This document shows, piece by piece, positions 1-64,000 of a stretch of DNA of 64,000 nucleotides (positions within the stretch are counted from its first letter, which is position 1; each line of letters starts with the position of its first letter). Location: positions 248,001 through 312,000 of the forward strand of contig NZ_JAGIOD010000001.1 of the NCBI RefSeq assembly GCF_017876545.1, in the 5' to 3' direction. Source of the DNA: Brachybacterium sacelli. Lineage in GTDB: Bacteria > Actinomycetota > Actinomycetes > Actinomycetales > Dermabacteraceae. Made by a program: the position numbers and the translations under genes. Under the pieces are notes generated by a model. The model was not told the origin of the DNA and made no database searches. It saw only the letters and a list, made by a program, of their open reading frames with translations.

Positions 1-396
1 AACACCGATTCCCCCGGGGAGACCCGAACGCGACTGCTGCTGCGTCGAGCGGGCTTCCCGGAGCCGGCACTGAACCTCCGGGTCATGGACCCGGACACAG
101 GTCGACCCCGCTACATCGACCTCGCCTACCCCGAGCTTCGGATCGGGGTGGAATACGACGGCGATGGCCACCGCGTCACCAAGGATCAATGGCGGCAGGA
201 CCAGGGGCGCCAGGACACGCTGGAGTCGGCGGGATGGATGATCCGTCGGCTCACCTCGTGGGACATCGCGAAACCCGAAAGGTTCCTGTCCGCGCTGCGC
301 CGATCGTTCCTCGCGGTCGGAGCGTTGGCACCGTCCGCGAGGAACTGGACAGGCATTGCAGCGGAGAAGCTGGCACGTCCACTGCGGAGACCGTGA
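1..396 (+). CDS. C-terminal part of a DUF559-type (PD-(D/E)xK-like) protein, 5' truncated
   Basis: The reading frame is open from base 1, so the gene begins left of the window. An internal ATG at 85 is unlikely to be the real start, because the codons before it (TDSPGETRTRLLLRRAGFP) read like the usual approach to this domain. The visible part has the restriction-endonuclease-like core: an Asp in YIDLAYPELRIGVEYDGDGH, the E-x-D pair of that strand, then a Trp/Arg-rich end. In actinobacteria such domains usually sit at the C-terminus of proteins of about 300 residues of unknown role, often annotated DUF559 or AbiEi-like. Nuclease activity is not shown here. It ends 218 bp before a convergent dehydrogenase gene. 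Confidence 0.7.
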   Translation, partial: NTDSPGETRTRLLLRRAGFPEPALNLRVMDPDTGRPRYIDLAYPELRIGVEYDGDGHRVTKDQWRQDQGRQDTLESAGWMIRRLTSWDIAKPERFLSALRRSFLAVGALAPSARNWTGIAAEKLARPLRRP

Positions 397-462
397 ATGA
401 CGAGGACCCGACTCAGGCATGTCTCACGCCACCACAGGTCGGACGGCGTGCCCGCCCGCCGA

Positions 463-512
463 TTGCCGCCTCAGGACCGATAGAACGCAGCGCACCGGTC
501 CACAGGCGGCAT
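463..512. terminator. Intergenic hairpin, palindrome family B copy 1
   Basis: An inverted repeat between two convergent genes: TTGCCGCC-TCA-GGACCG, then a 15-nt loop, then CGGTCC-ACA-GGCGGCAT. Two stems flank a 3x3 internal loop. The same architecture and core words recur at 31412, 50470 and 58317. Its position suggests a bidirectional terminator, but there is no T-tract. The rest of the 397-614 gap shows nothing recognisable. Confidence 0.55.
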
Positions 513-614
513 TCCGGAGAAGGGGGCAGGGCCGACGCGCCGGGAGGGGACGAGACCGGGGAGGGACAGGGAACTGGAGAGGTGCGAGCTGAGGAGAACT
601 GCGCCCAGTTGAGC

Positions 615-2198
615 TCAGGCGGCCTCGACCAGCTCCTTCAGGAGGGCGCGGGCCCCGGAGGTGCGGAGCGTCTCGAGGGCGTGGAGGTAGGGCGTCGTGA
701 ACGCCTCGTGCTCGACGAGGTCGCCGAACAGCTCCTCATCGCGGAGGAAGGCGAGCATGTCCTCGTCGTGCTTCGCGGCGGCCGCCATGACCCGGTCGTG
801 GAGGCGGTCGACGACCGGCCACTCCTCGCCGTTCTCGCCGGTGCCCTCGGCATACCGGGCCCATGAGGCCACGATCGCGGCGGTCACGGTGACCGAGCGG
901 CCGGCCTCGAGGTTCTCGCGGATCACGGGCATCATCCAGGTGGGGATGCGATCGGAGGATTCGGCGGCGAGCCGGGCCAGCGTGTCCTTGATGGCTTCGT
1001 TGGCGAATCGCGCCATGAGCTCGTCCTTGTAGGCGGTCAGGTCGATGCCCGGCACCTCGGGGACGGTCGGTGTGCCCTCGACGTCCATGTACAGGGTGCG
1101 CGTGAACGGTGCGAGGTGCTCGTCGACCGCCGCTTCGTCGGCATAGGTCTGGCCCAGCAGCAGTCCGAAGTAGGCGATGGCCTGGTGGGAGCAGTTCAGC
1201 AGGCGCAGCTTCATCAGCTCGTAGGGCTCGACGTCCTCGACCATCTGCACCCCGGCCTCCTCGTAGGCGGGGCGGCCGGCGGGGAACTCGTCCTCCAGCA
1301 CCCACTGCACGAAGTCCTCGGCGACCACGGGCCAGGCATCGTCGATGCCGTAGTCGGCGGCGATCATCTCGATGTCCTCGGGCGAGGTGACCGGGGTGAT
1401 GCGGTCGACCATGGAGTTGGGGAAGGCCACGTGCTGCTCGATCCAGTCCGCCAGCAGGTCCCCGCCGTGCAGGCCGTTCTCGTCGCGCCGACGGGCATAG
1501 GCGAGGATCATGCGCTTGGCCAGATCACCGTTGCCGCGCACGTTGTCGCAGGACATGACCGTGAAGGGCTCGGTACCGGCCTCGCGGCGACGGCGCAGCG
1601 CCTCGACGACGTAGCCGAACATGGTGCGGGGGTGGCCGACGTCGTGGGCGGTGTTCGCACCGGCCCCGTTCTCGCCCGCGCGACCCACCGCCGCCGCGCC
1701 CGCGGCGTCGAAGCGGGTGGAGAGGTCCGCAGCGACCGCCTCGGTCTCGTACTGGAATTCGCCGGTGGAGGGGTTGTAGTTGTAGCCACCCTCGGTGACG
1801 GTCAGCGACACGATGCGCACCGCTGGGTCGGCCATCCGGGCCAGAACAGCCTCGGGGTCGTCGGGGGCGAAGAGGTACTCGGCGATCGAGCCGATCACGC
1901 GCGGGTCGCGAGCACCGTCGGGGGCCTTGGTGACCAGGGTGTACATACCGTCCTGCGCGGTGAGGGCATCTCGCATGCGGGCATCGCCCGGCAGCAGGCC
2001 GACGCCGCAGATCGCCCAGTCACGCTCGCGGCCGGCATTCATCAGGCGGTCCAGGAACATCGCCTGATGAGCGCGGTGGAAGCCGCCGACCCCGAAGTGG
2101 ACGATGCCGATCTTCCGCTCCTCGAGCGGGTACTGGGGTACTGCCACCTCGCCACGCGCAGCGATGTCAGGGAGGGCGGAAGCGTTCAGGGCGGTCAT
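615..2198 (-). CDS. Mannitol dehydrogenase family protein (polyol 2-dehydrogenase)
   Basis: A 527-residue NAD-dependent polyol dehydrogenase of the long-chain mannitol dehydrogenase family, which oxidises mannitol, arabinitol or related polyols to the ketose in the cytosol. The N-terminal nucleotide-binding fold shows GVGGFHRAHQAMFLD, followed by TVTEGGYNYN and the DNVRGNGDLAKRM stretch. The catalytic Lys/Asn/His signature is in the C-terminal domain as KLRLLNCSHQ. Length is about 30 residues above typical family members, with a small Ala/Gly-rich insert near residue 165. It lies behind a SorC regulator on the same strand and opposite a polyol-type ABC importer, so it probably carries out the first catabolic step for the imported polyol. 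The exact substrate cannot be read from sequence. Confidence 0.9.
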   Translation of the reverse strand: MTALNASALPDIAARGEVAVPQYPLEERKIGIVHFGVGGFHRAHQAMFLDRLMNAGRERDWAICGVGLLPGDARMRDALTAQDGMYTLVTKAPDGARDPRVIGSIAEYLFAPDDPEAVLARMADPAVRIVSLTVTEGGYNYNPSTGEFQYETEAVAADLSTRFDAAGAAAVGRAGENGAGANTAHDVGHPRTMFGYVVEALRRRREAGTEPFTVMSCDNVRGNGDLAKRMILAYARRRDENGLHGGDLLADWIEQHVAFPNSMVDRITPVTSPEDIEMIAADYGIDDAWPVVAEDFVQWVLEDEFPAGRPAYEEAGVQMVEDVEPYELMKLRLLNCSHQAIAYFGLLLGQTYADEAAVDEHLAPFTRTLYMDVEGTPTVPEVPGIDLTAYKDELMARFANEAIKDTLARLAAESSDRIPTWMMPVIRENLEAGRSVTVTAAIVASWARYAEGTGENGEEWPVVDRLHDRVMAAAAKHDEDMLAFLRDEELFGDLVEHEAFTTPYLHALETLRTSGARALLKELVEAA

Positions 2199-2250
2199 GG
2201 CTCATCCTTCGTCGGCGAGTTCTCGTGGGCCCGACGATACACACCTCTCG

Positions 2251-2300
2251 CCAGATGAGCAGAGGGCTGCGCTCACGTGATCGCGCACGTGTGAGCGTCC
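2251..2300. promoter_or_regulatory. Candidate SorC operator upstream of the dehydrogenase
   Basis: The gap between the regulator and the dehydrogenase holds GATGAGC at 2254-2260, then GCTCAC at 2271-2276 facing GTGAGC at 2291-2296, with two CACGTG hexamers inside the pair (2274-2279 and 2286-2291). The same TGAGC/GCTCA half-sites occur in the promoter region of the importer operon at 3540-3604. Binding by the adjacent SorC protein is inferred. Confidence 0.45.
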
Positions 2301-2336
2301 GATGCGCGAGGCACCGCACCCCCACGCCGGCAGGCC

Positions 2337-3488
2337 TCACTCCACCAGGGCGGCGACCTGATCGGCGAGCTCGGGCGCGAGGACGATGTCGTCGACCAGC
2401 CCGGAGCGGGCCGCGGCGATCACCGCCTCGGGCCGCCCGACGGCCGGGGCCGCGGCGATCACCCGGGCTCGTCGTAGCTGGTCGGGACGCACTCCGACCA
2501 CCCGGTCCTCGAGCGCGGAGTGCCAGACGGCACCGGTGCCGCTCAGCATGATGCCGCAGATCTCGGCGACGATCCCTGCCTCCTGTGCGCGGCGCTGCTC
2601 CGCGGTCCCGAGCCGGGCCCACAGGGTCGAGGCGCCGGCGGACCAGGCCCCGAGGGAGACGACGGCGACGTCGAGGGCATCGGCGGCATCGAGCGCGGTG
2701 CGCACCTCCTCCATCGACCGCAGCGAGGCGGCGACCTGCGGGGAGTCGACCACCAGCGGGGTGGGCAGCGCCCAGACCCGGCCGCCGGTGCGGGCGCCGA
2801 GGGTGTGGACCAGAGCCGTGGACTCTGTCGTCGAGTAGCCGGGGGCGCTGAGGGGGCCGACGAGCTGGACGATGTCGGCCGAGGGCAGGGCCCCGAGGGA
2901 TTCGGGCAGGTGCATGAGGGTGCGGGACCAGGCGACACCGAGCCGCCCGCCGTCGCGCAGCCGGGTCGAGAGCAGGTAGGCCACCTGGCGGGCGATGGCG
3001 GCGCGCATCGATTCACCCGGCCGCGCGGCCGCGACCGTGACGGAGGAGATGCCGAGCTGCTGGGCGAGGCCGGCGCGGTCGCGGCCGGCGGCGCTGGGGT
3101 CGACGATCTGGATGCGCACGATGCCCTCGTCGCGTGCCTCGTCGAGCAGGCGCGCGACCTGGAAGCGGGAGAGGCCGTGGCGGCGACCGATCTCGACCTT
3201 GGACAGCCCGTCGAGGAAGTACTCGCTCGCGAGCACCGCTTTCAGCGAGCCCTCGCCGGGCGCCGGGGCACCGGACGATCCGGCTGCACCACCCGTCGGG
3301 CCAGCACCACCCGTCTGGCCAGCACCACCCGCCGGACGTGGACCACCCGTCGGGCTCGATCCCCCGGACCCGCCGATCGAGGCGGCATCGCCTGCCGGAC
3401 TCGATCCCCCGGGACCGCTCGTCCCCGCGGCTCCGCCCGCCCCGTCGGCGGGCGCCTCGCCGCGCGGCATCGCACCGTCGTGCGTCAT
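2337..3488 (-). CDS. SorC/DeoR-type sugar-binding transcriptional regulator
   Basis: A 383-residue regulator. An N-terminal HTH (around residues 84-125, SKVEIGRRHGLSRFQVARLL) is followed by a SorC sugar-phosphate-binding domain (GRLGVAWSRTL, then the STLWARLGTAEQ region). I chose the ATG at 3488 because a GGAAGGGGCGGAG ribosome site sits right before it; an upstream ATG at 3524 has none. Residues 16-80 are an unusual Gly/Pro/Ser/Thr tail with repeated GGAG/PTGG words, absent from typical family members. The gene sits between the polyol dehydrogenase (same strand) and the divergent importer, so it most likely controls both in response to a phosphorylated polyol or sugar. Confidence 0.88.
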   Translation of the reverse strand: MTHDGAMPRGEAPADGAGGAAGTSGPGGSSPAGDAASIGGSGGSSPTGGPRPAGGAGQTGGAGPTGGAAGSSGAPAPGEGSLKAVLASEYFLDGLSKVEIGRRHGLSRFQVARLLDEARDEGIVRIQIVDPSAAGRDRAGLAQQLGISSVTVAAARPGESMRAAIARQVAYLLSTRLRDGGRLGVAWSRTLMHLPESLGALPSADIVQLVGPLSAPGYSTTESTALVHTLGARTGGRVWALPTPLVVDSPQVAASLRSMEEVRTALDAADALDVAVVSLGAWSAGASTLWARLGTAEQRRAQEAGIVAEICGIMLSGTGAVWHSALEDRVVGVRPDQLRRARVIAAAPAVGRPEAVIAAARSGLVDDIVLAPELADQVAALVE

Positions 3489-3539
3489 CTCCGCCCCTTC
3501 CGATGCCGAGCAGGTCGTGATCATCTGCGATCTTCCTGT

Positions 3540-3604
3540 TGCTCAGGTGAGAGTATATGACTACGCTCAGCCACAGCTGAGCACTAGCCCGTCACAGATG
3601 AGCG
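3540..3604. promoter_or_regulatory. Candidate SorC operator cluster in the divergent promoter
   Basis: The 336-bp gap between the regulator and the importer holds a perfect inverted repeat, GCTCAGC (3565-3571), CACA, GCTGAGC (3576-3582). It is flanked by GCTCAGGTGAG (3541-3551) and GATGAGC (3598-3604). An AT-rich patch (GTATATGACTA, around 3553-3563) is the likely promoter core. The half-sites match those at 2254-2296. The remainder of the gap (3605-3808) is GC-rich with no clear signal. Confidence 0.5.
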
Positions 3605-3824
3605 CGTCGGCGACGTCGCCGTCAGCACCTCACCCAGCGGGACCGCCGTCGGCCCACCACGGCGGATCCGCCGGGACCGCGTCACCAGCGACCACGACCC
3701 CCGGCCCACCCCCGAGCCCCGCCGGATCCCGGCGACGGCCCTCGCGGCACCACGGCCCGCGGCAGGAACTCGCGGGCCTCCTCCCGGACCGTCGGGCCTC
3801 GAACCGTTCAGAGGAGAACAGCGC

Positions 3825-5255
3825 ATGGGACATTCCCGACCACAGCCGAGGCAGTCGCCACGCTCGGCCACCGCACGTGCGGCCTCCCGTCCCTCCGGCC
3901 CGCTGCGTCCGCGACGTCGCAGCATCCTGGGTGCGGGGGGCCTGGCAGCCGGGCTCGGCGCGTCCACCCTGGCGGGCTGCGGCTCCAGCAGCGGCGACCG
4001 CGCCTCGATCGTCGTCGCCATCGTCTCGAACCCGCAGATGCAGGACGCGATCAGCCTCATCGACCACTTCAGAGCCGAGCATCCCGACATCGACGTCCAG
4101 TTCGTCTCCCTGCCGGAGAACGAGGCGCGCGCGAAGATCACCGCGTCGGTCGCCTCCGGCGGCGGCGAGTTCGACGTCGTCATGATCTCCAACTACGAGA
4201 CCCCGCTGTGGGCGCCCAACGACTGGCTCACCGACCTCGAGCCCTACATCGCGAAGACCGAGGGCTACGCGCCCGAGGACTTCGTGCCCACCATCCGCGA
4301 CTCCCTCACCGTCGACGGCTCCATGTACTCGGTGCCGTTCTACGGCGAGAGCGCGTTCCTCGTCTACCGCCAGGACCTGTTCGACGAGGCCGGCCTCGAG
4401 ATGCCCGCACACCCCAGCTGGGAGGATCTGCGCTCCTTCGCCTCCACGCTGCACGACCCGGAGGGCGGCCTGTCGGGCATCGCCCTGCGCGGCCTGGCCG
4501 GCTGGGGCGAGAACCTCGCCCCGATGAGCACCGTCCTGAACACCTACGGCGGCTGCTGGTTCGACATGGACTGGGCGCCGCAGCTGAACTCCCCCGAGGT
4601 GCACGAGGCGGTCTCGATGTACGTGGACACGCTGCGCTCCTACGGGCAGCCCGGCGCCGCGACCTCCGGCTTCGGCGAGTGCCTGACCCACTTCAGCCAG
4701 GGCAACGCCGCGATGTGGTTCGACGCCTCCTCGATGGTCTCCGGGGTCGAGAACCCCGACTCCTCCACCGTGGTCGGCACGACGGGATACGCGCTGGGGC
4801 CGACGAAGCTGACCGAGTACGCGGGCTGGCTGTACTCCTGGGCGCTGGCGATCCCTCAGACCAGCCAGCAGAAGGATGCGGCCTGGGAGTTCATCGCCTG
4901 GATGACCCATCCCGACTACTTCCAGCTGGTCGGCGAGGAGATCGGCTGGGAGGCGCTGCCGCCGGGCTCGCGGTTGTCGACCTACGAGATCCCCGAGTAC
5001 GCCGAGCTCTCCGAGAACTACGCCGAGCCGACCCTGGACTCGATGGAGAACTCCACCCAGGAGAACTCGATGACCGTCGAGGTCCCCTACGACGGCCTGC
5101 AGAACGTCGTGATCCCGGAGTTCCAGGACCTCGGCACCCGCGTGGGCCAGCAGTTCTCCGCCGCGATCGCCGGGCAGAAGAGCGTCGACGACGCGCTGAA
5201 GCAGTCGCAGGGCTTCGCCGAATCGGTCGCCCGCACCTACGGATGGGAGGGCTGA
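3825..5255 (+). CDS. ABC importer solute-binding lipoprotein, polyol/sugar type
   Basis: A 476-residue extracellular solute-binding protein of family 1. The N-terminus has a long Arg-rich Tat-like leader (RPRRRSILGAGG) and a lipobox LAGC near residue 51, so it should be exported folded and lipid-anchored. The mature part has typical SBP words, such as EFDVVMISNYETPLWAPN and the GESAFLVYRQDLFDEAGLEM region. A strong GAGGAG ribosome site precedes the ATG. The two permeases follow 3 bp and 36 bp behind their upstream neighbours, forming an importer unit like SmoEFG/MtlEFG. No ATPase gene is present, so a shared MsmK/MsiK-type ATPase elsewhere is expected. A polyol substrate is inferred from the dehydrogenase nearby. 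Confidence 0.88.
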   Translation: MGHSRPQPRQSPRSATARAASRPSGPLRPRRRSILGAGGLAAGLGASTLAGCGSSSGDRASIVVAIVSNPQMQDAISLIDHFRAEHPDIDVQFVSLPENEARAKITASVASGGGEFDVVMISNYETPLWAPNDWLTDLEPYIAKTEGYAPEDFVPTIRDSLTVDGSMYSVPFYGESAFLVYRQDLFDEAGLEMPAHPSWEDLRSFASTLHDPEGGLSGIALRGLAGWGENLAPMSTVLNTYGGCWFDMDWAPQLNSPEVHEAVSMYVDTLRSYGQPGAATSGFGECLTHFSQGNAAMWFDASSMVSGVENPDSSTVVGTTGYALGPTKLTEYAGWLYSWALAIPQTSQQKDAAWEFIAWMTHPDYFQLVGEEIGWEALPPGSRLSTYEIPEYAELSENYAEPTLDSMENSTQENSMTVEVPYDGLQNVVIPEFQDLGTRVGQQFSAAIAGQKSVDDALKQSQGFAESVARTYGWEG

Positions 5256-5258
5256 GCG

Positions 5259-6242
5259 ATGAGCAGCACCGCCACTGATACACCGGCCGACGCCGGGTCC
5301 CCCGGGGCGTCCACCCCGTCGGCCGACAGACCCCGCGACCGGCGGCCGCGCGGGGTCGAGACCTCGCGCGCCGAAGGCTGGCGCCGTCGGCTCCCCCTGA
5401 TGCCCGCATTTCTCTTCGTGGTCATCTGCACCCAGATCCCCTTCCTGCTGACGATCTGGTACTCCCTGCGCTCACGCAACCTGCTGCGTCCCGAAGGCGA
5501 GCAGTTCGTGGGGCTGCGCAACTACCTCGACATCTTCGTCGACTCCACGTTCCGCACCGCGGCACTGAACTCGATCCTCATCACGCTGGGCTGTGTGGTC
5601 ACGGCGATGCTGCTGGGGCTCGGGCTCGCACTGCTGCTGGACCGGAAGTTCGTCGGCCGCGGGGTGGTGCGCACGTTGCTGATCACGCCGTTCCTCATCA
5701 TGCCGGTGGCGGGGGCGATGCTCTGGTCGATCTCGATGTTCAATCCCACCTACGGCTTGGTGAACTGGCTGATCGGCATCGTCGGGGTCTCCCCGGTGGA
5801 CTGGACCAGCCAGTTCCCGATGCTGTCGATCATCATCGCGCTGGTGTGGCAGTGGACGCCGTTCATGATGCTGCTGCTCCTGGCGGGCCTGCAGTCTCAG
5901 ACCGGTGACGTGCTGGAGGCATCGTCGATGGACGGTGCCGGGCCCTGGACCACCTTCGTGCACATCACGCTGCCGCACCTGCGGTTCTACCTCGAGCTGT
6001 CCGTGCTGCTGGGCGCCATCTACGTGGTGAACACCTTCGACCAGATCTACCTGATGACGGCCGGCGGCCCCGGCACCGCGAGCGCCAACCTGCCCTTCTA
6101 CATCTATCAGCGTGCCTTCCTCGGCTTCGACATCGGGCAGTCCTCGGCGATGGGTGTGATCACGGTGATCGCCACGATCATCGTCGCCACCTTCGCATTG
6201 CGCCTGATCTTCACCAGCATCAACAGCAAGGAGCAGTCATGA
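5259..6242 (+). CDS. ABC sugar/polyol permease, first membrane subunit
   Basis: A 327-residue inner-membrane permease of the MalF-like class. A charged N-terminal tail of about 40 residues precedes six predicted membrane segments, the first near LPLMPAFLFVVICTQIPFLL. The cytoplasmic EAA loop that contacts the ATPase is visible as EASSMDGAGPWTTFVHITLP. The start lies 3 bp after the binding-protein stop and its ribosome site (GGAGGG) lies inside the end of that gene, so the two are translationally linked. The end, GGPGTASANLPFYIYQRAF, is typical of SmoF/MtlF-like subunits. Confidence 0.92.
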   Translation: MSSTATDTPADAGSPGASTPSADRPRDRRPRGVETSRAEGWRRRLPLMPAFLFVVICTQIPFLLTIWYSLRSRNLLRPEGEQFVGLRNYLDIFVDSTFRTAALNSILITLGCVVTAMLLGLGLALLLDRKFVGRGVVRTLLITPFLIMPVAGAMLWSISMFNPTYGLVNWLIGIVGVSPVDWTSQFPMLSIIIALVWQWTPFMMLLLLAGLQSQTGDVLEASSMDGAGPWTTFVHITLPHLRFYLELSVLLGAIYVVNTFDQIYLMTAGGPGTASANLPFYIYQRAFLGFDIGQSSAMGVITVIATIIVATFALRLIFTSINSKEQS

Positions 6243-6291
6243 GCATCCTTCGTCGACGAACTGTGAGGGATGAACGGAAGGAGACGGAGTC

Positions 6292-7176
6292 ATGAGTGCA
6301 GTCACCGCCGATGCCGCCCGGACCTCCCCACCTGCCCCGCCCGCCGTCCGCCGGAGGCCGCGGGGACGGACCACCGGGCACCTGCTGACCGTGCTGGCCT
6401 GGGCGGCCGGCCTGCTGTTCTTCGCCCCGGTGGCGTGGATGGTGCTGACCAGCTTCAAGCAGGAGAGCCAGGCGGCCTCGAACCCGCCCACCTTCTTCTT
6501 CACCCCGACGCTGGAGCAGTACGCCTCGGTCATCACCTCCTCCGGTGCGGGCTCCTACCTGCTCAACTCGGTGATCGCCACCGCGGCCTCGACGCTGCTG
6601 GTGCTGGTCCTCGCGGTGCCCGCCGCCTACGCCGTGAGCATCCGACCGGTCAAGCGCACGCAGGACGTGCTGTTCTTCTTCATCTCCACCAAGATGCTGC
6701 CGGTGGTCGCGGTGATCATGCCGATCTACGTGATCGCCGGACAGATCCGGATGCTCGACAACATCGCGACGCTGATCATCCTGTACACCGCGATGAACCT
6801 CCCGATCGCGGTGTGGATGATGCGCTCATTCTTCCTCGAGGTGCCCGGTGAGGTGCTCGAGGCGGCGTCGATCGACGGAGCCTCGCTGCTGCGCACCATG
6901 CGCACGGTGCTGCTGCCGATGGTCGCCCCGGGCGTGGCGGCCACCGCGCTGATCTGCGTGATCTTCGCGTGGAACGAGTTCTTCTTCGCCCTGAACCTCA
7001 CCGCCGCCAACGCCGCGACCGTGCCGATCTTCCTGATGTCGACCATGACCTCGGAGGGCCTGTTCCTGGCGCGGTTGTCGGCCGCCTCGGTGCTGGCTTC
7101 ACTGCCGGTGGTGCTGGCCGGCTGGATCGCCCAGAAGCAGCTGGTGCGCGGCCTGTCCATGGGCGCGGTGAAATAG
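6292..7176 (+). CDS. ABC sugar/polyol permease, second membrane subunit
   Basis: A 294-residue permease of the MalG-like class that pairs with the preceding gene. It has six membrane segments and an EAA loop, EAASIDGASLLRTMRTVLLP. Near the end, IFAWNEFFFALNLT is the usual sugar-permease signature. It has its own good ribosome site (GGAGACGGAG) before the ATG at 6292. The last gene of the importer operon; it converges on nadE across a 183-bp gap with a strong hairpin. Confidence 0.92.
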   Translation: MSAVTADAARTSPPAPPAVRRRPRGRTTGHLLTVLAWAAGLLFFAPVAWMVLTSFKQESQAASNPPTFFFTPTLEQYASVITSSGAGSYLLNSVIATAASTLLVLVLAVPAAYAVSIRPVKRTQDVLFFFISTKMLPVVAVIMPIYVIAGQIRMLDNIATLIILYTAMNLPIAVWMMRSFFLEVPGEVLEAASIDGASLLRTMRTVLLPMVAPGVAATALICVIFAWNEFFFALNLTAANAATVPIFLMSTMTSEGLFLARLSAASVLASLPVVLAGWIAQKQLVRGLSMGAVK

Positions 7177-7247
7177 GCCGGAACGACCAACCGGGCCGGC
7201 CTGGCCAGGGCGGCCAGGAGGGGTAGGCGGCCATGACGGCTCCATGC

Positions 7248-7311
7248 CGCCGAGCTCGGCGTTGCCGTTGCCAAGATCGCCGGTGGCAACAGCTGCGCAG
7301 AGCTCGGCGCA
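7248..7311. terminator. Large imperfect hairpin between convergent genes
   Basis: The outer arms CGCCGAGCTC (7248-7257) and GAGCTCGGCG (7290-7299) enclose inner arms GTTGCCA (7267-7273) and TGGCAAC (7284-7290 region) around AGATCGCCGG. The left arm also contains the self-palindrome CGCCGAGCTCGGCG. Placed between the importer operon and nadE, it is a likely bidirectional terminator or barrier; no T-run follows. Arm limits are approximate by a base or two. Confidence 0.5.
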
Positions 7312-7359
7312 GGGTAGCGGCTGGAACGGGTCGTCCCCGACTCACGGACGCTCCGCGAT

Positions 7360-9624
7360 TCAGTCCCCGGGCACCTCGGCCTCGATCTCGGTCATCCATG
7401 CCCGCGAGGTGACGTCCGAGGGCATCCGCCAGTCTCCCCGAGGGGAGAGCGAACCGCCGGAGAGGACTTTCGGAGAGTTCGGCACAGCGGAGCGCTTGAA
7501 CTGGTTGGAGAAGAACCGCCGGGTGAACACGGTCAGCCAGTCGCGGATCTCGCCGCGGGTGTAGGCACGCCGGTCCTCGTCGGCATATCCGGCGGGCCAC
7601 TCCCCCGCCTCCAGCTCACCCCAGGCCTGATGGGCGAGGTAGGCGATCTTCGCCGGGCCGTAACCGCGGCGAAGCAGGTGGTAGAGCGAGAAGTCGTGCA
7701 GCGCGTAAGGGCCGATGGAGTCCTCGGTGGACTGCGCCTTCTCCCCCGGCCTGGTGGGCACCAACTCCGGAGAGATCTCGGTGTCCAGCACTGCGCGCAG
7801 GATGCCGGAGGTGGCCTCGTCGAACAGCCCCTCGGCGATCACCCAGCGGATCAGGTGCTGGATCAGCGTCTTGGGCACGCCCGCGTTCACGCCGTAGTGC
7901 GACATCTGGTCGCCCACCCCGTAGGTGGACCAGCCCAGCGCCAGCTCGGAGAGATCACCGGTGCCGACGACGATGCCACCGTGGTGGTTGGCGAGGCGGA
8001 ACAGGTAGTCGTACCGCAGCCCGGCCTGGACGTTCTCGAAGGTCACGTCATAGACCTCCTCGCCGCTGCCGGCCGGATGTCCCATGTCCTTGAGCATCTG
8101 GGTGGAGGCGGGACGGATGTCGATCGTCTCGAAACTCGCGCCGATCGCCGTGGAGAGCAGCTCGGCGTTGGAGCGGGTGTGCTCGGTGGTGGCGAAGCCC
8201 GGCATCGTGTAGGCGAGGATCTCGGAGCGGTCGCGACCCAGCCGGTCCATCGCCTGCGCGCACACGATCAGGGCGTGCGTGGAATCCAAACCGCCGGAGA
8301 CGCCGAGGACGGGCCTGGTGCCGCCGGGCCGGTCGCCGCCGATCGCGCTGAGCCGACGCACCAGCCCTTCGACCTGGATGTTGTACGCCTCGTAGCAGTC
8401 CTGCGCCAGACGAGCCGGGTCGTCGGGCACGAAGGGAAAACGGTGCAACGGCCGACGCAGGGGGCCGGTCGCCGGACGGGGCGCCTCCTCGTCCGCCGCG
8501 TCGGACTCGATCCATGTCATGTCCGAGCCGGTCACCGCACCGAGACCGGCCAGGGGGGCCTCCTGCGCCGCGTCGTGCGCGAGGGTGTCGTCGTCCTCTC
8601 CGTGGGGGAGGTCGCCGATGAGCGCGTCGGGAGTGAACAGCGAGGTCTCGGTCCAGGTCTCGAAGTCCTCGAGCGCCGCGGCGTGCGTGCGGCGGTTGTC
8701 GTCGAAGGTGTTCTGGCGGCGACGCTCGGCGACGATCCGGTCCAGGTCGACGTCGACGATCGTCGCGCGCGGCCCCTGCGGAAAACGCTCGGACTCCCCC
8801 AGCAGGTCACCGCACTCGTACACGAAGGTCTGTCCGTCCCAGGCGAGGTCGGTGGTCGACTCCCCCTCGCCGGCGGCTGCATAGACATAGGCGCTCTGGC
8901 AGCGGGCCGAAGCAGAACGCGCGAGCAATTTGCGGTCCTCCGCGCGGCCGACCGTGATCGGTGAGCCCGAGAGGTTGGCGACCACGGTGGCTCCGGCGAG
9001 GGCGGCCTGGGCCGACGGCGGGACCGGCACCCACATGTCCTCGCAGATCTCGACGAACAGACGCAGCCCCGGCACGTCGGGGACGGTGATGATGCTGTGC
9101 GGGGTCAGCAGATGCTCCTCGCCGCCGATGCGCACCAGCTCCCCGTCGGCGTCGTCGCCCGGCGCGTACCAGCGGCGCTCGTAGAACTCCCGGTAGGTGG
9201 GCAGGTTCTGCTTCGGGGCGACGGCGAGCACCTCACCGCGGTGGATGACCACGGCGCAGTTGAACAGCCGGGCACGGTCGCGGGAACGCAGCGGCGCGCC
9301 GACGACGATGATCGGCAGCAGCTCACGGCTGGCATCGATCAGCGTGCCGAGCGCGGCCTCGGCAGCGTCCAGCAGGGGTTCCTGCAGGACCAGGTCGTCC
9401 AGGGAGTACCCGGTCAGCGACAGCTCCGGGAACACCGCGAGTCCGACCTGCTCATCGTGCAGCGCGCGCAGCTGTTCGAGATGACGCTCGGCATTGGTGG
9501 CGGGATCGGCGAGCGCGACCGGGACGGTCACCGCGGCCACGCGCACGAACCCGTGGTCGTAGATGCTGGCGTGGGGGTCGGCGGCCTGCGCGCTGGGGCC
9601 TGCGGATTCCGTCGATGAGCTCAT
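7360..9624 (-). CDS. nadE: Glutamine-dependent NAD+ synthetase
   Basis: A 754-residue cytosolic enzyme for the last step of NAD synthesis, amidating deamido-NAD with ammonia from glutamine. The N-terminal nitrilase/glutaminase domain shows its Glu-Lys-Cys triad in [26 protein letters not shown] and FVEICEDMW. The C-terminal synthetase domain has the PP-loop [14 protein letters not shown] take the ATG at 9624; an open frame extends 82 codons further upstream but is low-complexity Arg/Gly/Pro sequence with no family resemblance. About 60 acidic residues (around 330-390) between the two domains are longer than in typical bacterial members. Monocistronic, convergent with the importer operon. Confidence 0.95.
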
Positions 9625-9821
9625 GTCGGAAGCGTAATCGAGACGCTTCGGTCCGAGCAGGGACGGACCTTCGAGCGGTCGGCCGGGGCGCCCCCATCGA
9701 GCGCCTGATCGAGAGGCCCGCTCCGAGCGACCGGCCGACCGCCCCCATCGAGCGACTGGCCGGGGCGCCCCCTCCGACCAGCCGCCGGGACGCCCGGGCC
9801 CGCGCCCCGGACGGCATCGTC

Positions 9822-9893
9822 GTCGAGTACTGGCGCGTGAGCATGCGCTCTGGCGATATGACCAGAGCACACGCTATGCCGCCAGTTGTCGAC
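9822..9893. repeat. Dispersed palindrome family C, copy 1
   Basis: A 72-bp nested inverted repeat. The outer arms GTCGAGTACTGGCG and CGCCAGTTGTCGAC differ at two positions; the inner arms are GCTCTGG and CCAGAGC around CGATATGA. A second, more perfect copy lies at 13648-13721. It sits in the 369-bp gap between the divergent nadE and the second importer. TATACC at 9942-9947 may be the importer -10. I see nothing else in the gap. Confidence 0.75.
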
Positions 9894-9993
9894 CATCTAC
9901 CCGCGACAATCGCACCGATCCGTCGGGCATGGGCCGCCTGCTATACCTTTGGGCCGTGACTGACCGGATGGCTCCGCACGCGAGGGGACCCGT

Positions 9994-10857
9994 ATGAACT
10001 CTCGTCGGCCCCTGCTGGGGTGGTTGCTGGTCGCCCCCAGCCTGATCGGGGTGGCCGCCTTCCTGATCCTGCCCGTGATCCTCGCCTTCGTCGTCTCCCT
10101 GTTCCGCTGGGATCTGCTGGGCACCCGCGACTTCATCGGGCTGGACAACTATGCCTCCTTGCTGGCAGACGGTGCCCTGCTGAACTCATTGCTGGTCACG
10201 GCACTGTTCACCGTGATCTCGGTGCCGGTCTCCCTGGCGCTGGGCCTGGCGCTGGCCTCCCAGTTGGTCCGCGCCGTGCCCGGCTCGGCGGTGGTGCGGG
10301 TGATCGTGGTGATCCCCTGGGTGTGCGCCCCGCTCGCGCTCGGCGTGGTGTGGAAGTGGATCTTCCAACCATCGGTGGGCGCGCTGAACCAGATCCTCGG
10401 CGTGCGGATCGAGTGGCTGACCGACCCGAGCCTCGCCCTGCCTGCCGTGGCCTTCGTGGCGATCTGGCAGAACGTCGGCTACATCTCGCTGTTCTTCCAG
10501 GCGGGGCTCTCCCGGATCCCCGGCTCGATCTACGAGGCGGCTCGGCTGGACGGCGCCGGCCCCTGGCGTTCGATGTGGCACATGACGATCCCGCTGCTGC
10601 GCCCGACGACCTTCTTCCTCGCTGTCACCCAGGTGGTCGCGAGCTTCCAGGTGTTCGACATGGTCTTCGCGCTCACTGGCGGAGGCCCCCAGCACCGCAC
10701 AGAGGTCATCGCCTCGCTGATCTACCACGAGGCGTTCACCTCCTCCAGCCTGGGGCGGGCGAGCGCGGTCGCCGTGATCCTGTTCGTGCTGCTGGTGATC
10801 ATCACGCTGATCCAGCAGCGCTATTTCGCCCGCCGCATCACCTACGACATGAGCTGA
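9994..10857 (+). CDS. ABC sugar permease, first membrane subunit (second importer)
   Basis: A 287-residue MalF/UgpA-like inner-membrane permease with six membrane segments, starting directly in the first one (LLGWLLVAPSLIGVAAFLIL). The EAA loop is EAARLDGAGPWRSMWHMTIP and ALTGGGPQHRTEVIASLIY is the usual signature before the last helix. A GAGGGGACC ribosome site lies before the ATG. It opens a three-gene importer operon in the order permease, permease, binding protein. No ATPase gene is linked. The substrate is not evident from sequence. Confidence 0.92.
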   Translation: MNSRRPLLGWLLVAPSLIGVAAFLILPVILAFVVSLFRWDLLGTRDFIGLDNYASLLADGALLNSLLVTALFTVISVPVSLALGLALASQLVRAVPGSAVVRVIVVIPWVCAPLALGVVWKWIFQPSVGALNQILGVRIEWLTDPSLALPAVAFVAIWQNVGYISLFFQAGLSRIPGSIYEAARLDGAGPWRSMWHMTIPLLRPTTFFLAVTQVVASFQVFDMVFALTGGGPQHRTEVIASLIYHEAFTSSSLGRASAVAVILFVLLVIITLIQQRYFARRITYDMS

Positions 10858-10870
10858 GAGGAGACCGACG

Positions 10871-11881
10871 ATGCAGACCACCCCTGACTCCGCGAAGCCG
10901 CCACCGTCGAGCGGTTCCGCGCCCGCCGACGTGTCGCACGCCGCGACGGACCGGGCTCCCTCCGGCGACCACACCCCCTCCGGCCAGGACTCCTTCGGTC
11001 GTTCCACCGGATCTCGGGGCCGCCGTCCCGGCCTCGGATCGATGCAGCTGCGCGCGCTCGCCGGTTATGCGGGGACCTACCTGGTGCTCGCCGTCGCCGC
11101 GGTGCTCACGCTGGGCCCGTTCCTGTTCTCGGTGATGACGGCCTTCACCTCTTCCCGGCAGTTCGCCCAGGAGGGTCCGCTGTCGGTCCCCGCCCCGCCG
11201 GTGCTCGAGAACATCATGGCCCTGTTCGGTCCGTCCGCTGGACCGGACGGCTTCGTGACACCAGTGGTGGTCACGGTGCAGATGGTGGCGACGATCCTGG
11301 TGGGACAGATGGTGTTCTCGGTACTGGCCGCCTACGCCTTCGCTCAGCTCCGCTTCCCCGGCCGTGACCTGCTGTTCTGGGTGTATGTGGCGACACTGAT
11401 GGTGCCGCAGGTGGTCGTGGTGGTGCCGCTGTACCTGATGATGAGCGAGGCAGGGCTGCGCAACACCTTCTGGGCGCTGGTGCTGCCCTTCGTGCTCGGC
11501 TCCCCCTACGCGATCTTCCTGCTGCGTGAGAACTTCCGCGGAGTCCCGACCGAGCTGATGGACGCGATGCGGATCGACGGCGCGGGGACGCTGCGGCTGC
11601 TGTGGCATCTCGTGGTGCCGCTGAACCGCGCGATCATCGTGACGCTGATCCTGATCACCGTGGTCACGCACTGGAACAACTTCATGTGGCCGATGGTGAT
11701 CACCTCGGGTCCCGAGTGGCGCACCATCACCGTGGCGACCTCGGCGCTGCAGTCGCAGTTCGACAACAACTGGACGCTGGTGATGGCCGGGACGACCCTG
11801 GCCATGCTGCCGCTGGTGCTACTGATGATCGTGTTCCAGAAACAGATCACCCGCTCGGTCGGCGACACCACGCTGCGCTGA
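10871..11881 (+). CDS. ABC sugar permease, second membrane subunit (second importer)
   Basis: A 336-residue MalG-like permease that partners the gene 13 bp upstream. The first 55 residues or so are a charged, Pro/Ser-rich cytoplasmic tail, longer than usual. The EAA loop reads DAMRIDGAGTLRLLWHLVVP, and WNNFMWPMVITS is the late signature. The ATG follows GAGGAG, which overlaps the end of the upstream gene. The stop codon is followed after 6 bp by a 7-bp tandem array. Confidence 0.92.
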   Translation: MQTTPDSAKPPPSSGSAPADVSHAATDRAPSGDHTPSGQDSFGRSTGSRGRRPGLGSMQLRALAGYAGTYLVLAVAAVLTLGPFLFSVMTAFTSSRQFAQEGPLSVPAPPVLENIMALFGPSAGPDGFVTPVVVTVQMVATILVGQMVFSVLAAYAFAQLRFPGRDLLFWVYVATLMVPQVVVVVPLYLMMSEAGLRNTFWALVLPFVLGSPYAIFLLRENFRGVPTELMDAMRIDGAGTLRLLWHLVVPLNRAIIVTLILITVVTHWNNFMWPMVITSGPEWRTITVATSALQSQFDNNWTLVMAGTTLAMLPLVLLMIVFQKQITRSVGDTTLR

Positions 11882-11887
11882 GCCGCG

Positions 11888-11978
11888 CGACCGGCGACCG
11901 GCGACCGGCGACCGGCGACCGGCGTCCGGCGTCCGGCGTCCGGCGTCCGGCGTCCGGCGTCCGGCGTCCGGCGTCCGG
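11888..11978. repeat. 7-bp tandem array, 13 units
   Basis: Five units of CGACCGG (11888-11922) run straight into eight units of CGTCCGG (11923-11978). The block change at one internal base suggests expansion of two unit types by slippage. It lies 6 bp after the permease stop, inside the operon and before the binding-protein gene. Confidence 0.9.
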
Positions 11979-12048
11979 CGACGGAGTTTTGCGCCGGGGA
12001 GGACCGGTACGCGCCGCGACACCGGTCGCGCAGGGACAATTCTCGCGC

Positions 12049-12098
12049 GTCGGCGAGCCGAGCGACGGGGGCGCACGTCGGCGGGCCGAGCGACGGGG
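12049..12098. repeat. Direct repeat pair in the leader of the binding-protein gene
   Basis: A 22-bp word of the form GTCGGCGnGCCGAGCGACGG plus GG occurs at 12049-12070 and again at 12077-12098, with one mismatch and a 28-bp period. The rest of the 388-bp gap (11882-12269) is GC-rich. CATAAT at 12234-12239 could be a -10 for separate transcription of the binding protein. Confidence 0.6.
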
Positions 12099-12269
12099 CA
12101 CGCCTCGACGAGCCGGGCGTCGGCAAAGCGTGCGCAGGCCGGTCGCGCATAGGCAGACGGTTCGCGCTGCGGTGGCTGACGACGGCCCGGCGCCACCGGC
12201 AGACAATCCCCACCGCGTGCACGGCCCGGGGACCATAATGAGGACACCACCTGCTCGGAAGGACACCTC

Positions 12270-13601
12270 ATGCTGAAGCGTCGCACCCTCCTCTCCTCCG
12301 TCGCCGCCGCCGGACTGCTCGGGACCGCCGCCGCCTGTTCCCCCTCGAGCGACGACGGCGCAGGCTCCGGCGAGGACGGCAAGGGCTCGCTGACCTTCCG
12401 GCTCTGGGACGAGAACGCCGTGGCCGCGTACGAGGAATCGTTCAAGGCCTTCACCGCCGACAGCGGCTGGCAGGTCGAGATCGACGTGGTCCCGTGGAAC
12501 GACTACTGGACCCGCCTGCCGCTGGACGTGGCCAGCGGCGATGCGGCCGACGTGTACTGGATGAACTCGGCGAACTACGTGCTGTACAAGGATTCCGAGG
12601 ACCTGCTCGACATCAACGAGGTCGTCCCCGATGGCGCCTCGCAGTGGGAGCAGAGCGTCGTGGACCTCTACACCCGTGACGGCGGTCTCTGGGGGGTTCC
12701 CCAGATCTGGGACTCGATCGCCCTGTTCTACAACAAGGCGCTGGTCGAGAAGGCGGGAGTGGATCCTTCGGCCCTGGAATTCGATCCCACGGCCGACACC
12801 GACGGCTTGCGCGACGCTGCGAAGGCTCTGACGGTGGACGGCGAGGGCCGGCATCCGGGCGAGAAGGACTTCGCCGTCGACTCGCGCGAGCAGTACGGCT
12901 TCAACTCGCAGGCGGACCGGCAGGCGATCATCGGCCCGATGCTGGCCTCCAACGGCGCGACCTGGCAGAAGGACGACAAGTACACCTTCGCCTCCGCCGA
13001 GGGGATTGAGGCGTTCCAGTACATGGCCGACCTGGTCAACGTCGAGAACGTCGCTCCCAGCGCCGCCGACACCAACGAGAACGGCGATTTCACGCGGGAC
13101 CTGTTCACCCAGGGAAAGCTCGGTCTGTTCCAGTCCGGGCCCTACAGCCTCACCGCGATCTCCGAGGGCGTGGCGGACTCCTTCGAATGGGCGCTGGCGC
13201 CGCCGGTCGCCGGGCCCTCCGGCGCGAAGTCACTGGTGCACGGCGTGGTCGCGGTCGGCAATGCGAAGGCCGACGAGGACAAGCAGGAGGGTATCGCCGC
13301 CCTGCTGACCTGGCTGGGCAGCGTCGACGGCCAGACGCCGCTGGCCGAGAAGGGCGTCTCCTTCCCCGCACACGTCGATGCGCAGCAGGCCTTCCTCGAC
13401 TTCTGGAAGGAGAAGGGAGTCGATGTCAGCGTGTTCGTCGAGGCGGCCAAGAATCCCGCGGAGGCCGACACCGGTGCCCGCGCCAATGCCGGCCTGGAAG
13501 CCGTGATGCCGACGTTCCAGGAGGTCTTCATCGGCCGCCTGACCGCCGAGGACGGGATCCCGCAGGCGCAGGAGGAGGGCAACGCCGCAATGGCGGAATG
13601 A
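12270..13601 (+). CDS. ABC importer solute-binding lipoprotein (second importer)
   Basis: A 443-residue extracellular solute-binding protein of family 1. MLKRRTLLSSVAAAGLLGTA is a signal peptide ending in a lipobox-like AAAC, so Cys23 should be lipidated. Mature motifs include PWNDYWTRLPLDVASGDAAD and the GGLWGVPQIWDSIALFYNKA ligand-domain segment. GGAAGG precedes the ATG. The gene follows the two permeases after a 388-bp spacer holding a tandem array and a possible promoter. That would allow the binding protein to be made in excess of the permeases, which is common for such systems. Confidence 0.9.
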   Translation: MLKRRTLLSSVAAAGLLGTAAACSPSSDDGAGSGEDGKGSLTFRLWDENAVAAYEESFKAFTADSGWQVEIDVVPWNDYWTRLPLDVASGDAADVYWMNSANYVLYKDSEDLLDINEVVPDGASQWEQSVVDLYTRDGGLWGVPQIWDSIALFYNKALVEKAGVDPSALEFDPTADTDGLRDAAKALTVDGEGRHPGEKDFAVDSREQYGFNSQADRQAIIGPMLASNGATWQKDDKYTFASAEGIEAFQYMADLVNVENVAPSAADTNENGDFTRDLFTQGKLGLFQSGPYSLTAISEGVADSFEWALAPPVAGPSGAKSLVHGVVAVGNAKADEDKQEGIAALLTWLGSVDGQTPLAEKGVSFPAHVDAQQAFLDFWKEKGVDVSVFVEAAKNPAEADTGARANAGLEAVMPTFQEVFIGRLTAEDGIPQAQEEGNAAMAE

Positions 13602-13647
13602 CGCCGCGTGGCGGGGGCCCGCTCTGGCGTCTGTCGCGCTGGGCCGT

Positions 13648-13721
13648 GGTCGAGTACTGGCGTCATGGCATGTGCTGTGGCGATATCGCCAGTGCGCTCG
13701 ACATAGCGCCAGTACTCGACC
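13648..13721. repeat. Dispersed palindrome family C, copy 2
   Basis: A 74-bp element with perfect 15-bp outer arms, GGTCGAGTACTGGCG and CGCCAGTACTCGACC, and a perfect 14-bp central palindrome TGGCGATATCGCCA (13678-13691). It aligns base for base with copy 1 at 9822-9893, matching at roughly three quarters of positions. It lies between the binding-protein gene and the next ABC system. Confidence 0.85.
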
Positions 13722-13841
13722 GTTCAGTCCGAAGTCCACTGTCGACCACCCGACCACCTTCACCTCGTCCCCACGATTCATCTCCGGGACGTGCTCACCG
13801 CGTCCTTCGCAGCGCTGGTCACCCCGTGGCACGCTGGGCAT

Positions 13842-15017
13842 ATGACTGAGAGCACAACCCCGGTCGAGGGAGCGGGCCCGGATCCGCAGGGGGAATCGGG
13901 CACGGGGTACGCCTATGACCCGCCGCAGCATGCGTCGCCGGGGGGCGAGGCGATGGGAGGGGACACCATCGGCCCGCCGACCGGACTGGGCGCCGTCGAC
14001 CCGCAGAACGGGCACGCATTCGACCTGCAGAATGGGAAAGCCGCCGGCCCGCCGAACGGCGCCGTGAACGGCCCCGGCATCCTGTGCGAGCACGTCAGCC
14101 GCTCCTTCGGCGCCGTGCACGCGGTGCAGGACCTGTCCTTCGCCGCGCCACGCGGGAAGGTGACCGCCCTGGTGGGCCCCAACGGCTCCGGCAAGTCCAC
14201 GCTCATGCTCATGCTCGCCTCGCTGCTGGCGCCGGACAGCGGCCGGGTGCTGGTCCACGGCGTCGACCCCTCGCAGGACTCCGCGGCGGTGCGCGCGACG
14301 GTGGGGTGGATGCCCGACCAGTTCGGCGCCTGGGACTCGCTGCGCGTCTCCGAGGTACTCGAGGTGATGGCGCGGGCGTACTTCCTGCCCGGTGAGCAGA
14401 TCCGCTCGCGGGTCGACGAGCTGCTGATGCTGATGGACCTGGTGCCGCTCGCCGCCCAGCCTGCCCACGTGCTCTCGCGTGGGCAGAAGCAGCGCCTGGG
14501 TCTGGCCCGCGCCCTCGTGCACCGCCCGGAGGTGCTGGTCCTCGACGAGCCCGCCTCCGGCCTCGACCCCGCCTCGCGGCGCCGGCTGCTGCGAGTGCTG
14601 CGGCAGGTCGCCGAGCAGGGCGTGACGGTGCTGGTCTCCAGTCACATCCTCTCCGAGCTGGAGGAGATGGCCGATCACGTCGTGTTCCTCGACGCCGGGC
14701 ACGTCGTCGACTCCTCCAGCGTGCGCGATCTCGCCGAGCGTCCCCGGCCCTGGCGGATCGAGTCGCTGGACGTCTCCGCGCTCTCTCGGGCGCTCGGCGA
14801 TCTCGGGGTGCGCCATCACGGGGTCGTCGATCCTGCCCAGACGTCCGGCGGTCACGCCGAGGCGTTGGTGGATCTGCCCGACGAGGCCACCGCCTCCCGC
14901 CTGCTGCGGGACCTCGCGGGCAAGGACGCGGCCGTGGTCGCCTTCGGACCGGCCACCGGTCGGCTCGAGGCCGCCTACCTCGCCTCCGAGGCCGCCGACC
15001 GGGAGGGAGCGCTGTGA
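13842..15017 (+). CDS. ABC-2 type transporter ATP-binding protein
   Basis: A 391-residue ATPase. After a low-complexity Gly/Pro/Asn tail of about 75 residues, the ABC domain shows Walker A (LVGPNGSGKSTLM), signature LSRGQKQRLGLAR, Walker B (EVLVLDEPASGLDP) and the H-loop (VLVSSHILSELEEMADHV). This is the CcmA/NatA-like subclass that powers ABC-2 permeases. I take the ATG at 13842; an in-frame start at 13791 is possible but adds non-family sequence, and neither has a convincing ribosome site. The permease gene overlaps its stop. Whether it exports or imports, and what, is unknown. Confidence 0.88.
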   Translation: MTESTTPVEGAGPDPQGESGTGYAYDPPQHASPGGEAMGGDTIGPPTGLGAVDPQNGHAFDLQNGKAAGPPNGAVNGPGILCEHVSRSFGAVHAVQDLSFAAPRGKVTALVGPNGSGKSTLMLMLASLLAPDSGRVLVHGVDPSQDSAAVRATVGWMPDQFGAWDSLRVSEVLEVMARAYFLPGEQIRSRVDELLMLMDLVPLAAQPAHVLSRGQKQRLGLARALVHRPEVLVLDEPASGLDPASRRRLLRVLRQVAEQGVTVLVSSHILSELEEMADHVVFLDAGHVVDSSSVRDLAERPRPWRIESLDVSALSRALGDLGVRHHGVVDPAQTSGGHAEALVDLPDEATASRLLRDLAGKDAAVVAFGPATGRLEAAYLASEAADREGAL

Positions 15018-16105
15018 TGGCCCTGCGGAACGGCACATTCTCCCTGCGTCCGCGCGGGCTGTGGCTGGTGACCTCCCTCGAGCTGCGCCAGCGGGTCCGC
15101 TCCGCTCGCTGGTACATCGCCCTCGGTGCCTGGACGCTGATCCTGCTCGGCATCGGGGTGATGGCGCTCGCCCCGGTCCTGTACACCTCGGGGTGGGGGT
15201 CGATCGCCCCCGTCGCCCGCGTCATGTTCAGCCTGCAGATGCTGCTCGTGCTGTTCGCGATGCTGCTGGTCACGCCCGCTCTGTCGGCCGGGTCGATCAA
15301 CGGCGACCGCAGCGCCGGCACCCTCGCCACGCTGCAGGCGAGCCTGCTCAGCCCGCTCGAGATCGTGCTCGGCAAGCTGCTGGCCGGGCTGGCCACCGGT
15401 CTCGCCTTCCTGGTGCTGGCGATGCCGTCGGCCCTGCCGCTGGCGGTGCTGGGGAACGTCAGCGTCTTCTACCTGCTGCGCGTCGTGGCGATGATCTGCT
15501 TCCTGACCTTCTGCGTGACGGCGATCGGGCTGGGGCTCTCGGCGATCACGCAGCGCCAGCTGGGCTCGGTGGTTCTCGCGTACGTGCTGGTGTTCGGCGT
15601 GACCGTGGTGGGACCGATCCTGTGGGGCACCTCCATGGTGTTCCTCCATGAGGAGCGCGAGGTCACCGAGTACGTCGTCGAGACCGGAGAGGACGGCACC
15701 AGCGCAGGGGGCATCTGCGTCGCCGAGACCGCCACCGTGAAGGTCTACCGGATGGATCTCGCCCAGCCTGTGCTGTGGCCGAACCCGGTGGTCATGCTGG
15801 CCGAGGCCGCGCCCACCCCGGAACTCATGGAGTACTGGGAGGAGGCGAACGACGAGGTCGACGCGCTGTCCGTGCTCAAGTTCGGGATGCGCGAGGTCTC
15901 GAGCCCGCCGCACCCCTCGGACTACAACTACTGCTCGCCGGACGCCGCGGGGTCCCCGCAGGATCTCGGCGAGCCGATGCAGATCCCGCTGTGGCCGATG
16001 GGCGTGGCCGCCTGGGCCGTCGTGGCGCTCGGAGCGCTGGCCCTTGCGGTGCTCCGCCTGGCCGTGCCGATCAGGCGCCTGGGCAAAGGCACGCGGATCG
16101 CCTGA
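15014..16105 (+). CDS. ABC-2 type transporter permease
   Basis: A membrane protein of up to 363 residues paired with the upstream ATPase. The GTG at 15014 overlaps the ATPase stop; the ATG at 15017 would shorten it by one residue. Six membrane segments are suggested: two near residues 30-90, the amphipathic NGDRSAGTLATLQASLLSP coupling region typical of ABC-2 permeases, then two near 115-175, one near 185-205 and one near the end (WPMGVAAWAVVALGALALAV). Between the last two is an extracytoplasmic domain of about 120 residues with several acidic stretches and two Cys. The cargo is unknown. Confidence 0.85.
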   Translation: MMALRNGTFSLRPRGLWLVTSLELRQRVRSARWYIALGAWTLILLGIGVMALAPVLYTSGWGSIAPVARVMFSLQMLLVLFAMLLVTPALSAGSINGDRSAGTLATLQASLLSPLEIVLGKLLAGLATGLAFLVLAMPSALPLAVLGNVSVFYLLRVVAMICFLTFCVTAIGLGLSAITQRQLGSVVLAYVLVFGVTVVGPILWGTSMVFLHEEREVTEYVVETGEDGTSAGGICVAETATVKVYRMDLAQPVLWPNPVVMLAEAAPTPELMEYWEEANDEVDALSVLKFGMREVSSPPHPSDYNYCSPDAAGSPQDLGEPMQIPLWPMGVAAWAVVALGALALAVLRLAVPIRRLGKGTRIA

Positions 16106-16153
16106 GGGACGGCCGACCAGGTCGACGTGCCACCAGGAACGGTGCGGGCCACC

Positions 16154-17878
16154 TCAGGGCTTGCGCAGCTCCGTGACCGAATCGGGGATCTGGTGGCGGC
16201 CCGGAGGGTCCTCGGCAGGGTGACTCCCTCCCGTCTCGTCGCCGCCGGTGAGCGCGGAGCCCTCGCCGCCGAAGTCGGGCAGCCGCCCGCGCGCCAGGTC
16301 TGCCTCGCGCACCGCGGTGTCCGTCGCACCGGGCTCGCCGTCGTCGACCCAGAGCCGCTCCCCGGCAGCATCGAGATCGAAGATCTCCAGGGTGTGATCG
16401 CCGCCCTCGGCCTGTAGGCGCCGGCGCAGCGCGGCACGCACGGCGGGATCCTTCGCCCGTTGGGCACGGGTGCCGATGTCGGGCGCGACCAGCGCATGCG
16501 GGGCCTCGCGGCGCATGTACTTCCCGGCCGATCCGTACAGCACGTCCCGCAGCCCGCCCCTCATCGCGGCGGACGCCCCGGCGCCCAGCAGCGGGACCAG
16601 CACCAGCGCACCGAGGATGATCCCCACCCAGGCGACGGGGGTCGCGGACCCCAGCAGCGCCAGCAGCACAGCGGTCAGCACGAGCCCGAGCAGGGCCAGG
16701 CCGGCGCTGATCCAGCCGGTCAGCGAGGCGACGCGCGCCTCCCACGGATTCACCCGGGCACGGTGCGCCCACGAGGAGTAGGTGCGCTGGTCGACGACCA
16801 GGTCGCGCTGGTTCTGCGCGGCCAGGACCGCGAGGCCGGGAGCGAGGGAGACGCCGAGCGCGACCAGCCCTGCCGCGGGGACGCCGACGGCGACCATCTG
16901 CCAGCGCAGCGGCGAGCTCACCTGGGCGAGGTCCGCCTGGGTCATGCCCCCGACGGTCGTGACCAGGTCGGTGATGCCGAAGACGATCCAGCCGAGCCCC
17001 GCGGCGGCCGGGGCCACCCAGGTCAGGCACGCGCGGGCGATGAGGGCCAAGGAGGTCAGCGCCCCGCGCGGCGTCAGGGCGGCGGACGCCGCGGGGGTGG
17101 CGCGGTTCGGCGGCAGGTGCCGGCGATCCTGGGCGAGCACCCGCTTCGCGGCGGCGCGGCGCGCATCGAGGTCCCGGTCGAGACGACCGACGGTCTCCAG
17201 GGCCGCGGCCGCCTCGAGGCCGAGCACCTTCGGGGCCCCGACCGTGCGGCGCACGAGCACCCAGGCGATCAGGAGCGCCCCGAGACCGAGGGACAGCGCC
17301 ATCAGCGGTCCCGCCCCCAGTCCGGACCAGGGCTGCGGCACCCCGACGGCGATGCTCAGCGGGAGCGCTGCCACCACCAGGGCCGGGGGGATCATCAGCA
17401 CGGCGGTGAGACGCGTGGCCACCTCGCGCTGGAACCCGGCTTCGCTGAGGTATCGACGAGGGTCCATACCGGCGATCGCACTCGGAGCCAGCAGGAGCAG
17501 GGAGAGACTCAGTGCGGTCGCGAGCGTCGGCAGCAGCAGGAACGCGGTCCACAGGCCACTGGTGCTGAAGCCCAGCGAGGACATGGCGGCGCGCAGGTAC
17601 ATCGGATCATCGAGCGCGACCAGGGCCGAGAGCCACCAGAACGTCGGTGAGGCACCGGTGACGTACAGGATCAGCAGCAGGTACCACAGGGCGAGGATCA
17701 CCAGGCCCGGGGCCCAGGAGATCCGCAGCAGCCGGCCGGCCAGGGCGCGCCGGGACTCGACGATGATCTCGTGGGGCGGGACCAGGCTGGACTCCTCCCG
17801 GGGCAGCTCGCGCGGCGGTGGCAGGTCCGACAGCGGCGGCAGCGGACGCGAGTACGGGGAGGTCATCGGGGCACTCAC
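16154..17878 (-). CDS. Polytopic membrane protein of unknown function
   Basis: A 574-residue protein with no family I can name. It has about eight to ten hydrophobic segments, roughly at residues 55-75, 105-135, 155-180, 190-215, 285-310, 325-355 and 390-440. A charged loop with Arg/Ala-rich sequence lies near 225-265, and a hydrophilic C-terminal tail of about 120 residues is rich in Asp, Glu and Gly. The shape loosely resembles actinobacterial ABC-2-associated or spore-coat-like membrane proteins. It starts 15 bp after the recR stop on the same strand, so it is probably cotranscribed with recR, but no functional link is evident. Confidence 0.75.
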   Translation of the reverse strand: MSAPMTSPYSRPLPPLSDLPPPRELPREESSLVPPHEIIVESRRALAGRLLRISWAPGLVILALWYLLLILYVTGASPTFWWLSALVALDDPMYLRAAMSSLGFSTSGLWTAFLLLPTLATALSLSLLLLAPSAIAGMDPRRYLSEAGFQREVATRLTAVLMIPPALVVAALPLSIAVGVPQPWSGLGAGPLMALSLGLGALLIAWVLVRRTVGAPKVLGLEAAAALETVGRLDRDLDARRAAAKRVLAQDRRHLPPNRATPAASAALTPRGALTSLALIARACLTWVAPAAAGLGWIVFGITDLVTTVGGMTQADLAQVSSPLRWQMVAVGVPAAGLVALGVSLAPGLAVLAAQNQRDLVVDQRTYSSWAHRARVNPWEARVASLTGWISAGLALLGLVLTAVLLALLGSATPVAWVGIILGALVLVPLLGAGASAAMRGGLRDVLYGSAGKYMRREAPHALVAPDIGTRAQRAKDPAVRAALRRRLQAEGGDHTLEIFDLDAAGERLWVDDGEPGATDTAVREADLARGRLPDFGGEGSALTGGDETGGSHPAEDPPGRHQIPDSVTELRKP

Positions 17879-17893
17879 AAAGTCACGGGGCTC

Positions 17894-18487
17894 TCACACC
17901 GTGCGACGGCCCAGGAAGGCTCGTCCGAGGGTCATCTCGTCGGCGTAGTCGAGGTCGCCGCCGACGGGCAGGCCGGAGGCGAGGCGGGTCACGGTCAGCT
18001 CGAGCGGGCCCAGCAGACGCGAGAGGTAGGCGGCGGTGGCCTCCCCCTCGATGTTCGGGTCCAGCGCGAGGATGACCTCGGTGGTCTCGCCCGAGCCGAG
18101 CCGGCTCATGAGCTGGGTGATGCGCAGGTCGTCCGGGCCGACGCCGCCGATGGGATCGATCGCCCCGCCGAGCACGTGGTAGCGACCCTTGAACTCGCGG
18201 ATCTTCTCGATGGCGACGATGTCCTTGGACTCCTCGACCACGCAGATGACCTCGTCGCTGCGGCGGGTGTCGGTGCAGATGCGGCACGTGTCCTCGGCGG
18301 AGACGTTGCCGCAGATCTCGCAGAAGCGCACCGTGTCCTTGACGGTGACCAGCACATCGGCGAGACGGCGCACGGAGGACTCGTCGGCGTCCAGCAGATG
18401 GAATGCGATCCGCTGCGCCGACTTGGGGCCGATGCCCGGCAGCTTGCCGAGCTCGTCGATGAGGTCCTGGACGATGCCTTCGTACAC
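17894..18487 (-). CDS. recR: Recombination mediator protein RecR
   Basis: A 197-residue cytosolic protein that works with RecO/RecF to load RecA on gapped DNA. An N-terminal HhH ([20 protein letters not shown]) is followed by a four-Cys zinc motif ([16 protein letters not shown]) and a Toprim domain ([17 protein letters not shown], then [17 protein letters not shown]). I use the GTG at 18487, which gives the normal length and [10 protein letters not shown] at the N-terminus; a second GTG six bases upstream (18493) is equally possible. In most actinobacteria recR follows dnaX closely, often with ybaB between. Here dnaX lies 5.5 kb upstream and no ybaB is visible. Confidence 0.96.
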
Positions 18488-18684
18488 GGGCACAACTGTA
18501 GTTCCCCCGCCGGACGCGGGACGCCCCGCATGACATACCTCCGCGCACGTCACAGCCCGCGCCTGCCCTCCGCCTCCTCGGCGCGGCGCGCTGCCCATCC
18601 ACCAGCACCTCGGCAACGGGTGGCCGCCGTGACCACTTCCGGCACCGGATGGCCACGGACACCGCCACGTCCTGTCGGCAGAAA

Positions 18685-18728
18685 ATATGTCCATCGCCGT
18701 GACATATCCGGATACCCTGGACTATGCA
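18685..18728 (+). promoter_or_regulatory. Promoter with overlapping operator for the alpha-mannosidase gene
   Basis: The inverted repeat ATATGTC (18685-18691), nine bases, GACATAT (18701-18707) overlaps a -35-like GTGACA (18699-18704). It is followed after 18 bp by TATGCA (18723-18728) as a -10. Transcription would begin near 18735, which places the ATG at 18687 upstream of the message and supports a start at 18756. The remaining bases from 18488 to 18684 show nothing clear. Confidence 0.5.
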
Positions 18729-18755
18729 CAGCCCGACCCTCCTCGATGGAGTCCC

Positions 18756-20087
18756 ATGGTCCAGCTGCCTCCTACCCTGCTCGACGCCGTGCACGAGCGC
18801 GTGCTCGACGGCCTCGATGCCGCCGCCCCGCGCGAGGAGATCGCCCGCCGCGTGGTCGCCTACCTGCGCAACACCTCGGAGACCACGGTCAGCGTCGAGG
18901 AGGACGGCACCACCTTCGTGATCACCGGCGACATCCCCGCGATGTGGCTGCGGGACTCCGCCGCCCAGCTGACCCCGCTGCTGCGGCTGGTCGTCGCCGA
19001 AGTCGGGGCCGCGGAGGACCGCGCGGTCCTGGTCGGCCTGCTCAGCGGTCTCCTGCGCCGGCAGTGGCAGTATCTCGTCATCGACCCGTACGCCAATGCT
19101 TTCAACCGGGCCCCGGATGCCTCTCACTGGGACAGCGACGACACGAACCTCGACACCCCCTGGGCGTGGGAGCGCAAGTTCGAGCTGGATTCCCTCTCCT
19201 ACGGGCCGGACCTGGCCTGGCGTCTCTGGACGGCGACCGGGGACACCTCCTGGGCGGACGAGAAGTTCGTCCCCGCGGCCCGTGCGATCCTCGAGACGGT
19301 GCGCACCGAACAGCATCATGAGGAACGCTCCGCCTACTACTTCCGCCGCGCGGACTGCCCCGCCCAGGACACCCTGGCCCGCGACGGCAAGGGGTCCCTG
19401 ACCGCACCGAACGGCCTGGTCTGGGCCGGTTTCCGTCCCAGCGACGACGCCTGCGAGCTGGGTTACAACATCCCTGGCAACCATTTCCTGGCCCTGGCGC
19501 TGGAACGTCTCGGCGACCTGCTCGAGCACGTCGCGGGACAGGCTCCGGAGGCCGCCGAGGCGCGTCGGCTCGCTGGCGAGATCCGGGAGGCGCTGCAACG
19601 GCACGGGCTGGTCGACGGGCCCGACGGCTCGCCGATCTGGGCGTACGAGATCGACGGGCGCGGCAACCACGTCGTCCTCGACGATGCGAACGTGCCGAGC
19701 CTGCTGGGGCTGCCGTACCTGGAGTGCGTGGACGCCGACGACCCGGTCTACCTCGCCACCCGTGCCGCAGTGCTGTCACCTCACAACCCGTACTTCTACT
19801 CGGGCGAGCACCTGGCGGGGATCGGCTCGCCGCACACCCCTGCCGGGCACGTCTGGCCCATCGCGAAGAACGTCGAGGGACTGACCTGCGGTGACGAGGA
19901 CGAGAAGCGGGCGGTTCTCGAGCAGCTGATCCGCACCGACGGCGGCACCGGGATGATGCACGAGGGCGTCCATGTCGACGACCCGTCGGTCTTCACCCGC
20001 GCGTGGTTCTCCTGGTCGAACTCGATGTTCTGCGAGCTGGCCCTGGATCTGGCCGGGGTGCACCGCGAGATGGCCGCTCGGGTCTGA
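18756..20087 (+). CDS. GH125 exo-alpha-1,6-mannosidase
   Basis: A 443-residue metal-independent alpha-mannosidase of glycoside hydrolase family 125, removing terminal alpha-1,6-linked mannose from oligosaccharides. Family hallmarks are TGDIPAMWLRDSAAQ, the RQWQYLVIDPYANAFNR segment, GFRPSDDACELGYNIPGNHF and the late VWPIAKNVEGLT. No signal peptide is seen, so it probably acts on imported oligosaccharides in the cytosol. I prefer the ATG at 18756, which has GATGGAG just before it, over 18687, which would lie inside the predicted promoter. The nearest sugar importer is at 9994-13601, but no direct linkage is shown. Confidence 0.92.
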   Translation: MVQLPPTLLDAVHERVLDGLDAAAPREEIARRVVAYLRNTSETTVSVEEDGTTFVITGDIPAMWLRDSAAQLTPLLRLVVAEVGAAEDRAVLVGLLSGLLRRQWQYLVIDPYANAFNRAPDASHWDSDDTNLDTPWAWERKFELDSLSYGPDLAWRLWTATGDTSWADEKFVPAARAILETVRTEQHHEERSAYYFRRADCPAQDTLARDGKGSLTAPNGLVWAGFRPSDDACELGYNIPGNHFLALALERLGDLLEHVAGQAPEAAEARRLAGEIREALQRHGLVDGPDGSPIWAYEIDGRGNHVVLDDANVPSLLGLPYLECVDADDPVYLATRAAVLSPHNPYFYSGEHLAGIGSPHTPAGHVWPIAKNVEGLTCGDEDEKRAVLEQLIRTDGGTGMMHEGVHVDDPSVFTRAWFSWSNSMFCELALDLAGVHREMAARV

Positions 20088-20219
20088 TCCCGGGGCGGCT
20101 GTCCGCCCGTCGAGCACTTAGGTGGCCCAGCTGGTCCCACCCAGGTCGGACGGGTACCGTCGGGCTGGGCCGTCGCACCATGCACGGCCCTTTCGCGACT
20201 CCGAACAGGATCCAGCACG

Positions 20220-20750
20220 ATGTCGTCGATGCCCCCTCCCTATGGCGCCACTGAGCCGGCCTCCGCCTGCACGGTGACCGAGGCCCCCGAGGTCCCCACC
20301 GCGGTGGTGACGCAGCGCGACTTCCCGATGTACGAGATGTCGACCCTGATGGACGGCACGTTCTCGCACCTCGTCTCCGCCCTGGAGGAGGCGGGCATCC
20401 ACCCGATCGGCCCGGCGTTCGCCCTCCACCACCGCGCGCCGGTCTCGACCGCGGACGTCGAGGTCGGCTTCCCCGTGGATGCCCCGCTGCGCGAGCCGAT
20501 CACCCTGCCCAGCGGATACGAGGTGACCGCCTCGGTGCTGCCCGGAGGTCGGGTGGGCTGGGTCAGCCACATCGGCGGCTACGGCGGCCTGGCGGAGAGC
20601 TGGGGCGCGTTCACCGAGGACGTCGGGGAGTCCGAGGAGCAGATGACCTACCCGTTCTGGGAGTTCTACGTGACTCCACCATCGCCCGACGTGAATCCCG
20701 CGTCACTGCGCACCGACCTGTTCAGCCTGCTCGAGCCGCGCTCGGACTGA
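20220..20750 (+). CDS. GyrI-like small-molecule-binding domain protein
   Basis: A 176-residue soluble protein matching the GyrI-like / AraC effector-binding fold: PTAVVTQRDFPMYEMSTLM at the start, HHRAPVSTADVEVGFPVDAP in the middle and GGRVGWVSHIGGYGGLAESW near the ligand cleft. There is no DNA-binding domain, so it is a stand-alone binder like those that sequester drugs or cationic lipophilic compounds. It is on the same strand as the mannosidase but 132 bp behind, with a GGTGG...CCACC hairpin between, so it is probably a separate unit. The physiological ligand is unknown. Confidence 0.78.
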   Translation: MSSMPPPYGATEPASACTVTEAPEVPTAVVTQRDFPMYEMSTLMDGTFSHLVSALEEAGIHPIGPAFALHHRAPVSTADVEVGFPVDAPLREPITLPSGYEVTASVLPGGRVGWVSHIGGYGGLAESWGAFTEDVGESEEQMTYPFWEFYVTPPSPDVNPASLRTDLFSLLEPRSD

Positions 20751-20774
20751 GCGCCCTTCGCGGCAGGGCCCGAG

Positions 20775-20814
20775 CGCTCTGCGCGGCGAGGAAGGCACGC
20801 TCTGCGCGGCGAGG
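20775..20814. repeat. 17-bp direct repeat between convergent genes
   Basis: CGCTCTGCGCGGCGAGG occurs at 20775-20791 and again at 20798-20814, with a 23-bp period. It lies in the 100-bp gap between the GyrI-like gene and the phosphatase. No hairpin with a T-run is visible. Confidence 0.7.
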
Positions 20815-20850
20815 TCCGCGCACCGACAGCCATGAGATCTCGCCGACAGC

Positions 20851-21471
20851 TCAGGGTCGCAGGATGTCGGGAAACCCCGTCCAGTGCAGCTCCCGCGGCA
20901 GGTGGGACATGTCGTTGACGAGGACGACCGACGGAGGCCGCGCTGCCCGGTGCTCGATCATGGTCAGGGCGGCGTTGGCGCAGTTGAGGCCGAGCCAGCG
21001 TGCCGGCGGCGCCTCGAGGGCGTCACGGATCAACCAGGCGATCTGGAAGGCATGGGTGATGAGCACCTCGTGCGTGTCCCGATCGCCTGCTCCCGCAGCG
21101 CGCCCCGATACGGACGACGCCCCGAAGCGCCTGCTCAACCGGTGGGCGAGGTCGTGCCCGACCGCCGCCTCCTCGGCGTCGTAGCCATCGAAGAACGGGG
21201 CCCAGGCCGCTGAGAGCTCCTCGGCGGGCGGGACGTAGGGGACGTGGTCGATGAGCTCCTCCACGTCGTCGACCAGAACGGTCGGGGGCAGTTCCCGGGC
21301 GATCACCTGCGCACTCTCGACGGCGCGGGGCAGGGGCGAATGCCACACGACGTCGAGGGGCATCCGTGCGAGCCGCTCGCCCAGCAGGGCGGCCTGGGAC
21401 CTGCCGGTGTCCGTGAGCTCCCCGAGGGGATCGGCCTCGCCGTGACGGGCGAGGTAGAGATATCGGGTCAT
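20851..21471 (-). CDS. Histidine phosphatase family protein
   Basis: A 206-residue phosphatase of the phosphoglycerate-mutase-like branch. The phospho-acceptor motif is LARHGEAD (His10), with the second-site Arg in SPLPRAVESAQ and the late His in VLITHAFQIAWLI. The ATG overlaps the stop of the upstream ATP-grasp gene by 4 bp (ATGA), so the two are translationally coupled. Families of this size act on small phosphoesters or on phosphohistidine (SixA-like). The coupling to a protein carrying a phospho-His makes the second option worth testing, but sequence alone does not decide. Confidence 0.88.
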   Translation of the reverse strand: MTRYLYLARHGEADPLGELTDTGRSQAALLGERLARMPLDVVWHSPLPRAVESAQVIARELPPTVLVDDVEELIDHVPYVPPAEELSAAWAPFFDGYDAEEAAVGHDLAHRLSRRFGASSVSGRAAGAGDRDTHEVLITHAFQIAWLIRDALEAPPARWLGLNCANAALTMIEHRAARPPSVVLVNDMSHLPRELHWTGFPDILRP

Positions 21472-22739
21472 CGAGGCGTTCCTCCCGCGGTACGAGCGAT
21501 GGTTCCGGCGCTCCCGTCGAGCTCTACCCATTCTCCGTCGCGGAGGGAAGAGGTGGCTCCGGCGACTCCGAGGACGGCGGGGACGTGCTGCTCGCGGGCG
21601 ACGATGGCGGCGTGCGACAGCGCCCCACCGACCTCGGTGATGATGCCGTCGACGACGCGCAGCAGCGGCGTCCAGGCCGGATCCGTCCACGGGCACACGA
21701 GAACGTCGCCGGCACGTACCCGGGAGAAGTCCTCCGGGCCTCGGGCGATACGCACCGGGCCCGCGACCTGCCCGCGACTGCCCGGGGTGCCCCGCAGGAG
21801 GTTCGGAGGGACCGCCGGCGCATCTCTGCCCACGGAAGGCGGCTCTGCGGTGATCGGACGGGACTGGAGGATCCGGAGGTCGCCGCCGGACCGGGCCCAT
21901 TCGATGTCCTGCGGACCCCCGAGGAGCTCGGAGATCCTGTGCCCGAGACGCGCGAGCTCGACGGCCGCGTCCTCGTCTAGACACGGCGCCCGCCGCTGCT
22001 CAGCAGCGACCTCGCGAGCGACGACCCCGTTCCCCTCACGGTCGACGCGTCGATGCTTGTCGGCGACCTCGCTGGTCACGAGCCCGTTGGCAGTGACTTC
22101 GTAGGCGTCGGGCGAGACCTCGCCTCCGACGACGGCCGCTCCCAGCCCCCAGGACGCTTCGAGGCGCGTGGCACCGCCCGGCTGCGTGGGTGTGAACAGG
22201 ACCCCGGCGACCTCGGCGTCCACCAGCGGCTGGATGATCACGGCCATCGCCGAGCTTCCGAGATCACCGTCAGGACCGGCGCCGGCCGACGGGTCGAGGG
22301 CGCGAGTGGGCGCCAGCGAGGCCCAGCAGCGGTGCACCGCGGCGGCGATGCCGTCGGCCCCGCGCACTGCGAGGACGGTCTCGTACTGCCCGGCGGCGGA
22401 GGAGTCCGCCGAGTCCTCCCCGGTCGCGGAGGAGCGCACGGCGACAGGCACGTCCGCGAGCGCACCCAGGGCCTCATCGAGCGCCACGCGGAGGTCCATC
22501 GTGGGCGGCTCGGCGGTCGAATGGAGTGTTGCCGTACGGGCCACCGTCGGCAGATCGGCCGTCCGCGGCGCGATGCCCTCCGGTGATCCGCCGAGCGGCT
22601 CCTCCCCCGCGCCCCGGTGCATCGCGAACGGCACGACGAGGCCGTCGGGCACCGGCAATCCTGCGCGCAACAGGGTGCCGAGGGTCGCGGCCTTCGCCCC
22701 GCAGGTACTCCTCGTGGCGTCGCGCAGACGAACGAGCAT
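21468..22739 (-). CDS. Two-domain PEP-synthase-like protein: ATP-grasp plus swivelling phospho-His domain
   Basis: A 423-residue protein related to PEP synthase, PPDK and rifampin phosphotransferase. An N-terminal ATP-grasp domain (about 1-300) shows CGAKAATLGTLLRAGLPVP, VAVRSSATGEDSADSSAAGQ, EASWGLGAAVVGGEVSPDAY and GGPQDIEWA...LQSRPIT. A short linker leads to a C-terminal His domain (about 315-415) with GGALSHAAIVAREQHVPAVL, where His376 should be the phosphate carrier. The third domain that normally binds pyruvate/PEP or rifamycin is absent, and full-length relatives are about twice as long. The acceptor must therefore be a separate molecule or protein. It is transcribed away from two HTH genes across a shared dyad and overlaps the phosphatase gene downstream. 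Confidence 0.85.
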   Translation of the reverse strand: MLVRLRDATRSTCGAKAATLGTLLRAGLPVPDGLVVPFAMHRGAGEEPLGGSPEGIAPRTADLPTVARTATLHSTAEPPTMDLRVALDEALGALADVPVAVRSSATGEDSADSSAAGQYETVLAVRGADGIAAAVHRCWASLAPTRALDPSAGAGPDGDLGSSAMAVIIQPLVDAEVAGVLFTPTQPGGATRLEASWGLGAAVVGGEVSPDAYEVTANGLVTSEVADKHRRVDREGNGVVAREVAAEQRRAPCLDEDAAVELARLGHRISELLGGPQDIEWARSGGDLRILQSRPITAEPPSVGRDAPAVPPNLLRGTPGSRGQVAGPVRIARGPEDFSRVRAGDVLVCPWTDPAWTPLLRVVDGIITEVGGALSHAAIVAREQHVPAVLGVAGATSSLRDGEWVELDGSAGTIARTAGGTPR

Positions 22740-22747
22740 CCCGCCAC

Positions 22748-22778
22748 CTCAACTTTTTATTGACAATAATGTGTTGAG
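22748..22778. promoter_or_regulatory. 31-bp dyad operator in the divergent promoter of the ATP-grasp/HTH module
   Basis: CTCAAC at 22748-22753 mirrors GTTGAG at 22773-22778, and TATTG at 22758-22762 mirrors CAATA at 22764-22768 about a central A. Each half matches at 12 of 15 positions. TTGACA (22760-22765) sits at the centre and can serve as -35 for the + strand, with CAGGAT (22783-22788) at 17 bp as -10. The patch is strikingly AT-rich for this genome. Control by one or both HTH proteins encoded alongside is inferred. Confidence 0.65.
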
Positions 22779-22794
22779 TATGCAGGATCAGGGC

Positions 22795-23268
22795 ATGCCC
22801 CACAAGAACACGGACGGTCCGCACGGCGATCCGACCCGGCCCCGCGACGGGCGCGCCGAGGCGGGCAGCGCCCCCGACCGGATACGCAATGACCAGCCCG
22901 AGGTGCGCGGTGAGCAGCACCAGGCGCGCCGTGAGCAGGACGCGCGCGAGCACCTCCTGCACCTCGGCGGTGAGGCGCTGCCCTCTCCCCCGTGGCGTCC
23001 CCTCCGAGAGGCGACCTCGGCCGTGGATCTCGCCCAGCTCGCCCTGTGGAGATCACGCGATGCTGCACCGGAGGAGCTGCTCAGCGCTCTGACCCTGATG
23101 CCTTCGGCGCGCGCGGAGGTGGAGGGACTCGAGTCCGGCCTGTTGTTCATCGCCCGCGCCGCCGGCCTCACCTGGGCCCAGATCGCCGAGGCCATGGGCT
23201 TCAACTCGCCTCAGGCCTGCCAGCAGCACTTCACGCGGTTGAACGCCCGGCGGGACGTCGACTCGTGA
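22795..23268 (+). CDS. HTH DNA-binding protein of the ATP-grasp module
   Basis: A 157-residue protein. The first 70 residues are charged, low-complexity and probably disordered. A C-terminal helix-turn-helix is recognisable in AGLTWAQIAEAMGFNSPQAC, followed by QQHFTRL. If the promoter TTGACA-N17-CAGGAT is correct, the ATG at 22795 would be nearly at the 5' end of the message, i.e. leaderless; an ATG at 22780 is an alternative that would overlap the promoter. The next gene begins inside its stop codon (GTGA overlap). Such short HTH proteins next to PEP-utilising proteins are familiar in actinobacteria, but I cannot name a studied one. Confidence 0.7.
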   Translation: MPHKNTDGPHGDPTRPRDGRAEAGSAPDRIRNDQPEVRGEQHQARREQDAREHLLHLGGEALPSPPWRPLREATSAVDLAQLALWRSRDAAPEELLSALTLMPSARAEVEGLESGLLFIARAAGLTWAQIAEAMGFNSPQACQQHFTRLNARRDVDS

Positions 23269-23897
23269 ACTCGACCTCGTCCCTCGACCTGCTGGTGCTG
23301 CACGGCGTGCGGCTGCGCGGCTTCGCCGGGACTCGCGGGATCGCCGATCGTTTCGGTCTGGATCCCCTGGTCACTGCCGAGGTCCTGCACGACTACGAGA
23401 AGCAGGGGGCGGTCGCCTTCGCCAGCTTCGCCGATCTCGGGGGATGGTCCCTCACCACGACGGGACGCGTACACAACGAGCGGATGCTCGCCGGTGAGCT
23501 CGACGCCGTCGGCGGAACGCGGGAGCTGCACGAGGTCCACCGCGAGTTCCTGCCCTGGAATGCACGTCTGGTCCAGGCCTGCACGGACTGGCAGCTGCGT
23601 CCGGTCGACGGGGACCCTCTCGCGGTCAACGACCATTCCGAGCCGGCGCGGGACGCACGGATCCTGGAGGAGCTGACCCGGGTCGGGAACGCCCTGGCAC
23701 CGATCACGGACCGCCTGACCGCCGTCCTCGAACGCTTCGACGGGTACGACTCCCGGTACGCAGTAGCGCTGGAGCGTGCGCACGCGGGACAGACCGCCTG
23801 GGTCGATCGGAGCGACGTCGATTCGTGCCACCGGGTCTGGTTCGAGCTGCACGAGGACCTCGTCGCGACGCTCGGCATCGACCGTTCCACCGCGTGA
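23265..23897 (+). CDS. Winged-HTH-type putative regulator of the ATP-grasp module
   Basis: A 210-residue protein overlapping the preceding HTH gene by 4 bp with a GTG start. The N-terminal 70 residues look like a winged helix: GIADRFGLDPLVTAEVLHDYE as the recognition region, then GWSLTTTGRVHNERMLAGEL as the wing and following helix. The C-terminal 140 residues are helical, with conserved-looking Trp, Asp and Arg (RLVQACTDWQLRP, DSCHRVWFELHEDL), and may bind an effector or partner. There are no membrane segments. It is convergent with dnaX over 48 bp. Its pairing with the ATP-grasp/phosphatase operon suggests it senses or uses that pathway. Confidence 0.7.
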   Translation: MNSTSSLDLLVLHGVRLRGFAGTRGIADRFGLDPLVTAEVLHDYEKQGAVAFASFADLGGWSLTTTGRVHNERMLAGELDAVGGTRELHEVHREFLPWNARLVQACTDWQLRPVDGDPLAVNDHSEPARDARILEELTRVGNALAPITDRLTAVLERFDGYDSRYAVALERAHAGQTAWVDRSDVDSCHRVWFELHEDLVATLGIDRSTA

Positions 23898-23945
23898 GCG
23901 CACGCTCATGATTCCGGCTGCGCCGGGAGAGGGCCCTCGCCGCGG

Positions 23946-26900
23946 TCAGTACCTCTCGGTCTCGTCGATGACCTCGAGGACCTTGCCGCCGAGCACGGAC
24001 TCGATGATCTCGCGTCCGTTGCGCTGAGCGACTACGGCGTCCTCGTCATCCCGGGTCGCCCCACCGGTGGGGTCCACCTCCGGCGCATCCTCGGGAGTGG
24101 CGCTGCGCGCTCGCTGACCGGCAGTGCGCGAGGCCTGGGCCGCCTCACGCACCAGGGCCGCGCCGCTGCGCGCGGGGACAGAGGCCGATTCGTCCCCCGG
24201 GGCCGGGGCGATCGAGGCCGTCCCCCAGGATGCCGCAGCTCGAGAGCTGGCGGACTCCGCCGGTCCTCCGGTGTCCGTGGGTGAAGGTGGAGCGCTGTCG
24301 GCCGGTGCGGGTTGAGCGGCGGTGGCCGCGGCACCCCAGGCACCTGGGCTCTCGGCCCACGCCGTGGCGCCGGGGCTCTCGGTCGGCGCAGTGGCACTCC
24401 GGTCCTCGGTCGGCGCGGAGGTGGCCGACGGCGACATCGGGGGCGGGGAGGCCGCGTCGACGGCTGCCGACGAGGACGAGCCGACGGTGGTGGAAGTCCG
24501 TCCCGCGGGAGACGGCGACGCGGCCGATCCCGGCGTCGCGGCGGAGGAGGCCGGTCCCCACCCGGACGGTTCGGGGGCGGCATCCGAACCAGCGCCAGCG
24601 GCACGAGCAGCACCGTGGTCGGCACCGGCACCGTGGTCGGCACCGGAACCGCCATCGGCGCCGCTGGTCGCCGACGTCGTCGGGACGGTCTGCGCGGGAC
24701 GGGAGCGGATCACTCGGCCCTCGGCGATCGCCCGCTTCAGCGCCGCCTGTCCATAGGTGCGCGGTTCCTCCGGGGGCAGGGAGTCACGCCCCTCGTCGTC
24801 GACGACGGGGATCTCCCCGTCGTCCGCTCCTCCGGCGGGCGGGGCCGCGACCGGCGGGGCGACGGCTGATGCCACCTCGTCAGATCGAGCCGGCGCCGTG
24901 GCGGGAGCCGGCGCGAGCGCGTCGGACCAGCGCCCCGTGTCTGGGCCTTGGTGCACCGCCGGCGCCGGCGCACCTTGCGGCATCTCGTCGGCGCCGCCCG
25001 GCCGCGGGGCGCTCTCTGAGGGGTAGGAGTCCCGGGGGTCCGGCGGGAAGGGATCGTCCGGTTCCGGGGCGAAGTCCTCGGACCGGTCCGGACCAGATGC
25101 TGCGGGGCCGCGATTCTGCTCGGAGGCGCGGGCAGCGGCGCGCAGCGCGCGCTCGGAGGCGCGCTGGCCTGCGGACAGAGGCTGCTCCTCCTCCTGCGGG
25201 GCCGAGGTCGCCGGAGCCGGCGGCGCCTTCGGGGAGACGGCATCGCCCCACGGGACAGGCCCGGCGTCGGGGGAGGAGCTGCCGGACGGGCCGGCAGGGT
25301 CGACGGACCGCGCGTCGGTCGATGCGGAATCGGCCGACGGCGCGTCCGTCGGGCTCGTTGCCTGCTCGCCTGCGCCGTGCCCGGCGATCCCCTGACCCGC
25401 AGTGGCTTGGGGCGCCGGAGTCCGGGCGTTTCCGGGGCCGTCCTGGGCGGGCGCTCCGTCGCGGCCCTGCGGTCCGCCGTCCTGGGTTCCACCATCGTGC
25501 CGAGCACCACCCTCCGGCCAACCGGCACCCTGTGACCCCTGTGCGCCCTGGGTGCCGCCGCCGGGATGACCACCCCCACCGTGCGGTCCGCCACCCCGCT
25601 GCGGGCCGTCGTGGCGCTGTCCCCCGGGGCCGCCCGGACCGGGGCGACCGCCGCCGCCGGGGCCGGGGTCCTCGCCGACGACGGCCTCGACCGTGATGTC
25701 GGTGTGCATGATGCGGCGCACCGCATCGGCCAGGTTCTCTGCAGCAGTGCCGCGGTGGAAGGCGGAGACCAGGCCGTCGGTGCGGAACCCGATCACCAGG
25801 GTCGTCCCCTGGGCACCGTGGACGTGTCCGTTCTGGGAGATCAGCGCCCAGCTGGGGCGGCGGATCTGCGCGAGCTCGTCGAGGATCGCGGACCAGTGCG
25901 AGCGCACCTCGTCAGGATCCAGCCCGTCGGTCCCGCCGCTGGGGGCCGAGGCACCGGAAGCATCCTGCGGAGGCCGGCCCTGTTGCGGCTGCGGCTGCAC
26001 CTGCTGCTCGGCCGGCTGGTCCTGCCGGGTCGGTGGCTGGGACTGCTGCGAGTGGTTCGACGGCGACTGCGCCGCCTGCGGATCGATCGGCTGGCCCTGC
26101 CGGGACGACTGCCTCTCGCCCTGCGCCTCGGGTGCCTGCGGCTGACCCGTCGGCGGCTGGGCCTGCTGATTCTGGGGGGCCTGGGGCCGTGAGGCGTTGG
26201 TCTGCGGTGACGGCTCCTGCGCCGCCGGCCCGGGATGCTGGCCCGCATCGGCGGTGGCACCCGCACCGACTGCTCCAGCCGCTCCCGCGGGGGCCGCTGT
26301 GTCCGGCGGCTCCGGCGAGGTCGGCGCCGCGGAGGGCGCCCCGCCGGAGCGCGCCTGACGCGAGGCCTCCGCCTTCTCCTGGGCGATGCGGCGGGCCTCC
26401 TCGCGCCCACCAACACTCCCGGGCGCCCCCTGCGGAGCACCGTGAACAGGGCCGCCGCGGCCGCCCTGCCCCTCACCACCGCGGCCGCCCTGCGCCGGAG
26501 CCGGGCGTCCCCCGGTCCCGTCGGCCGGAGCGGCGAGCGCGGCTCGCTCATCTCGCAGCACCAGCCGCGCGGCCAGCAGCTCGAGGTGGAGTCTCGGCGA
26601 GGTCGCCCCGCTCATGGTGGACAGCGTCTCGTGGACGAGGTCGCCGCACTGCGAGAGGTCCGCGGGGGCGAACATCGTGGCCTGGCCGCGCATGCGCTCG
26701 AGCTCGTCGGCGGGGACCTGCGGCAGCAGATCAGCGCCGCGATCCGGCACCGCGGCCAGCACGATCAGGTCCCGCATCCGTTCCAGCAGGTCCTCGACGA
26801 AGCGGCGCGGCTCGTGCCCGGTGGCCAGCACGTGCTCGACCGCCGCGTACAGGGAGGCGGCATCCCGCTCGGCGACCGCGATGATGGCGCTGTCCAGCAG

Positions 26901-27647
26901 TGCGGTATCGGTGAAGCCGAGCAGAGCGATGGCGGTGGGGAAGTCCAGGCCGTCCTCCCCCGCCCCGGCCATGAGCTGGTCCAGCACCGACATGGAGTCG
27001 CGGGCCGAACCGCCGCCGGCACGCACCACGAGCGGCATGACGCCCTCGCCGACCTGCACACCCTCGGCCGCGCACACCTCCTCGAGGTAGGGCGCGAGCA
27101 CCTGCGGCGGGATCAGCCGGAAGGGGTAGTGGTGGGTGCGCGAGCGGATGGTGCCGATGACCTTGTCCGGCTCGGTGGTCGCGAAGACGAACTTCACGTG
27201 CTCCGGCGGCTCCTCGACGAGCTTGAGCAGAGCGTTGAAGCCTGCCGAGGTGACCATGTGGGCCTCGTCGATGATGAACACCTTGAAGCGGTCCCGCACC
27301 GGGGCGAACGAGGCGCGCTCTCGCAGCTCGCGGGCATCGTCCACACCACCGTGGCTGGCGGCGTCGATTTCCACCACGTCGAGGCTGCCGGCTCCGCCGC
27401 GCGCCAGGTCACGGCAGGAATCGCAGTGGCCGCACGGGGTGTCCGTCGGCCCCTGCTCGCAATTCAGGCAGCGCGCCAGGATCCGCGCAGAGGTGGTCTT
27501 GCCACAGCCTCGCGGGCCCGAGAACAGGTAGGCGTGGCCGACCCGTCCCGCGCGCAGCGCACGCCGCAGCGGCGTGGTGACGTGGTCCTGGCCGATCACC
27601 TCGGCGAAGGACTCGGGACGATAACGACGGTACAGAGCGGTGGCCAC
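23946..27647 (-). CDS. dnaX: DNA polymerase III subunits gamma and tau
   Basis: A 1233-residue clamp-loader ATPase. The N-terminal 370 residues are classical DnaX: Walker A FSGPRGCGKTTSA, a zinc-binding four-Cys module (CLNCEQGPTDTPCGHCDSC), Walker B IIDEAHMVT and sensor sequence FATTEPDKVIGTIRSR. Domain III follows to about residue 365. The remaining part is very long and low-complexity: Gln/Pro-rich near 430-560, a short folded-looking block (RSHWSAILDELAQIRRPSWA) near 575-660, then Gly-, Pro- and Ala-rich sequence to a conserved-looking end (GREIIESVLGGKVLEVIDE). Actinobacterial DnaX proteins usually carry long tails, but this one is at the long end. No obvious programmed frameshift slippery site was found. 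Confidence 0.95.
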   Translation of the reverse strand: MATALYRRYRPESFAEVIGQDHVTTPLRRALRAGRVGHAYLFSGPRGCGKTTSARILARCLNCEQGPTDTPCGHCDSCRDLARGGAGSLDVVEIDAASHGGVDDARELRERASFAPVRDRFKVFIIDEAHMVTSAGFNALLKLVEEPPEHVKFVFATTEPDKVIGTIRSRTHHYPFRLIPPQVLAPYLEEVCAAEGVQVGEGVMPLVVRAGGGSARDSMSVLDQLMAGAGEDGLDFPTAIALLGFTDTALLDSAIIAVAERDAASLYAAVEHVLATGHEPRRFVEDLLERMRDLIVLAAVPDRGADLLPQVPADELERMRGQATMFAPADLSQCGDLVHETLSTMSGATSPRLHLELLAARLVLRDERAALAAPADGTGGRPAPAQGGRGGEGQGGRGGPVHGAPQGAPGSVGGREEARRIAQEKAEASRQARSGGAPSAAPTSPEPPDTAAPAGAAGAVGAGATADAGQHPGPAAQEPSPQTNASRPQAPQNQQAQPPTGQPQAPEAQGERQSSRQGQPIDPQAAQSPSNHSQQSQPPTRQDQPAEQQVQPQPQQGRPPQDASGASAPSGGTDGLDPDEVRSHWSAILDELAQIRRPSWALISQNGHVHGAQGTTLVIGFRTDGLVSAFHRGTAAENLADAVRRIMHTDITVEAVVGEDPGPGGGGRPGPGGPGGQRHDGPQRGGGPHGGGGHPGGGTQGAQGSQGAGWPEGGARHDGGTQDGGPQGRDGAPAQDGPGNARTPAPQATAGQGIAGHGAGEQATSPTDAPSADSASTDARSVDPAGPSGSSSPDAGPVPWGDAVSPKAPPAPATSAPQEEEQPLSAGQRASERALRAAARASEQNRGPAASGPDRSEDFAPEPDDPFPPDPRDSYPSESAPRPGGADEMPQGAPAPAVHQGPDTGRWSDALAPAPATAPARSDEVASAVAPPVAAPPAGGADDGEIPVVDDEGRDSLPPEEPRTYGQAALKRAIAEGRVIRSRPAQTVPTTSATSGADGGSGADHGAGADHGAARAAGAGSDAAPEPSGWGPASSAATPGSAASPSPAGRTSTTVGSSSSAAVDAASPPPMSPSATSAPTEDRSATAPTESPGATAWAESPGAWGAAATAAQPAPADSAPPSPTDTGGPAESASSRAAASWGTASIAPAPGDESASVPARSGAALVREAAQASRTAGQRARSATPEDAPEVDPTGGATRDDEDAVVAQRNGREIIESVLGGKVLEVIDETERY

Positions 27648-27741
27648 CCGTACAGGCTAGTAGAGGCGCCCGACGATCCCTGCCGTGGGGGACGAACTGG
27701 CCTTGTGGAGGAAGGGCAGCGGTGGTGGCGGACCAGGGCCC

Positions 27742-29094
27742 TCAGGGACGTGCGGCGCGCGGGGAGGCAGTGCCGTCCGCGTCCCCCTCGCACTCGGCCG
27801 AGGTCGCCGGAGGCCCCTCACGGTCGTCGTCGGCCGCCTCCCGAGTCGCGTCACGAGATTCCCCCGCCCCGTCACCGGACTCGTGCGACCTGCTCGATCG
27901 GTGCGTCTCCTGGGCCATCTCCCCTGCCGGGTCATCGGCCTCCGACGCCTCGCCGGCCGTCCCCTGCGCCGTGTCGGTGGCCGTGCGCGTCGCCTCGAGC
28001 TTCTCGGAGCGTCGGCGCAGGCCGCTGAACGTCGCGGTGAACACCATCAGCACCACGAGCACCGGCACCGCGACGTCGAAGACCCAGTCCGGGATGCTGA
28101 ACGGCAGCGAGAGGTCCGGGATCCAGCCGAACAGCACTTCCCTCAGCCACTCCCACGCCTCCGCAACCGGACGCAGCAGGGCGGCGAGGAACTCATGCAC
28201 CGGAGCGAAGAGGGCATCGAGGAACTCCCCGATCGGGCGCAGCACCCCCGCGACCCACTCCCGGACCGGCTCCAGCGCAGTGGCCAGAGCGTCGAGGACT
28301 GGTCGGACCCGCTCCTCGATCCACTCCTTGACGGGATCCAGCAGGCCGCTGAACAGCGCCCCGAATCCCAGCAGCGGCAGCAGGAAGCCCGCCGCCTTGG
28401 TCAGTGCCGCGACCAGCGCATACCGGGTCGGGTGCGCCGAGCGCTTCTGGTCGCGGGCGGCCGACGGGCTGCCATCGGCCGGCACCAGCAGGGTGCGTTC
28501 GAGGCCGTGGCGCACGTCGACCTCCCCGGCGCCGCCCAGCCCGGCGGTGCGCACGGAGATGACCTCCGCGTCCGCGAGGCCCCCGTCCTCGTCGGGGCGG
28601 CGCACCGTGCAATGCACGACGGTGAAGTTCTCCTCCAGCCGGAACTGCAGGTCGTCGGCGGGAGCGGGGGCATCAGGCACGCCGGCGACGGGAGCGACCG
28701 CATCGGGCGCGTCGCCGGCGTCACCCTCGCGCACGTCGTCGGGCCTGCCGTCCTCGCACGTGCGGTCATCGGATGCACCTGCCCCCTCCGTCGCTGACCC
28801 GTCGCGCTCGCCCTCCTCCGTCCGCTCGGCATCGGGCTCCTGCTCCTCGCGCGCACGGTGCGCCTTCTCCTCGGCCTTGGGGTCGTGCTCCACCCCGTCG
28901 AGGAGCACGGTGAACGAGCTGTCCAGGAAGCGATGACGCACGCGGACCAGGTAGTCGTGCCCACGAGCGCGACCGCGGTACTCGACGTCGGCCGCGAAGC
29001 GCGTGGACCGCCGGTCACCGAAGGGCGACGTGGCATCCTTCGGGTCGGCGGCGTCCTCGGAGCGGGCGTCGGGCGGGGCAGGGCTGTCGGGCAT
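27742..29094 (-). CDS. Membrane-anchored protein of unknown function
   Basis: A 450-residue protein I do not recognise. Residues 30-70 are a small hydrophilic domain (YRGRARGHDYLVRVRHRFLD, SSFTVLLDGVEHDP), followed by an acidic disordered stretch (75-155). A beta-rich piece (EENFTVVHCTVRRPDED) precedes two hydrophobic regions: one around KAAGFLLPLLGFGALFSGLL and one at VFDVAVPVLVVLMVFTATFS. Between them are amphipathic Trp/Pro-rich repeats (PVREWVAGVLRPIGEFLDAL and similar), so the middle may lie along the membrane. The acidic C-terminal tail is disordered. I choose the ATG at 29094; the longer frame to 29268 adds non-protein-like sequence. It ends 94 bp from the dnaX start on the same strand. 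Confidence 0.65.
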   Translation of the reverse strand: MPDSPAPPDARSEDAADPKDATSPFGDRRSTRFAADVEYRGRARGHDYLVRVRHRFLDSSFTVLLDGVEHDPKAEEKAHRAREEQEPDAERTEEGERDGSATEGAGASDDRTCEDGRPDDVREGDAGDAPDAVAPVAGVPDAPAPADDLQFRLEENFTVVHCTVRRPDEDGGLADAEVISVRTAGLGGAGEVDVRHGLERTLLVPADGSPSAARDQKRSAHPTRYALVAALTKAAGFLLPLLGFGALFSGLLDPVKEWIEERVRPVLDALATALEPVREWVAGVLRPIGEFLDALFAPVHEFLAALLRPVAEAWEWLREVLFGWIPDLSLPFSIPDWVFDVAVPVLVVLMVFTATFSGLRRRSEKLEATRTATDTAQGTAGEASEADDPAGEMAQETHRSSRSHESGDGAGESRDATREAADDDREGPPATSAECEGDADGTASPRAARP

Positions 29095-29239
29095 GGCACC
29101 ACGGTGCCACCCGCGCAGAGCCGCCGCATCGTGCGCGCGTCGGAGATCCGGGGTCGAACCATCCTCCGACCGGCCGACGCCGCACGGCTCGCACGCATAA
29201 CCGGTTGACCCGCGATGGGACCCCACGAAGACTGAGGTG

Positions 29240-29650
29240 ATGAGCGTCTTCGTCTCCCACACCAGCATCGACTGCCACGACGCCTACGCCCTCAGCGAGT
29301 GGTGGCGCGACATCCTCGAGTACGAGATGGACCCGGAGGACCCGAACCTTCCCGGGCACGAGGAGTGCGCGATCCAGGACCCCGCCACCGGGCACACGCT
29401 GCTGTTCCTGGAGGTGCATGACGAGGAGCTCCCGGCGAAGCGGATCCATTTCGACGTGCGCCCGCGCGAGCGCACGCAGGACGACGAGGTGGCGTGGGCG
29501 CTGTCCCAGGGCGCGACCCAAGTGGCCGATCACCGCGGCCAGTACGGCCCCGGCACCGGCTGGGTGATCCTGGCCGATCCGGAGGGCAACCAGTTCTGCA
29601 TCCTGCGCTCGGAAGGGGAGCGCGCGACGGCCCCGAGCTCGGACGACTGA
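29240..29650 (+). CDS. VOC-superfamily (glyoxalase-like) protein
   Basis: A 136-residue single-module protein of the vicinal oxygen chelate fold, subgroup often annotated glyoxalase-like. Features are the N-terminal HTSIDCHDAYALSEWWRDIL, a central LLFLEVHDEELPAKRIHFDV strand pair and the C-terminal GTGWVILADPEGNQFCIL, with the DPEGN turn and final metal-ligand region. A GTG at 29237 is directly in front of the ATG and cannot be excluded. Members include bleomycin-resistance and extradiol-type proteins, but most small ones are uncharacterised. It stands alone, divergent from the membrane-protein gene. Confidence 0.82.
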   Translation: MSVFVSHTSIDCHDAYALSEWWRDILEYEMDPEDPNLPGHEECAIQDPATGHTLLFLEVHDEELPAKRIHFDVRPRERTQDDEVAWALSQGATQVADHRGQYGPGTGWVILADPEGNQFCILRSEGERATAPSSDD

Positions 29651-29801
29651 GCCCGCCCCTCGCGGACGACGCGCAGCAGACCTCCGCCAGGACCCACGAG
29701 GAGCGAGGTCACGCCGCACGCGGACACCTGCCACCCAACCCCACCTGCGAGCATGACCAGCTACCCCCAAGTTTTTCTTATGTGACCCTGTATCCACAGC
29801 A

Positions 29802-29838
29802 TTGATGTCGCTGAGACAACGGCGTAGCGTCTCACGGC
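29802..29838 (+). promoter_or_regulatory. Promoter of the dicarboxylate/amino-acid symporter, with inverted repeat
   Basis: TTGATG (29802-29807) and TAGCGT (29825-29830) are separated by 17 bp, a good fit to a housekeeping sigma promoter. The expected transcription start coincides with the GTG at 29839, so the mRNA may be leaderless. TGAGAC (29812-29817) and GTCTCA (29829-29834) form an inverted repeat covering the spacer and -10, a candidate operator. Upstream (29651-29801) only an AT-rich patch near 29770 stands out. Confidence 0.5.
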
Positions 29839-31326
29839 GTGAGCACACCTACCACCCCCACCGCCCAGCACGGGACGACTCCGCCGCGCACGCGCAATCC
29901 GCTGCGCGCGATCGCCCGCATCCCCTTCGGCTGGCAGGTCCTGATCGGCCTCATCCTCGGCGTGGTCCTCGGCCTGGTCGCCGCCCAGATCGGCCCGGTC
30001 CCCGGCGCCGGCGAGGACGGCGCGGACGGCCCCAACTGGCTGACCACCACCCTCGAGACCATCGGCACGATCTTCGTGACGCTGCTGAAGGCCCTGGTCC
30101 CGCCGCTGATCTTCCTCGCGATCGTCACCTCGATCGCGAACCTCCGCAACGTCACCAACGCCGCCCGCCTGGCGTGGAAGACCCTGCTGTGGTTCGCGAT
30201 CACCTCCTTCATCGCCGTGATGATCGGCATCGGTCTGGGCGCGCTCACCAATCCCGGCGTCGGCTCCGGCGTCTCGGAGGGGGCCGCCGAGGCCTCCGAG
30301 ACCCAGGGCGGCTGGCTGGACTTCCTCACCGGCCTGGTGCCTTCGAACTTCCTGGGCGTCGAGGGCAGCGTCGGCGACGACGGCTCCGTCTCGCTCGGCT
30401 TCAACGCCCTGCAGATCCTGGTCATCTCGATCGCCGTCGGCATCGCCGTGCTCTCCGTCGGCGAGAAGGCCGATCCCTTCCTGCGCTTCACCGGCTCCGC
30501 CCTGGAGATCGTCCAGAAGCTGCTGTGGTGGGTCATCCGCCTCGCCCCGATCGGCACCGTCGGCCTGCTCGGCAACGCGGTGGCGAGCTACGGCTGGGAC
30601 GCCATCGGCCAGCTCGGCGTCTTCGTCGCCGACGTCTACATCGGCATGTTCATCGTGCTGCTGGTGGTCTACCCCGTGCTGCTGAAGACCAACGGGCTCT
30701 CCATCGGCTCCTTCTTCCGCGGCGTGTGGCCGGCGACCTCCCTCGGGTTCGTCTCCCGCTCCTCGCTGGGCACGATGCCGATGACCCAGGCGGTCACCGA
30801 GCGCATGGGCGTCCCGCGCCACTACGCCTCCTTCGCCGTGCCGCTCGGCTCGACCACCAAGATGGACGGCTGCGCCGCGATCTACCCGGCGCTGGCCGCG
30901 ATCTTCGTGGCGAACTTCTACGGCGTGCCGCTCGGGATCACCGACTACCTGCTCATCGTGCTGGTCTCCGTGCTGGGCTCGGCGGCGACCGCCGGCATGA
31001 CCGGTGCGACCGTCATGCTCACGCTGACGCTGTCCACCCTGGGCCTCCCCCTCGAGGGCGTCGGCCTGCTGCTGGCGATCGACCCCATCCTGGACATGGG
31101 CCGCACCGCCCTGAACGTCACCGGCCAGGCCCTGGTGCCCGTGATCGTCTCCACGCGCGAGAAGATCCTCGACCGACCGGTCTACGATGCCGCCCGCCGC
31201 TCCTCCTTCCAGGCGATCCAGGCCGAGCAGGCCCAGGAGACGACCGACGGCGCCGCCACCACGGGGGCGCGGACCGACGAGCCGGGCCCCGAAGCGCCCC
31301 GGGAGAAGGAGACGGCCGGCGTCTGA
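29839..31326 (+). CDS. Dicarboxylate/amino acid:cation symporter (DAACS family)
   Basis: A 495-residue inner-membrane secondary transporter of the GltP/DctA/SstT family. The re-entrant-loop serine motif appears as SRSSLGTMPMTQAV and the ion/substrate-binding motif as PLGSTTKMDGCAAIYP, where most relatives have NMDG; the final substrate helix region is MLTLTLSTLGLPLEGVGLLL. The TKMDG variant (Lys after Thr) and the CAA following it are closer to serine/threonine-type than to glutamate-type members. The C-terminal 45 residues are acidic and hydrophilic. Start is GTG; the message may be leaderless. The stop is followed 10 bp later by a 7-bp tandem array. Confidence 0.92.
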   Translation: MSTPTTPTAQHGTTPPRTRNPLRAIARIPFGWQVLIGLILGVVLGLVAAQIGPVPGAGEDGADGPNWLTTTLETIGTIFVTLLKALVPPLIFLAIVTSIANLRNVTNAARLAWKTLLWFAITSFIAVMIGIGLGALTNPGVGSGVSEGAAEASETQGGWLDFLTGLVPSNFLGVEGSVGDDGSVSLGFNALQILVISIAVGIAVLSVGEKADPFLRFTGSALEIVQKLLWWVIRLAPIGTVGLLGNAVASYGWDAIGQLGVFVADVYIGMFIVLLVVYPVLLKTNGLSIGSFFRGVWPATSLGFVSRSSLGTMPMTQAVTERMGVPRHYASFAVPLGSTTKMDGCAAIYPALAAIFVANFYGVPLGITDYLLIVLVSVLGSAATAGMTGATVMLTLTLSTLGLPLEGVGLLLAIDPILDMGRTALNVTGQALVPVIVSTREKILDRPVYDAARRSSFQAIQAEQAQETTDGAATTGARTDEPGPEAPREKETAGV

Positions 31327-31336
31327 CCCGCGCCCG

Positions 31337-31413
31337 CCCGGCACCCGGCACCCGGCACCCGGCACCCGGCACCCGGCACCCGGCACCCGGCACCCGGCAC
31401 CCGGCACCCGGCA
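31337..31413. repeat. 7-bp tandem array, 11 units of CCCGGCA
   Basis: Eleven perfect CCCGGCA units run without interruption, starting 10 bp after the symporter stop and ending inside the left arm of the family B hairpin at 31412. It parallels the 13-unit array at 11888, which also directly follows a transporter stop. Confidence 0.92.
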
Positions 31414-31475
31414 CATGATTGCCTGCTCAGGACCGATCTGCGCGTCGACATCGGTCCTGAACCGGCAATCACGTG
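31412..31475. terminator. Intergenic hairpin, palindrome family B copy 2
   Basis: The longest member of the family. An outer stem CACATGATTGCC / GGCAATCACGTG (one mismatch), a 3x3 internal loop (TGC / ACC) and an inner stem TCAGGACCGAT / ATCGGTCCTGA surround a 12-nt loop. It follows the tandem array behind the symporter gene. Terminator function is plausible but there is no T-tract. The rest of the gap to 31719 shows only a GGAG ribosome site for the next gene. Confidence 0.6.
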
Positions 31476-31719
31476 TCTTCGCCGGAGACGACGGACGCCT
31501 GGCCGGGCCCAGGTCGCCGCGACGACGGACTCGGCCATCGCCGCCTGCCGGGAAGCGTGAGCCCGCGCACGAGGCGCCCCTCCTCCCCTGGCCGGAGCTC
31601 GCCCGCCGCCCGTAGGATCCTGGTGTCAGATCGGCCCGGCTCCCCGGGCCTCCGCAGTGCATCTACCTCGGGTCCACGGTGTGGATCGTCCAAGGCGGCA
31701 CCCACCGTCCGGAGCACCG

Positions 31720-33027
31720 ATGAGCACTCAGCGAACCGCCCCCGCGCAGCAGAAGCCCACGACCCTGCGCGGCGTCGCCGGCACCGCCTACTTCCCGATC
31801 GCCTTCGTCGCCCGTTTCCCCTTCGCGATGATGGTCGTCGGCACCCTCACCCTCGTCGTCTCCGCGCGTGACTCGATCGCGCTCGGCGGGCTGAACTCGG
31901 CGGTCGTGGGGCTCGGTTCGGCGCTCGTCGGGCCGCTGCTCGGCGCCGCCGCCGACAGGGTCGGTCAGCGCAGCGTCATCCTCGTCTCCGGGATCGTGAA
32001 CTCCCTGGCCCTGCTCGCGATGGCGGCGGTCGCCTTCAGCTCCCTGCCCGACGCGGCAGTGCTCGCCGTCGGCTTCCTCGTCGGCGCCTCCTCCCCGCAG
32101 ATCGGGCCGTTCTCCCGCAGCCGTCTGGTCCAGCTGATCCTCACCCGCCTCCCCTCCGCCCGCCGCGCTCGCAGCCTGAACGCGACCATGGGCTACGAAT
32201 CAGCGGCCGACGAGACCGCCTTCGTGTTCGGCCCCGTCGTCGTCGGCCTGCTCGCGACCACGATGAGCCCGGCCGCCCCCATGATCGGCGCGGCAGCGCT
32301 GACGCTGCTGTTCGTCACCGCTTTCGCCCTGCACCCCACCGCCCGGGTCAGCATCCCCACCTCCGAGGAACCGGTGGTGCAGGCGCCGGCCCGCGAGCTG
32401 CGCACCCTGCGGGTCCTGGTGGTCGTGGCAGGGGCATTGGGCGTCGGGCTCTTCTTCGGCACGGTGCTCACCTCGCTCACCGCCTTCCTCTCCGAGACCG
32501 GTCACGGCGACTCCGCGGGGCTCGTCTACGGCGTGATGGGCATCGGGTCGACGATCCTCGCCCTCAGCATCACCCTGTTCCCCGAGGGGTTCGCCCTGCA
32601 TGCGCGCTGGCTCGTGTTCTCCGCGCTGATGCTGGCGGCGATGCTCGCCTTCGGCGTCGCGGGCTCCCTGACCGGGATCGTCGCGGCGATGGCCGTGGCC
32701 GGCATCGGGATCGGCCCGACGGTGGTGACGCTGTACAGCCTCGCCGCCGAGCGCAGCCCGCGCGGACGCTCGGCGACGGTGATGACCATGCTGGGATCGG
32801 CCACGATCGTCGGCCAGTCGGCCGCTTCGGCGCTGACCGGCGCGGTCGCCGAGAACATCGGGTCGCAGGCGTCCATGTGGATGCCCCTCGGAGCGGCCGG
32901 ACTGGTGGTACTCGCGGCCCTGGTCAATGCCCTGGCATGCCGCGAGGCAGCGCCCGCCTCCGTCACCGGGGACGAGCTTCACGACGAGACGGTCGCGCTC
33001 GCGGAGCACCCCGCCGAACATCTCTGA
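31720..33027 (+). CDS. MFS transporter
   Basis: A 435-residue major facilitator with about 12 membrane segments. The A-motif-like loop after helix 2 is GAAADRVGQRSVI, and a second pseudo-A motif lies after helix 8. The central cytoplasmic loop is around residues 205-230. I use the ATG at 31720 (GGAGCACCG before it), because the frame upstream is not membrane-like. Closest in style to drug- or sugar-efflux MFS proteins of actinobacteria, with STMGYESAADETAFVFGP-like sequence (TMGYESAADETAFVFGP) in the middle. The substrate is unknown. It converges on the epimerase gene with a 19-bp gap. Confidence 0.88.
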   Translation: MSTQRTAPAQQKPTTLRGVAGTAYFPIAFVARFPFAMMVVGTLTLVVSARDSIALGGLNSAVVGLGSALVGPLLGAAADRVGQRSVILVSGIVNSLALLAMAAVAFSSLPDAAVLAVGFLVGASSPQIGPFSRSRLVQLILTRLPSARRARSLNATMGYESAADETAFVFGPVVVGLLATTMSPAAPMIGAAALTLLFVTAFALHPTARVSIPTSEEPVVQAPARELRTLRVLVVVAGALGVGLFFGTVLTSLTAFLSETGHGDSAGLVYGVMGIGSTILALSITLFPEGFALHARWLVFSALMLAAMLAFGVAGSLTGIVAAMAVAGIGIGPTVVTLYSLAAERSPRGRSATVMTMLGSATIVGQSAASALTGAVAENIGSQASMWMPLGAAGLVVLAALVNALACREAAPASVTGDELHDETVALAEHPAEHL

Positions 33028-33046
33028 GCCGCACCGCACGAGACGT

Positions 33047-34426
33047 TCAGCGGCGCAGCACGTGGCGCAGCGCGGCCTCCACCGTGCGGTGGGTCGCCTC
33101 ATAGCCGCTGGCCTCCAGCCGGGCGTCGGAGACGTTCTGGTCGGTCCGGACCAGCTCGTCGGTCGCGTCGGCCCCGAGCAGCAGCCGCGGCCCGAGCGCG
33201 GGCACCGGCACCAGGGCGGGCCGGTGCAGCACCGAGCCCAAGGTGCGGGCGAACTCGCGGGCGGTGACCGGCTGCGGTCCGACGGTGTTGAGCGGCCCCT
33301 CCACCTCGGCCGAGAGCGCGGCGTGGGCGAAGGCACGCACCACGTCGTCCAGCGTGATCCACGAGGTCATGGCCTCGGGCTCGGTCAGTCGGCCGCCGAC
33401 TCCGGCGAGGAACATCGGCAGCTGCGGCAGGAGAGGCCCTCCCCCGTCGGACAGCGAGAGACCCGTGCGCAGGAAGGTGGTGCGGATCCCCGCCTCGCCG
33501 GCCGCGCGGGCGGCACGCTCCCAGTCCCGCACCAGGTCGGCGAGGATGCCCTCCCCGCCCGGGTCGGCCTCGGTGAGCAGCTCGCCTGGACGCCGCGGCC
33601 CGTAGAAGCCGATGGCGCTGGCCTGCACGAGGGCCGACGGGCCGTCCCTCATGCCGGCCAGGGTGCGGGCGATGAGTGCCGAACCGTGGATCCGGGAGGA
33701 GCGGATCTCGCGTCGGGTGCCGTCGGTCCATCGGGTAGCGATGGAGCGCCCCGCGAGGTTGACGACGACGTCAACCCCCTCGAGGTCGGCCGCGTCCAGG
33801 GCTCCGGCCTGCGGATCCCAGGAGATCTCGCCGGGGCCGACGCTCCCCTCACGGATCACCCGTCGCACGGAGTGCCCGCCGGTCTCGAGCAGGGCGGCGA
33901 GCTGGGTGCCGATCAACCCGGAGGAGCCGGTGAGGGCGATGGTGCGCCGCGGTGTGCCGGCGAAGCCGGCATGGAAGCGCAGGTCATCGTGCAGCTGGCG
34001 GTCGCGGAAGGCGAGCAGGCGGCGCACCTGCGACTCGACGGAGCCCGCGAGCCGCTCGAGAGGACGCGGCAGTTCGACATCGATGAGGTCGTGGACGAGG
34101 GTGCCGTGGTCGTCGGCGGTGAAGCGGTGCTCGTGGCGCCAGTCGCGCCAGGGGCCGTGGACCTGTTGGTCGACGAAGCGTCCGTTCTCGTCCCCGGTCT
34201 CGTGCTCGCGGTGACGCAGCACCCAGTGCGGGCGCAGGAGGTCCGGCAGCCGGGACGGGCCCAGGTGCGCCGCGACCACGCGCCCGACCTGCAGACCGTC
34301 TGCGGCGGGATCATCGGCGCCGGCGAGTCCGGGCGGGGTCAGGCGCACGATCGCGCCGGGCCGCTCGTGCCAGGCCAGCACGTCGGCCAGTGGGAAGGGC
34401 ACGCGGTGGGTGGTCTCGATCCTCAC
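33047..34426 (-). CDS. TIGR01777-family NAD(P)-dependent epimerase with N-terminal SRPBCC domain
   Basis: A 459-residue two-domain protein. Residues 1-150 form a START/SRPBCC-like lipid-binding domain (RVPFPLADVLAWHERPGAIV). Residues 155-459 are a Rossmann SDR of the atypical group, with TGSSGLIGTQLAALLETGGH for NAD(P), VVNLAGRSIATRWTDGTRRE and the SAIGFYGPR active-site segment; the C-terminal DUF1731-type end reads NVSDARLEASGYEATHRTVE. This fusion is common in actinobacteria and stand-alone relatives are called YfcH/SulA-like. The substrate is unknown. The CPBP protease gene lies 36 bp upstream on the same strand. Confidence 0.9.
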   Translation of the reverse strand: MRIETTHRVPFPLADVLAWHERPGAIVRLTPPGLAGADDPAADGLQVGRVVAAHLGPSRLPDLLRPHWVLRHREHETGDENGRFVDQQVHGPWRDWRHEHRFTADDHGTLVHDLIDVELPRPLERLAGSVESQVRRLLAFRDRQLHDDLRFHAGFAGTPRRTIALTGSSGLIGTQLAALLETGGHSVRRVIREGSVGPGEISWDPQAGALDAADLEGVDVVVNLAGRSIATRWTDGTRREIRSSRIHGSALIARTLAGMRDGPSALVQASAIGFYGPRRPGELLTEADPGGEGILADLVRDWERAARAAGEAGIRTTFLRTGLSLSDGGGPLLPQLPMFLAGVGGRLTEPEAMTSWITLDDVVRAFAHAALSAEVEGPLNTVGPQPVTAREFARTLGSVLHRPALVPVPALGPRLLLGADATDELVRTDQNVSDARLEASGYEATHRTVEAALRHVLRR

Positions 34427-34462
34427 GGGAGCTCCCAGCTTCGACGATGGTGTTCCGCCACG

Positions 34463-35347
34463 CTACGCACCGAGGCGGCGTACGGACAGCCCTCGCCGCG
34501 CCCTCGGCTGCGGGTCGGGAACGGGCCCGATCCCGCCGGCGACGCGCAGCACCATCCACCCCACCGCGATCCACAGCGCCCAGGAGGACAGGTCCAGCAG
34601 CCACGCCAGGGCGGGGTCGACGGTGCCCAGCACGTTCTGCTCGATGGCCACGCGGGCGCTGGAGAACAGGCCGTGGCCGATGACGGCGGCCCAGGCGGTG
34701 CCGGAGATCTCGCGCAGCGCCGACAGCAGCGGGGCCACGGCGACGATGGTGCCCAGGTAGGTGACCGCCTCGCGCGGCGCGAGCCCCAGGGCGAACACGA
34801 TCGGCAGATGCCACAGCGCCCACATCATGCCGATCACCAGGGACATCGACCAGAATCCGAGGGGTGCGAGCTCGCGGTGCAGCCAGCCTCGCCATCCCGT
34901 TTCCTCGCCGATCGCGAAGGCGGCCTGCATCGCGAACACCATGGGCACCGCGAGCACCAGGGCGAGCACGGGAGCGGCGTCGGCAGCCGGTGGGGCGCCG
35001 GCGCCGAGGCCGATGAGTATGCGAGCCAGGGGAACCAGCACGAAGGCGGCGATCGCGCCGAGGCCCGCGACCCCCAGAGCCGCCCAGGACGGGACGGTCA
35101 GGGCCAGCGAACGCCTCCAGGGCTCGTCGCGCCGACGCACGAGGAGGGCCGCGAGCAGCGGGGAGAGCTGGGCGAGCGGCACCACGAGGCCGACGGCGGT
35201 CAGCGGGAGTCGTCCGGTCGCCAGCGGCACGGACAGCCCGGTGCTCACGGCGGTCGCGAGGACCAGGAACAGCGCGACGCGTCGCAGATCCGCCGTGGTG
35301 AGCGAGCCTGACGAGGCAGCCGGGGCAGCTGCGGGGAACAGGGACAT
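34463..35347 (-). CDS. CPBP-family intramembrane metalloprotease
   Basis: A 294-residue membrane protein of the CAAX-prenyl-protease/bacteriocin-processing (Abi, CPBP) family, with about eight membrane segments. The glutamate motif is EETGWRGWLHRELAP and the second histidine motif is MMWALWHLPIVFA, with a late conserved Asn/His region near GHGLFSSARVAIEQN. The ATG at 35347 follows CCAGGAGC. Members cleave substrates within the membrane, but most bacterial ones have no known target. It may be cotranscribed with the epimerase gene behind it. Upstream is a 545-bp gap with unusual secondary structure. Confidence 0.88.
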   Translation of the reverse strand: MSLFPAAAPAASSGSLTTADLRRVALFLVLATAVSTGLSVPLATGRLPLTAVGLVVPLAQLSPLLAALLVRRRDEPWRRSLALTVPSWAALGVAGLGAIAAFVLVPLARILIGLGAGAPPAADAAPVLALVLAVPMVFAMQAAFAIGEETGWRGWLHRELAPLGFWSMSLVIGMMWALWHLPIVFALGLAPREAVTYLGTIVAVAPLLSALREISGTAWAAVIGHGLFSSARVAIEQNVLGTVDPALAWLLDLSSWALWIAVGWMVLRVAGGIGPVPDPQPRARRGLSVRRLGA

Positions 35348-35447
35348 CGTGTGCTCCTGGTGGCCGTGCGCGGGGCACAGGAGGCGGCGCCGCGTCGCTG
35401 TCCACCGTAGGAAGCGTGGCCGACATCCAGAAGGGGGATCCCCGCCG

Positions 35448-35573
35448 ACGAGGGGTGAGGGCAATCCCCCAGGGCGTGAAGCGACCCCTCGTGCACCTGC
35501 CAGAGCTCACCTGCCCTTGCTGCCGTCAAGCCCTGGGGGAGTTCAGCAAGATGACACCGCACGAGGGGTCGCT
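35448..35573. other. Interleaved inverted repeats (A-B-A'-B') able to form a pseudoknot
   Basis: A = TCCCCCAGGGC (35465-35475) and its exact complement A' = GCCCTGGGGGA (35530-35540). B = AGCGACCCCTCGTGC (35480-35494) and exact complement B' = GCACGAGGGGTCGCT (35559-35573). The arms interleave, so both cannot form as simple nested hairpins but can form a pseudoknot or alternate structures. ACGAGGGGT also occurs at 35448-35456 and ACGAGGGG at 35716-35723, giving B further partners. The element lies in the 545-bp gap between the divergent CPBP protease and AgcS genes. GAGGGGC/GCGCCCCTC near 35718-35744 is a further possible hairpin. Confidence 0.75.
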
Positions 35574-35892
35574 CCCCAGTGTAGAGGCGCGAGGACCGCG
35601 GTTCCAACCGGGAGGACGCACATCACGACTGCCACGGCACGCCGCGCCGACGACCCGGCGGGATCCGGCCGTTCCGTGCGCCGACCAGGGACCGTGATCA
35701 CGTCACGAGCCCATAACGAGGGGCTCGGATCGTGCAGCGCCCCTCTCCGACCCGCTAGGGTGCCTCCAGCGCGTGCCCGTGACCGCACTCACATCCGCCA
35801 GTGCCGAGGATGCCATCTGTGCGGTCTGCGGTCACTGGCACCCCGGTCCTCCCCGGGATGCGCGTCCATGTTTCCCACCCCAGGAGTCACTG

Positions 35893-37452
35893 ATGATCGC
35901 TCAACTCATCGAGGACACGAACGGGTTGATCTGGTCGGTCCCGCTGATCGCCCTGTGTCTTCTCGCCGGCCTGTACTTCACGATCCGCACCGGGCTGCTC
36001 CAGGTCCGCAATATCCCGGACATGCTCGACCAGCTCAAGAAGGGCGAGACCTCGCCGGACGGCACCTCCTCCTTCCAGTCGCTGATGATGTCCCTGGCCG
36101 GACGCGTCGGAATGGGAAACATCGGCGGCGTCGCCACGGCCATCGCCTTCGGCGGGCCCGGCGCCGTGTTCTGGATGTGGGCCTCCGCCTTCCTCGGCGC
36201 CTCCACCTCGTTCATCGAGTGCACGCTCGGTCAGATCTACAAGGAAAAGGACCCGGACACCGGCGAGTACCGCGGCGGCCCTGCCTATTACTTCGAGAAG
36301 GCATACAAGCACAAGGCTCCGGGCCTGTCGCTGTTCTACGGTGGTCTCTTCGCCGTGGTCACAATCGTGGCCATGAGCTTCTTCCTGCCCGGCGTGCAGG
36401 CGAACGGCATGGCCTCCGCCATCGACAACGCCTGGGGCATCCCCACCTGGGTCACCGCCATCGGCCTCGTGATCCTGCTGGGCTTCATCGTCATCGGCGG
36501 CGTCAAGCGCATCGCCCACTTCGCGGTGATCGTGGTCCCTGTCATGGCGATCCTGTACATCCTCATCGCCCTCGTCGTGTTCTTCATGAACTTCGAGGAC
36601 ATCCCGCGGGTGTTCGGCCTGATCTTCGGCAGCGCCTTCGGCGTCCAGCCGGTGTTCGGAGCGATCATCGGCCTGGCCATCAAGTGGGGCGTCCAGCGCG
36701 GCATCTACTCCAACGAGGCCGGCCAGGGCACCGGTCCGCATGCCGCGGCCGCGGCCGAGGTCTCGCATCCGGCCAAGCAGGGCTTCGCCCAGTCGTTCTC
36801 CGTCTACATCGACACCCTGTTCGTCTGCTCGGCAACCGCGTTCATCATCATCTCGACCGGCATGTTCAACACCTTCCAGAACGAAGTCTGGGACGAGGGC
36901 GCCTCACCGGTGATCGGTTCGGGCCAGGGCGACCTGAGTGTCGACGTCGAGCCCGGCCCGGGATACATTCAGCAAGGCCTCGACGCCGTGTTCCCTGGCG
37001 CCGGGCCCTCGTTCATCGCGTTCGCGCTGTCGTTCTTCGCCTTCACCACGGTCGTGGCGTACTACTACATGGCCGAGGTCAACCTCACCTACATCACCCG
37101 CAAGATGAAGAACCGCACCCTCGCGCGGGCACTGCAGCGCGTGCTGCAGGCGCTGGTGCTGGTCTCTGTCGCCTACGGCGCAGTGACCACCGCCGGCTCC
37201 GCCTGGGGCCTCGGCGACATCGGCGTGGGCTCGATGGCCTGGCTGAACATCGTCGGGATCCTCGTCGTCCAGGTCCCCGCCCTGAAGGCGCTGAAGGACT
37301 ACCGCGCACAGAAGAAGCGGGGCCTGGATCCGCAGTTCGATCCTCGGGAGCTGGGGATCGAGAACGCCGAGTTCTGGGAGCTGCGGGCGGACGGCCACAC
37401 GCTCCAGGGCCGCTCGGGCGGGGAGCTGGAGGACGAAGGCGTCTCGACGTGA
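35893..37452 (+). CDS. Alanine/glycine:cation symporter (AGCS family)
   Basis: A 519-residue inner-membrane sodium symporter for alanine or glycine. Family signatures are SLAGRVGMGNIGGVATAIAF, the following FGGPGAVFWMWASAFLGAST, GGPAYYFEKAYK and NEAGQGTGPHAAAAAEVSHP with PAKQG. There are ten to eleven membrane segments. I take the ATG at 35893 (AGGAG 7 bp before), since the frame above it is not membrane-like. The 30-residue stretch around TGMFNTFQNEVWDEG and the acidic C-terminus are typical of longer actinobacterial members. The 5' region carries the interleaved inverted repeat, so control at RNA level is conceivable. Confidence 0.94.
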   Translation: MIAQLIEDTNGLIWSVPLIALCLLAGLYFTIRTGLLQVRNIPDMLDQLKKGETSPDGTSSFQSLMMSLAGRVGMGNIGGVATAIAFGGPGAVFWMWASAFLGASTSFIECTLGQIYKEKDPDTGEYRGGPAYYFEKAYKHKAPGLSLFYGGLFAVVTIVAMSFFLPGVQANGMASAIDNAWGIPTWVTAIGLVILLGFIVIGGVKRIAHFAVIVVPVMAILYILIALVVFFMNFEDIPRVFGLIFGSAFGVQPVFGAIIGLAIKWGVQRGIYSNEAGQGTGPHAAAAAEVSHPAKQGFAQSFSVYIDTLFVCSATAFIIISTGMFNTFQNEVWDEGASPVIGSGQGDLSVDVEPGPGYIQQGLDAVFPGAGPSFIAFALSFFAFTTVVAYYYMAEVNLTYITRKMKNRTLARALQRVLQALVLVSVAYGAVTTAGSAWGLGDIGVGSMAWLNIVGILVVQVPALKALKDYRAQKKRGLDPQFDPRELGIENAEFWELRADGHTLQGRSGGELEDEGVST

Positions 37453-37485
37453 CTCCCTGAGCACGGTCGGTGCCCGACCGCGGCG

Positions 37486-37530
37486 CGACGCCCGGCGCCC
37501 CGAGGAGAATCCTCAGGACGCCGGGCGTCG
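37486..37530. terminator. Strong hairpin between convergent genes
   Basis: CGACGCCCGGCG (37486-37497) pairs perfectly with CGCCGGGCGTCG (37519-37530), and an inner GAGGA-GAA-TCCTC hairpin (37502-37514) lies inside. It is well placed to stop both agcS-type and aldo/keto reductase transcripts; there is no T-tract on either side. Confidence 0.65.
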
Positions 37531-37553
37531 TCGTGCGTCGGCGTTTCGCTGCG

Positions 37554-38558
37554 TCAGGCCAGGCGCTGCGCCGGGGAGACGGTCTTGGCCGGATCTGTCT
37601 CGGGAAGGTCGCCGAGCACCTCGTCGATGCGGGTCCGCACGTCGGCGTCGAGCCTCACGCCGGCGGCCTTCACGTTCTCGGTGACCTGCTCGGGCCGCGA
37701 GGCGCCGATGATGGCGCCGGCGACGTTGTCGTTCGAGAGCACCCAGGCCACGGCGAGCTGGGCCATGCTCAGCCCCAGCTCCTCGGCGATCGGCTCCAGT
37801 CCCTGCACGGCCTCAAGGGTGCGATCGTCCAGGAAGCGCTTGATCATGTCGGCGCCGCCCTTCTCGTCGCGGGCGCGCGAACCCTCGGGCGCCTCGGCAC
37901 CGGGCTTGTACTTGCCGGTCAGGATGCCCTGGGCGATCGGCGACCAGACCACCTGGGACACGCCGAGCTCCCGGGAGGTGGGCACCACACGCTCCTCGAT
38001 CACCCGCCACAGCATCGAGTACTGCGGCTGATTGGAGACCAGCTGGATGCCGAGCTCGCGGGCCAGCTGGTGGCCGGCGCGGAGCTGGTCGGCGTTCCAC
38101 TCGGAGACGCCGATGTACAGGGCCTTGCCGGAGTGGACGACGTCGGCGAAGGCCTGCATCGTCTCCTCGAGCGGGGTCGCGTCGTCGTAGCGATGGGCCT
38201 GGTAGAGGTCGACGTAGTCGGTCTGGAGCCGGGTCAGCGAGGCGTCGATGGACTCGCGGATGTGCTTGCGGGACAGCCCGGTGTCGTTATGCCCCATCGG
38301 GCCGGTCGGGAAGTAGACCTTGGTGAAGATCTCCAGCGATTCGCGTCGCTCGCCCTTCAGCGCCTCGCCGAGCACGACCTCGGCGGCGGTGTTGGCGTAC
38401 GTATCGGCGGTGTCGAAGGTGGAGATGCCGGCGTCGAGGGCGGCACGCACGCAGGCGCGAGCGCGGTCGTCCTCGACCTGCGAGGCGTGGGTGAGCCAGT
38501 TGCCGTAGATGATCTCGCTGATCTTGAGGCCGCTGCGGCCGAGGTGACGGTGTTTCAT
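37554..38558 (-). CDS. Aldo/keto reductase, K+-channel-beta-like
   Basis: A 334-residue (alpha/beta)8 NADPH-dependent oxidoreductase of AKR family 6/13-type. The catalytic tetrad is readable: Asp in FDTADTYANTAAEVVLGEAL with its Tyr, Lys in EIFTKVYFP and His in DLYQAHRYDD. The cofactor end has GAIIGASRPEQVTENVKAAG. Nearly full family length. It stands alone behind a strong terminator and divergent from the DUF779 gene. Typical substrates are aldehydes or methylglyoxal, but no substrate can be assigned. Confidence 0.92.
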   Translation of the reverse strand: MKHRHLGRSGLKISEIIYGNWLTHASQVEDDRARACVRAALDAGISTFDTADTYANTAAEVVLGEALKGERRESLEIFTKVYFPTGPMGHNDTGLSRKHIRESIDASLTRLQTDYVDLYQAHRYDDATPLEETMQAFADVVHSGKALYIGVSEWNADQLRAGHQLARELGIQLVSNQPQYSMLWRVIEERVVPTSRELGVSQVVWSPIAQGILTGKYKPGAEAPEGSRARDEKGGADMIKRFLDDRTLEAVQGLEPIAEELGLSMAQLAVAWVLSNDNVAGAIIGASRPEQVTENVKAAGVRLDADVRTRIDEVLGDLPETDPAKTVSPAQRLA

Positions 38559-38700
38559 GTAACTCAGCCTACGGTGACCCCGGAGGGACTACCCTGGTGA
38601 TCCACGTCATAGACCACGCTGGGTTGCTTCTGCTCGACAGCGCCGCCGGGTGGTCCGCGGGCATCGCGGTCCGGCCCGTCGACCTGGGGAAGGAAGGACG

Positions 38701-39405
38701 ATGTCCGATAGCTCGACCGCTCGGGAGGCGACGACTCCGCCGCCCAGCGAGCCCCCCATGACACCGCCGGGCCGACCGCCCGGTACACCGCCCACCGAGC
38801 CGCCGACCGATCCTCCCGGCCCCCCGCCCACGGGACCGCAGCCACCGATTCCCGGCCGGCCGCCCGAACCGGAGCCCGGGCCGCTCGAGCCGCCGGAGAC
38901 CGAGCCGGAGCCCGAGCAGCCACCGCCTGACCAGCCACCTCCCGGCGCGCCGCCGCGGACCACCGGCGGCCGCCCTGCCGCTCAGCTACCGGATCCGACC
39001 GCGGCCGACGACGTCCTCGAGGCAGATCCCACGGTCGAGGGTGAGGACTTCTCGCGGGTCGCGTTCACGCAGGCCGCCGTCAGCCAGCTGCAGCGACTCA
39101 TCGACCGCAACGGTCCGCTGATGTTCCACCAGTCCGGCGGCTGCTGCGACGGCTCCTCCCCCATGTGCTACTCCGAGGGCGATTTCATCACCGGGGATGC
39201 CGACGTGAGGATGGGCCACGTCGAGGTGCCGCTGCCGGACGGCAGCGGCTCACCGCTGGACTTCTGGATGAGCCGAGAGCAGTTCGCCTACTGGCGTCAC
39301 ACGCACCTGACCATCGACCTGGTCGACGGGCGCGGCGGAGGCTTCAGCCTCGAATCACCCGATGGGAAGAGATTCCTGACCCGTTCGCGGATGCTCTCGG
39401 ACTGA
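38701..39405 (+). CDS. DUF779 protein with long proline-rich N-terminal tail
   Basis: A 234-residue protein. Residues 1-98 are almost wholly Pro/Glu/Gly/Thr (PPxEPP-like repeats). Residues 110-234 are a DUF779 domain: TQAAVSQLQRLIDRNGPLMF, the HQSGGCCDGSSPMCYSEGDF Cys cluster and DFWMSREQFAYWRHTHLTID. DUF779 proteins are usually about 130 residues and lie next to acetaldehyde dehydrogenases; here there is no such gene and the tail is unusual. The ATG at 38701 has AAGGAAGG before it. The Cys cluster suggests metal or redox binding, but the role is unknown. Confidence 0.85.
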   Translation: MSDSSTAREATTPPPSEPPMTPPGRPPGTPPTEPPTDPPGPPPTGPQPPIPGRPPEPEPGPLEPPETEPEPEQPPPDQPPPGAPPRTTGGRPAAQLPDPTAADDVLEADPTVEGEDFSRVAFTQAAVSQLQRLIDRNGPLMFHQSGGCCDGSSPMCYSEGDFITGDADVRMGHVEVPLPDGSGSPLDFWMSREQFAYWRHTHLTIDLVDGRGGGFSLESPDGKRFLTRSRMLSD

Positions 39406-39409
39406 GGCC

Positions 39410-40075
39410 TCAAGGCCGCTCGTCGTGGCGGTACCGCTGCAGTGACACCTGACGCTGGGCCAGCAGGCGCAGCGCCGAGAGCACCGGCTCGGTCAGGACG
39501 GTGCCGACGACGACCCGTCGCACGGCGCCCTCGGCTCCCACAGGCACACTGGTCACGTCGACGCGTGCGACCTGCTCGACGGCGTCGGCGTACTGATCGA
39601 GCATCGCCTCGTCGACGATGACGTCGGCCTGCTCGCAGGCGGCCCAGGCGCGCTCGAGGCGGCCGATGACGGCGTCACCCTCGGACATAAACCAACCGCG
39701 CTGCGCCGCCCAGCGACGGGCGCGGCCCTCGCTGTCCGACCCGTCACCCTCGTCGCTCTCGCGCGCTTCTCCGTCCGCCTCGTCCGGCTCGGGAACTTCC
39801 CCGCCGGTCAGGGCATCGTGCGCGGTAGCCAGCACATCCAGCCGTGCGGGAGCGGGAGCGTCGATCACTGCGACGACGCGGCGCACGGCGGTGATGCCGA
39901 GCCCTCCGGTGTCGGTAAGCGCCCGCACGAGGCGAAGCCGTTCGACGTGGGACTCGTCGTACTCGGCCGTGGTGCGGGAGGTCTGGCGGCCCGGCGGCAC
40001 CAGCCCTTCGCGCACGTAGTACTTGATGGTCCCGACGGGGACGTCAGAGCGTGCCGCCAGTGCGGAGATCCTCAT
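39410..40075 (-). CDS. MerR-family transcriptional regulator
   Basis: A 221-residue regulator with a standard N-terminal MerR HTH (MRISALAARSDVPVGTIKYY, VREGLVPPGRQTSRTTAEYD) and dimerising helix. An acidic linker (around 90-115) leads to a C-terminal domain of helices with a single Trp-rich patch (RRWAAQRGWFMSEGDAV); the tail reads RQVSLQRYRHDERP. The ATG at 40075 follows AAAGGAGGCGG. No Cys cluster for metals is visible, so it is not a classic metal sensor. It is divergent from the DUF4188 gene with a perfect dyad between them. A drug or redox signal is possible; the ligand is unknown. Confidence 0.88.
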   Translation of the reverse strand: MRISALAARSDVPVGTIKYYVREGLVPPGRQTSRTTAEYDESHVERLRLVRALTDTGGLGITAVRRVVAVIDAPAPARLDVLATAHDALTGGEVPEPDEADGEARESDEGDGSDSEGRARRWAAQRGWFMSEGDAVIGRLERAWAACEQADVIVDEAMLDQYADAVEQVARVDVTSVPVGAEGAVRRVVVGTVLTEPVLSALRLLAQRQVSLQRYRHDERP

Positions 40076-40133
40076 CCCGCCTCCTTTCGCAGGCCTGCCG
40101 CTTCCAGGGTCGGCATGCACCGCCTGACCCAGT

Positions 40134-40153
40134 CTGATCCTGCCTGATCCTGC
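40134..40153. repeat. Tandem 10-bp repeat in the MerR/DUF4188 intergenic region
   Basis: CTGATCCTGC occurs twice in direct succession (40134-40143 and 40144-40153), about 60 bp from the MerR start. It might be an activator or regulator site. Confidence 0.45.
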
Positions 40154-40196
40154 GTGGCCTCCGGGATCTTGACCGTCGACCCCGGATGACGCACAG

Positions 40197-40215
40197 TAGA
40201 AAGTACCACTTTCTA
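40197..40215. promoter_or_regulatory. Perfect 8-3-8 dyad operator between MerR and DUF4188 genes
   Basis: TAGAAAGT (40197-40204), ACC, ACTTTCTA (40208-40215). This AT-rich perfect inverted repeat in a GC-rich genome lies 19 bp before the DUF4188 ATG. It is the obvious candidate binding site of the divergently encoded MerR protein. TTGACC at 40169-40174 could be part of the associated promoter. Confidence 0.65.
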
Positions 40216-40233
40216 ATTGAGCAGAGGCCCGTC

Positions 40234-40821
40234 ATGGCGCAGCCCGCCGCCCGCCACTCCCCCGATCCCCGCACCCGCGCCCGTCGGCGCCCCGATCGCC
40301 GCCGCCCCGGCGGCACAACCCGGACCCGCCCGCCGAATCTCACGCATTCGTCCACCGATGACCTCGTCGTCTTCCACATCGGCATGACCATCCACCAGCC
40401 GTGGCGTCCTGATCTGTGGCTGCCCGTCGCCGCCTCGATGCCGCGGATGCTCGCCGAACTGGCTCGCAACCGAGCAGCCCATGAGCGAGGGGAGGCGGAG
40501 GACCTCGGCTTCCTCGGCGCCGAGACCCTGATGGGCGGGAAGGGCCCCTGGGTGGTGCAGTACTGGAAGAGCATCGAGCACCTCTACGCCTACTCACGCA
40601 TGAGCTCGCGCGCGCACCTACCGGCCTGGAAGACGTTCAACACCGCGGCCCGCAAGCACCCCGGGGCCGTGGGGATCTGGCACGAGACCTACGCGGTCCC
40701 CGCCACCGGGATCGAGACGTTCTACGGCAACGGAGCGCAGCTGGGGCTCGCGAAGGCCGTCGGCTCCGCGCCGCTGGCCTCCCGCGGCCGCACCGCCCGC
40801 GACCGGCTCGGCACGAGCTGA
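40234..40821 (+). CDS. DUF4188 (monooxygenase-like) protein
   Basis: A 195-residue protein. The first 35 residues are Arg/Pro-rich. From there a DUF4188 domain is seen: DLVVFHIGMTIHQPWRPDLW, GFLGAETLMGGKGPWVVQYW, then KSIEHLYAYSRMSSRAHLPA and the end EVGIWHETYAVP-like (VGIWHETYAVPATGIETFYG). The family is annotated as monooxygenase-like, with a dimeric alpha/beta-barrel fold; a few relatives bind haem. I choose the ATG at 40234 (AGAGG before it) rather than 40186, which would lie upstream of the dyad. Expression is probably set by the divergent MerR. Confidence 0.78.
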   Translation: MAQPAARHSPDPRTRARRRPDRRRPGGTTRTRPPNLTHSSTDDLVVFHIGMTIHQPWRPDLWLPVAASMPRMLAELARNRAAHERGEAEDLGFLGAETLMGGKGPWVVQYWKSIEHLYAYSRMSSRAHLPAWKTFNTAARKHPGAVGIWHETYAVPATGIETFYGNGAQLGLAKAVGSAPLASRGRTARDRLGTS

Positions 40822-40981
40822 GCTGCGGCCCGGCGCTGAGCGCTCGAGCCCCCCGGTTCTTCCGCCCCGATGTCCGTCCTGCGAACATCCACGTCCGCCC
40901 GTTGCCTGGTCCGGCTCGGACCGGGGTCCCTAGGCTCGAGGAGCACGTTCCGACAATCTCTCCTGACTCGCGGAAGGGTCG

Positions 40982-41761
40982 ATGATGACCACCCTCTCCA
41001 CCACCCGGCCCGATCTCGATGCGCTGGCCGACACCTACGACCAGCAGGGCTACGTCCTGGTCAAAGGCCTGCTCAGCAAGGAGGAGGCCGCCGAGTACCG
41101 GGGCCGCAGCCATGAGCTGATCGCCTCCCTGGACCGTGGCGACGACCCCACCTGGGACGCCGCCGCCGACGTCGCGATGGGGCAGGCGACCAGCCTGCAG
41201 CACCTGCACGACGCCCAGTTCTACGACGCGGCCTTCACCCGTCTGCTCACCGACCCGCGCTTCACGTCGGTCGCTGCGGCCGTCCTGCGCACCCCGAACG
41301 TCCAGCTGCATCACTCCAAGATGTTCATCAAGCCGCCGGAGAACGGCTCCCCGTTCCCGCCGCATCAGGACCATCCGTTCTTCCCGCACACCCATCACCG
41401 TGTCGCCGCCGCGATCTTCCACTTCGACGACGCACCCGAGGTGAAAGGCTGCGTGCGGATCGCTCCCGGCAGCCACACGGCGGGGCCCCGCGAGCACGAC
41501 CCCCAGGGCAGCTTCCATCTGCCCGATTTTCCTGTCGACCAGCTCGAGCCCATGGAGGCCGAGGCCGGGGACGTCCTGTTCTTCACCTACCTGACGGTGC
41601 ACAGCTCAGGTGTGAACGTCAGCGACGAGGCCCGCACCACCTGGCTGGTCCAGTTCCGCGACCCCGCCGATCCGCCGCTGACCGACCAGCACAACCACTC
41701 CCTCGGTCAGGGTCTCATCCTCGCCGGCAGCGACCCCACCGGACGTGCGGGCCAGGCATGA
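40982..41761 (+). CDS. Phytanoyl-CoA dioxygenase (PhyH) family protein
   Basis: A 259-residue Fe(II)/2-oxoglutarate oxygenase. The metal triad is HQD (His128, Asp130) in FPPHQDHPFF and His207 in YLTVHSSGVNVS, and an Arg ten residues later (EARTTWLVQF) fits the 2-oxoglutarate clamp. An adjacent ATG at 40985 is an alternative start; a GGAAGG lies upstream. The AraC gene follows almost immediately, so the two may form an operon. Relatives hydroxylate lipids, ectoine, phosphonates or secondary metabolites; no substrate can be deduced. Confidence 0.9.
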   Translation: MMTTLSTTRPDLDALADTYDQQGYVLVKGLLSKEEAAEYRGRSHELIASLDRGDDPTWDAAADVAMGQATSLQHLHDAQFYDAAFTRLLTDPRFTSVAAAVLRTPNVQLHHSKMFIKPPENGSPFPPHQDHPFFPHTHHRVAAAIFHFDDAPEVKGCVRIAPGSHTAGPREHDPQGSFHLPDFPVDQLEPMEAEAGDVLFFTYLTVHSSGVNVSDEARTTWLVQFRDPADPPLTDQHNHSLGQGLILAGSDPTGRAGQA

Positions 41762-41768
41762 TGCACGT

Positions 41769-42671
41769 GTGAGCCTTGATCTCGTCGCCGAGGCGACGAC
41801 CTTCGTCGACCTCGCCGGGCTGCTCGATGCCGGCGAGGTCGACGGGTTCGCCGTGGACTACCTCAGCTGGGGCTTCTACGAGCAGTCCGCCTGGCGCAAC
41901 TTCGCCCACACGCATTCGTTCTACGAGGTGTGCCTGGCTTTCGCGGGGTCTGGCACCTTCACGGTCGACGGCGAGGAGCATGCCGTCGAGGCGGGCACGG
42001 TGTTCATCGCGCGGCCCGGCGAGGTGCACGAGATCATCGCCCATCCCGGCGACGGGCTCGGGATCGCGTTCTGGGGGTTCACCCTGCAGCAGTCCGGCAC
42101 GGCACCCACCTCCCAGCCCGGATGGTGGAGCGGCCTGGTCCGCGCCGACCGCCCGCTGGTCTCCTCCTCGCTCGGCTCCCTGCCCACCCTGATCGCCGCG
42201 CTGGCCGCGGAGGCCGCTGCTCCGCGCTCCGGGGTCACCGAGCAGGTCAGGGCGCTCGGGGCGGCTCTCGTGGTCGAGACAGCGCGGGCCTTCGCCCGCG
42301 AGAGCGACCTGGCCATCGACCTCGACCCGGCCGCGCGCACCACGTCTCGGGTCGCGGCCATGGAGCGCTATCTCGCCGACAACCTCGAGCGCACCCTCCA
42401 CGTGCGCGACGTCGCCGCGGCCGTCCATCTCTCCTCCCGGCAGGCGGCGCGAGTGTTCGTCCGCGAGACCGGCACCTCCCTGATGACGACGCTGCGACGG
42501 CTGCGGCTCGAGCGCGGCGCGCATCTGCTGCTGGAGACCGACGACCCGATCGCGCAGGTCGCCCTCGCCTGCGGCTATCCCGAGGCGCGCCCGTTCATCA
42601 CCGCGTTCCGTCGCCGCTACGGGCAGCCGCCGGGTGCCTTCCGCCGCAACGGCGGGACCCTGCACCTGTGA
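41769..42671 (+). CDS. AraC-family regulator with cupin sensor domain
   Basis: About 300 residues. The N-terminal half is a cupin: FAHTHSFYEVCLAFAGSGTF, EAGTVFIARPGEVHEI. The C-terminal half has the two AraC helix-turn-helices, RDVAAAVHLSSRQAARVFVR and PIAQVALACGYPEARPFITA followed by the RRYGQPPGAFR end. I prefer the GTG at 41769 just after the PhyH stop; a GTG at 41745 would overlap that stop by 17 bp. It probably regulates the upstream dioxygenase. A small ligand bound by the cupin is expected but unknown. Confidence 0.9.
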   Translation: MSLDLVAEATTFVDLAGLLDAGEVDGFAVDYLSWGFYEQSAWRNFAHTHSFYEVCLAFAGSGTFTVDGEEHAVEAGTVFIARPGEVHEIIAHPGDGLGIAFWGFTLQQSGTAPTSQPGWWSGLVRADRPLVSSSLGSLPTLIAALAAEAAAPRSGVTEQVRALGAALVVETARAFARESDLAIDLDPAARTTSRVAAMERYLADNLERTLHVRDVAAAVHLSSRQAARVFVRETGTSLMTTLRRLRLERGAHLLLETDDPIAQVALACGYPEARPFITAFRRRYGQPPGAFRRNGGTLHL

Positions 42672-42710
42672 GATGTCGTCGGTCCGGTTCCGGCCGGCGG
42701 CCGCCGTCCC

Positions 42711-43856
42711 TCAGGCCGCGAGGAACCGGCGGGTGAGCAGGCGGCTCACGCCAGGCAGGCCGATGGCCCGGCGCCCGATCTGCTGCAGGCGCACCTGCAT
42801 CCGGTTCTCGGGGATGAAGGCCGAGGCGCTGAGGCGGCCGGACCGTCGGGTCCTCTCGGCCGTGGTCCGCCACCGCCGCTCGTACTCGGCCAGACCCACC
42901 TCGACATGGGGGCCCGCGGCGCGCAGGCTGCGGGCCAGGGCCTCGGCGCCGGCGATCGCCAGCGAGGTCCCCTGTCCGGCCAGCAACGACGGGGCGTGGG
43001 CGGCGTCGCCCGCGAGCGCGATGCGTCCGCGGCTCCAGCGCGGCGCCCAGCTCTGGGCGCCGAGGTCGTCGTAGAAGGAGTCCGGCGCTCGGGTGAGCGC
43101 CTCGTCGATCTGCGGGTGCAGCCCCGCGTACACCGCCTGCAGACGCTCCGGGTCCGCGGTGGGACGTCGTGCGTCGGAGGGGTCGAGACGCTCGGCGAGC
43201 ATGACGCCGACGCGCTGCGCGTCGGCCGCGTACAGCCAGCCGATGCGCTGGGCGGTGTCGGTCATGAGCATGCGCTCGCCCAGTTCCCGGGCGAACGGTG
43301 CGTCCTCGAAGAGGTAGCTGGCCACGCGGTATCCCATCGGGATGATGGCGCCGTGACCGGGTGCGACGTGCTCCCGCGCCGGCGAGCGCACACCGTCGCA
43401 GGCCACGACGAGGTCGGACTCGAGGACCTCGCCGCCGCCCATGTCCACCGCGGCATGCTGCGGGCCGGCGTCGCGCACGTCGAGCACACGCTTGCCGTAG
43501 CGGAGGTCCACGGAGTCGGGCAGCTGGGCGAGCAGACCCAGTTCCACCTCGGGGCGGAGGATCGAGAAGTAGCGTCCCCCGGCGGCCTTGACCAACGGGG
43601 CGACGTCGAGGGTTCCGCTCTGCGTGCCGTCGGGCAGGCCGTAGCGCACCCCTTCGAACGCGTGGCCGCGCGAGCGCAGCTCCTCGATGACGCCCATGCG
43701 CTCGGCGGCGACGAAGCCGGGCCCGAAGAAGTCGATCATGTAGCCGCCGCCGCGCGGGCCCGGGGAGGCCTCGAGCACGGTCACGTGGTGGTCGGGAGCG
43801 AGCTCATGAGCCAGCGCGAGGCCGCAGACCCCGCCGCCGATGATCGTGACATCCAT
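42711..43856 (-). CDS. FAD-dependent monooxygenase
   Basis: A 381-residue class A flavoprotein hydroxylase. The N-terminal dinucleotide motif is IIGGGVCGLALAHELA, the DG fingerprint is VACDGVRSPAREHV and the second FAD motif is IALAGDAAHAPSLLAGQGTS, all in their usual order and spacing. No membrane segments. Members hydroxylate aromatics or inactivate antibiotics such as tetracycline or rifampicin; I cannot assign a substrate. It is convergent with the AraC gene (39 bp) and divergent from nothing obvious upstream. Confidence 0.9.
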   Translation of the reverse strand: MDVTIIGGGVCGLALAHELAPDHHVTVLEASPGPRGGGYMIDFFGPGFVAAERMGVIEELRSRGHAFEGVRYGLPDGTQSGTLDVAPLVKAAGGRYFSILRPEVELGLLAQLPDSVDLRYGKRVLDVRDAGPQHAAVDMGGGEVLESDLVVACDGVRSPAREHVAPGHGAIIPMGYRVASYLFEDAPFARELGERMLMTDTAQRIGWLYAADAQRVGVMLAERLDPSDARRPTADPERLQAVYAGLHPQIDEALTRAPDSFYDDLGAQSWAPRWSRGRIALAGDAAHAPSLLAGQGTSLAIAGAEALARSLRAAGPHVEVGLAEYERRWRTTAERTRRSGRLSASAFIPENRMQVRLQQIGRRAIGLPGVSRLLTRRFLAA

Positions 43857-43934
43857 GCGCCGACGCTACGCGGGTCCGCGCGGCGGCGCACCCCGAGGGG
43901 GTCATGTCCCCGCACGGCCAGGTGCCGCGGACAG

Positions 43935-44045
43935 CACCGGTCATGCCTGCGCAGAGCTCCTCGGCGCCGGGTGACGCCGATGCACCCGCGCGACCGGTCC
44001 GGAGCCCCACATCGGTCGTGCGTGCGCGGAATTCGTCGGTGCCGG
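43935..44045. repeat. 36-bp diverged direct repeat
   Basis: Two 36-bp segments, 43935-43970 and 44010-44045, match at 28 positions. Each begins CA(C/T)CGGTC and ends TCGG(C/T)GCCGG, with a GAGCTC or GAATTC in the middle. They lie in the 236-bp gap between the monooxygenase start and the end of the ABC exporter gene. Function unknown. Confidence 0.55.
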
Positions 44046-44092
44046 AGGCGGCCGAGCCTGGTCGCAGGGTCGGCCGCCGCCGAGCGGGACGG

Positions 44093-46186
44093 TCAGTCCT
44101 CGGCCGGGCCGGCTCCCGGGTCCACGGCAGCGAACTCGCCGGTGACGGCGACGGAGCCCTCGAGCACCGCCTCCTCCTCGTCGGGGTCGACGCCGGAGGC
44201 GAACTGCGACCAGTACAGGCGGTGGTAGGCGCCCTCGGCGTCCAGCAGCGCGTCGTGATCACCCTGCTCGACGATGTCGCCGTGCTCCATCACCAGGATC
44301 ACGTCGGCGTCGCGGATGGTGGACAGGCGGTGGGCGATGACGAAGGAGGTGCGGTCGGTGCGCAGCGCCGCCATCGCCTCCTGGACCAGCACCTCGGTGC
44401 GGGTGTCCACCGACGAGGTGGCCTCGTCGAGGATCAGCAGCGCCGGGTCGGCGAGGAAGGCCCGGGCGATGGTGATCAGCTGCCGCTCACCGGCGGAGAT
44501 GTTCGCGCCCTCGTCCTCAATCACGGTGTCGTACCCCTCGGGCAGGGTGCGCACGAAGCGGTCCACGAAGGTGGCGGTCGCCGCCGCGATCACCTCGTCG
44601 TCGGTCGCCTCGAGGCGACCGTAGCGGATGTTCTCCATGATGGTGCCGCCGAACAGCACGGCGTCCTGCAGCACCATGCCCACCTGGCTGCGCACCGCGC
44701 CGCGGTCCAGCGCGCGGATGTCCACGCCGTCCAGACGGATCTGCCCGGCGTCGATCTCGTAGAACCGCATGATCAGGTTGACCAGGGTGGTCTTGCCGGC
44801 GCCGGTGGGCCCGACGATCGCGATGGTCTGCCCGGGCTCCGCGATGAGCGAGAGATCGGTGATCAGCGGCTTGTCCTTGGTGTAGGAGAAGGCGACGTGG
44901 TCGAACTCGATGCGACCGCGGGTGAGAGTGGTCAGCTCGGCGCGCTCGATGCGGCGCCGCCGCACCGTCCCGTCGGGCCCGGACGCGGCCCCCGCGGTCT
45001 CCCCGTCGGATCCGGCATCGGCCACCGTGATCTCCCCGTCGGCCTCCTGCTCCTCGGCGTCCAGCAGCTCGAAGATGCGCTCCGCCGAGGCCACGCCGGA
45101 GATCAGCATGTTCGCCATCCCGGCCACCTCGCCCAGCGGCGCGTTGAACTCGCGCGAGTACTGGATGAAAGCGGTGACCTGGCCCAGCGACATCTGGCCG
45201 CCGGCGATCCGCAGGCCGCCGACCACTGCGATGCCGACATAACCGAGGTAGGTCACCCACTGCATGATCGGCATGATCATGCCCGAGTAGAACTGCGCCT
45301 TGAACGAGGCGTCGAACAGCTCCCCGTTGCGCTCGTCGAAGGTCTCACGCATCGCGTCCTGGCGGTTGAAGACGGTGACCAGGTCGTGTCCGGTGAAGGA
45401 CTCCTCGACATGGCCGTTCAGCCGTCCGGTGTTGCGCCACTGAGCGGTGAACAGCTTCTGGGACTTCGAGCCGACGATCCCGATGACGACGCCGGAGATC
45501 GGCAGCGCGACCAGGGCGATCACGGCGAGCTGCCAGGAGAGCCAGAACATCATCACGGTGATTCCCACGATGGTCAGCACTGCGTACACGAGCGAGGCGA
45601 AGGCCTGCTGGAGCGCGGTCTGGACGTTGTCGACGTCGTTGGTGGTGCGCGAGAGCAGGTCACCGCGCTGGCGGGTGTCGAAGTAGCTCAGCGGCAGGCG
45701 GTTGACCTTGGCCTCGATCTTCTCGCGCAGTCGGTAGACGATGTTCATGACCACGTCGTTCAGCAGTCGGCCCTGCAGCCAGTCGAACAGGGACGCGATG
45801 ACGTACATCCCCAGCACGACCAGCAGCAGGCGACCGAGCGCCGAGAAGTCGACGCCGTCCCCGGAGCGGACCCCGTTGTAGATGACGTCCATCGCGTCGC
45901 CGAGGATCGACGGCGCCCACACGGTCAGTGCTGTGGAGACGATCCCGAAGGCCAGCACGACGGTCAGGCCCAGCTTGTGGTCGCCGAAGGTGCCGGCCAG
46001 ACGGATCGCGGAGGGCCAAAAGGCCTTCGCCTTGCGGGGCGCGGACTCGCCCCATTCGCCGCTCATGGAGTCCTGCATCTCGAGGATCTCCGCCTCGGTC
46101 AGGTCCGCGGTAGCGTTCCCGGCCGTGGCCGACGACTGCGGCGTGGGCGCGTCCTGCGCGTCCCGGTCCTTCTTCACGCGGCTCAT
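44093..46186 (-). CDS. Heterodimeric ABC exporter, catalytic half-transporter
   Basis: A 697-residue fused membrane/ATPase half-exporter (ABCB type). About 60 hydrophilic residues precede six membrane helices (about 70-370) and the ATPase. Walker A is IVGPTGAGKTTLV, Walker B is ALLILDEATSSVD with the catalytic Glu intact, and the H-loop is VIAHRLST. The signature, however, reads NISAGERQLITIA rather than LSGGQ. A charged insert of about 40 residues precedes the ATPase. Its ATG overlaps the stop of the upstream half-transporter. The pairing with a Glu-to-Asp partner gives one active and one degenerate ATP site, as in BmrCD and TM287/288. Cargo unknown; multidrug or lipid export is likely. Confidence 0.93.
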   Translation of the reverse strand: MSRVKKDRDAQDAPTPQSSATAGNATADLTEAEILEMQDSMSGEWGESAPRKAKAFWPSAIRLAGTFGDHKLGLTVVLAFGIVSTALTVWAPSILGDAMDVIYNGVRSGDGVDFSALGRLLLVVLGMYVIASLFDWLQGRLLNDVVMNIVYRLREKIEAKVNRLPLSYFDTRQRGDLLSRTTNDVDNVQTALQQAFASLVYAVLTIVGITVMMFWLSWQLAVIALVALPISGVVIGIVGSKSQKLFTAQWRNTGRLNGHVEESFTGHDLVTVFNRQDAMRETFDERNGELFDASFKAQFYSGMIMPIMQWVTYLGYVGIAVVGGLRIAGGQMSLGQVTAFIQYSREFNAPLGEVAGMANMLISGVASAERIFELLDAEEQEADGEITVADAGSDGETAGAASGPDGTVRRRRIERAELTTLTRGRIEFDHVAFSYTKDKPLITDLSLIAEPGQTIAIVGPTGAGKTTLVNLIMRFYEIDAGQIRLDGVDIRALDRGAVRSQVGMVLQDAVLFGGTIMENIRYGRLEATDDEVIAAATATFVDRFVRTLPEGYDTVIEDEGANISAGERQLITIARAFLADPALLILDEATSSVDTRTEVLVQEAMAALRTDRTSFVIAHRLSTIRDADVILVMEHGDIVEQGDHDALLDAEGAYHRLYWSQFASGVDPDEEEAVLEGSVAVTGEFAAVDPGAGPAED

Positions 46187-47946
46187 GCCGGCTCCTCCAC
46201 GGTGATCTGGGAGTCGACGATCTCCCGGTAGGTCTGATTGGTCTCGAGCAGGTCCTCATGGGTTCCGCGGCCGACGATCCTGCCCTGTTCGAGCACGAGG
46301 ATCTGGTCGGCGCCGGTGATGCTGGCGATGCGCTGCGCGACGATGATCATGGTCGCGCCCTGCGTATGTGCGTCCAGGCCCGCGCGCACGGCGGCATCGG
46401 TGGCCACGTCGAGCGCGGAGAAGGAGTCGTCGAAGACGAACACCCGCGGCCGGGCGACCAGGGTGCGGGCGATGCACAGGCGCTGGCGCTGGCCGCCGGA
46501 GACGTTGGTGCCGCCCTGGGAGATCGAGGACTCGAGGCCCGTCCGCAGGCCCTCCCCCTCGCCGGTGGTGCGGCCCTCGACGAACTCGGTGGCCTGGGCG
46601 ACGTCGAGGGCCCGCCACAGCTGCGTCTCGTCGGCCATCGGATCCCCGAAGCGCAGGTTGTGGCCGACGGTCCCGGAGAACAGGTAGGGCCGCTGCGGCA
46701 CGAGGCCGACCGTCGCGGAGACGGTGGCGCGGGAGAGGTCGGTGACCGCGACCCCGTCCAGCAGCACCTGGCCGCTGGTGGCGTCGTGCAGGCGGGGGAT
46801 CAGACTGACCAGGGACGTCTTGCCGGAGCCGGTCGAGCCGATGATCGCCGTCGTGCGGCCCGCCTCGGCGGTGAAGGAGATGCCGTCCAGCACCGGGGCG
46901 TCGGCACCGGGGTAGGAGAAGGTGACGTCGCGGAACTCCACGCTCGCGCCGCCGCCGGCGCCCTCGAGCGCGACGGGCTGCTCGGGCTCGGCGAGGGTGG
47001 GCGTGGTCTCGAGCACCTCGCCGATGCGCCGGGCGCTGATGATCGCGCGCGGGAACATCATGAACATGAAGGTGCCCATCATGACGGCCATGAGGATCTG
47101 CAGCAGGTACTGCATGAACGCCGTCAGGGCGCCCACCTGCACCAGGCCGTCGTCCACCCGGTGCCCGCCGAACCAGAGCACGGCGGCGGTCGCGAGGTGC
47201 AGCACGATCGTGATGGCCGGGCCCATGATCACGAAGAGCCGGCCGATCCGCACCGAGGTGTCGGTGAGGGTCGCGTTGGCATCGGTGAAGCGGGCGGTCT
47301 CGTGCTTCTCGCGCACGAAGGCCCGCACCACGCGGATGCCCATGATCTGCTCGCGCATCACGGAGTTGATGGAGTCGATGTTGTCCTGCATCCGCTGGAA
47401 CAGCGGCATGAGCTTCGTGACCAGCAGGCCGACGATGACCATCAGGACCGGGACCGCGACCCACACCAGCCACGACAGGCCCGGGTCCTCCTGGACCGCC
47501 ATGACGATCCCGCCGATCGACATGATCGGCACCATCACCATGAAGTTCAGCGTCATCAGCACGAGCATCTGCACCTGCTGGACGTCGTTGGTGGCGCGCG
47601 TGATCAGGGTCGGGGCACCGAAGCGTCCCAGCTCCTCGGTGGAGAAGCGGTCCACCCGGGTGTAGATGGAGCGGCGCACGTCCCGGCCCATGCCCATGGA
47701 GACGCGGGCCCCGAACCAGACGGCGGCGATCGCGGTGACGACCTGCACCATCGCGACGACCAGCATGAGGCCGCCGACGCGCCAGATGTAGGCGGTGTCA
47801 CCGGTGGCGACGCCCTGGTCGATGATGTCGGCGTTGAGGCTGGGCAGGTACAGGGTCGCCAGCACGGTGGCGAGCTGCAGGACGATGACAGCGCCCACGT
47901 GAGGCAGGTAGGGGCGCGCATGGCGCCGGATGACGGTCCAGAGCAT
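46183..47946 (-). CDS. Heterodimeric ABC exporter, degenerate-site half-transporter
   Basis: A 587-residue half-exporter with six membrane helices and an ATPase domain. Walker A is IIGSTGSGKTSLV and the signature NVSGGQRQRLCIAR is canonical, but Walker B is VFVFDDSFSALD: the catalytic Glu is Asp. I use the ATG at 47946 (GAGGAA before it), not 47982, which adds non-family sequence. The degenerate site would be formed by this subunit's Walker motifs and the partner's SAGERQ signature. Last four bases overlap the next gene, so both subunits are made together. Confidence 0.93.
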   Translation of the reverse strand: MLWTVIRRHARPYLPHVGAVIVLQLATVLATLYLPSLNADIIDQGVATGDTAYIWRVGGLMLVVAMVQVVTAIAAVWFGARVSMGMGRDVRRSIYTRVDRFSTEELGRFGAPTLITRATNDVQQVQMLVLMTLNFMVMVPIMSIGGIVMAVQEDPGLSWLVWVAVPVLMVIVGLLVTKLMPLFQRMQDNIDSINSVMREQIMGIRVVRAFVREKHETARFTDANATLTDTSVRIGRLFVIMGPAITIVLHLATAAVLWFGGHRVDDGLVQVGALTAFMQYLLQILMAVMMGTFMFMMFPRAIISARRIGEVLETTPTLAEPEQPVALEGAGGGASVEFRDVTFSYPGADAPVLDGISFTAEAGRTTAIIGSTGSGKTSLVSLIPRLHDATSGQVLLDGVAVTDLSRATVSATVGLVPQRPYLFSGTVGHNLRFGDPMADETQLWRALDVAQATEFVEGRTTGEGEGLRTGLESSISQGGTNVSGGQRQRLCIARTLVARPRVFVFDDSFSALDVATDAAVRAGLDAHTQGATMIIVAQRIASITGADQILVLEQGRIVGRGTHEDLLETNQTYREIVDSQITVEEPA

Positions 47947-48221
47947 GGAGTTCCTCGGTGAAGGGCAGGATGCGTTGGGCACGGTTCGACGTCGCCGCCG
48001 TGGTGGGCGACGAATTCGAGAGTAGGAGCTAGTGCGGACAGATCATGTCCGCGAGGCCGGGCGCGGTCCGGTCACGACCGCAACGTCCAATCATCCCTGA
48101 ATCGGCGTCTCGGCGCACCCGACTTTTGGAGGAGAGGCGAGATCTCCCGCGCCCGGCCGAGACGACGCCCGCCCCCGCCGCCGAGCTCCGGATCGCCGAA
48201 GCGCCGAAGCGCCGGCAGTGA

Positions 48222-48269
48222 TGTACGCCCACGACCGATGGCGGCCGCGACACCGGTCGTGGGCGTACA
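48222..48269. terminator. Perfect 16-bp intergenic hairpin, palindrome family A copy 1
   Basis: TGTACGCCCACGACCG (48222-48237) and its exact complement CGGTCGTGGGCGTACA (48254-48269), separated by 16 bases. It lies 57 bp after the end of the GntR gene and upstream of the exporter operon, so it probably ends the GntR transcript. The core CACCGGTCGTGGGCG recurs at 56149 and, slightly changed, at 62006-62067. The rest of 47947-48325 shows nothing else clear. Confidence 0.7.
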
Positions 48270-48325
48270 GGACTCGACCGGCGCGGTTCCTCGAAACTCG
48301 ACTTCGTAGGCCGACCGGCCGGCGG

Positions 48326-49084
48326 TCAGAGGCCCTTCAGCATCGACAGCCCGTTGGCTGCGCCGCGCACGGTGGTCGAGGCGAACTGCGCGTGACGCGG
48401 CAGGTAGCGGTCGTCGGACCACTCGATCGGGCGGCCGTCGATGGTGAAGGCCCGGCGTCGCAGGCGCATCAGGGGCGCGCCGGGCTCGATGCCGAGCAGG
48501 CGGGCGTCGTCCTCGTCCGCGGCGACCGCGTCGAGGATGCGGGTGGCGTGGTGGATGTCGACGCCGCTGGCCACGAGCCGTTCGTAGACCGATCCGGAAT
48601 CGGGGTCAAAGGAGAGCACGTGCCGACCCACTTCGAAGGGGTAGCACAGCCGCTCGAGCATGATCGGCAGGTCATCGGCAAAGCGAAGTCGCAGCAGCTC
48701 GACGACGGGATCACCGGGATCGATCTCGAGCGAGTCGGCCTGCGCCTGCGTGGCCCAGGCCCGGGTCATGGTCTCGGTGCGCTGGCCGGGCTCCATCCCG
48801 ACCTCGCGGCACCACTGGGTGAAGGACAGTGCCACGTCGAAGGGCTGGACGGGCACGGTCTCGAGCACCACCGAGCGGCGACCACGGCCCGAGGAGATCA
48901 GCCCTTCGTCCCGGAGGATCCCGAGCGCCTGGCGCACCGGACCGCGAGAGGTCTCGAAGCGGGTGCACAGCTCGGACTCCGAGGGGACGGTCTGGCCCGG
49001 CCCGAGTCGTCCGGAGGCGATCTCCCGGCGGAGGAAGGTGACGATCCCGGCGTAGGTCTGGGTGCCCCTCACGCTGCTCGTCAT
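48326..49084 (-). CDS. GntR-family regulator (HutC/PhnF type) of the phosphonate cluster
   Basis: A 252-residue regulator. An N-terminal winged helix (PSESELCTRFETSRGPVRQA, LGILRDEGLISSGRGRRSVV) is joined to a UTRA ligand-binding domain (PVVELLRLRFADDLPIMLER, DIHHATRILDAVAADEDDAR, IEWSDDRYLPRHAQF). UTRA-type members such as PhnF and HutC sense small ligands. It is transcribed away from the phosphonate genes with a shared 205-bp promoter region that has a TGTATATACA dyad. Repression of the phosphonate operon and relief by a phosphonate-related ligand is inferred. I chose the ATG at 49084 since the longer frame to 49465 is not protein-like. Confidence 0.9.
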   Translation of the reverse strand: MTSSVRGTQTYAGIVTFLRREIASGRLGPGQTVPSESELCTRFETSRGPVRQALGILRDEGLISSGRGRRSVVLETVPVQPFDVALSFTQWCREVGMEPGQRTETMTRAWATQAQADSLEIDPGDPVVELLRLRFADDLPIMLERLCYPFEVGRHVLSFDPDSGSVYERLVASGVDIHHATRILDAVAADEDDARLLGIEPGAPLMRLRRRAFTIDGRPIEWSDDRYLPRHAQFASTTVRGAANGLSMLKGL

Positions 49085-49221
49085 CGGCGTCCCTCGCTCC
49101 CCTCGTCGCCGTCCGCGCCCTGTCGCGCGGTGGTCCGATCCCGATCCTATGCATCGATGCCCCATGTCAGCGGGCTGATCGGCGGCGAGGTGACATCTTG
49201 GTGACGCCCCGATGAAGCATG

Positions 49222-49258
49222 GTCGACAGGTTCTCGACTTGTATATACATTTGTCGAC
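49222..49258 (+). promoter_or_regulatory. Promoter and dyad operator of the phosphonate operon
   Basis: TCGACA (49223-49228) and TACATT (49246-49251), 17 bp apart, form a likely promoter. Overlapping its -10 is the perfect palindrome TGTATATACA (49240-49249), and GTCGAC occurs at 49222-49227 and 49253-49258. AT-rich in a GC-rich context. The likely binder is the divergent GntR protein. Confidence 0.6.
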
Positions 49259-49289
49259 ACGGGGCCGGACGAGGGTCCAGTCTCGAGGC

Positions 49290-50429
49290 ATGAGAACCGC
49301 TCGAGACATGGGAACCGCAGGCGACCTCCTGGTCGTCGGCAGCGGGGTCCTCGGACTCGCCATCGCCCACCGTGCCCGCCGCCAGGGCCTCGAGGTCACC
49401 GTGCTCGAGGAGACCACCCGACCCGTCGGCTCCAGCATCCAGAACTTCGGGCACGCCTGCTTCACCGGTCAGGCCGACGAGCTCCAGGACCTCGCCCTCG
49501 CCTCCCGCGCCGGCTGGCTGCGCGCCGCGGCCGACACCGGGCTGTGGACCGCCACCACCGGCACCGTCGTTCCCGCGACGACCGCCGCGGAACTGCGCGT
49601 GCTCGAGGAGTTCGCCGCCCACCGCGGGCCGGAGCAGGTGCGGATGCTGAGCGTCGCCGAGACCCGCGCTGCCCTCGCGCACGAGGAGCTGGACGTCGTC
49701 GGCGGGGCTCTGCTGCCGCTGGACATGCGCGTGGACCCGCGCACCGCCGTGCCGCGACTGGCCGCGTGGCTCTCGACGCAGGGGGTGCGGTTCCGCTGGG
49801 GGGAGCGGGTGCTGCACACGGCCGACGGAGTGGTCAGGACCACCCGCGGCACGTACCGCGCCGACCGCGTCGTGGTGTGCCCGGGCACCGGCGTCGGCGG
49901 CCTGTTCCCCGAGATCGCCGACCGCCACGGCATCACCCAGTGCACCCTCGCCATGGCCCTCATCGAGCGGCCGGAGCGACTTCCCGCCCACCTCGCGGTG
50001 CTCACCGGCACCTCGCTGGCGCGCTACGACGGCTTCGCCGCCATGCCCGGCACCGCGGCACTGCGGGCAGAGCTCGCCGTCCGGGAACCGGAGCTGACCG
50101 CCTGCGTCGCGAACCTCATGGTCACCGGGATCGACGGCGGGCTGCTGGTCGGTGACTCCCACGCCTACGACGACTCCTATGAGCCGTTCCTCGATGCCGG
50201 GCTCTCCGACCTGCTGGTGCACCGCGCCGCGGCCCTGCTCGGCATCGACTCGCCCCGCGTGATCCAGCGCTGGCTGGGCCGCTACAGCGACGCACCCGGC
50301 ACCACCTTCGTGCTCGAGCAGCCCGATGCCGCCACCACCGTCGCCGTCGTCACCAGCGGGGTCGGCATGACCCTCGGCTTCGGCCTCGCCGAGCGCGTGC
50401 TCGAGGGCGCTCCCGCCCTCGCCGCCTGA
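49290..50429 (+). CDS. FAD-dependent oxidoreductase associated with phosphonate catabolism
   Basis: A 379-residue DadA-like amine oxidase. The FAD motif is LLVVGSGVLGLAIAHRARRQ, with GSSIQNFGHACFTGQ and the C-terminal TSGVGMTLGFGLAERVLEGA. It matches the group I know as TIGR03364 (proposed HpnW), found beside phosphonate genes; relatives oxidise aminoethylphosphonate-type amines to phosphonoacetaldehyde. I use the ATG at 49290 (GAGGC upstream); 49308 is also possible. First gene of the phosphonate operon, followed by the import genes. The exact aminophosphonate substrate is inferred. Confidence 0.85.
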   Translation: MRTARDMGTAGDLLVVGSGVLGLAIAHRARRQGLEVTVLEETTRPVGSSIQNFGHACFTGQADELQDLALASRAGWLRAAADTGLWTATTGTVVPATTAAELRVLEEFAAHRGPEQVRMLSVAETRAALAHEELDVVGGALLPLDMRVDPRTAVPRLAAWLSTQGVRFRWGERVLHTADGVVRTTRGTYRADRVVVCPGTGVGGLFPEIADRHGITQCTLAMALIERPERLPAHLAVLTGTSLARYDGFAAMPGTAALRAELAVREPELTACVANLMVTGIDGGLLVGDSHAYDDSYEPFLDAGLSDLLVHRAAALLGIDSPRVIQRWLGRYSDAPGTTFVLEQPDAATTVAVVTSGVGMTLGFGLAERVLEGAPALAA

Positions 50430-50469
50430 CCGCCCCCACCCACACCCACAGGCCGTCCAGGGCGCCGAA

Positions 50470-50517
50470 TGCCGCCACAGGACCGGTGCTCGGCCTGACC
50501 TCGGTCCTGAGGCGGCA
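50470..50517. terminator. Intergenic hairpin, palindrome family B copy 3
   Basis: TGCCGCC-A-CAGGACCG (50470-50485) faces CGGTCCTG-A-GGCGGCA (50502-50517): 15 pairs with one A/A mismatch and a 16-nt loop. It lies between the oxidoreductase and phnD inside the phosphonate gene set, so it may attenuate rather than end transcription. Confidence 0.6.
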
Positions 50518-50608
50518 CTCCGAGGCCCACCTTCGTACTCGTCGGCCAATACACACCAAGCCCCCGGTACCAGCTCCCGACCATCCCGTTTCAGACAAGG
50601 ATCCCGCC

Positions 50609-51574
50609 ATGTCGCACCCCTCGTCGCGCCCCTCGCCCCACCTCACCCGCCGCCAGGGTTTCACCGCCCTCGCCGGCCTCACCGCCGGCGTCCTCGGCAC
50701 CGGAGCACTGTCCTCCTGCAGCTCCAGCAGCGCCTCCGAGGAGCTGGTCTTCGCCGCAGTCCCGGCCGAAAGCTCCCAGTCCCTCGAGCAGACCTTCGGC
50801 CACATTGTCACCCTCCTCGAGCAGGCCACCGGGCGGACCGTCACCTTCCAGAACGCCTCCGACTACGCCGCCGTGATCGAGGGCCAGCGCGCCGGCAAGG
50901 TCGACATCGCCTCCTACGGCCCGTTCTCCTACGTGATCGCCCGCGACAGCGGCATCGCGCTCGAGGCCATCGCCGCGCCCGTGCACGAGGAGGGGTCGGA
51001 GCCCTCCTACACCTCGCTGTGCTACACCACGCCCGGCAGCGGCATCACCTCGCTGGCCGACCTCGCCGGCAAGAAGGTCGCCTTCGTCGACAAGGCCTCC
51101 ACCTCCGGATACCTGGTCCCCCTCGAGGGCCTGATGCGCGAGGAGCTCGACGTCGACGCGGATCTCGAGACGGTGCTCGCCGGCGGGCACGACGCCTCCT
51201 TGCTGGCCCTCGCCGGCGGCGAGGTCGACGCGGCGTTCGCCCACGACACCATGCTCACGACCCTCACCGAGTCCGGCCAGATCGAGGCCGACGCCCTCAC
51301 CCCGATCTGGGAGTCCGAGCCGATCCCGGAGGACCCGATCGCGGTGAACACCTCCACCCTCGACGCCGGGACCATCGACGCGATCCGCACCGCCATCCAG
51401 ACCAAGGCCAACAAGCCGGCCCTGGTCGAGGAGGGAATCTGCACCTCCGAGGACGACTGCGAGCTGCCTGAGGAGATCGAGTGGGGCTATGTCGCGGTCT
51501 CCGACGAGGACTACGAGCCCATCCGCCGCCTGTGCACGGTCACCGAGGCCGACGCCTGCACCTCCGTCTCCTGA
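50609..51574 (+). CDS. phnD: Phosphonate/phosphite ABC importer binding protein
   Basis: A 321-residue extracellular binding lipoprotein of the PhnD/PtxB group. A Tat-like leader (HLTRRQGFTALAGLT) ends in a lipobox-like LSSC near residue 42. The mature part shows NASDYAAVIEGQRAGKVDIA, SYGPFSYVIARDSGI and GKKVAFVDKASTSGYLVPLE, the ligand-contact stretches. Ribosome site CAAGGA precedes the ATG at 50609. Followed by phnC after 27 bp. Its ligand is a phosphonate by context; family alone also allows phosphite or phosphate. Confidence 0.92.
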   Translation: MSHPSSRPSPHLTRRQGFTALAGLTAGVLGTGALSSCSSSSASEELVFAAVPAESSQSLEQTFGHIVTLLEQATGRTVTFQNASDYAAVIEGQRAGKVDIASYGPFSYVIARDSGIALEAIAAPVHEEGSEPSYTSLCYTTPGSGITSLADLAGKKVAFVDKASTSGYLVPLEGLMREELDVDADLETVLAGGHDASLLALAGGEVDAAFAHDTMLTTLTESGQIEADALTPIWESEPIPEDPIAVNTSTLDAGTIDAIRTAIQTKANKPALVEEGICTSEDDCELPEEIEWGYVAVSDEDYEPIRRLCTVTEADACTSVS

Positions 51575-51601
51575 CGCCCGCTCCCGACGAAGGACCCGCT
51601 C

Positions 51602-52462
51602 ATGACCTCCACCTCCCGCGACGACGACCCCGTCATCAGCCTGCGCCACGTCACCAAGGACTTCGGGCAGGGCGTCAAGGGGCTCGACGACCTCACACTC
51701 GACCTCGAGGCCGGCTCGATCACGGCCCTGCTGGGGCTGTCCGGCTCCGGCAAGTCGACGCTGCTGCGCCACCTCAACGGGCTGCACGCCCCGACCTCCG
51801 GGACCGTCCGGGTGCTCGGCGACACCCTCGGGGACCTCTCCGCCGCGCAGCTGCGGGCCAAGCGCCGTGACCTCGGCATGATCTTCCAGAGCTTCGGCCT
51901 GGTGGGCCCGATGTCGATGCTGGAGAACGTGTGCACCGGAGCGCTCGGGACGCTGCGCGGGCCGCGGTTGAGCCTGCTGATGTACCCGAAAAGGGTGCGT
52001 CACGAGGCCCTGCGGCACCTGGAGCGCGTGGGGCTGGCCGACCGCGCCCACCAGCGAGCCGACACCCTCTCCGGCGGCCAGCAGCAACGGGTCGCGATCG
52101 CGCGCTCACTGATGCAGCATCCGCGGGTGCTGCTGGCCGACGAGCCGGTCGCCTCCCTCGACCCGGTCTCGTCCGGACAGATCCTTGAGCTGCTGCGGGC
52201 CCTGCGCGACCAGGACGGCCTCACGATCGTCACCGCGCTGCACCAGGTCGAGCTCGCCCTCGACATCGCCGACCGGGTGGTGGGGCTGCGCAGCGGGCAC
52301 GTGGTCTTCGACCGTGCGACCACGGGCCTGTCCCCGCGGGACGCCGCACGGATCTACGACACCGTCGCGGCACCCACCACGGCCGAGCTCGAATCGCTCA
52401 CCGATCTGCGCGCACCGGCGCGCCCGGCGGCCGCCGGAGCACCTGCGGCGGCCCGCGCATGA
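51602..52462 (+). CDS. phnC: Phosphonate ABC importer ATPase
   Basis: A 286-residue ATPase with Walker A LLGLSGSGKSTLLRHL, signature LSGGQQQRVAIARSLM, Walker B RVLLADEPVASLDPV and H-loop VTALHQVELALDIADRVVGL. The LRAKRRDLGMIFQSFGLVGP segment is the PhnC Q-loop region. A C-terminal Ala/Pro tail is added. It follows phnD and overlaps the permease gene by 4 bp, so ATPase and permease are coupled. Confidence 0.94.
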   Translation: MTSTSRDDDPVISLRHVTKDFGQGVKGLDDLTLDLEAGSITALLGLSGSGKSTLLRHLNGLHAPTSGTVRVLGDTLGDLSAAQLRAKRRDLGMIFQSFGLVGPMSMLENVCTGALGTLRGPRLSLLMYPKRVRHEALRHLERVGLADRAHQRADTLSGGQQQRVAIARSLMQHPRVLLADEPVASLDPVSSGQILELLRALRDQDGLTIVTALHQVELALDIADRVVGLRSGHVVFDRATTGLSPRDAARIYDTVAAPTTAELESLTDLRAPARPAAAGAPAAARA

Positions 52463-54150
52463 GCACCACGACGCCGGTCGCCGCCCCGGCACCGGACACA
52501 CGGCTCGCCCGCCCCGTCGGCCGCCCCTCCCTCGGCTCCCTCGGGGCGGGGATCGTGATGGCCGTCCTGGCCGGCCTCGGCATCTGGTCCGTGCTCGACC
52601 TCGGCATCGACGTGCCGACGATCGTCGGCTCCCTCGGCAATGCCGTGAACTTCGCCGGGCGCATGCTGCCGCTCGACTTCCCGCCCGCCGCCGAGCTGGC
52701 CGGGATGATCCTCGAGACCCTCGCGATCGTGGTGCTGTCGACCGTGCTCGCCGTGGTGCTGTCGGTGCCGGTCGCCCTCGCGGCGGGCCGGGCCACGACC
52801 GCCGGCAGGATCACCCGCGGCACCGCCCGCACCCTCATCGTGCTGGCGCGTGCGGTCCCCGACCTTGTGCTGGCGATCGTGTTCCTGCGCCTGTTCGGCC
52901 TGGGCCCGGTGGCCGGCATCCTCGCCATGGGTCTGCACTCGGTGGGGATGATCGGCAAGCTCTACGCCGATGCGATCGAGGAGCTCGACGACGCGCCCCG
53001 TGAGGCCGTGGAGGCAGTCGGCAGTTCCCGCCGGCAGCAGATCTGGTCCGCGATCCCGCAGGCGCTGCTGCCGCAGGTGGTCGCGACCGCTCTGCACCGC
53101 TTCGACATCAACCTGCGCATCTCGGTGCTGCTGGGGTATGTGGGCGTGGGCGGCATCGGCCTGGCGATCGCCGACGCCCTGCGATCCCTGGACTATCAGC
53201 GCGGCATGTCCCTGGCGCTGGTGGTGCTCGCGCTGTGCATCGCGGTCGAGCTGCTCTCCGGCGCGGTGCGGGCCGCGCTCCTGCCCGGTGGTGGGCGCTC
53301 CCTCCGCTCCACCTGGGCCGACCGGCTCCTCGACCGTTCCTCGGGAGGGCGTACGAGCCCGAGCCCGGTGCGGGCCGAGGCACCCTGGTCGGTGGAGCGG
53401 ATCCGTCGTCTGCTCGGCGGCCTCGCCGTCGTGGTGGTGACGCTCGCCGCCCTGCAGCAGGTGAAGATCAGCCCCACCATACTGCTGGACGGCCTGTTCG
53501 CGCTCCCGGAGACGATGGCGCTGTTCGTCCCGCCCGGCTTCGGCGGCGCCGCGTCGACCGTGCTCGCGGATCTGCTGGTCACGCTCCAGGTCGCCCTGGC
53601 CGCGACGCTGCTCGGCGCGATCGTGGCCCTGCCGATCGGGATCCTGGCCGCCCGCAATGTGGTCGCGCACCGGGCCGTGCACACCGGTTTCCGGCTGCTC
53701 ATCGTGATCATCCGGGGAATCCCCGAGCTGATCCTCGCGATCATCTTCGTGGTCATCTCGGGCCTGGGCGCGGTGGCCGGCACGCTCGCGCTCGCGCTCG
53801 GTGCCGTCGGCCTGCTGTCCAAGCTGATCGCCGACTCCCTCGAGGAGACCGACCTCCGCGTCCAGGACGCCGTGCGCACCCTCGGCGCGACCGGGCCGCA
53901 GGTCTTCGTGGCCGCGACCGTGCGTCAAGCCGCCCCGGCCTTCGTGGCGCACGTGCTGTACCTGCTGGACACGAACATCCGCTCGGCGACCCTGCTGGGC
54001 GTGGTGGGCGCGGGCGGCGTCGGCTTCCTGCTGCTCAACGCCGCCCGGGTCAACCAGTTCGACGTGGTCACCGCGATCGTGCTGCTCATGATCGCCGTGG
54101 TGCTGGCCGTCGAGGCACTCTCGATCTGGCTGCGGCGCGCGGTGCGCTGA
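52459..54150 (+). CDS. phnE: Fused phosphonate ABC permease (two PhnE domains)
   Basis: A 563-residue permease in which two PhnE-type membrane domains are joined in one chain. The first (about 30-265) has its ATPase-contact loop at DAPREAVEAVGSSRRQQIWS, and the second (about 310-555) at QDAVRTLGATGPQVFVAATV. The linker of about 40 residues is charged. Paired permeases are more often two proteins (PhnE1/PhnE2); the fusion removes the need for separate assembly. It overlaps phnC by 4 bp and the hydrolase follows after 51 bp with its own AGGAG. Confidence 0.92.
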   Translation: MSTTTPVAAPAPDTRLARPVGRPSLGSLGAGIVMAVLAGLGIWSVLDLGIDVPTIVGSLGNAVNFAGRMLPLDFPPAAELAGMILETLAIVVLSTVLAVVLSVPVALAAGRATTAGRITRGTARTLIVLARAVPDLVLAIVFLRLFGLGPVAGILAMGLHSVGMIGKLYADAIEELDDAPREAVEAVGSSRRQQIWSAIPQALLPQVVATALHRFDINLRISVLLGYVGVGGIGLAIADALRSLDYQRGMSLALVVLALCIAVELLSGAVRAALLPGGGRSLRSTWADRLLDRSSGGRTSPSPVRAEAPWSVERIRRLLGGLAVVVVTLAALQQVKISPTILLDGLFALPETMALFVPPGFGGAASTVLADLLVTLQVALAATLLGAIVALPIGILAARNVVAHRAVHTGFRLLIVIIRGIPELILAIIFVVISGLGAVAGTLALALGAVGLLSKLIADSLEETDLRVQDAVRTLGATGPQVFVAATVRQAAPAFVAHVLYLLDTNIRSATLLGVVGAGGVGFLLLNAARVNQFDVVTAIVLLMIAVVLAVEALSIWLRRAVR

Positions 54151-54201
54151 CCTCTGCGCCTCGCCTTCTTCCATCCCGCACGACGACAAGGAGACCCCAC
54201 C

Positions 54202-54915
54202 ATGACCCGCGCCCTGCAGCTCGCCGTGTTCGACATGGCCGGCACCACCATCGATGACCGCTACGAGGTCTACCGCGTGCTGCGCGATGCCGTCGAGCGC
54301 GAGGGCGCTCGCGTCGACGACGCCACCTTCCAGCAGTGGATGGGCACCGAGAAGCGCTCCGCCATCGAGAATCTGCTGACCCTCGGCGGCATCGAGGCAT
54401 CCGAGGAGCGCGTCGACGACGCCTTCGCCTGGTTCCTCGCCGAGCTCACCCGCACCTACACCGAGAACCCGCCGGTACCGCTGCCGGGCGTGGAGGACGC
54501 CCTGGCCACGCTGCGCGCGCAAGGGCTCTCGGTCGGTCTGACCACCGGGTTCTCCCGGGACATCGCGGATCTCATCCTGGAGCGGATGGGCTGGGGAGTC
54601 GGATCCGCGGCCGACGGGGCCATGGTCGACGCCGTGGTGTGCGGGGACGAGGTCCCCGAGGGACGGCCGGCACCGTTCATGATCCAGCAGGTCATGACGC
54701 AGACCTCAGTCACCGATTCCGCCCTGGTCGTCTCCGTCGGGGACACCGCGGTGGACGTCGAGTCGGCGCGGCGCGCCGGGGTGCTCGCGGTCGGCGTGCT
54801 CACCGGCAAGCTCACCCGCGCCGAGCTCGAGGCCGCCGGGGCGGACGAGGTCCTGGACGGGGTCCGCGACCTGCCCCAGCTGCTGAGCCTCGCCGAGGCG
54901 CCGGAGTCGCGGTGA
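54202..54915 (+). CDS. Phosphonatase-like HAD hydrolase (PhnX-like)
   Basis: A 237-residue HAD-superfamily hydrolase of the phosphonatase-like group (known to me as TIGR03351). The nucleophile is Asp11 in AVFDMAGTTIDDRYEV. The cap shows QQWMGTEKRSAIENLLTLGG, where Lys51 may correspond to the Schiff-base lysine of phosphonoacetaldehyde hydrolase. Motif III and IV lie in VVCGDEVPEGRPAPFM and VSVGDTAVDVESARRAGVLA. In the cluster it is the candidate for cleaving the C-P bond of phosphonoacetaldehyde or a relative to release phosphate. Its stop overlaps the ADH start (GTGA). Confidence 0.88.
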   Translation: MTRALQLAVFDMAGTTIDDRYEVYRVLRDAVEREGARVDDATFQQWMGTEKRSAIENLLTLGGIEASEERVDDAFAWFLAELTRTYTENPPVPLPGVEDALATLRAQGLSVGLTTGFSRDIADLILERMGWGVGSAADGAMVDAVVCGDEVPEGRPAPFMIQQVMTQTSVTDSALVVSVGDTAVDVESARRAGVLAVGVLTGKLTRAELEAAGADEVLDGVRDLPQLLSLAEAPESR

Positions 54916-56129
54916 GCGCCCGGGTCCAGCAGAGTGAGGTCGGGGCCGCGCCCGGGGCCGCTCTTGTCGATATTCCCGCGGCCGGCGCCGCGGTAGGGAC
55001 CGCGCCCGACGCCGCAGCCTCCGTGCGCGCACTCGTGTGGACGGGCGGATCCGACTTCGCGCTGCGGGAGCTGCCGCTGCCGGTGCCTGGTCCCGGCGAG
55101 ATTCTGGTGCGCGTCACCGCGGCCGCGATCTGCGGCTCGGACCGGCACACCGTGACCGGTCTGCGCGAGTCCCCGTGCCCCGGAATCCTCGGGCACGAGG
55201 GCGTCGGCGTGATCGTCGCGCTCGGCACCTTCGACAGCGTGCCCCGGCCCGGCGCGGGCCCCGGGGCAGCCACCGGGCCGATCGCGACCGGGTCCGCCGT
55301 CGCGGCCGACGTCGACGGCCGCCCGCTCGCCGTCGGGGATCGGATCGTGTGGTCGGTCGTCTCGGCGTGCGGGGGCTGCGACCGTTGCCGGGCGGGGCAC
55401 TCGGCCAAGTGCCGACGCCTTCTCAAGGCCGGGCACGAGGCCCTCGATTCGTCGTGGCCGCTCTCCGGCTCCTTCGCCACGCACGTGCTGCTGCCCGCGG
55501 GTCATGCGGTGGTGCGGGCGGGGGCCGAGGTGAGCGACGGGGCCGCTGCGATCAGCGCCTGCGCCGGCGCGACCGTCATGGCCGCACTCGATGCCGGTCC
55601 GTCCCGCAACCTGGCCGGGGCCCGGGTGCTGGTCAGCGGGGTCGGGATGCTCGGACTGCTCGCGGTCCTCGCCGCTCGCGCCGCCGGCGCCACCGACATT
55701 CGCGCGATCGACCCCTCCCCCACGCGCCGCGCCCTCGCCGAGCGGGCCGGGGCGAGTTTCACCCTCGCCCCCGAGCAGAGCAGCGTCGGCCCCGTGGACC
55801 TCGCACTCGAGTTCTCCGGCGTTCCGACGAGCGTCACGAGCGTGCTCGAGGCCCTCGACGTGGGCAGCACCGCCGTGCTCGCCGGCAGCGTCTTCCCCGG
55901 CCCGGCCGTCGGCCTGGATCCGGAGCAGGTAGTGCGTGGCCGGCACACGATCACCGGCGTGCACAACTACGAGCCCCAGCATCTCGCGCAGGCCGTCGCG
56001 CTGCTGAGCACGGAGCACGCCGCCGTTCTCGAGGACCCGGTCGTGCTCAGCACCCCGGTCGGTCTGGACGCCGTGCCCGACGCCTTCGCCGCGCCGACGC
56101 AGCATCTTCGAACACTCGTGAGGCCCTGA
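54912..56129 (+). CDS. Zinc-binding alcohol dehydrogenase of the phosphonate cluster
   Basis: A 405-residue medium-chain dehydrogenase. The catalytic-zinc region is AAAICGSDRHTV with GHEGVGVIVALG; the structural-zinc loop is CGGCDRCRAGHSAKC; the Rossmann motif is VLVSGVGMLGLLAVLAARAA. The group is known to me as TIGR03366 (proposed HpnZ), found beside phosphonate genes. A GTG start at 54912 overlaps the hydrolase stop; the first 40 residues are low-complexity Ala/Gly/Pro, and so longer than typical. It probably handles the aldehyde or alcohol product of C-P cleavage; direction is inferred. Confidence 0.87.
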   Translation: MSARVQQSEVGAAPGAALVDIPAAGAAVGTAPDAAASVRALVWTGGSDFALRELPLPVPGPGEILVRVTAAAICGSDRHTVTGLRESPCPGILGHEGVGVIVALGTFDSVPRPGAGPGAATGPIATGSAVAADVDGRPLAVGDRIVWSVVSACGGCDRCRAGHSAKCRRLLKAGHEALDSSWPLSGSFATHVLLPAGHAVVRAGAEVSDGAAAISACAGATVMAALDAGPSRNLAGARVLVSGVGMLGLLAVLAARAAGATDIRAIDPSPTRRALAERAGASFTLAPEQSSVGPVDLALEFSGVPTSVTSVLEALDVGSTAVLAGSVFPGPAVGLDPEQVVRGRHTITGVHNYEPQHLAQAVALLSTEHAAVLEDPVVLSTPVGLDAVPDAFAAPTQHLRTLVRP

Positions 56130-56139
56130 AGACGTTCGG

Positions 56140-56169
56140 CGGTGGTTCACCGGTCGTGGGCGACCACCG
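56140..56169. terminator. Small hairpin, diverged palindrome family A copy 2
   Basis: CGGTGGT (56140-56146) pairs with ACCACCG (56163-56169). The bases between include CACCGGTCGTGGGCG, identical over 15 nt to part of the hairpin at 48222-48269. Placed between convergent ADH and arsC-like genes, it may end both transcripts. The gap to 56254 is otherwise featureless. Confidence 0.5.
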
Positions 56170-56254
56170 GGCAGCTCACGCCGATCCGCGTTGCCTGGCG
56201 GGCTCGCTGTGCGGAATTCGCCTCACCGGCCGACACCCTCGCAGCGCCCCGAGC

Positions 56255-56707
56255 TCATTCCCCGTGGGCCGTCAGCTCCTCATACAGCACTGCGACTCGC
56301 GCATCGATGTCGTCGCGCACCAGGCGCATGCGCTCTATGCCGTCAATACCGCGCTCGGAGGGCTCGTCGGTGCGCCAGGTGGCGATCGTGCCGACCATGC
56401 CGGGGACCGGCTCGACCACCGCCTCCTCCCCCAGCACCACGACCCGGTCGACCCGGACCAGCAGCTCCGGATCGACCGGCGTAGGGCTCGAGGCCGACAT
56501 GTCCGCACCGACTTCGGCGACCACCTCGGCCGACAGCTCATTGACAGCGCTGCCGGGCTTCGTGCCGGCCGAGTGCACCTCGACGGCGCCACGGGCGCGG
56601 GCTTCGAGCAGGGCAGCGGCCATCTGGGACTTGCCGCCGTTCTTGACGCAGACGAACAAGACCGACGGTGTCCGGGCCGAGGTCGCCGACGGGTTGTCGA
56701 TGTTCAA
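56255..56707 (-). CDS. arsC: Arsenate reductase, low-molecular-weight phosphatase fold
   Basis: A 150-residue enzyme that would reduce arsenate to arsenite for export. The P-loop is [19 protein letters not shown]: the Cys and spacing fit C-x5-[R/K]-S, but the usual Arg is Lys. [15 protein letters not shown] and the Asp-containing loop near the C-terminus follow. This Lys variant is familiar from actinobacterial LMW-phosphatase ArsC homologues, including mycothiol-coupled ones, so mycothiol may be the reductant; that is inference. The ATG overlaps the acr3 stop by 4 bp. Confidence 0.85.
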
Positions 56708-57822
56708 GCGGAGACCTTCTCGGGAGTGCGGACGGGGACGGTGGGATCCCCGGGGAACAAGCGTCTACCCAGCCACAGCGAGACGTAGACCAGGGCGATG
56801 AGCACGGGCACCTCAATGAGCGGCCCGACGACGCCGGCGAGCGCCTGGCCGGAGCTGACCCCGAAGGTGCCGATCGCGACGGCGATGGCGAGCTCGAAGT
56901 TGTTGCCGGAGGCGGTGAAGGCGACCGTGGTGGAGCGGGCGTAGTCCATCCCGACGGCCCGGCTGAGCAGCAGAGACCCCACGAACATGAGCACGAAGTA
57001 GGCCAGCAGCGGTAGCGCGATCCGGGCCACATCCCCCGGGGCGGAGAGGATCGCATCGCCCTGCAGGGCGAACAGGAGCACGATCGTGAACAACAGCCCA
57101 TACAGGGCGAAGGGGCCGATGCGCGGCAGGAAGGTCTCCTCGTACCAGGCCCGGCCGCGACGGCGCTCCCCGATCACGCGGGTGAGGAAGCCGGCCAGCA
57201 GCGGGATCCCGAGGAACACGAGCACGCTGAGCACGATCGCGCCGATCGAGAACTCCGCCGAGGTGACAGGCAGGCCGAGCCAGTACGGGACCACCTGCAG
57301 GTAGAACCAGCCGAGCGCTCCGAAGGCGAGCACCTGGAACACGGAGTTGATCGCGACCAGCACGGCCGCGGCCTCGCGGTCCCCGCAGGCGAGGTCGTTC
57401 CAGATCAGCACCATGGCGATGCAGCGGGCCAGCCCGACGATGATCAGCCCAGTGCGATACTCGGGCAGGTCCGCCAGGAAGATCCAGGCCAGCGCGAACA
57501 TCAGCGCGGGCCCGACAAGCCAGTTCAGCACCAGTGAGGTGACCATGAGACGACGGTCAGCGCCGATGCGGCGCGTCTCGTCGTAGCGGACCTTGGCGAG
57601 CACCGGGTACATCATCACCAGCAGGCCGACCGCGATCGGCAGCGAGACCCCGGCGATGCTCACCGCCTCGAGCGCCGGGCCGATACCCGGCACGAAGCTC
57701 CCGAGCAGCAGGCCGAGGGCCATGGCGGCGAGGATCCACGCCGGCAGCCATCGGTCCAGGAACGACATCTCGCCGCGCACACCGGTGGGAGCGGCGGAGG
57801 CGGCGGAGGGGGCCGTGGTCAC
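56704..57822 (-). CDS. acr3: ACR3-family arsenite efflux permease
   Basis: A 372-residue inner-membrane transporter with about ten segments. The ACR3 hallmark with its conserved Cys is [20 protein letters not shown], followed by [20 protein letters not shown]. The start (GTG at 57822) follows GGAAGAGG. It exports arsenite made by the reductase downstream. Divergent from arsR over 77 bp carrying a paired operator-like repeat. Confidence 0.93.
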
Positions 57823-57836
57823 TGCGACCTCTTCCT

Positions 57837-57887
57837 ATAGACGAACATCGATGCGAACAGTAGCCTTCTCATAGATGCCCGTCAATG
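57837..57887. promoter_or_regulatory. Paired ArsR operator-like repeats
   Basis: ATAGACGAACATCGATG (57837-57853) and ATAGATGCCCGTCAATG (57871-57887) are related direct repeats 34 bp apart, about three turns of helix, in the divergent arsR/acr3 promoter region. Binding by ArsR is inferred from position and from the ATA...ATG half-site style of the family. Confidence 0.55.
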
Positions 57888-57899
57888 TAAGGTGCATCC

Positions 57900-58292
57900 A
57901 TGACCGTCACTCCCCAGCACCTGGACCTGACCACACCGGGCGGGCGGGCTGAGGCCGCCTGCGCGCCCGGCGCAGATGCCGGCGACTGCTGCTCCCTGGG
58001 CGGCGGACCGCTCAGCACCGATGAGGCCGAGTCCTTGTCCGTGCGCCTCAAGGCGCTGTCCGACCCGACCCGTCTCCAACTGCTCTCGCACATCGCCACG
58101 TCCGGATGCGGGGACGTGTGCGCCTGCGACCTGGCGGAGCCGCTCAGGATCTCGCAGCCCACGGTCAGCCATCACATGAAAAAGCTCGTCGAGGCGGGTC
58201 TGCTCACCCGGGAGCAGAAGGGACGCTGGGCGCACTACTCCGTCGTCCCGTCGGCCTTCGCCGAGCTGCGCGCCTTCCTCGACCTGTCCTGA
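57900..58292 (+). CDS. arsR: Arsenic-responsive ArsR-family repressor
   Basis: A 130-residue winged-helix metalloregulator. The core reads RLKALSDPTRLQLLSHIATS with recognition helix ISQPTVSHHMKKLVEAGLL. Six Cys are present: 21, 30, 31, 70, 74 and 76 (DCCSLGG near the N-terminus and CGDVCACDLAE in helix 3/4). An N-terminal Cys-Cys pair plus a later Cys resembles the Corynebacterium glutamicum ArsR arsenite site, while CACDL also recalls the classical ELCVCDL site, so the site may be a composite. It should repress acr3-arsC and itself until arsenite binds. Confidence 0.92.
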   Translation: MTVTPQHLDLTTPGGRAEAACAPGADAGDCCSLGGGPLSTDEAESLSVRLKALSDPTRLQLLSHIATSGCGDVCACDLAEPLRISQPTVSHHMKKLVEAGLLTREQKGRWAHYSVVPSAFAELRAFLDLS

Positions 58293-58316
58293 CCCCCTCC
58301 CCGACACGGCCTCGGA

Positions 58317-58366
58317 TTGCCGCGTAGGGACCGATGTCGTGGCGACGATCGGTCCTCAGGCGGCAA
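58317..58366. terminator. Intergenic hairpin, palindrome family B copy 4
   Basis: TTGCCGC (58317-58323) faces GCGGCAA (58360-58366 region), GGACCGAT (58328-58335) faces ATCGGTCC (58348-58355), and an apical GTCG-TGG-CGAC (58336-58346) closes the hairpin. It lies between arsR and the convergent lrgB gene. The remaining 115 bases to 58481 hold nothing recognised. Confidence 0.6.
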
Positions 58367-58481
58367 ACGGCCCTCAGGCAGCGAGCAGCCCGTGACCGCC
58401 GTCGCGTGAGGGCACATCAGGCGGGCACCGCGTGGGCGACCGGCGACCCGGGGCCTGCTCCGGCCGCTGTGAGCGCTTGGC

Positions 58482-59180
58482 TCAGCCCGTCACCAGCGCG
58501 GAGACGATCGGCAGCACCACGGTCATGACCAGAGCATTCATCACCATCGCCGCGCTGGACCAGCCTCCCGCCACCGACGACTCGGCGAGCACGCGCGAGG
58601 TGCCGATGCCGTGTGAGGTCAGGCCGATGGCGAAGCCCCGGGCGCGCTCGTCCCGCACCCGGGCGAGGGACAGCAGAGCCGGACCGACGACGGCGCCCAG
58701 CACGCCCGAGATCAGGGTCAGCACCACGGCGAGTGGCACCGACGCCCCCAGGGTCTCCGCGATCGACAGCCCCACCGGTGAGGTCACCGAGCGTGGCAGG
58801 GCGGCGCGCAGCATGTCGTCACCCGCTCCGAGGAGCGTCATCGCGCCGACGGTGAGGGTGACGCTGAGCGCCCCGCCGACCGTGAGGGTCGTCGCCACCG
58901 CAGGTGCCGAGGACGCCAGTGCCCGCCCATTCCGCAGCAGGGGCAGGGCGAGGGCCACGGTCGCGGGTCCCAGCAGCAGGGTCAGCACCGTGACCTGCTC
59001 GAGGTACTCGTCGTACGGCAGCCCGGTGGCCTGCAGGACCACGGCGACCAGGATGACGGTGACCAGCACTGGGGAGAGCAGTCCCGGCCGACCGCAGCGC
59101 TGGTACAGCCACAGCGCCAGGAGGTACGCGCCGAGGGTGAGGGCGAGGCCGAAGACCGGCAGGTGGATGAGCGTGCTCAT
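58482..59180 (-). CDS. lrgB: LrgB-family membrane protein
   Basis: A 232-residue membrane protein with seven or eight segments, with the LrgB words LSPVLVTVILVAVVLQ, LLGPATVALALPLL, LPRSVTSPVGLSIAETLGA and GLTSHGIGTSRVLAES. In Staphylococcus LrgAB opposes the holin-like CidAB and in plants the fused PLGG1 exports glycolate/glycerate, so pyruvate or glycolate export is plausible. Start ATG at 59180, overlapping the lrgA stop by 4 bp. Confidence 0.9.
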   Translation of the reverse strand: MSTLIHLPVFGLALTLGAYLLALWLYQRCGRPGLLSPVLVTVILVAVVLQATGLPYDEYLEQVTVLTLLLGPATVALALPLLRNGRALASSAPAVATTLTVGGALSVTLTVGAMTLLGAGDDMLRAALPRSVTSPVGLSIAETLGASVPLAVVLTLISGVLGAVVGPALLSLARVRDERARGFAIGLTSHGIGTSRVLAESSVAGGWSSAAMVMNALVMTVVLPIVSALVTG

Positions 59181-59680
59181 GCGCCGGCGCTCCCCGGGAC
59201 CGGTCCCGTCCCCGCAGGAGGCGCACCCCCGCCGGGCCCGTCGGCCGCTCCGTGCCCCTCGCTCGCCCCGGGGCCGTCGGTCGCGGTGGGGCGGCCCCCG
59301 CGGCGACGGTCCATCCGCTGCAGCAGAGCCTGGAGCAGCCACCCCGCGACCAGCAGCGTCACCACGAAGGAGCCGCCGACGGCCAGCGCGATCGACAGCG
59401 CGTTCTGCGCCAGGGACTGCAGCTCCAGGACGATCCCGACCCCGGGCGGCACGAACAGCAGCTGAAGGTGCTGCAGCAGCGGGGTCGCGGCGGGCTCGGC
59501 GATGCGCAGCACCGCGCGGGTGGGCCGCAGCAGGCCCAGCACGACCAGCAGCACGATCCCGATCACGACCCCCGGCACGGGCAGGGCGAGCAGCTCCGAC
59601 GCGGCGAGGCCCACCATCTGCGCGAGCAGCAGGACCACGAGACCGAGCAGGACGGGAGGCAGGAGGGCGGCGCGGGACAT
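59177..59680 (-). CDS. lrgA: LrgA/CidA-family membrane protein
   Basis: A 167-residue membrane protein with four segments and the family words LPVPGVVIGIVLLVVLGLL and HLQLLFVPPGVGIVLELQSL. The C-terminal 45 residues are a Gly/Pro-rich cytoplasmic tail not seen in typical members. First gene of an lrgAB pair. In other bacteria this pair modulates murein hydrolase release or organic-acid export. Confidence 0.9.
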   Translation of the reverse strand: MSRAALLPPVLLGLVVLLLAQMVGLAASELLALPVPGVVIGIVLLVVLGLLRPTRAVLRIAEPAATPLLQHLQLLFVPPGVGIVLELQSLAQNALSIALAVGGSFVVTLLVAGWLLQALLQRMDRRRGGRPTATDGPGASEGHGAADGPGGGAPPAGTGPVPGSAGA

Positions 59681-59754
59681 CGTCGCCAGGGTAGCCCGAG
59701 CGGCGCCCGTCGAATCGCGTTGACCACCATCGACGCTCCGTTCAGACTGCCGTC

Positions 59755-60300
59755 ATGTCCCTCGTGTTCCCGCTGCTCGGCCCCCGCGTGATGCTGCGAC
59801 CGTTCGAACTCTCCGATGCCCACGACGCCCACGTCGTCTACGGGGACGCGGACGTGATGCGGTACGTCGGCGAGGGCGGCGCGGTTGCGCCCTCGACGAC
59901 GGCGCGGATGCTCGAGGACTACCGCCGCCACCAGGACGAGCGCGGCTTCGCGTTCTGGGCCGTCGTGGACCGGGCGAGCAGGGAGCTGATCGGTGACGCG
60001 GGCCTGGAGGTCACCGACCAGGGCGTCGAGCTCGGGTTCACCCTGGGCCGTCGCTGGTGGGGGCGGGGGCTGGCCACCGAGGCGGCGCGGCTGTGCGTTC
60101 GGGCCGCCTGCGGGCCGCTGGGACTGCCGCATCTGGTGGCCCTGGTCGATGTCGACAACCCCGCTTCGGCTCGAGTGCTGGAGAAGCTCGGGTTCATGGG
60201 GGACGGGATCGTGAGCGCCTACGGTCGCGCGCACCACCGCTTCCAGCTCTGCACCGACCGACCGGTCACCATGGGCTCCTCCCCCGTGTGGTCACGATGA
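59755..60300 (+). CDS. GNAT-family N-acetyltransferase (RimJ/RimL type)
   Basis: A 181-residue acyltransferase. VMLRPFELSDAHDAHVVYGD at the start, ELGFTLGRRWWGRGLATEAA (the acetyl-CoA loop, Q/RxxGxG/A variant RRWWGRGLA) and LVALVDVDNPASARVLEKLG near the end identify it. The substrate, protein N-terminus or small amine, is not readable. It stands alone, divergent from lrgA. Confidence 0.92.
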   Translation: MSLVFPLLGPRVMLRPFELSDAHDAHVVYGDADVMRYVGEGGAVAPSTTARMLEDYRRHQDERGFAFWAVVDRASRELIGDAGLEVTDQGVELGFTLGRRWWGRGLATEAARLCVRAACGPLGLPHLVALVDVDNPASARVLEKLGFMGDGIVSAYGRAHHRFQLCTDRPVTMGSSPVWSR

Positions 60301-60481
60301 CCTGCGCAGGAGCAGTGCGTCGACGCGAAACCGTCGCCTGCCCCGAGGGCCGCCCGAGCGGAGGATCACTCGCCTCTTGCCGCTGGGCCGCGCGTCTCGG
60401 AGCGTGGAGCGTGACAGTCGGCGATCCGCGCTCCAGGCGATCTCTGCACCGCCCGACAGGAACTCATCGGAGGTATCCGGG

Positions 60482-61129
60482 ATGACGAGCCCCATGAACA
60501 CCACCGTCAGTCGACGCACCGCGTTCAGGAGCGTCGCCGTCGCCGGCCTGGCCGCGGCCGCCGGTCTGTTCGCCACCTCGAACGCGCACGCCGCGAGCGA
60601 TCTCGTGGTCCTCGACCAGATCGGCACCGGCCCCTGGGACCAGGAGAACTGCGGCCCGGCGTCAGCCGTGATCGCTCTGGTCGCCGCCGACAGGTCGCCC
60701 GATGAGTACGTCTCTGGGGCGGAGGGCGCAGCCGTGGGCGGCAACGCGACCGTGGTCATGGACATGCGCGCCCACTGCGGCCTGTCTCCGTGGGGCGACC
60801 CTTCGGCCAAGAGCGTCGACTACTGGGGCGCCTACCTCGAGGACCTCGAGAAGGGCATCCAGGAGTACGACGGCACCGCGACGCACGCCGAGTACGAGGA
60901 GGGCGTGGATGCCGCCGCGAGCGGGTCGGTCGTGATCCTGCACGTCCATCACGGGGCCCTGATCGGCGAGGACGCGGACTACGGCCACTTCGTCGTCGCC
61001 CAGGGCAAGGACTCCGACGGGAACATCCTGGTCTCCGATCCTGGGCGGGCTCAGAGCATCGGCATCACCGGGTACACACGCAGTCATCTGCTGAACGCCC
61101 GACAGGGCGACGCCACGATCGTCAGCTGA
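60482..61129 (+). CDS. Secreted C39-like cysteine peptidase
   Basis: A 215-residue exported protein. A twin-Arg leader (VSRRTAFRSVAVAGLAAAAG) ends near ATSNAHAAS, giving a mature domain from about residue 40. It has a C39-like papain fold: a Gln (DQIGTGPWDQ), the catalytic Cys in ENCGPASAVIAL and His in DYGHFVVAQGKD, followed by an Asp in VSDPGRA. The ATG at 60482 has GGAGG upstream. It has no ABC-transporter partner, so it is a secreted peptidase or amidase of unknown target. Confidence 0.82.
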   Translation: MTSPMNTTVSRRTAFRSVAVAGLAAAAGLFATSNAHAASDLVVLDQIGTGPWDQENCGPASAVIALVAADRSPDEYVSGAEGAAVGGNATVVMDMRAHCGLSPWGDPSAKSVDYWGAYLEDLEKGIQEYDGTATHAEYEEGVDAAASGSVVILHVHHGALIGEDADYGHFVVAQGKDSDGNILVSDPGRAQSIGITGYTRSHLLNARQGDATIVS

Positions 61130-61195
61130 TCACCCCGGCCACGCCCTCCCCCGGCGCCTCCGGGCGGGCGCTGAGCGGCGACGCGAGAGGGGAGG

Positions 61196-61423
61196 TCAGC
61201 GTCGACGGGCGTCGGCCTCGGCGTTGCGTGCTCGCGCCTGGAGTATGCGCCCGATGAGGGCCATGATGGCCCCGGCGACCATGAGGAACGGGCCGATGTT
61301 GATCCAGTCCAGTCCACCGTGCAGTACGGCCAGCACGACCGTTGCGAACACCCCGACCAGGAGAATCGTCAGACCATTGCGCTGCAGCTGTCGCGGGTAC
61401 GGAACGGCACCTCTGGCCATCAT
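61196..61423 (-). CDS. Small two-helix membrane protein
   Basis: A 75-residue protein with two hydrophobic segments (GLTILLVGVFATVVLAVLHG and IGPFLMVAGAIMALIGRILQ) and an Arg/Ala-rich C-terminus. A ribosome site GAGAGGAG overlaps the stop of the PNPOx-family gene 9 bp upstream, so the two are likely cotranscribed. Two ATGs in a row (61423, 61420) are possible starts. No known function. Confidence 0.75.
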   Translation of the reverse strand: MMARGAVPYPRQLQRNGLTILLVGVFATVVLAVLHGGLDWINIGPFLMVAGAIMALIGRILQARARNAEADARRR

Positions 61424-61432
61424 GCGCTCCTC

Positions 61433-61981
61433 TCAGCGATCCGAACAGCGTATCCACCGACCGTCCTCCCGCCGGTAGGCGACACGAGTGTGCAGACGGT
61501 CGTGCCGGGCCTGCGTGAACTCGATCTCGGTGGGCTGCAGGGCGTAGACCTGCCATTCCGGGTTCGGCTGTCCGTCGGAGGTGGGGCGGGCGAGCCAGTC
61601 GCGCTGCGAGACGTCCTCCCCGAGGGCGACGACCTCCCCGGTGACGTGCACCTGCCTGCCGGACTCGCGCCAAAAGAAGAGCATCGCCGCCCGCGGATTC
61701 TCGGCGAGCTGCCTGCCTTTGCGCGAGGTGCTGCGAGTGGAGACCTGGAAGCCGTGCTCGTCGAGGTCCTTGAGGATCAGGGTGCGGCCGACGGGGGTGC
61801 CGTCGGGCAGCGCGGTCTGGAAAGTCATCGCGTGGGGTTGGCGGGCGCCGCTCGCGATCGCCTCCTCGAGCCAGGCCGCGAACAGTTCGGTCGGATCCTC
61901 GGGCAGCGTCTCGAGGTCCAGGACGGGCAGGTCCTCTGGGAAGGCGGGCAGGGCGCGCAGCCGCGCGGCGAGGTCGCTCAT
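61433..61981 (-). CDS. Pyridoxamine 5'-phosphate oxidase family flavoprotein
   Basis: A 182-residue FMN-binding protein of the PdxH/PhzG fold: RTLILKDLDEHGFQVSTRST, RKGRQLAENPRAAMLFFWRE and RQVHVTGEVVALGEDVSQRD are the FMN-contact stretches. True PdxH is about 210 residues and ends in RLAP or similar; this ends in a different DGRWIRCSDR, so it may be a related oxidase rather than the vitamin B6 enzyme. The ATG at 61981 has GGATGAG before it; 62002 is possible but lies next to the large hairpin. Confidence 0.8.
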   Translation of the reverse strand: MSDLAARLRALPAFPEDLPVLDLETLPEDPTELFAAWLEEAIASGARQPHAMTFQTALPDGTPVGRTLILKDLDEHGFQVSTRSTSRKGRQLAENPRAAMLFFWRESGRQVHVTGEVVALGEDVSQRDWLARPTSDGQPNPEWQVYALQPTEIEFTQARHDRLHTRVAYRREDGRWIRCSDR

Positions 61982-62005
61982 GCGCTCATCCTGCACCCGC
62001 ATCGT

Positions 62006-62067
62006 GCAGTTGTGCACCCCCACGACCGGTGCGCCACCGCGGACCGGTCGTGGGGGTGCACAACTGC
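62006..62067. terminator. Perfect 25-bp intergenic hairpin, palindrome family A copy 3
   Basis: The left arm at 62006-62030 begins GCAGTTGTGCACCCC and ends ACGACCGGT; the right arm at 62043-62067 is its exact complement. The loop is 12 bases. It lies downstream of the response-regulator gene and just upstream of the PNPOx-family start. It may end the two-component transcript. It is one of the longest perfect stems in the window and shares CACGACCGGT with the hairpin at 48222. Confidence 0.75.
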
Positions 62068-62185
62068 TCCGACGGCTCCCCCGAGCGGGCGCGGCGATGC
62101 GCCCGTGGGGCCTGGGGGCGCGTCCGTGGGGCCTGGGCGGCGCGCCCCGTCCGGTCCGGCACGTCACGGACCCCGTGGCGCCTGC

Positions 62186-62854
62186 TCAGGGCTCGACGAG
62201 CCCCGTGCGATAGGCGATGACGGTGGCCTGGGTGCGGTCGCGGGCCCCGAGCTTGCGCAGCACGGAGGCGACATGGGTGCGCACGGTCTCCACGCCGACC
62301 ACGAACTGCGCGGCGATCTCCGCATTGCTCGCCCCGCGGGCCACGGCCTCGAGCACCTCCTGCTCACGCGGCGTGAGGTCCGGCCCCATGTAGGAGGCCG
62401 TGCGGGCGCGGGGTCGCAGCAGAGAGCGCACCGCCGCGGGGAAGAGCAGGCTGTCGCCCTGGGCGATCGTGCGCACAGCCTGCACCATCTCGGCGGCGCC
62501 GGCGCGCTTGAGCAGGAAACCCGAGGCACCGGCCAGGAGCGCGTCGAGCACGTAGCCGTCGTGCTCGAAGGTGGTGACGACCAGGACCTTCGGCGGGTGG
62601 GGCAGGCGCAGCACCAGCTCCGTGGCGCGGATCCCGTCGAGGTCGGGCATCCGCACGTCCATGCAGACGACGTCGGGAGCCTCGCGGCGCACCAGGGCGA
62701 CGGCTTCCGCCCCGTCACCGGCATCGCCGACCACCTCGAGATCCGGTTCGGCCGCGAGGATCATGCCCATCCCCTGGCGGACCAGCGGCTCGTCGTCGAC
62801 GAGCAGCACCCGCACCGGGGCGCGGTCGTCGTCCGGGGTGGAAGGGGGAGTCAT
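62186..62854 (-). CDS. NarL/LuxR-type response regulator
   Basis: A 222-residue two-component regulator. The receiver has its acidic pair DD in LLVDDEPLVRQGM, phospho-Asp in VVCMDVRMPDLDG and the switch Lys in GFLLKRAGAAE. The output domain is a LuxR-type HTH with LTPREQEVLEAVARGASNAE and the VETVRTHVASVLRKLGARD recognition helix. Its ATG overlaps the stop of the sensor-kinase gene by 4 bp. The target genes are not evident from the neighbourhood. Confidence 0.94.
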   Translation of the reverse strand: MTPPSTPDDDRAPVRVLLVDDEPLVRQGMGMILAAEPDLEVVGDAGDGAEAVALVRREAPDVVCMDVRMPDLDGIRATELVLRLPHPPKVLVVTTFEHDGYVLDALLAGASGFLLKRAGAAEMVQAVRTIAQGDSLLFPAAVRSLLRPRARTASYMGPDLTPREQEVLEAVARGASNAEIAAQFVVGVETVRTHVASVLRKLGARDRTQATVIAYRTGLVEP

Positions 62855-64000
62855 CGGTCGAGCCTTTCCGGCAGCAGGGGGAGGACGGCACGGGTGCGCC
62901 AGGTCTCGGCTCCGCTCCCCGCCGGGTCCGTCGCGGAGCCGACGGGCCCTGCCTCCAGCGTGCCGCCCCACAGGTCGAGGCGCTCGCGCAGCCCGACCAG
63001 TCCGCGACCGCCGACGGACGTGTGCGCGGTGGCAGTCGGGCAGGGGTTCTCGCACGCGATCACGGTGGCGCGCTCCCCCGTCGACTCCCGTCGCTGCTCG
63101 AGATGCAGGTGCACAGGGCCAGGGCCGCCGTGGCGGAGCGCGTTGGTGAGCATCTCGGTGACGATCCGCAGCAGGTGCTCGTGCTGCGCGGGAGGCAGGT
63201 TCCCGGGCACGTCGAGGTTGCCGCGCAGGTCCATCCCGACGCGGCGGTGGCCTGCGAGGACATGATCGAGACGAGCCTCGAGCGAGATATCGGCGATGGA
63301 CAGAGCCTCGGGCGCTCGAGTCGGCCCCTGCTCTGCGGGAGCAGGCGCCGGCCGAGCCCCGTCGGGCACCTCCGTCGGCCCCGCCCCGGCGGGCTTCTCC
63401 GTCGGTTTCTCCTTCGTCGGCCCCGCCCCGTCGGGCCCCTCCGTCGGCTCCGCCTCGTCTGGCCCCTCCGTCGGCCCAGCCCCGTCAGCACGCCCTATCG
63501 TCCCCGTCCGGTCGATCCCCTCGGCACGCAGATCCGCGAGCACCTGGTCGAGCTCGACGAGCGCCTCACGGGCGGTGGATTCGATTCGCGCGAGGGCCTG
63601 CGCGGCCGCCGCGGAGTCCCGATCGATCACGCGTCCTCCGGCAGCAGCCTGGATGCTCACGATGGTCAGGGCATGGCCGATGCCGTCGTGCAGCTCGCGG
63701 GCGATGCGCCGGTGCTCGGTCTCCTGAGCGATGCGGGCCAGGGCCACGTCGAGCCGGTCGCGCGAGGTGGGGCCCAGCAGGCGCGGGGCCAGACGCGCCG
63801 CGAGCGAGCCGATCGGGCCGGCAGCGGTGAGCGCGAGCAGCGACGTGATTAACGCCGCCGCTGCGATACCCGCCCTCCCGATCACAGAAGGTGCCGTCGG
63901 GACCAGGGCGCTCTGCACGCCCCGGACGGCCTCGACGAGGGTCAGCACCGCGAACGGCATCAGCATGGTCAGGCTCGCGGCGACGAGCAGCCCGGCCAGC
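62851..64000 (-). CDS. NarL-group sensor histidine kinase, 5' end outside the window
   Basis: The frame stays open to the last base (LAGLLVAASLT before the Met at 63966), so the true start lies right of the window. About 383 residues are visible. Counting from Met at 63966: hydrophobic segments at about 1-15 and 30-60, HisKA_3 with RRIARELHDGIGHALTIVSI (His93), and an HATPase domain with LRIVTEMLTNALRHGG (Asn275) and GGRGLVGLRERL. Between them, residues 161-205 are repeats of GAGPTEGPD type. A TTA leucine codon, rare in this genome, lies at 63850-63852. Confidence 0.92.
   Translation of the reverse strand, partial: LAGLLVAASLTMLMPFAVLTLVEAVRGVQSALVPTAPSVIGRAGIAAAALITSLLALTAAGPIGSLAARLAPRLLGPTSRDRLDVALARIAQETEHRRIARELHDGIGHALTIVSIQAAAGGRVIDRDSAAAAQALARIESTAREALVELDQVLADLRAEGIDRTGTIGRADGAGPTEGPDEAEPTEGPDGAGPTKEKPTEKPAGAGPTEVPDGARPAPAPAEQGPTRAPEALSIADISLEARLDHVLAGHRRVGMDLRGNLDVPGNLPPAQHEHLLRIVTEMLTNALRHGGPGPVHLHLEQRRESTGERATVIACENPCPTATAHTSVGGRGLVGLRERLDLWGGTLEAGPVGSATDPAGSGAETWRTRAVLPLLPERLDR

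What the first reader, a model, noticed from the sequence alone, without database searches (positions are those of the whole stretch)
20851..23897. Four-gene module: ATP-grasp/phospho-His protein plus histidine phosphatase, divergent from two HTH regulators
The 423-residue protein has the ATP-grasp and swivelling His domains of PEP synthase, PPDK and rifampin phosphotransferase but lacks any third, substrate-binding domain. It is translationally coupled to a phosphatase with an RHG active site, and a 31-bp dyad faces two overlapping HTH genes. ATP-driven His376 phosphorylation would need an external acceptor. One reading is a phosphohistidine-based relay in which the phosphatase and a regulator are partners. 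Another is a drug-phosphotransferase relative whose acceptor domain was lost. No described system with exactly this composition is known to me.
Basis: partly seen in the sequence, partly recalled or inferred. Interest (0 to 1): 0.72.

Follow-up and report, generated by a model that had tools for sequence, protein, structure and literature searches.

The report
Self-regulated phosphohistidine kinase partner module
A small gene cassette, scattered through actinobacteria, pairs a stripped-down ATP-driven phosphohistidine protein with a conserved partner protein, a phosphatase and its own repressor; the same partner family also accompanies a separate kinase lineage to which a known tuberculosis kinase (VadK) appears to belong, which suggests a general and little-noticed way of passing phosphate.

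Summary
The four genes are real and at the stated places. The 423-residue ATP-grasp + swivel-His protein is not a remnant: 79 of 80 related loci encode an equally short one. HTH1 and the second "HTH" gene (P3) accompany it in 75 and 77 of 80 loci, the phosphatase in 52. P3 is a MarR-like winged helix plus a four-helix domain with near-invariant H189, W192 and H196. P3 relatives also sit beside a separate, PPDK-derived kinase lineage (VadK-like) and beside PPDKs whose ATP site is lost but PEP site kept; 53 of 62 P3 loci have a PPDK/PEP-synthase-type gene within 3 kb. The same phosphatase subfamily occurs with both lineages. The dyad is a conserved operator found essentially once per module. Best reading: a cassette in which the kinase charges His376 from ATP and works with P3 as dedicated acceptor or acceptor-presenting partner, the phosphatase resets it, and HTH1 is the autorepressor. 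Phosphotransfer to P3 is inferred, not shown. The relay reading is partly supported; the lost-domain reading is not.

The parts
20851..21471 (-). Histidine phosphatase (P0002, 206 aa, RHG motif), translationally coupled to the kinase gene
   Evidence: His_Phos_1 E 1.3e-20; ATGA overlap; subfamily hits of 287 bits or more lie beside a kinase/P3 pair in 14 of 15 cases in 296 genomes
21468..22739 (-). Two-domain ATP-grasp + swivel-His protein (P0004, 423 aa); predicted phospho-acceptor His376 (codon 21612-21614)
   Evidence: PPDK_N and PEP-utilizers; GGALSHAAI 371-379; S375-H376-A377-A378-I379 invariant in 16 of 16 aligned relatives; one clade UFB 99
22748..22778 (.). 31-bp operator CTCAACTTTTTATTGACAATAATGTGTTGAG between the divergent genes
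   Evidence: 66 of 78 loci (the window's own included) carry TCAAY-N6-TTGACAA-N5..7-RTTGA upstream of HTH1; one place per module in 12 genomes, plus two marginal hits in one
22780..23268 (+). HTH1 (P0001): small protein with a basic C-terminal HTH, predicted operator-binding autorepressor
   Evidence: HTH matches below Pfam cut-offs; HTH mean charge +3.0 in 27 sequences; the operator goes with this gene and is absent from the PPDK-lineage P3 loci that lack it
23265..23897 (+). P3 (P0003, 210 aa): MarR-like winged helix (1-84) + four-helix domain (85-210) with conserved N99, W109, Q110, Y161, S187, H189, W192, H196, R207; proposed kinase partner/acceptor

Best explanation
A self-contained, autoregulated phosphotransfer cassette. 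The 423-aa protein binds ATP in its ATP-grasp domain and phosphorylates its own His376 on the swivel domain, as PEP synthase and VadK do. The third, acceptor-binding domain of the three-domain relatives is replaced in trans by P3: the swivel domain delivers its phosphoryl group to P3 (most likely to H189 or H196 of the C-terminal four-helix domain) or to something P3 presents. The co-transcribed RHG phosphatase removes it again. HTH1 binds the 31-bp operator and represses both divergent transcripts; P3, made in the same transcript, may release or assist it according to its phosphorylation or ligand state. Shown: genes, co-occurrence, operator conservation, conserved residues, two kinase lineages. 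Inferred: autophosphorylation (from VadK), complex with P3, acceptor residue, phosphatase substrate, co-transcription, repression.
For: Co-occurrence 77/80 (P3), 75/80 (HTH1), 52/80 (phosphatase) with order varying but membership kept: 63 divergent, 12 collinear in three layouts. P3 relatives in 296 genomes of the class: 53 of 62 analysed loci have a PPDK/PEP-synthase-type gene within 3 kb (9 of 9, 44 of 53; 41 of those 44 within 150 bases). Two kinase lineages: module-1 kinases one clade (22/22, UFB 99), PPDK-derived ones another (12/12, UFB 100). Complementary losses: seven VadK-like kinases tested keep ATP-grasp + swivel and lack the PEP domain; eight others keep swivel + PEP domain but have no recognisable ATP-grasp; swivel His and P3 are what stays. 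Two ~800-residue frames join a swivel domain and P3 in one chain (L189, L195). Phosphatase subfamily with both lineages. Operator nearly private to the module and tied to HTH1. P3 winged helix acidic (mean -4.6), HTH1 HTH basic. VadK autophosphorylates His422; co-expression with Rv1126c improved solubility and a 2 M NaCl wash was used to separate the two (PMC13400623, passages).
Confidence: 0.5

Rival explanations
1. A small-molecule dikinase in trans: the kinase charges His376 and P3 is the substrate-binding subunit that presents an unknown small molecule, as the third domain does in rifampin phosphotransferase or HpeH. The product is a phosphorylated metabolite; the phosphatase hydrolyses it.
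For: P3 stands where a third domain is missing and carries a conserved polar set of residues; two-component small-molecule dikinases exist (PMC12167813, abstract and Discussion); a P3 copy is fused to an acyl-CoA ligase (L177), hinting at a small-molecule link; an operator restricted to the module suggests a non-transcriptional output.
Against: A kinase and a phosphatase for the same small molecule in one operon would be futile; clustering of ORFs in 80 loci with up to 6-kb flanks showed no metabolic family shared by more than 16 loci; HpeHI is split at another place (ATP-grasp apart from swivel + substrate domain).
Confidence: 0.27
2. P3 is a ligand-responsive MarR-type DNA-binding regulator of the kinase operon and no phosphotransfer to P3 occurs; the kinase acts on a protein encoded elsewhere, as proposed for VadK and the methylcitrate cycle.
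For: Winged-helix fold; databases name relatives transcriptional or MarR-family regulators; VadK pulls down methylcitrate-cycle enzymes (PMC13400623, passages and sections 16-18; PMC12636432, passages).
Against: Strongest conservation is in the C-domain; the recognition-helix region is acidic (-2.2); the operator is absent from P3 loci of the PPDK lineage, which lack HTH1; P3 is fused to a swivel domain in two proteins.
Confidence: 0.18
3. The 423-aa protein is a decayed PEP synthase or drug phosphotransferase that has lost its acceptor domain.
For: Its best NCBIfam scores are partial matches, far below cut-off, to PEP synthase and Rph models.
Against: 79 of 80 relatives are equally short; in 16 aligned ones the SHAAI motif and ATP-grasp positions such as R102, E280, Q292, R294 are invariant; 5,392 homologues among 7,999 candidates of limited length; conserved partners and operator.
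Confidence: 0.02

Closest known systems
VadK (Rv1127c) of Mycobacterium tuberculosis, with operonic partner Rv1126c (PMC13400623, PMC12636432)
   Same: Two-domain ATP-grasp + swivel-His protein lacking the PEP/pyruvate domain; adjacent small partner gene. In genomes probably of Mycobacterium, a VadK-type gene (NF004531, 842 and 913 bits against a cut-off of 456) is next to a P3 relative, of 201 aa in L170.
   Different: VadK is PPDK-derived, this kinase belongs to the PEP-synthase/RPH side (49 bits to NF004531). This module has a phosphatase, HTH1 and its own operator. That Rv1126c itself is a P3 protein was not shown directly: the published rv1127c primer matched none of 396 genomes searched.
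PEP synthase, PPDK, rifampin phosphotransferase
   Same: ATP-grasp and swivel-His domains, catalytic His motif
   Different: No third domain in the chain
HpeHI, CreHI, PpsAB two-component dikinases (PMC12167813)
   Same: Dikinase function split over two polypeptides
   Different: They split ATP-grasp from swivel + substrate domain; here ATP-grasp and swivel stay together. P3 was not compared with HpeH directly; it has no sequence relative in the PDB beyond weak winged-helix hits
SixA phosphohistidine phosphatase (PMC7948535, PMC6282199; search listing with start of abstract only)
   Same: Histidine-phosphatase fold with RHG motif; SixA acts on phosphohistidine of phosphotransferase proteins
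   Different: Scores 22.8 bits to the SixA model against a cut-off of 74.5: another subfamily

Membership tests
PEP synthase / PPDK / RPH enzymes | ATP-grasp (PPDK_N) and swivel (PEP-utilizers) domains | tested here: met
PEP synthase / PPDK / RPH enzymes | Third, acceptor-binding domain in the same chain | tested here: not met
   423 aa ends at the swivel domain; no PEP-utilizers_C
VadK (PPDK-derived two-domain histidine kinase) | Two-domain architecture without PEP domain | tested here: met
VadK (PPDK-derived two-domain histidine kinase) | Descent from PPDK (NF004531 equivalog) | tested here: not met
   49.2 bits against cut-off 456; separate clades
VadK (PPDK-derived two-domain histidine kinase) | ATP-dependent autophosphorylation of the swivel His | not testable with these tools
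   Motif present; activity is biochemical
VadK (PPDK-derived two-domain histidine kinase) | Operonic P3-family partner | tested here: inconclusive
   P3 relatives adjoin VadK-type genes in unnamed, probably Mycobacterium, genomes; Rv1126c itself not examined
Two-component small-molecule dikinases (HpeHI type) | ATP-grasp on one chain, swivel + substrate domain on the other | tested here: not met
   ATP-grasp and swivel are in one chain
SixA phosphohistidine phosphatases | Above curated SixA cut-off | tested here: not met
   22.8 against 74.5 bits
SixA phosphohistidine phosphatases | Phosphohistidine as substrate | not testable with these tools
   -
MarR regulators (for P3) | Winged-helix fold | tested here: met
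MarR regulators (for P3) | Match to MarR Pfam models | tested here: not met
   No Pfam match for P0003; 1 of 31 relatives hits MarR_2, at E 0.058
HPt domains (for the P3 C-domain) | HPt fold with acceptor His | tested here: inconclusive
Classical two-component systems | Histidine kinase HATPase and receiver domains | tested here: not met
   No such Pfam domains in the four proteins

The most novel reading that the evidence does not exclude
A separate phosphotransfer family: swivel-histidine proteins that are fuelled by ATP only (this module, VadK type) or by PEP only (PPDKs with a dead ATP site) all hand their phosphoryl group to one homologous acceptor, the winged-helix/four-helix protein P3, reset in many cases by a dedicated histidine phosphatase. 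It would be neither a two-component system nor a PTS, arose at least twice from metabolic dikinases, and would include the unexplained partner gene of VadK.
Probability: 0.33. Interest if true: 0.88.

Novelty: new variant of a known kind. Interest (0 to 1): 0.72.

Why it matters
Short dikinases are numerous in actinobacterial genomes and many are named as PEP or pyruvate enzymes, for which they lack the substrate domain. A single partner family marks them across two lineages and offers a concrete candidate for the missing acceptor, including for the VadK type, where the published work leaves the partner gene's role open in the parts I read. The cassette is small, has nearly one target site per genome, and is testable in vitro with a few proteins.

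Tried and rejected
Extra in-frame TGA in P3 hits: inspected and found, in those printed, to be the terminal stop read past. Conserved metabolic neighbour: clustering of 3,128 non-module ORFs from 80 loci gave only generic families (ABC transporter ATPase in 16 loci, a dehydrogenase family in 10, others in 7 or fewer). Defence system: no PADLOC match except P0003 to MkoB at E 2e-4, 18.8 bits, not pursued. Regulon beyond the module: none at up to 2 mismatches in 11 of 12 genomes, all chosen because they carry the module; two marginal 2-mismatch sites in G187. Operator in PPDK-lineage loci: none at up to 3 mismatches except one 3-mismatch site in L183, about 4.3 kb from P3. C-domain fold: no Foldseek match at E 0.001; SHEP1, talin and designed bundles lead the VIA list. 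PDB sequence relatives of P3: none beyond weak hits. Literature: searches listed no description of this pairing as a family; the VadK papers (found) mention one operonic pair. One further search failed on a term and was not repeated. Of the listed papers only those named in the report were opened, so the novelty claim rests on those searches alone.

Dropped before counting: L196 (no P3 match above threshold, but an intact operator); three loci with too little upstream sequence in the operator count (L011-L013). In one search only the best 80 of 570 confirmed places were kept, which favours close relatives, and two of the 79 short kinases (L080, L098) are cut by a contig end. The distance rule counts L182 (weak 37-bit match at 1,914 nt) and L199 (swivel-only match, 60 bits) as near. 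The kinase profile was trained on 8 of the loci it then scored (L148, L161, L165, L168, L170, L174, L176, L186), whose kinases had been examined by Pfam and NCBIfam. Two-domain against full-length architecture was tested by Pfam in 16 of the PPDK-type neighbours, not in all.
Full report
What is there. Four genes stand at the stated places: phosphatase 20851-21471 (-), kinase-like protein 21468-22739 (-), HTH1 22780-23268 (+) and a 210-aa protein here called P3 at 23265-23897 (+); both pairs overlap by four bases. Pfam finds PPDK_N and PEP-utilizers in the 423-aa protein and nothing after them, His_Phos_1 in the phosphatase, weak HTH matches below the cut-offs in HTH1 and nothing in P3.

The short kinase is a family, not a remnant. 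A protein search returned 5,392 relatives among the 7,999 candidates scored, candidates being limited to 0.55-1.75 times the query length; the 120 listed carry the same two Pfam domains. Among 80 loci from named genomes, 79 encode a protein under 520 aa, two of them (L080, L098) cut by a contig end; the exception is L115, a long enzyme from an Anaerolineae MAG. Only the best 80 of 570 confirmed places were kept, so close relatives are favoured.

The partners. P3 is present in 77 of 80 loci (misses: L080 and L085 at contig ends, and L115), HTH1 in 75, the phosphatase in 52, and all three in 50. Of 75 loci with HTH1 and P3, 63 have the divergent layout of the window and 12 are collinear in three layouts; HTH1 and P3 overlap in 63. 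L088 holds only fragments of HTH1 and P3.

P3 is not tied to this kinase alone. In 54 further P3 regions fetched, P3 could be scored in 53; 44 of these have a PPDK- or PEP-synthase-type gene within 3 kb, 41 of them within 150 bases. With the nine window-type loci L118-L126 (one of them, L125, is the window itself), nine of nine positive, this is 53 of 62. By my estimate, with a handful of such genes per 5 Mb, chance would give about 1%. Seven neighbours tested are two-domain proteins of PPDK descent without a PEP-binding domain; six exceed the NF004531 cut-off of 456 bits (470-913) and one, L165, is below it with 343. A third group, seven of eight tested plus L186, keeps the swivel and PEP-binding domains but has no recognisable PPDK_N (the eighth, L192, has PPDK_N and swivel); alignment of one (L180) to solved PPDK shows PEP-site motifs kept and ATP-grasp motifs lost. 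A tree of 44 kinases separates the window type (22 of 22 together, UFB 99) from the PPDK-derived types (12 of 12, UFB 100). So two kinase lineages carry the same partner, with either the ATP end or the PEP end missing; the swivel histidine and P3 are what remains.

Fusions and exceptions. Two ~800-residue frames (L189, L195, 44% identical) contain a swivel domain (Pfam-confirmed for L195 only) and P3 in one chain with about 450 residues of unknown type between; H189, W192 and H196 are kept, W109 and Q110 are not. L177 joins an acyl-CoA ligase to P3. L159, L164, L166, L190, L197 and L198 have no such gene in reach. These count against a strict one-to-one link.

The dyad is an operator. The site follows TCAAY-N6-TTGACAA-N5..7-RTTGA in 66 of 78 loci with enough upstream sequence, the window's own included; five lack TTGACAA and seven deviate. 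It keeps its place before HTH1 when the gene order changes. In 12 genomes chosen because they hold the module it is found once per module (G009 has two modules and two sites) at up to two mismatches, apart from two marginal sites in G187; the reversed-pattern control gave none. It is absent from the PPDK-lineage P3 loci, which also lack HTH1, but for one 3-mismatch site in L183 far from P3. I therefore assign it to HTH1 and infer autorepression with little or no other regulon.

The phosphatase. Hits to its profile in 296 genomes fall into two groups: 15 at 287.9 bits or more and the rest at 212.5 or less. Of the 15, 11 are in window-type modules and three (G177, G226, G279) beside PPDK-derived kinases; G064's lies about 60 kb from its P3. 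A partial one (G167, 210.8 bits) is also adjacent.

A movable cassette. In 10 Brachybacterium genomes (the seven carriers and three others) a GyrI-like gene and dnaX (names recognised from sequence, not from a family search) are neighbours. The distance from the end of the first to the dnaX match is 5,560-5,953 bases in the three genomes with the module between them and 2,396-3,276 in the seven without; four of those seven carry a module elsewhere. Window-type kinases occur in 7 of 38 genomes of the genus.

What is known. VadK (Rv1127c) is a two-domain PPDK relative that autophosphorylates His422 with ATP and Mg2+; the authors co-expressed it with its 'operonic partner Rv1126c', which improved solubility, and used a 2 M NaCl wash to separate the two (PMC13400623: abstract, passages and sections 16-18; PMC12636432: passages). 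They propose direct control of methylcitrate synthase and find no transcriptional control of that cycle. That Rv1126c is this protein is a strong inference (position; its length of 201 aa is recalled), not a result: the published rv1127c primer matched none of the 396 genomes. HpeHI shows that dikinase functions can be split over two chains (PMC12167813: abstract and Discussion). SixA shows that such phosphatases can act on phosphohistidine of phosphocarrier proteins (PMC7948535, listing and start of abstract only).

Mechanism and confidence. That kinase and P3 work together: about 0.85. That HTH1 is the operator-binding autorepressor: about 0.8. That P3 is the phospho-acceptor rather than a substrate-presenting subunit or a mere regulator: about 0.4-0.5. 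The nearly private operator argues that the output is not a transcriptional regulon, which leaves the physiological role open.

Noticed in passing
L179, L180, L183, L185, L186, L188, L191, L194: Full-length PPDK-like proteins with PEP and swivel domains but no recognisable ATP-grasp domain, next to P3: possible PEP-only phosphohistidine donors made from PPDK.
   Followed up: partly
L195:3048-5432 (+) and L189:3117-5525 (+): About 800-residue frames with an N-terminal swivel domain, about 450 residues of unknown type and P3 at the C-terminus.
   Followed up: partly
L177:4989-7133 (-): Acyl-CoA ligase (AMP-binding + AMP-binding_C) fused to a P3 domain.
   Followed up: no
window 20750-23946: Occupied/empty site: the ~3-kb module sits between a GyrI-like gene and dnaX in 3 of 10 related genomes and is absent from that site in 7.
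   Followed up: yes
L196:5137-5165: Intact operator beside a P3 remnant below threshold: perhaps a decaying module.
   Followed up: no
L199:5689-6036 (-): A swivel domain apparently alone in a 141-aa frame next to P3.
   Followed up: no
L192:2905-5403 (+): An 833-aa frame with PPDK_N and swivel domains but no PEP-utilizers_C; the rest is unassigned.
   Followed up: no
G000: L001, L002, L004: The same genome encodes three further PPDK_N proteins, one of them (L001) grouping with PEP synthases in the tree; the other two are long proteins of unknown role.
   Followed up: no
window 23946-27647 (-): The dnaX-like gene has a very long Ala/Pro/Gly/Gln-rich tail (1,233 aa in all).
   Followed up: no
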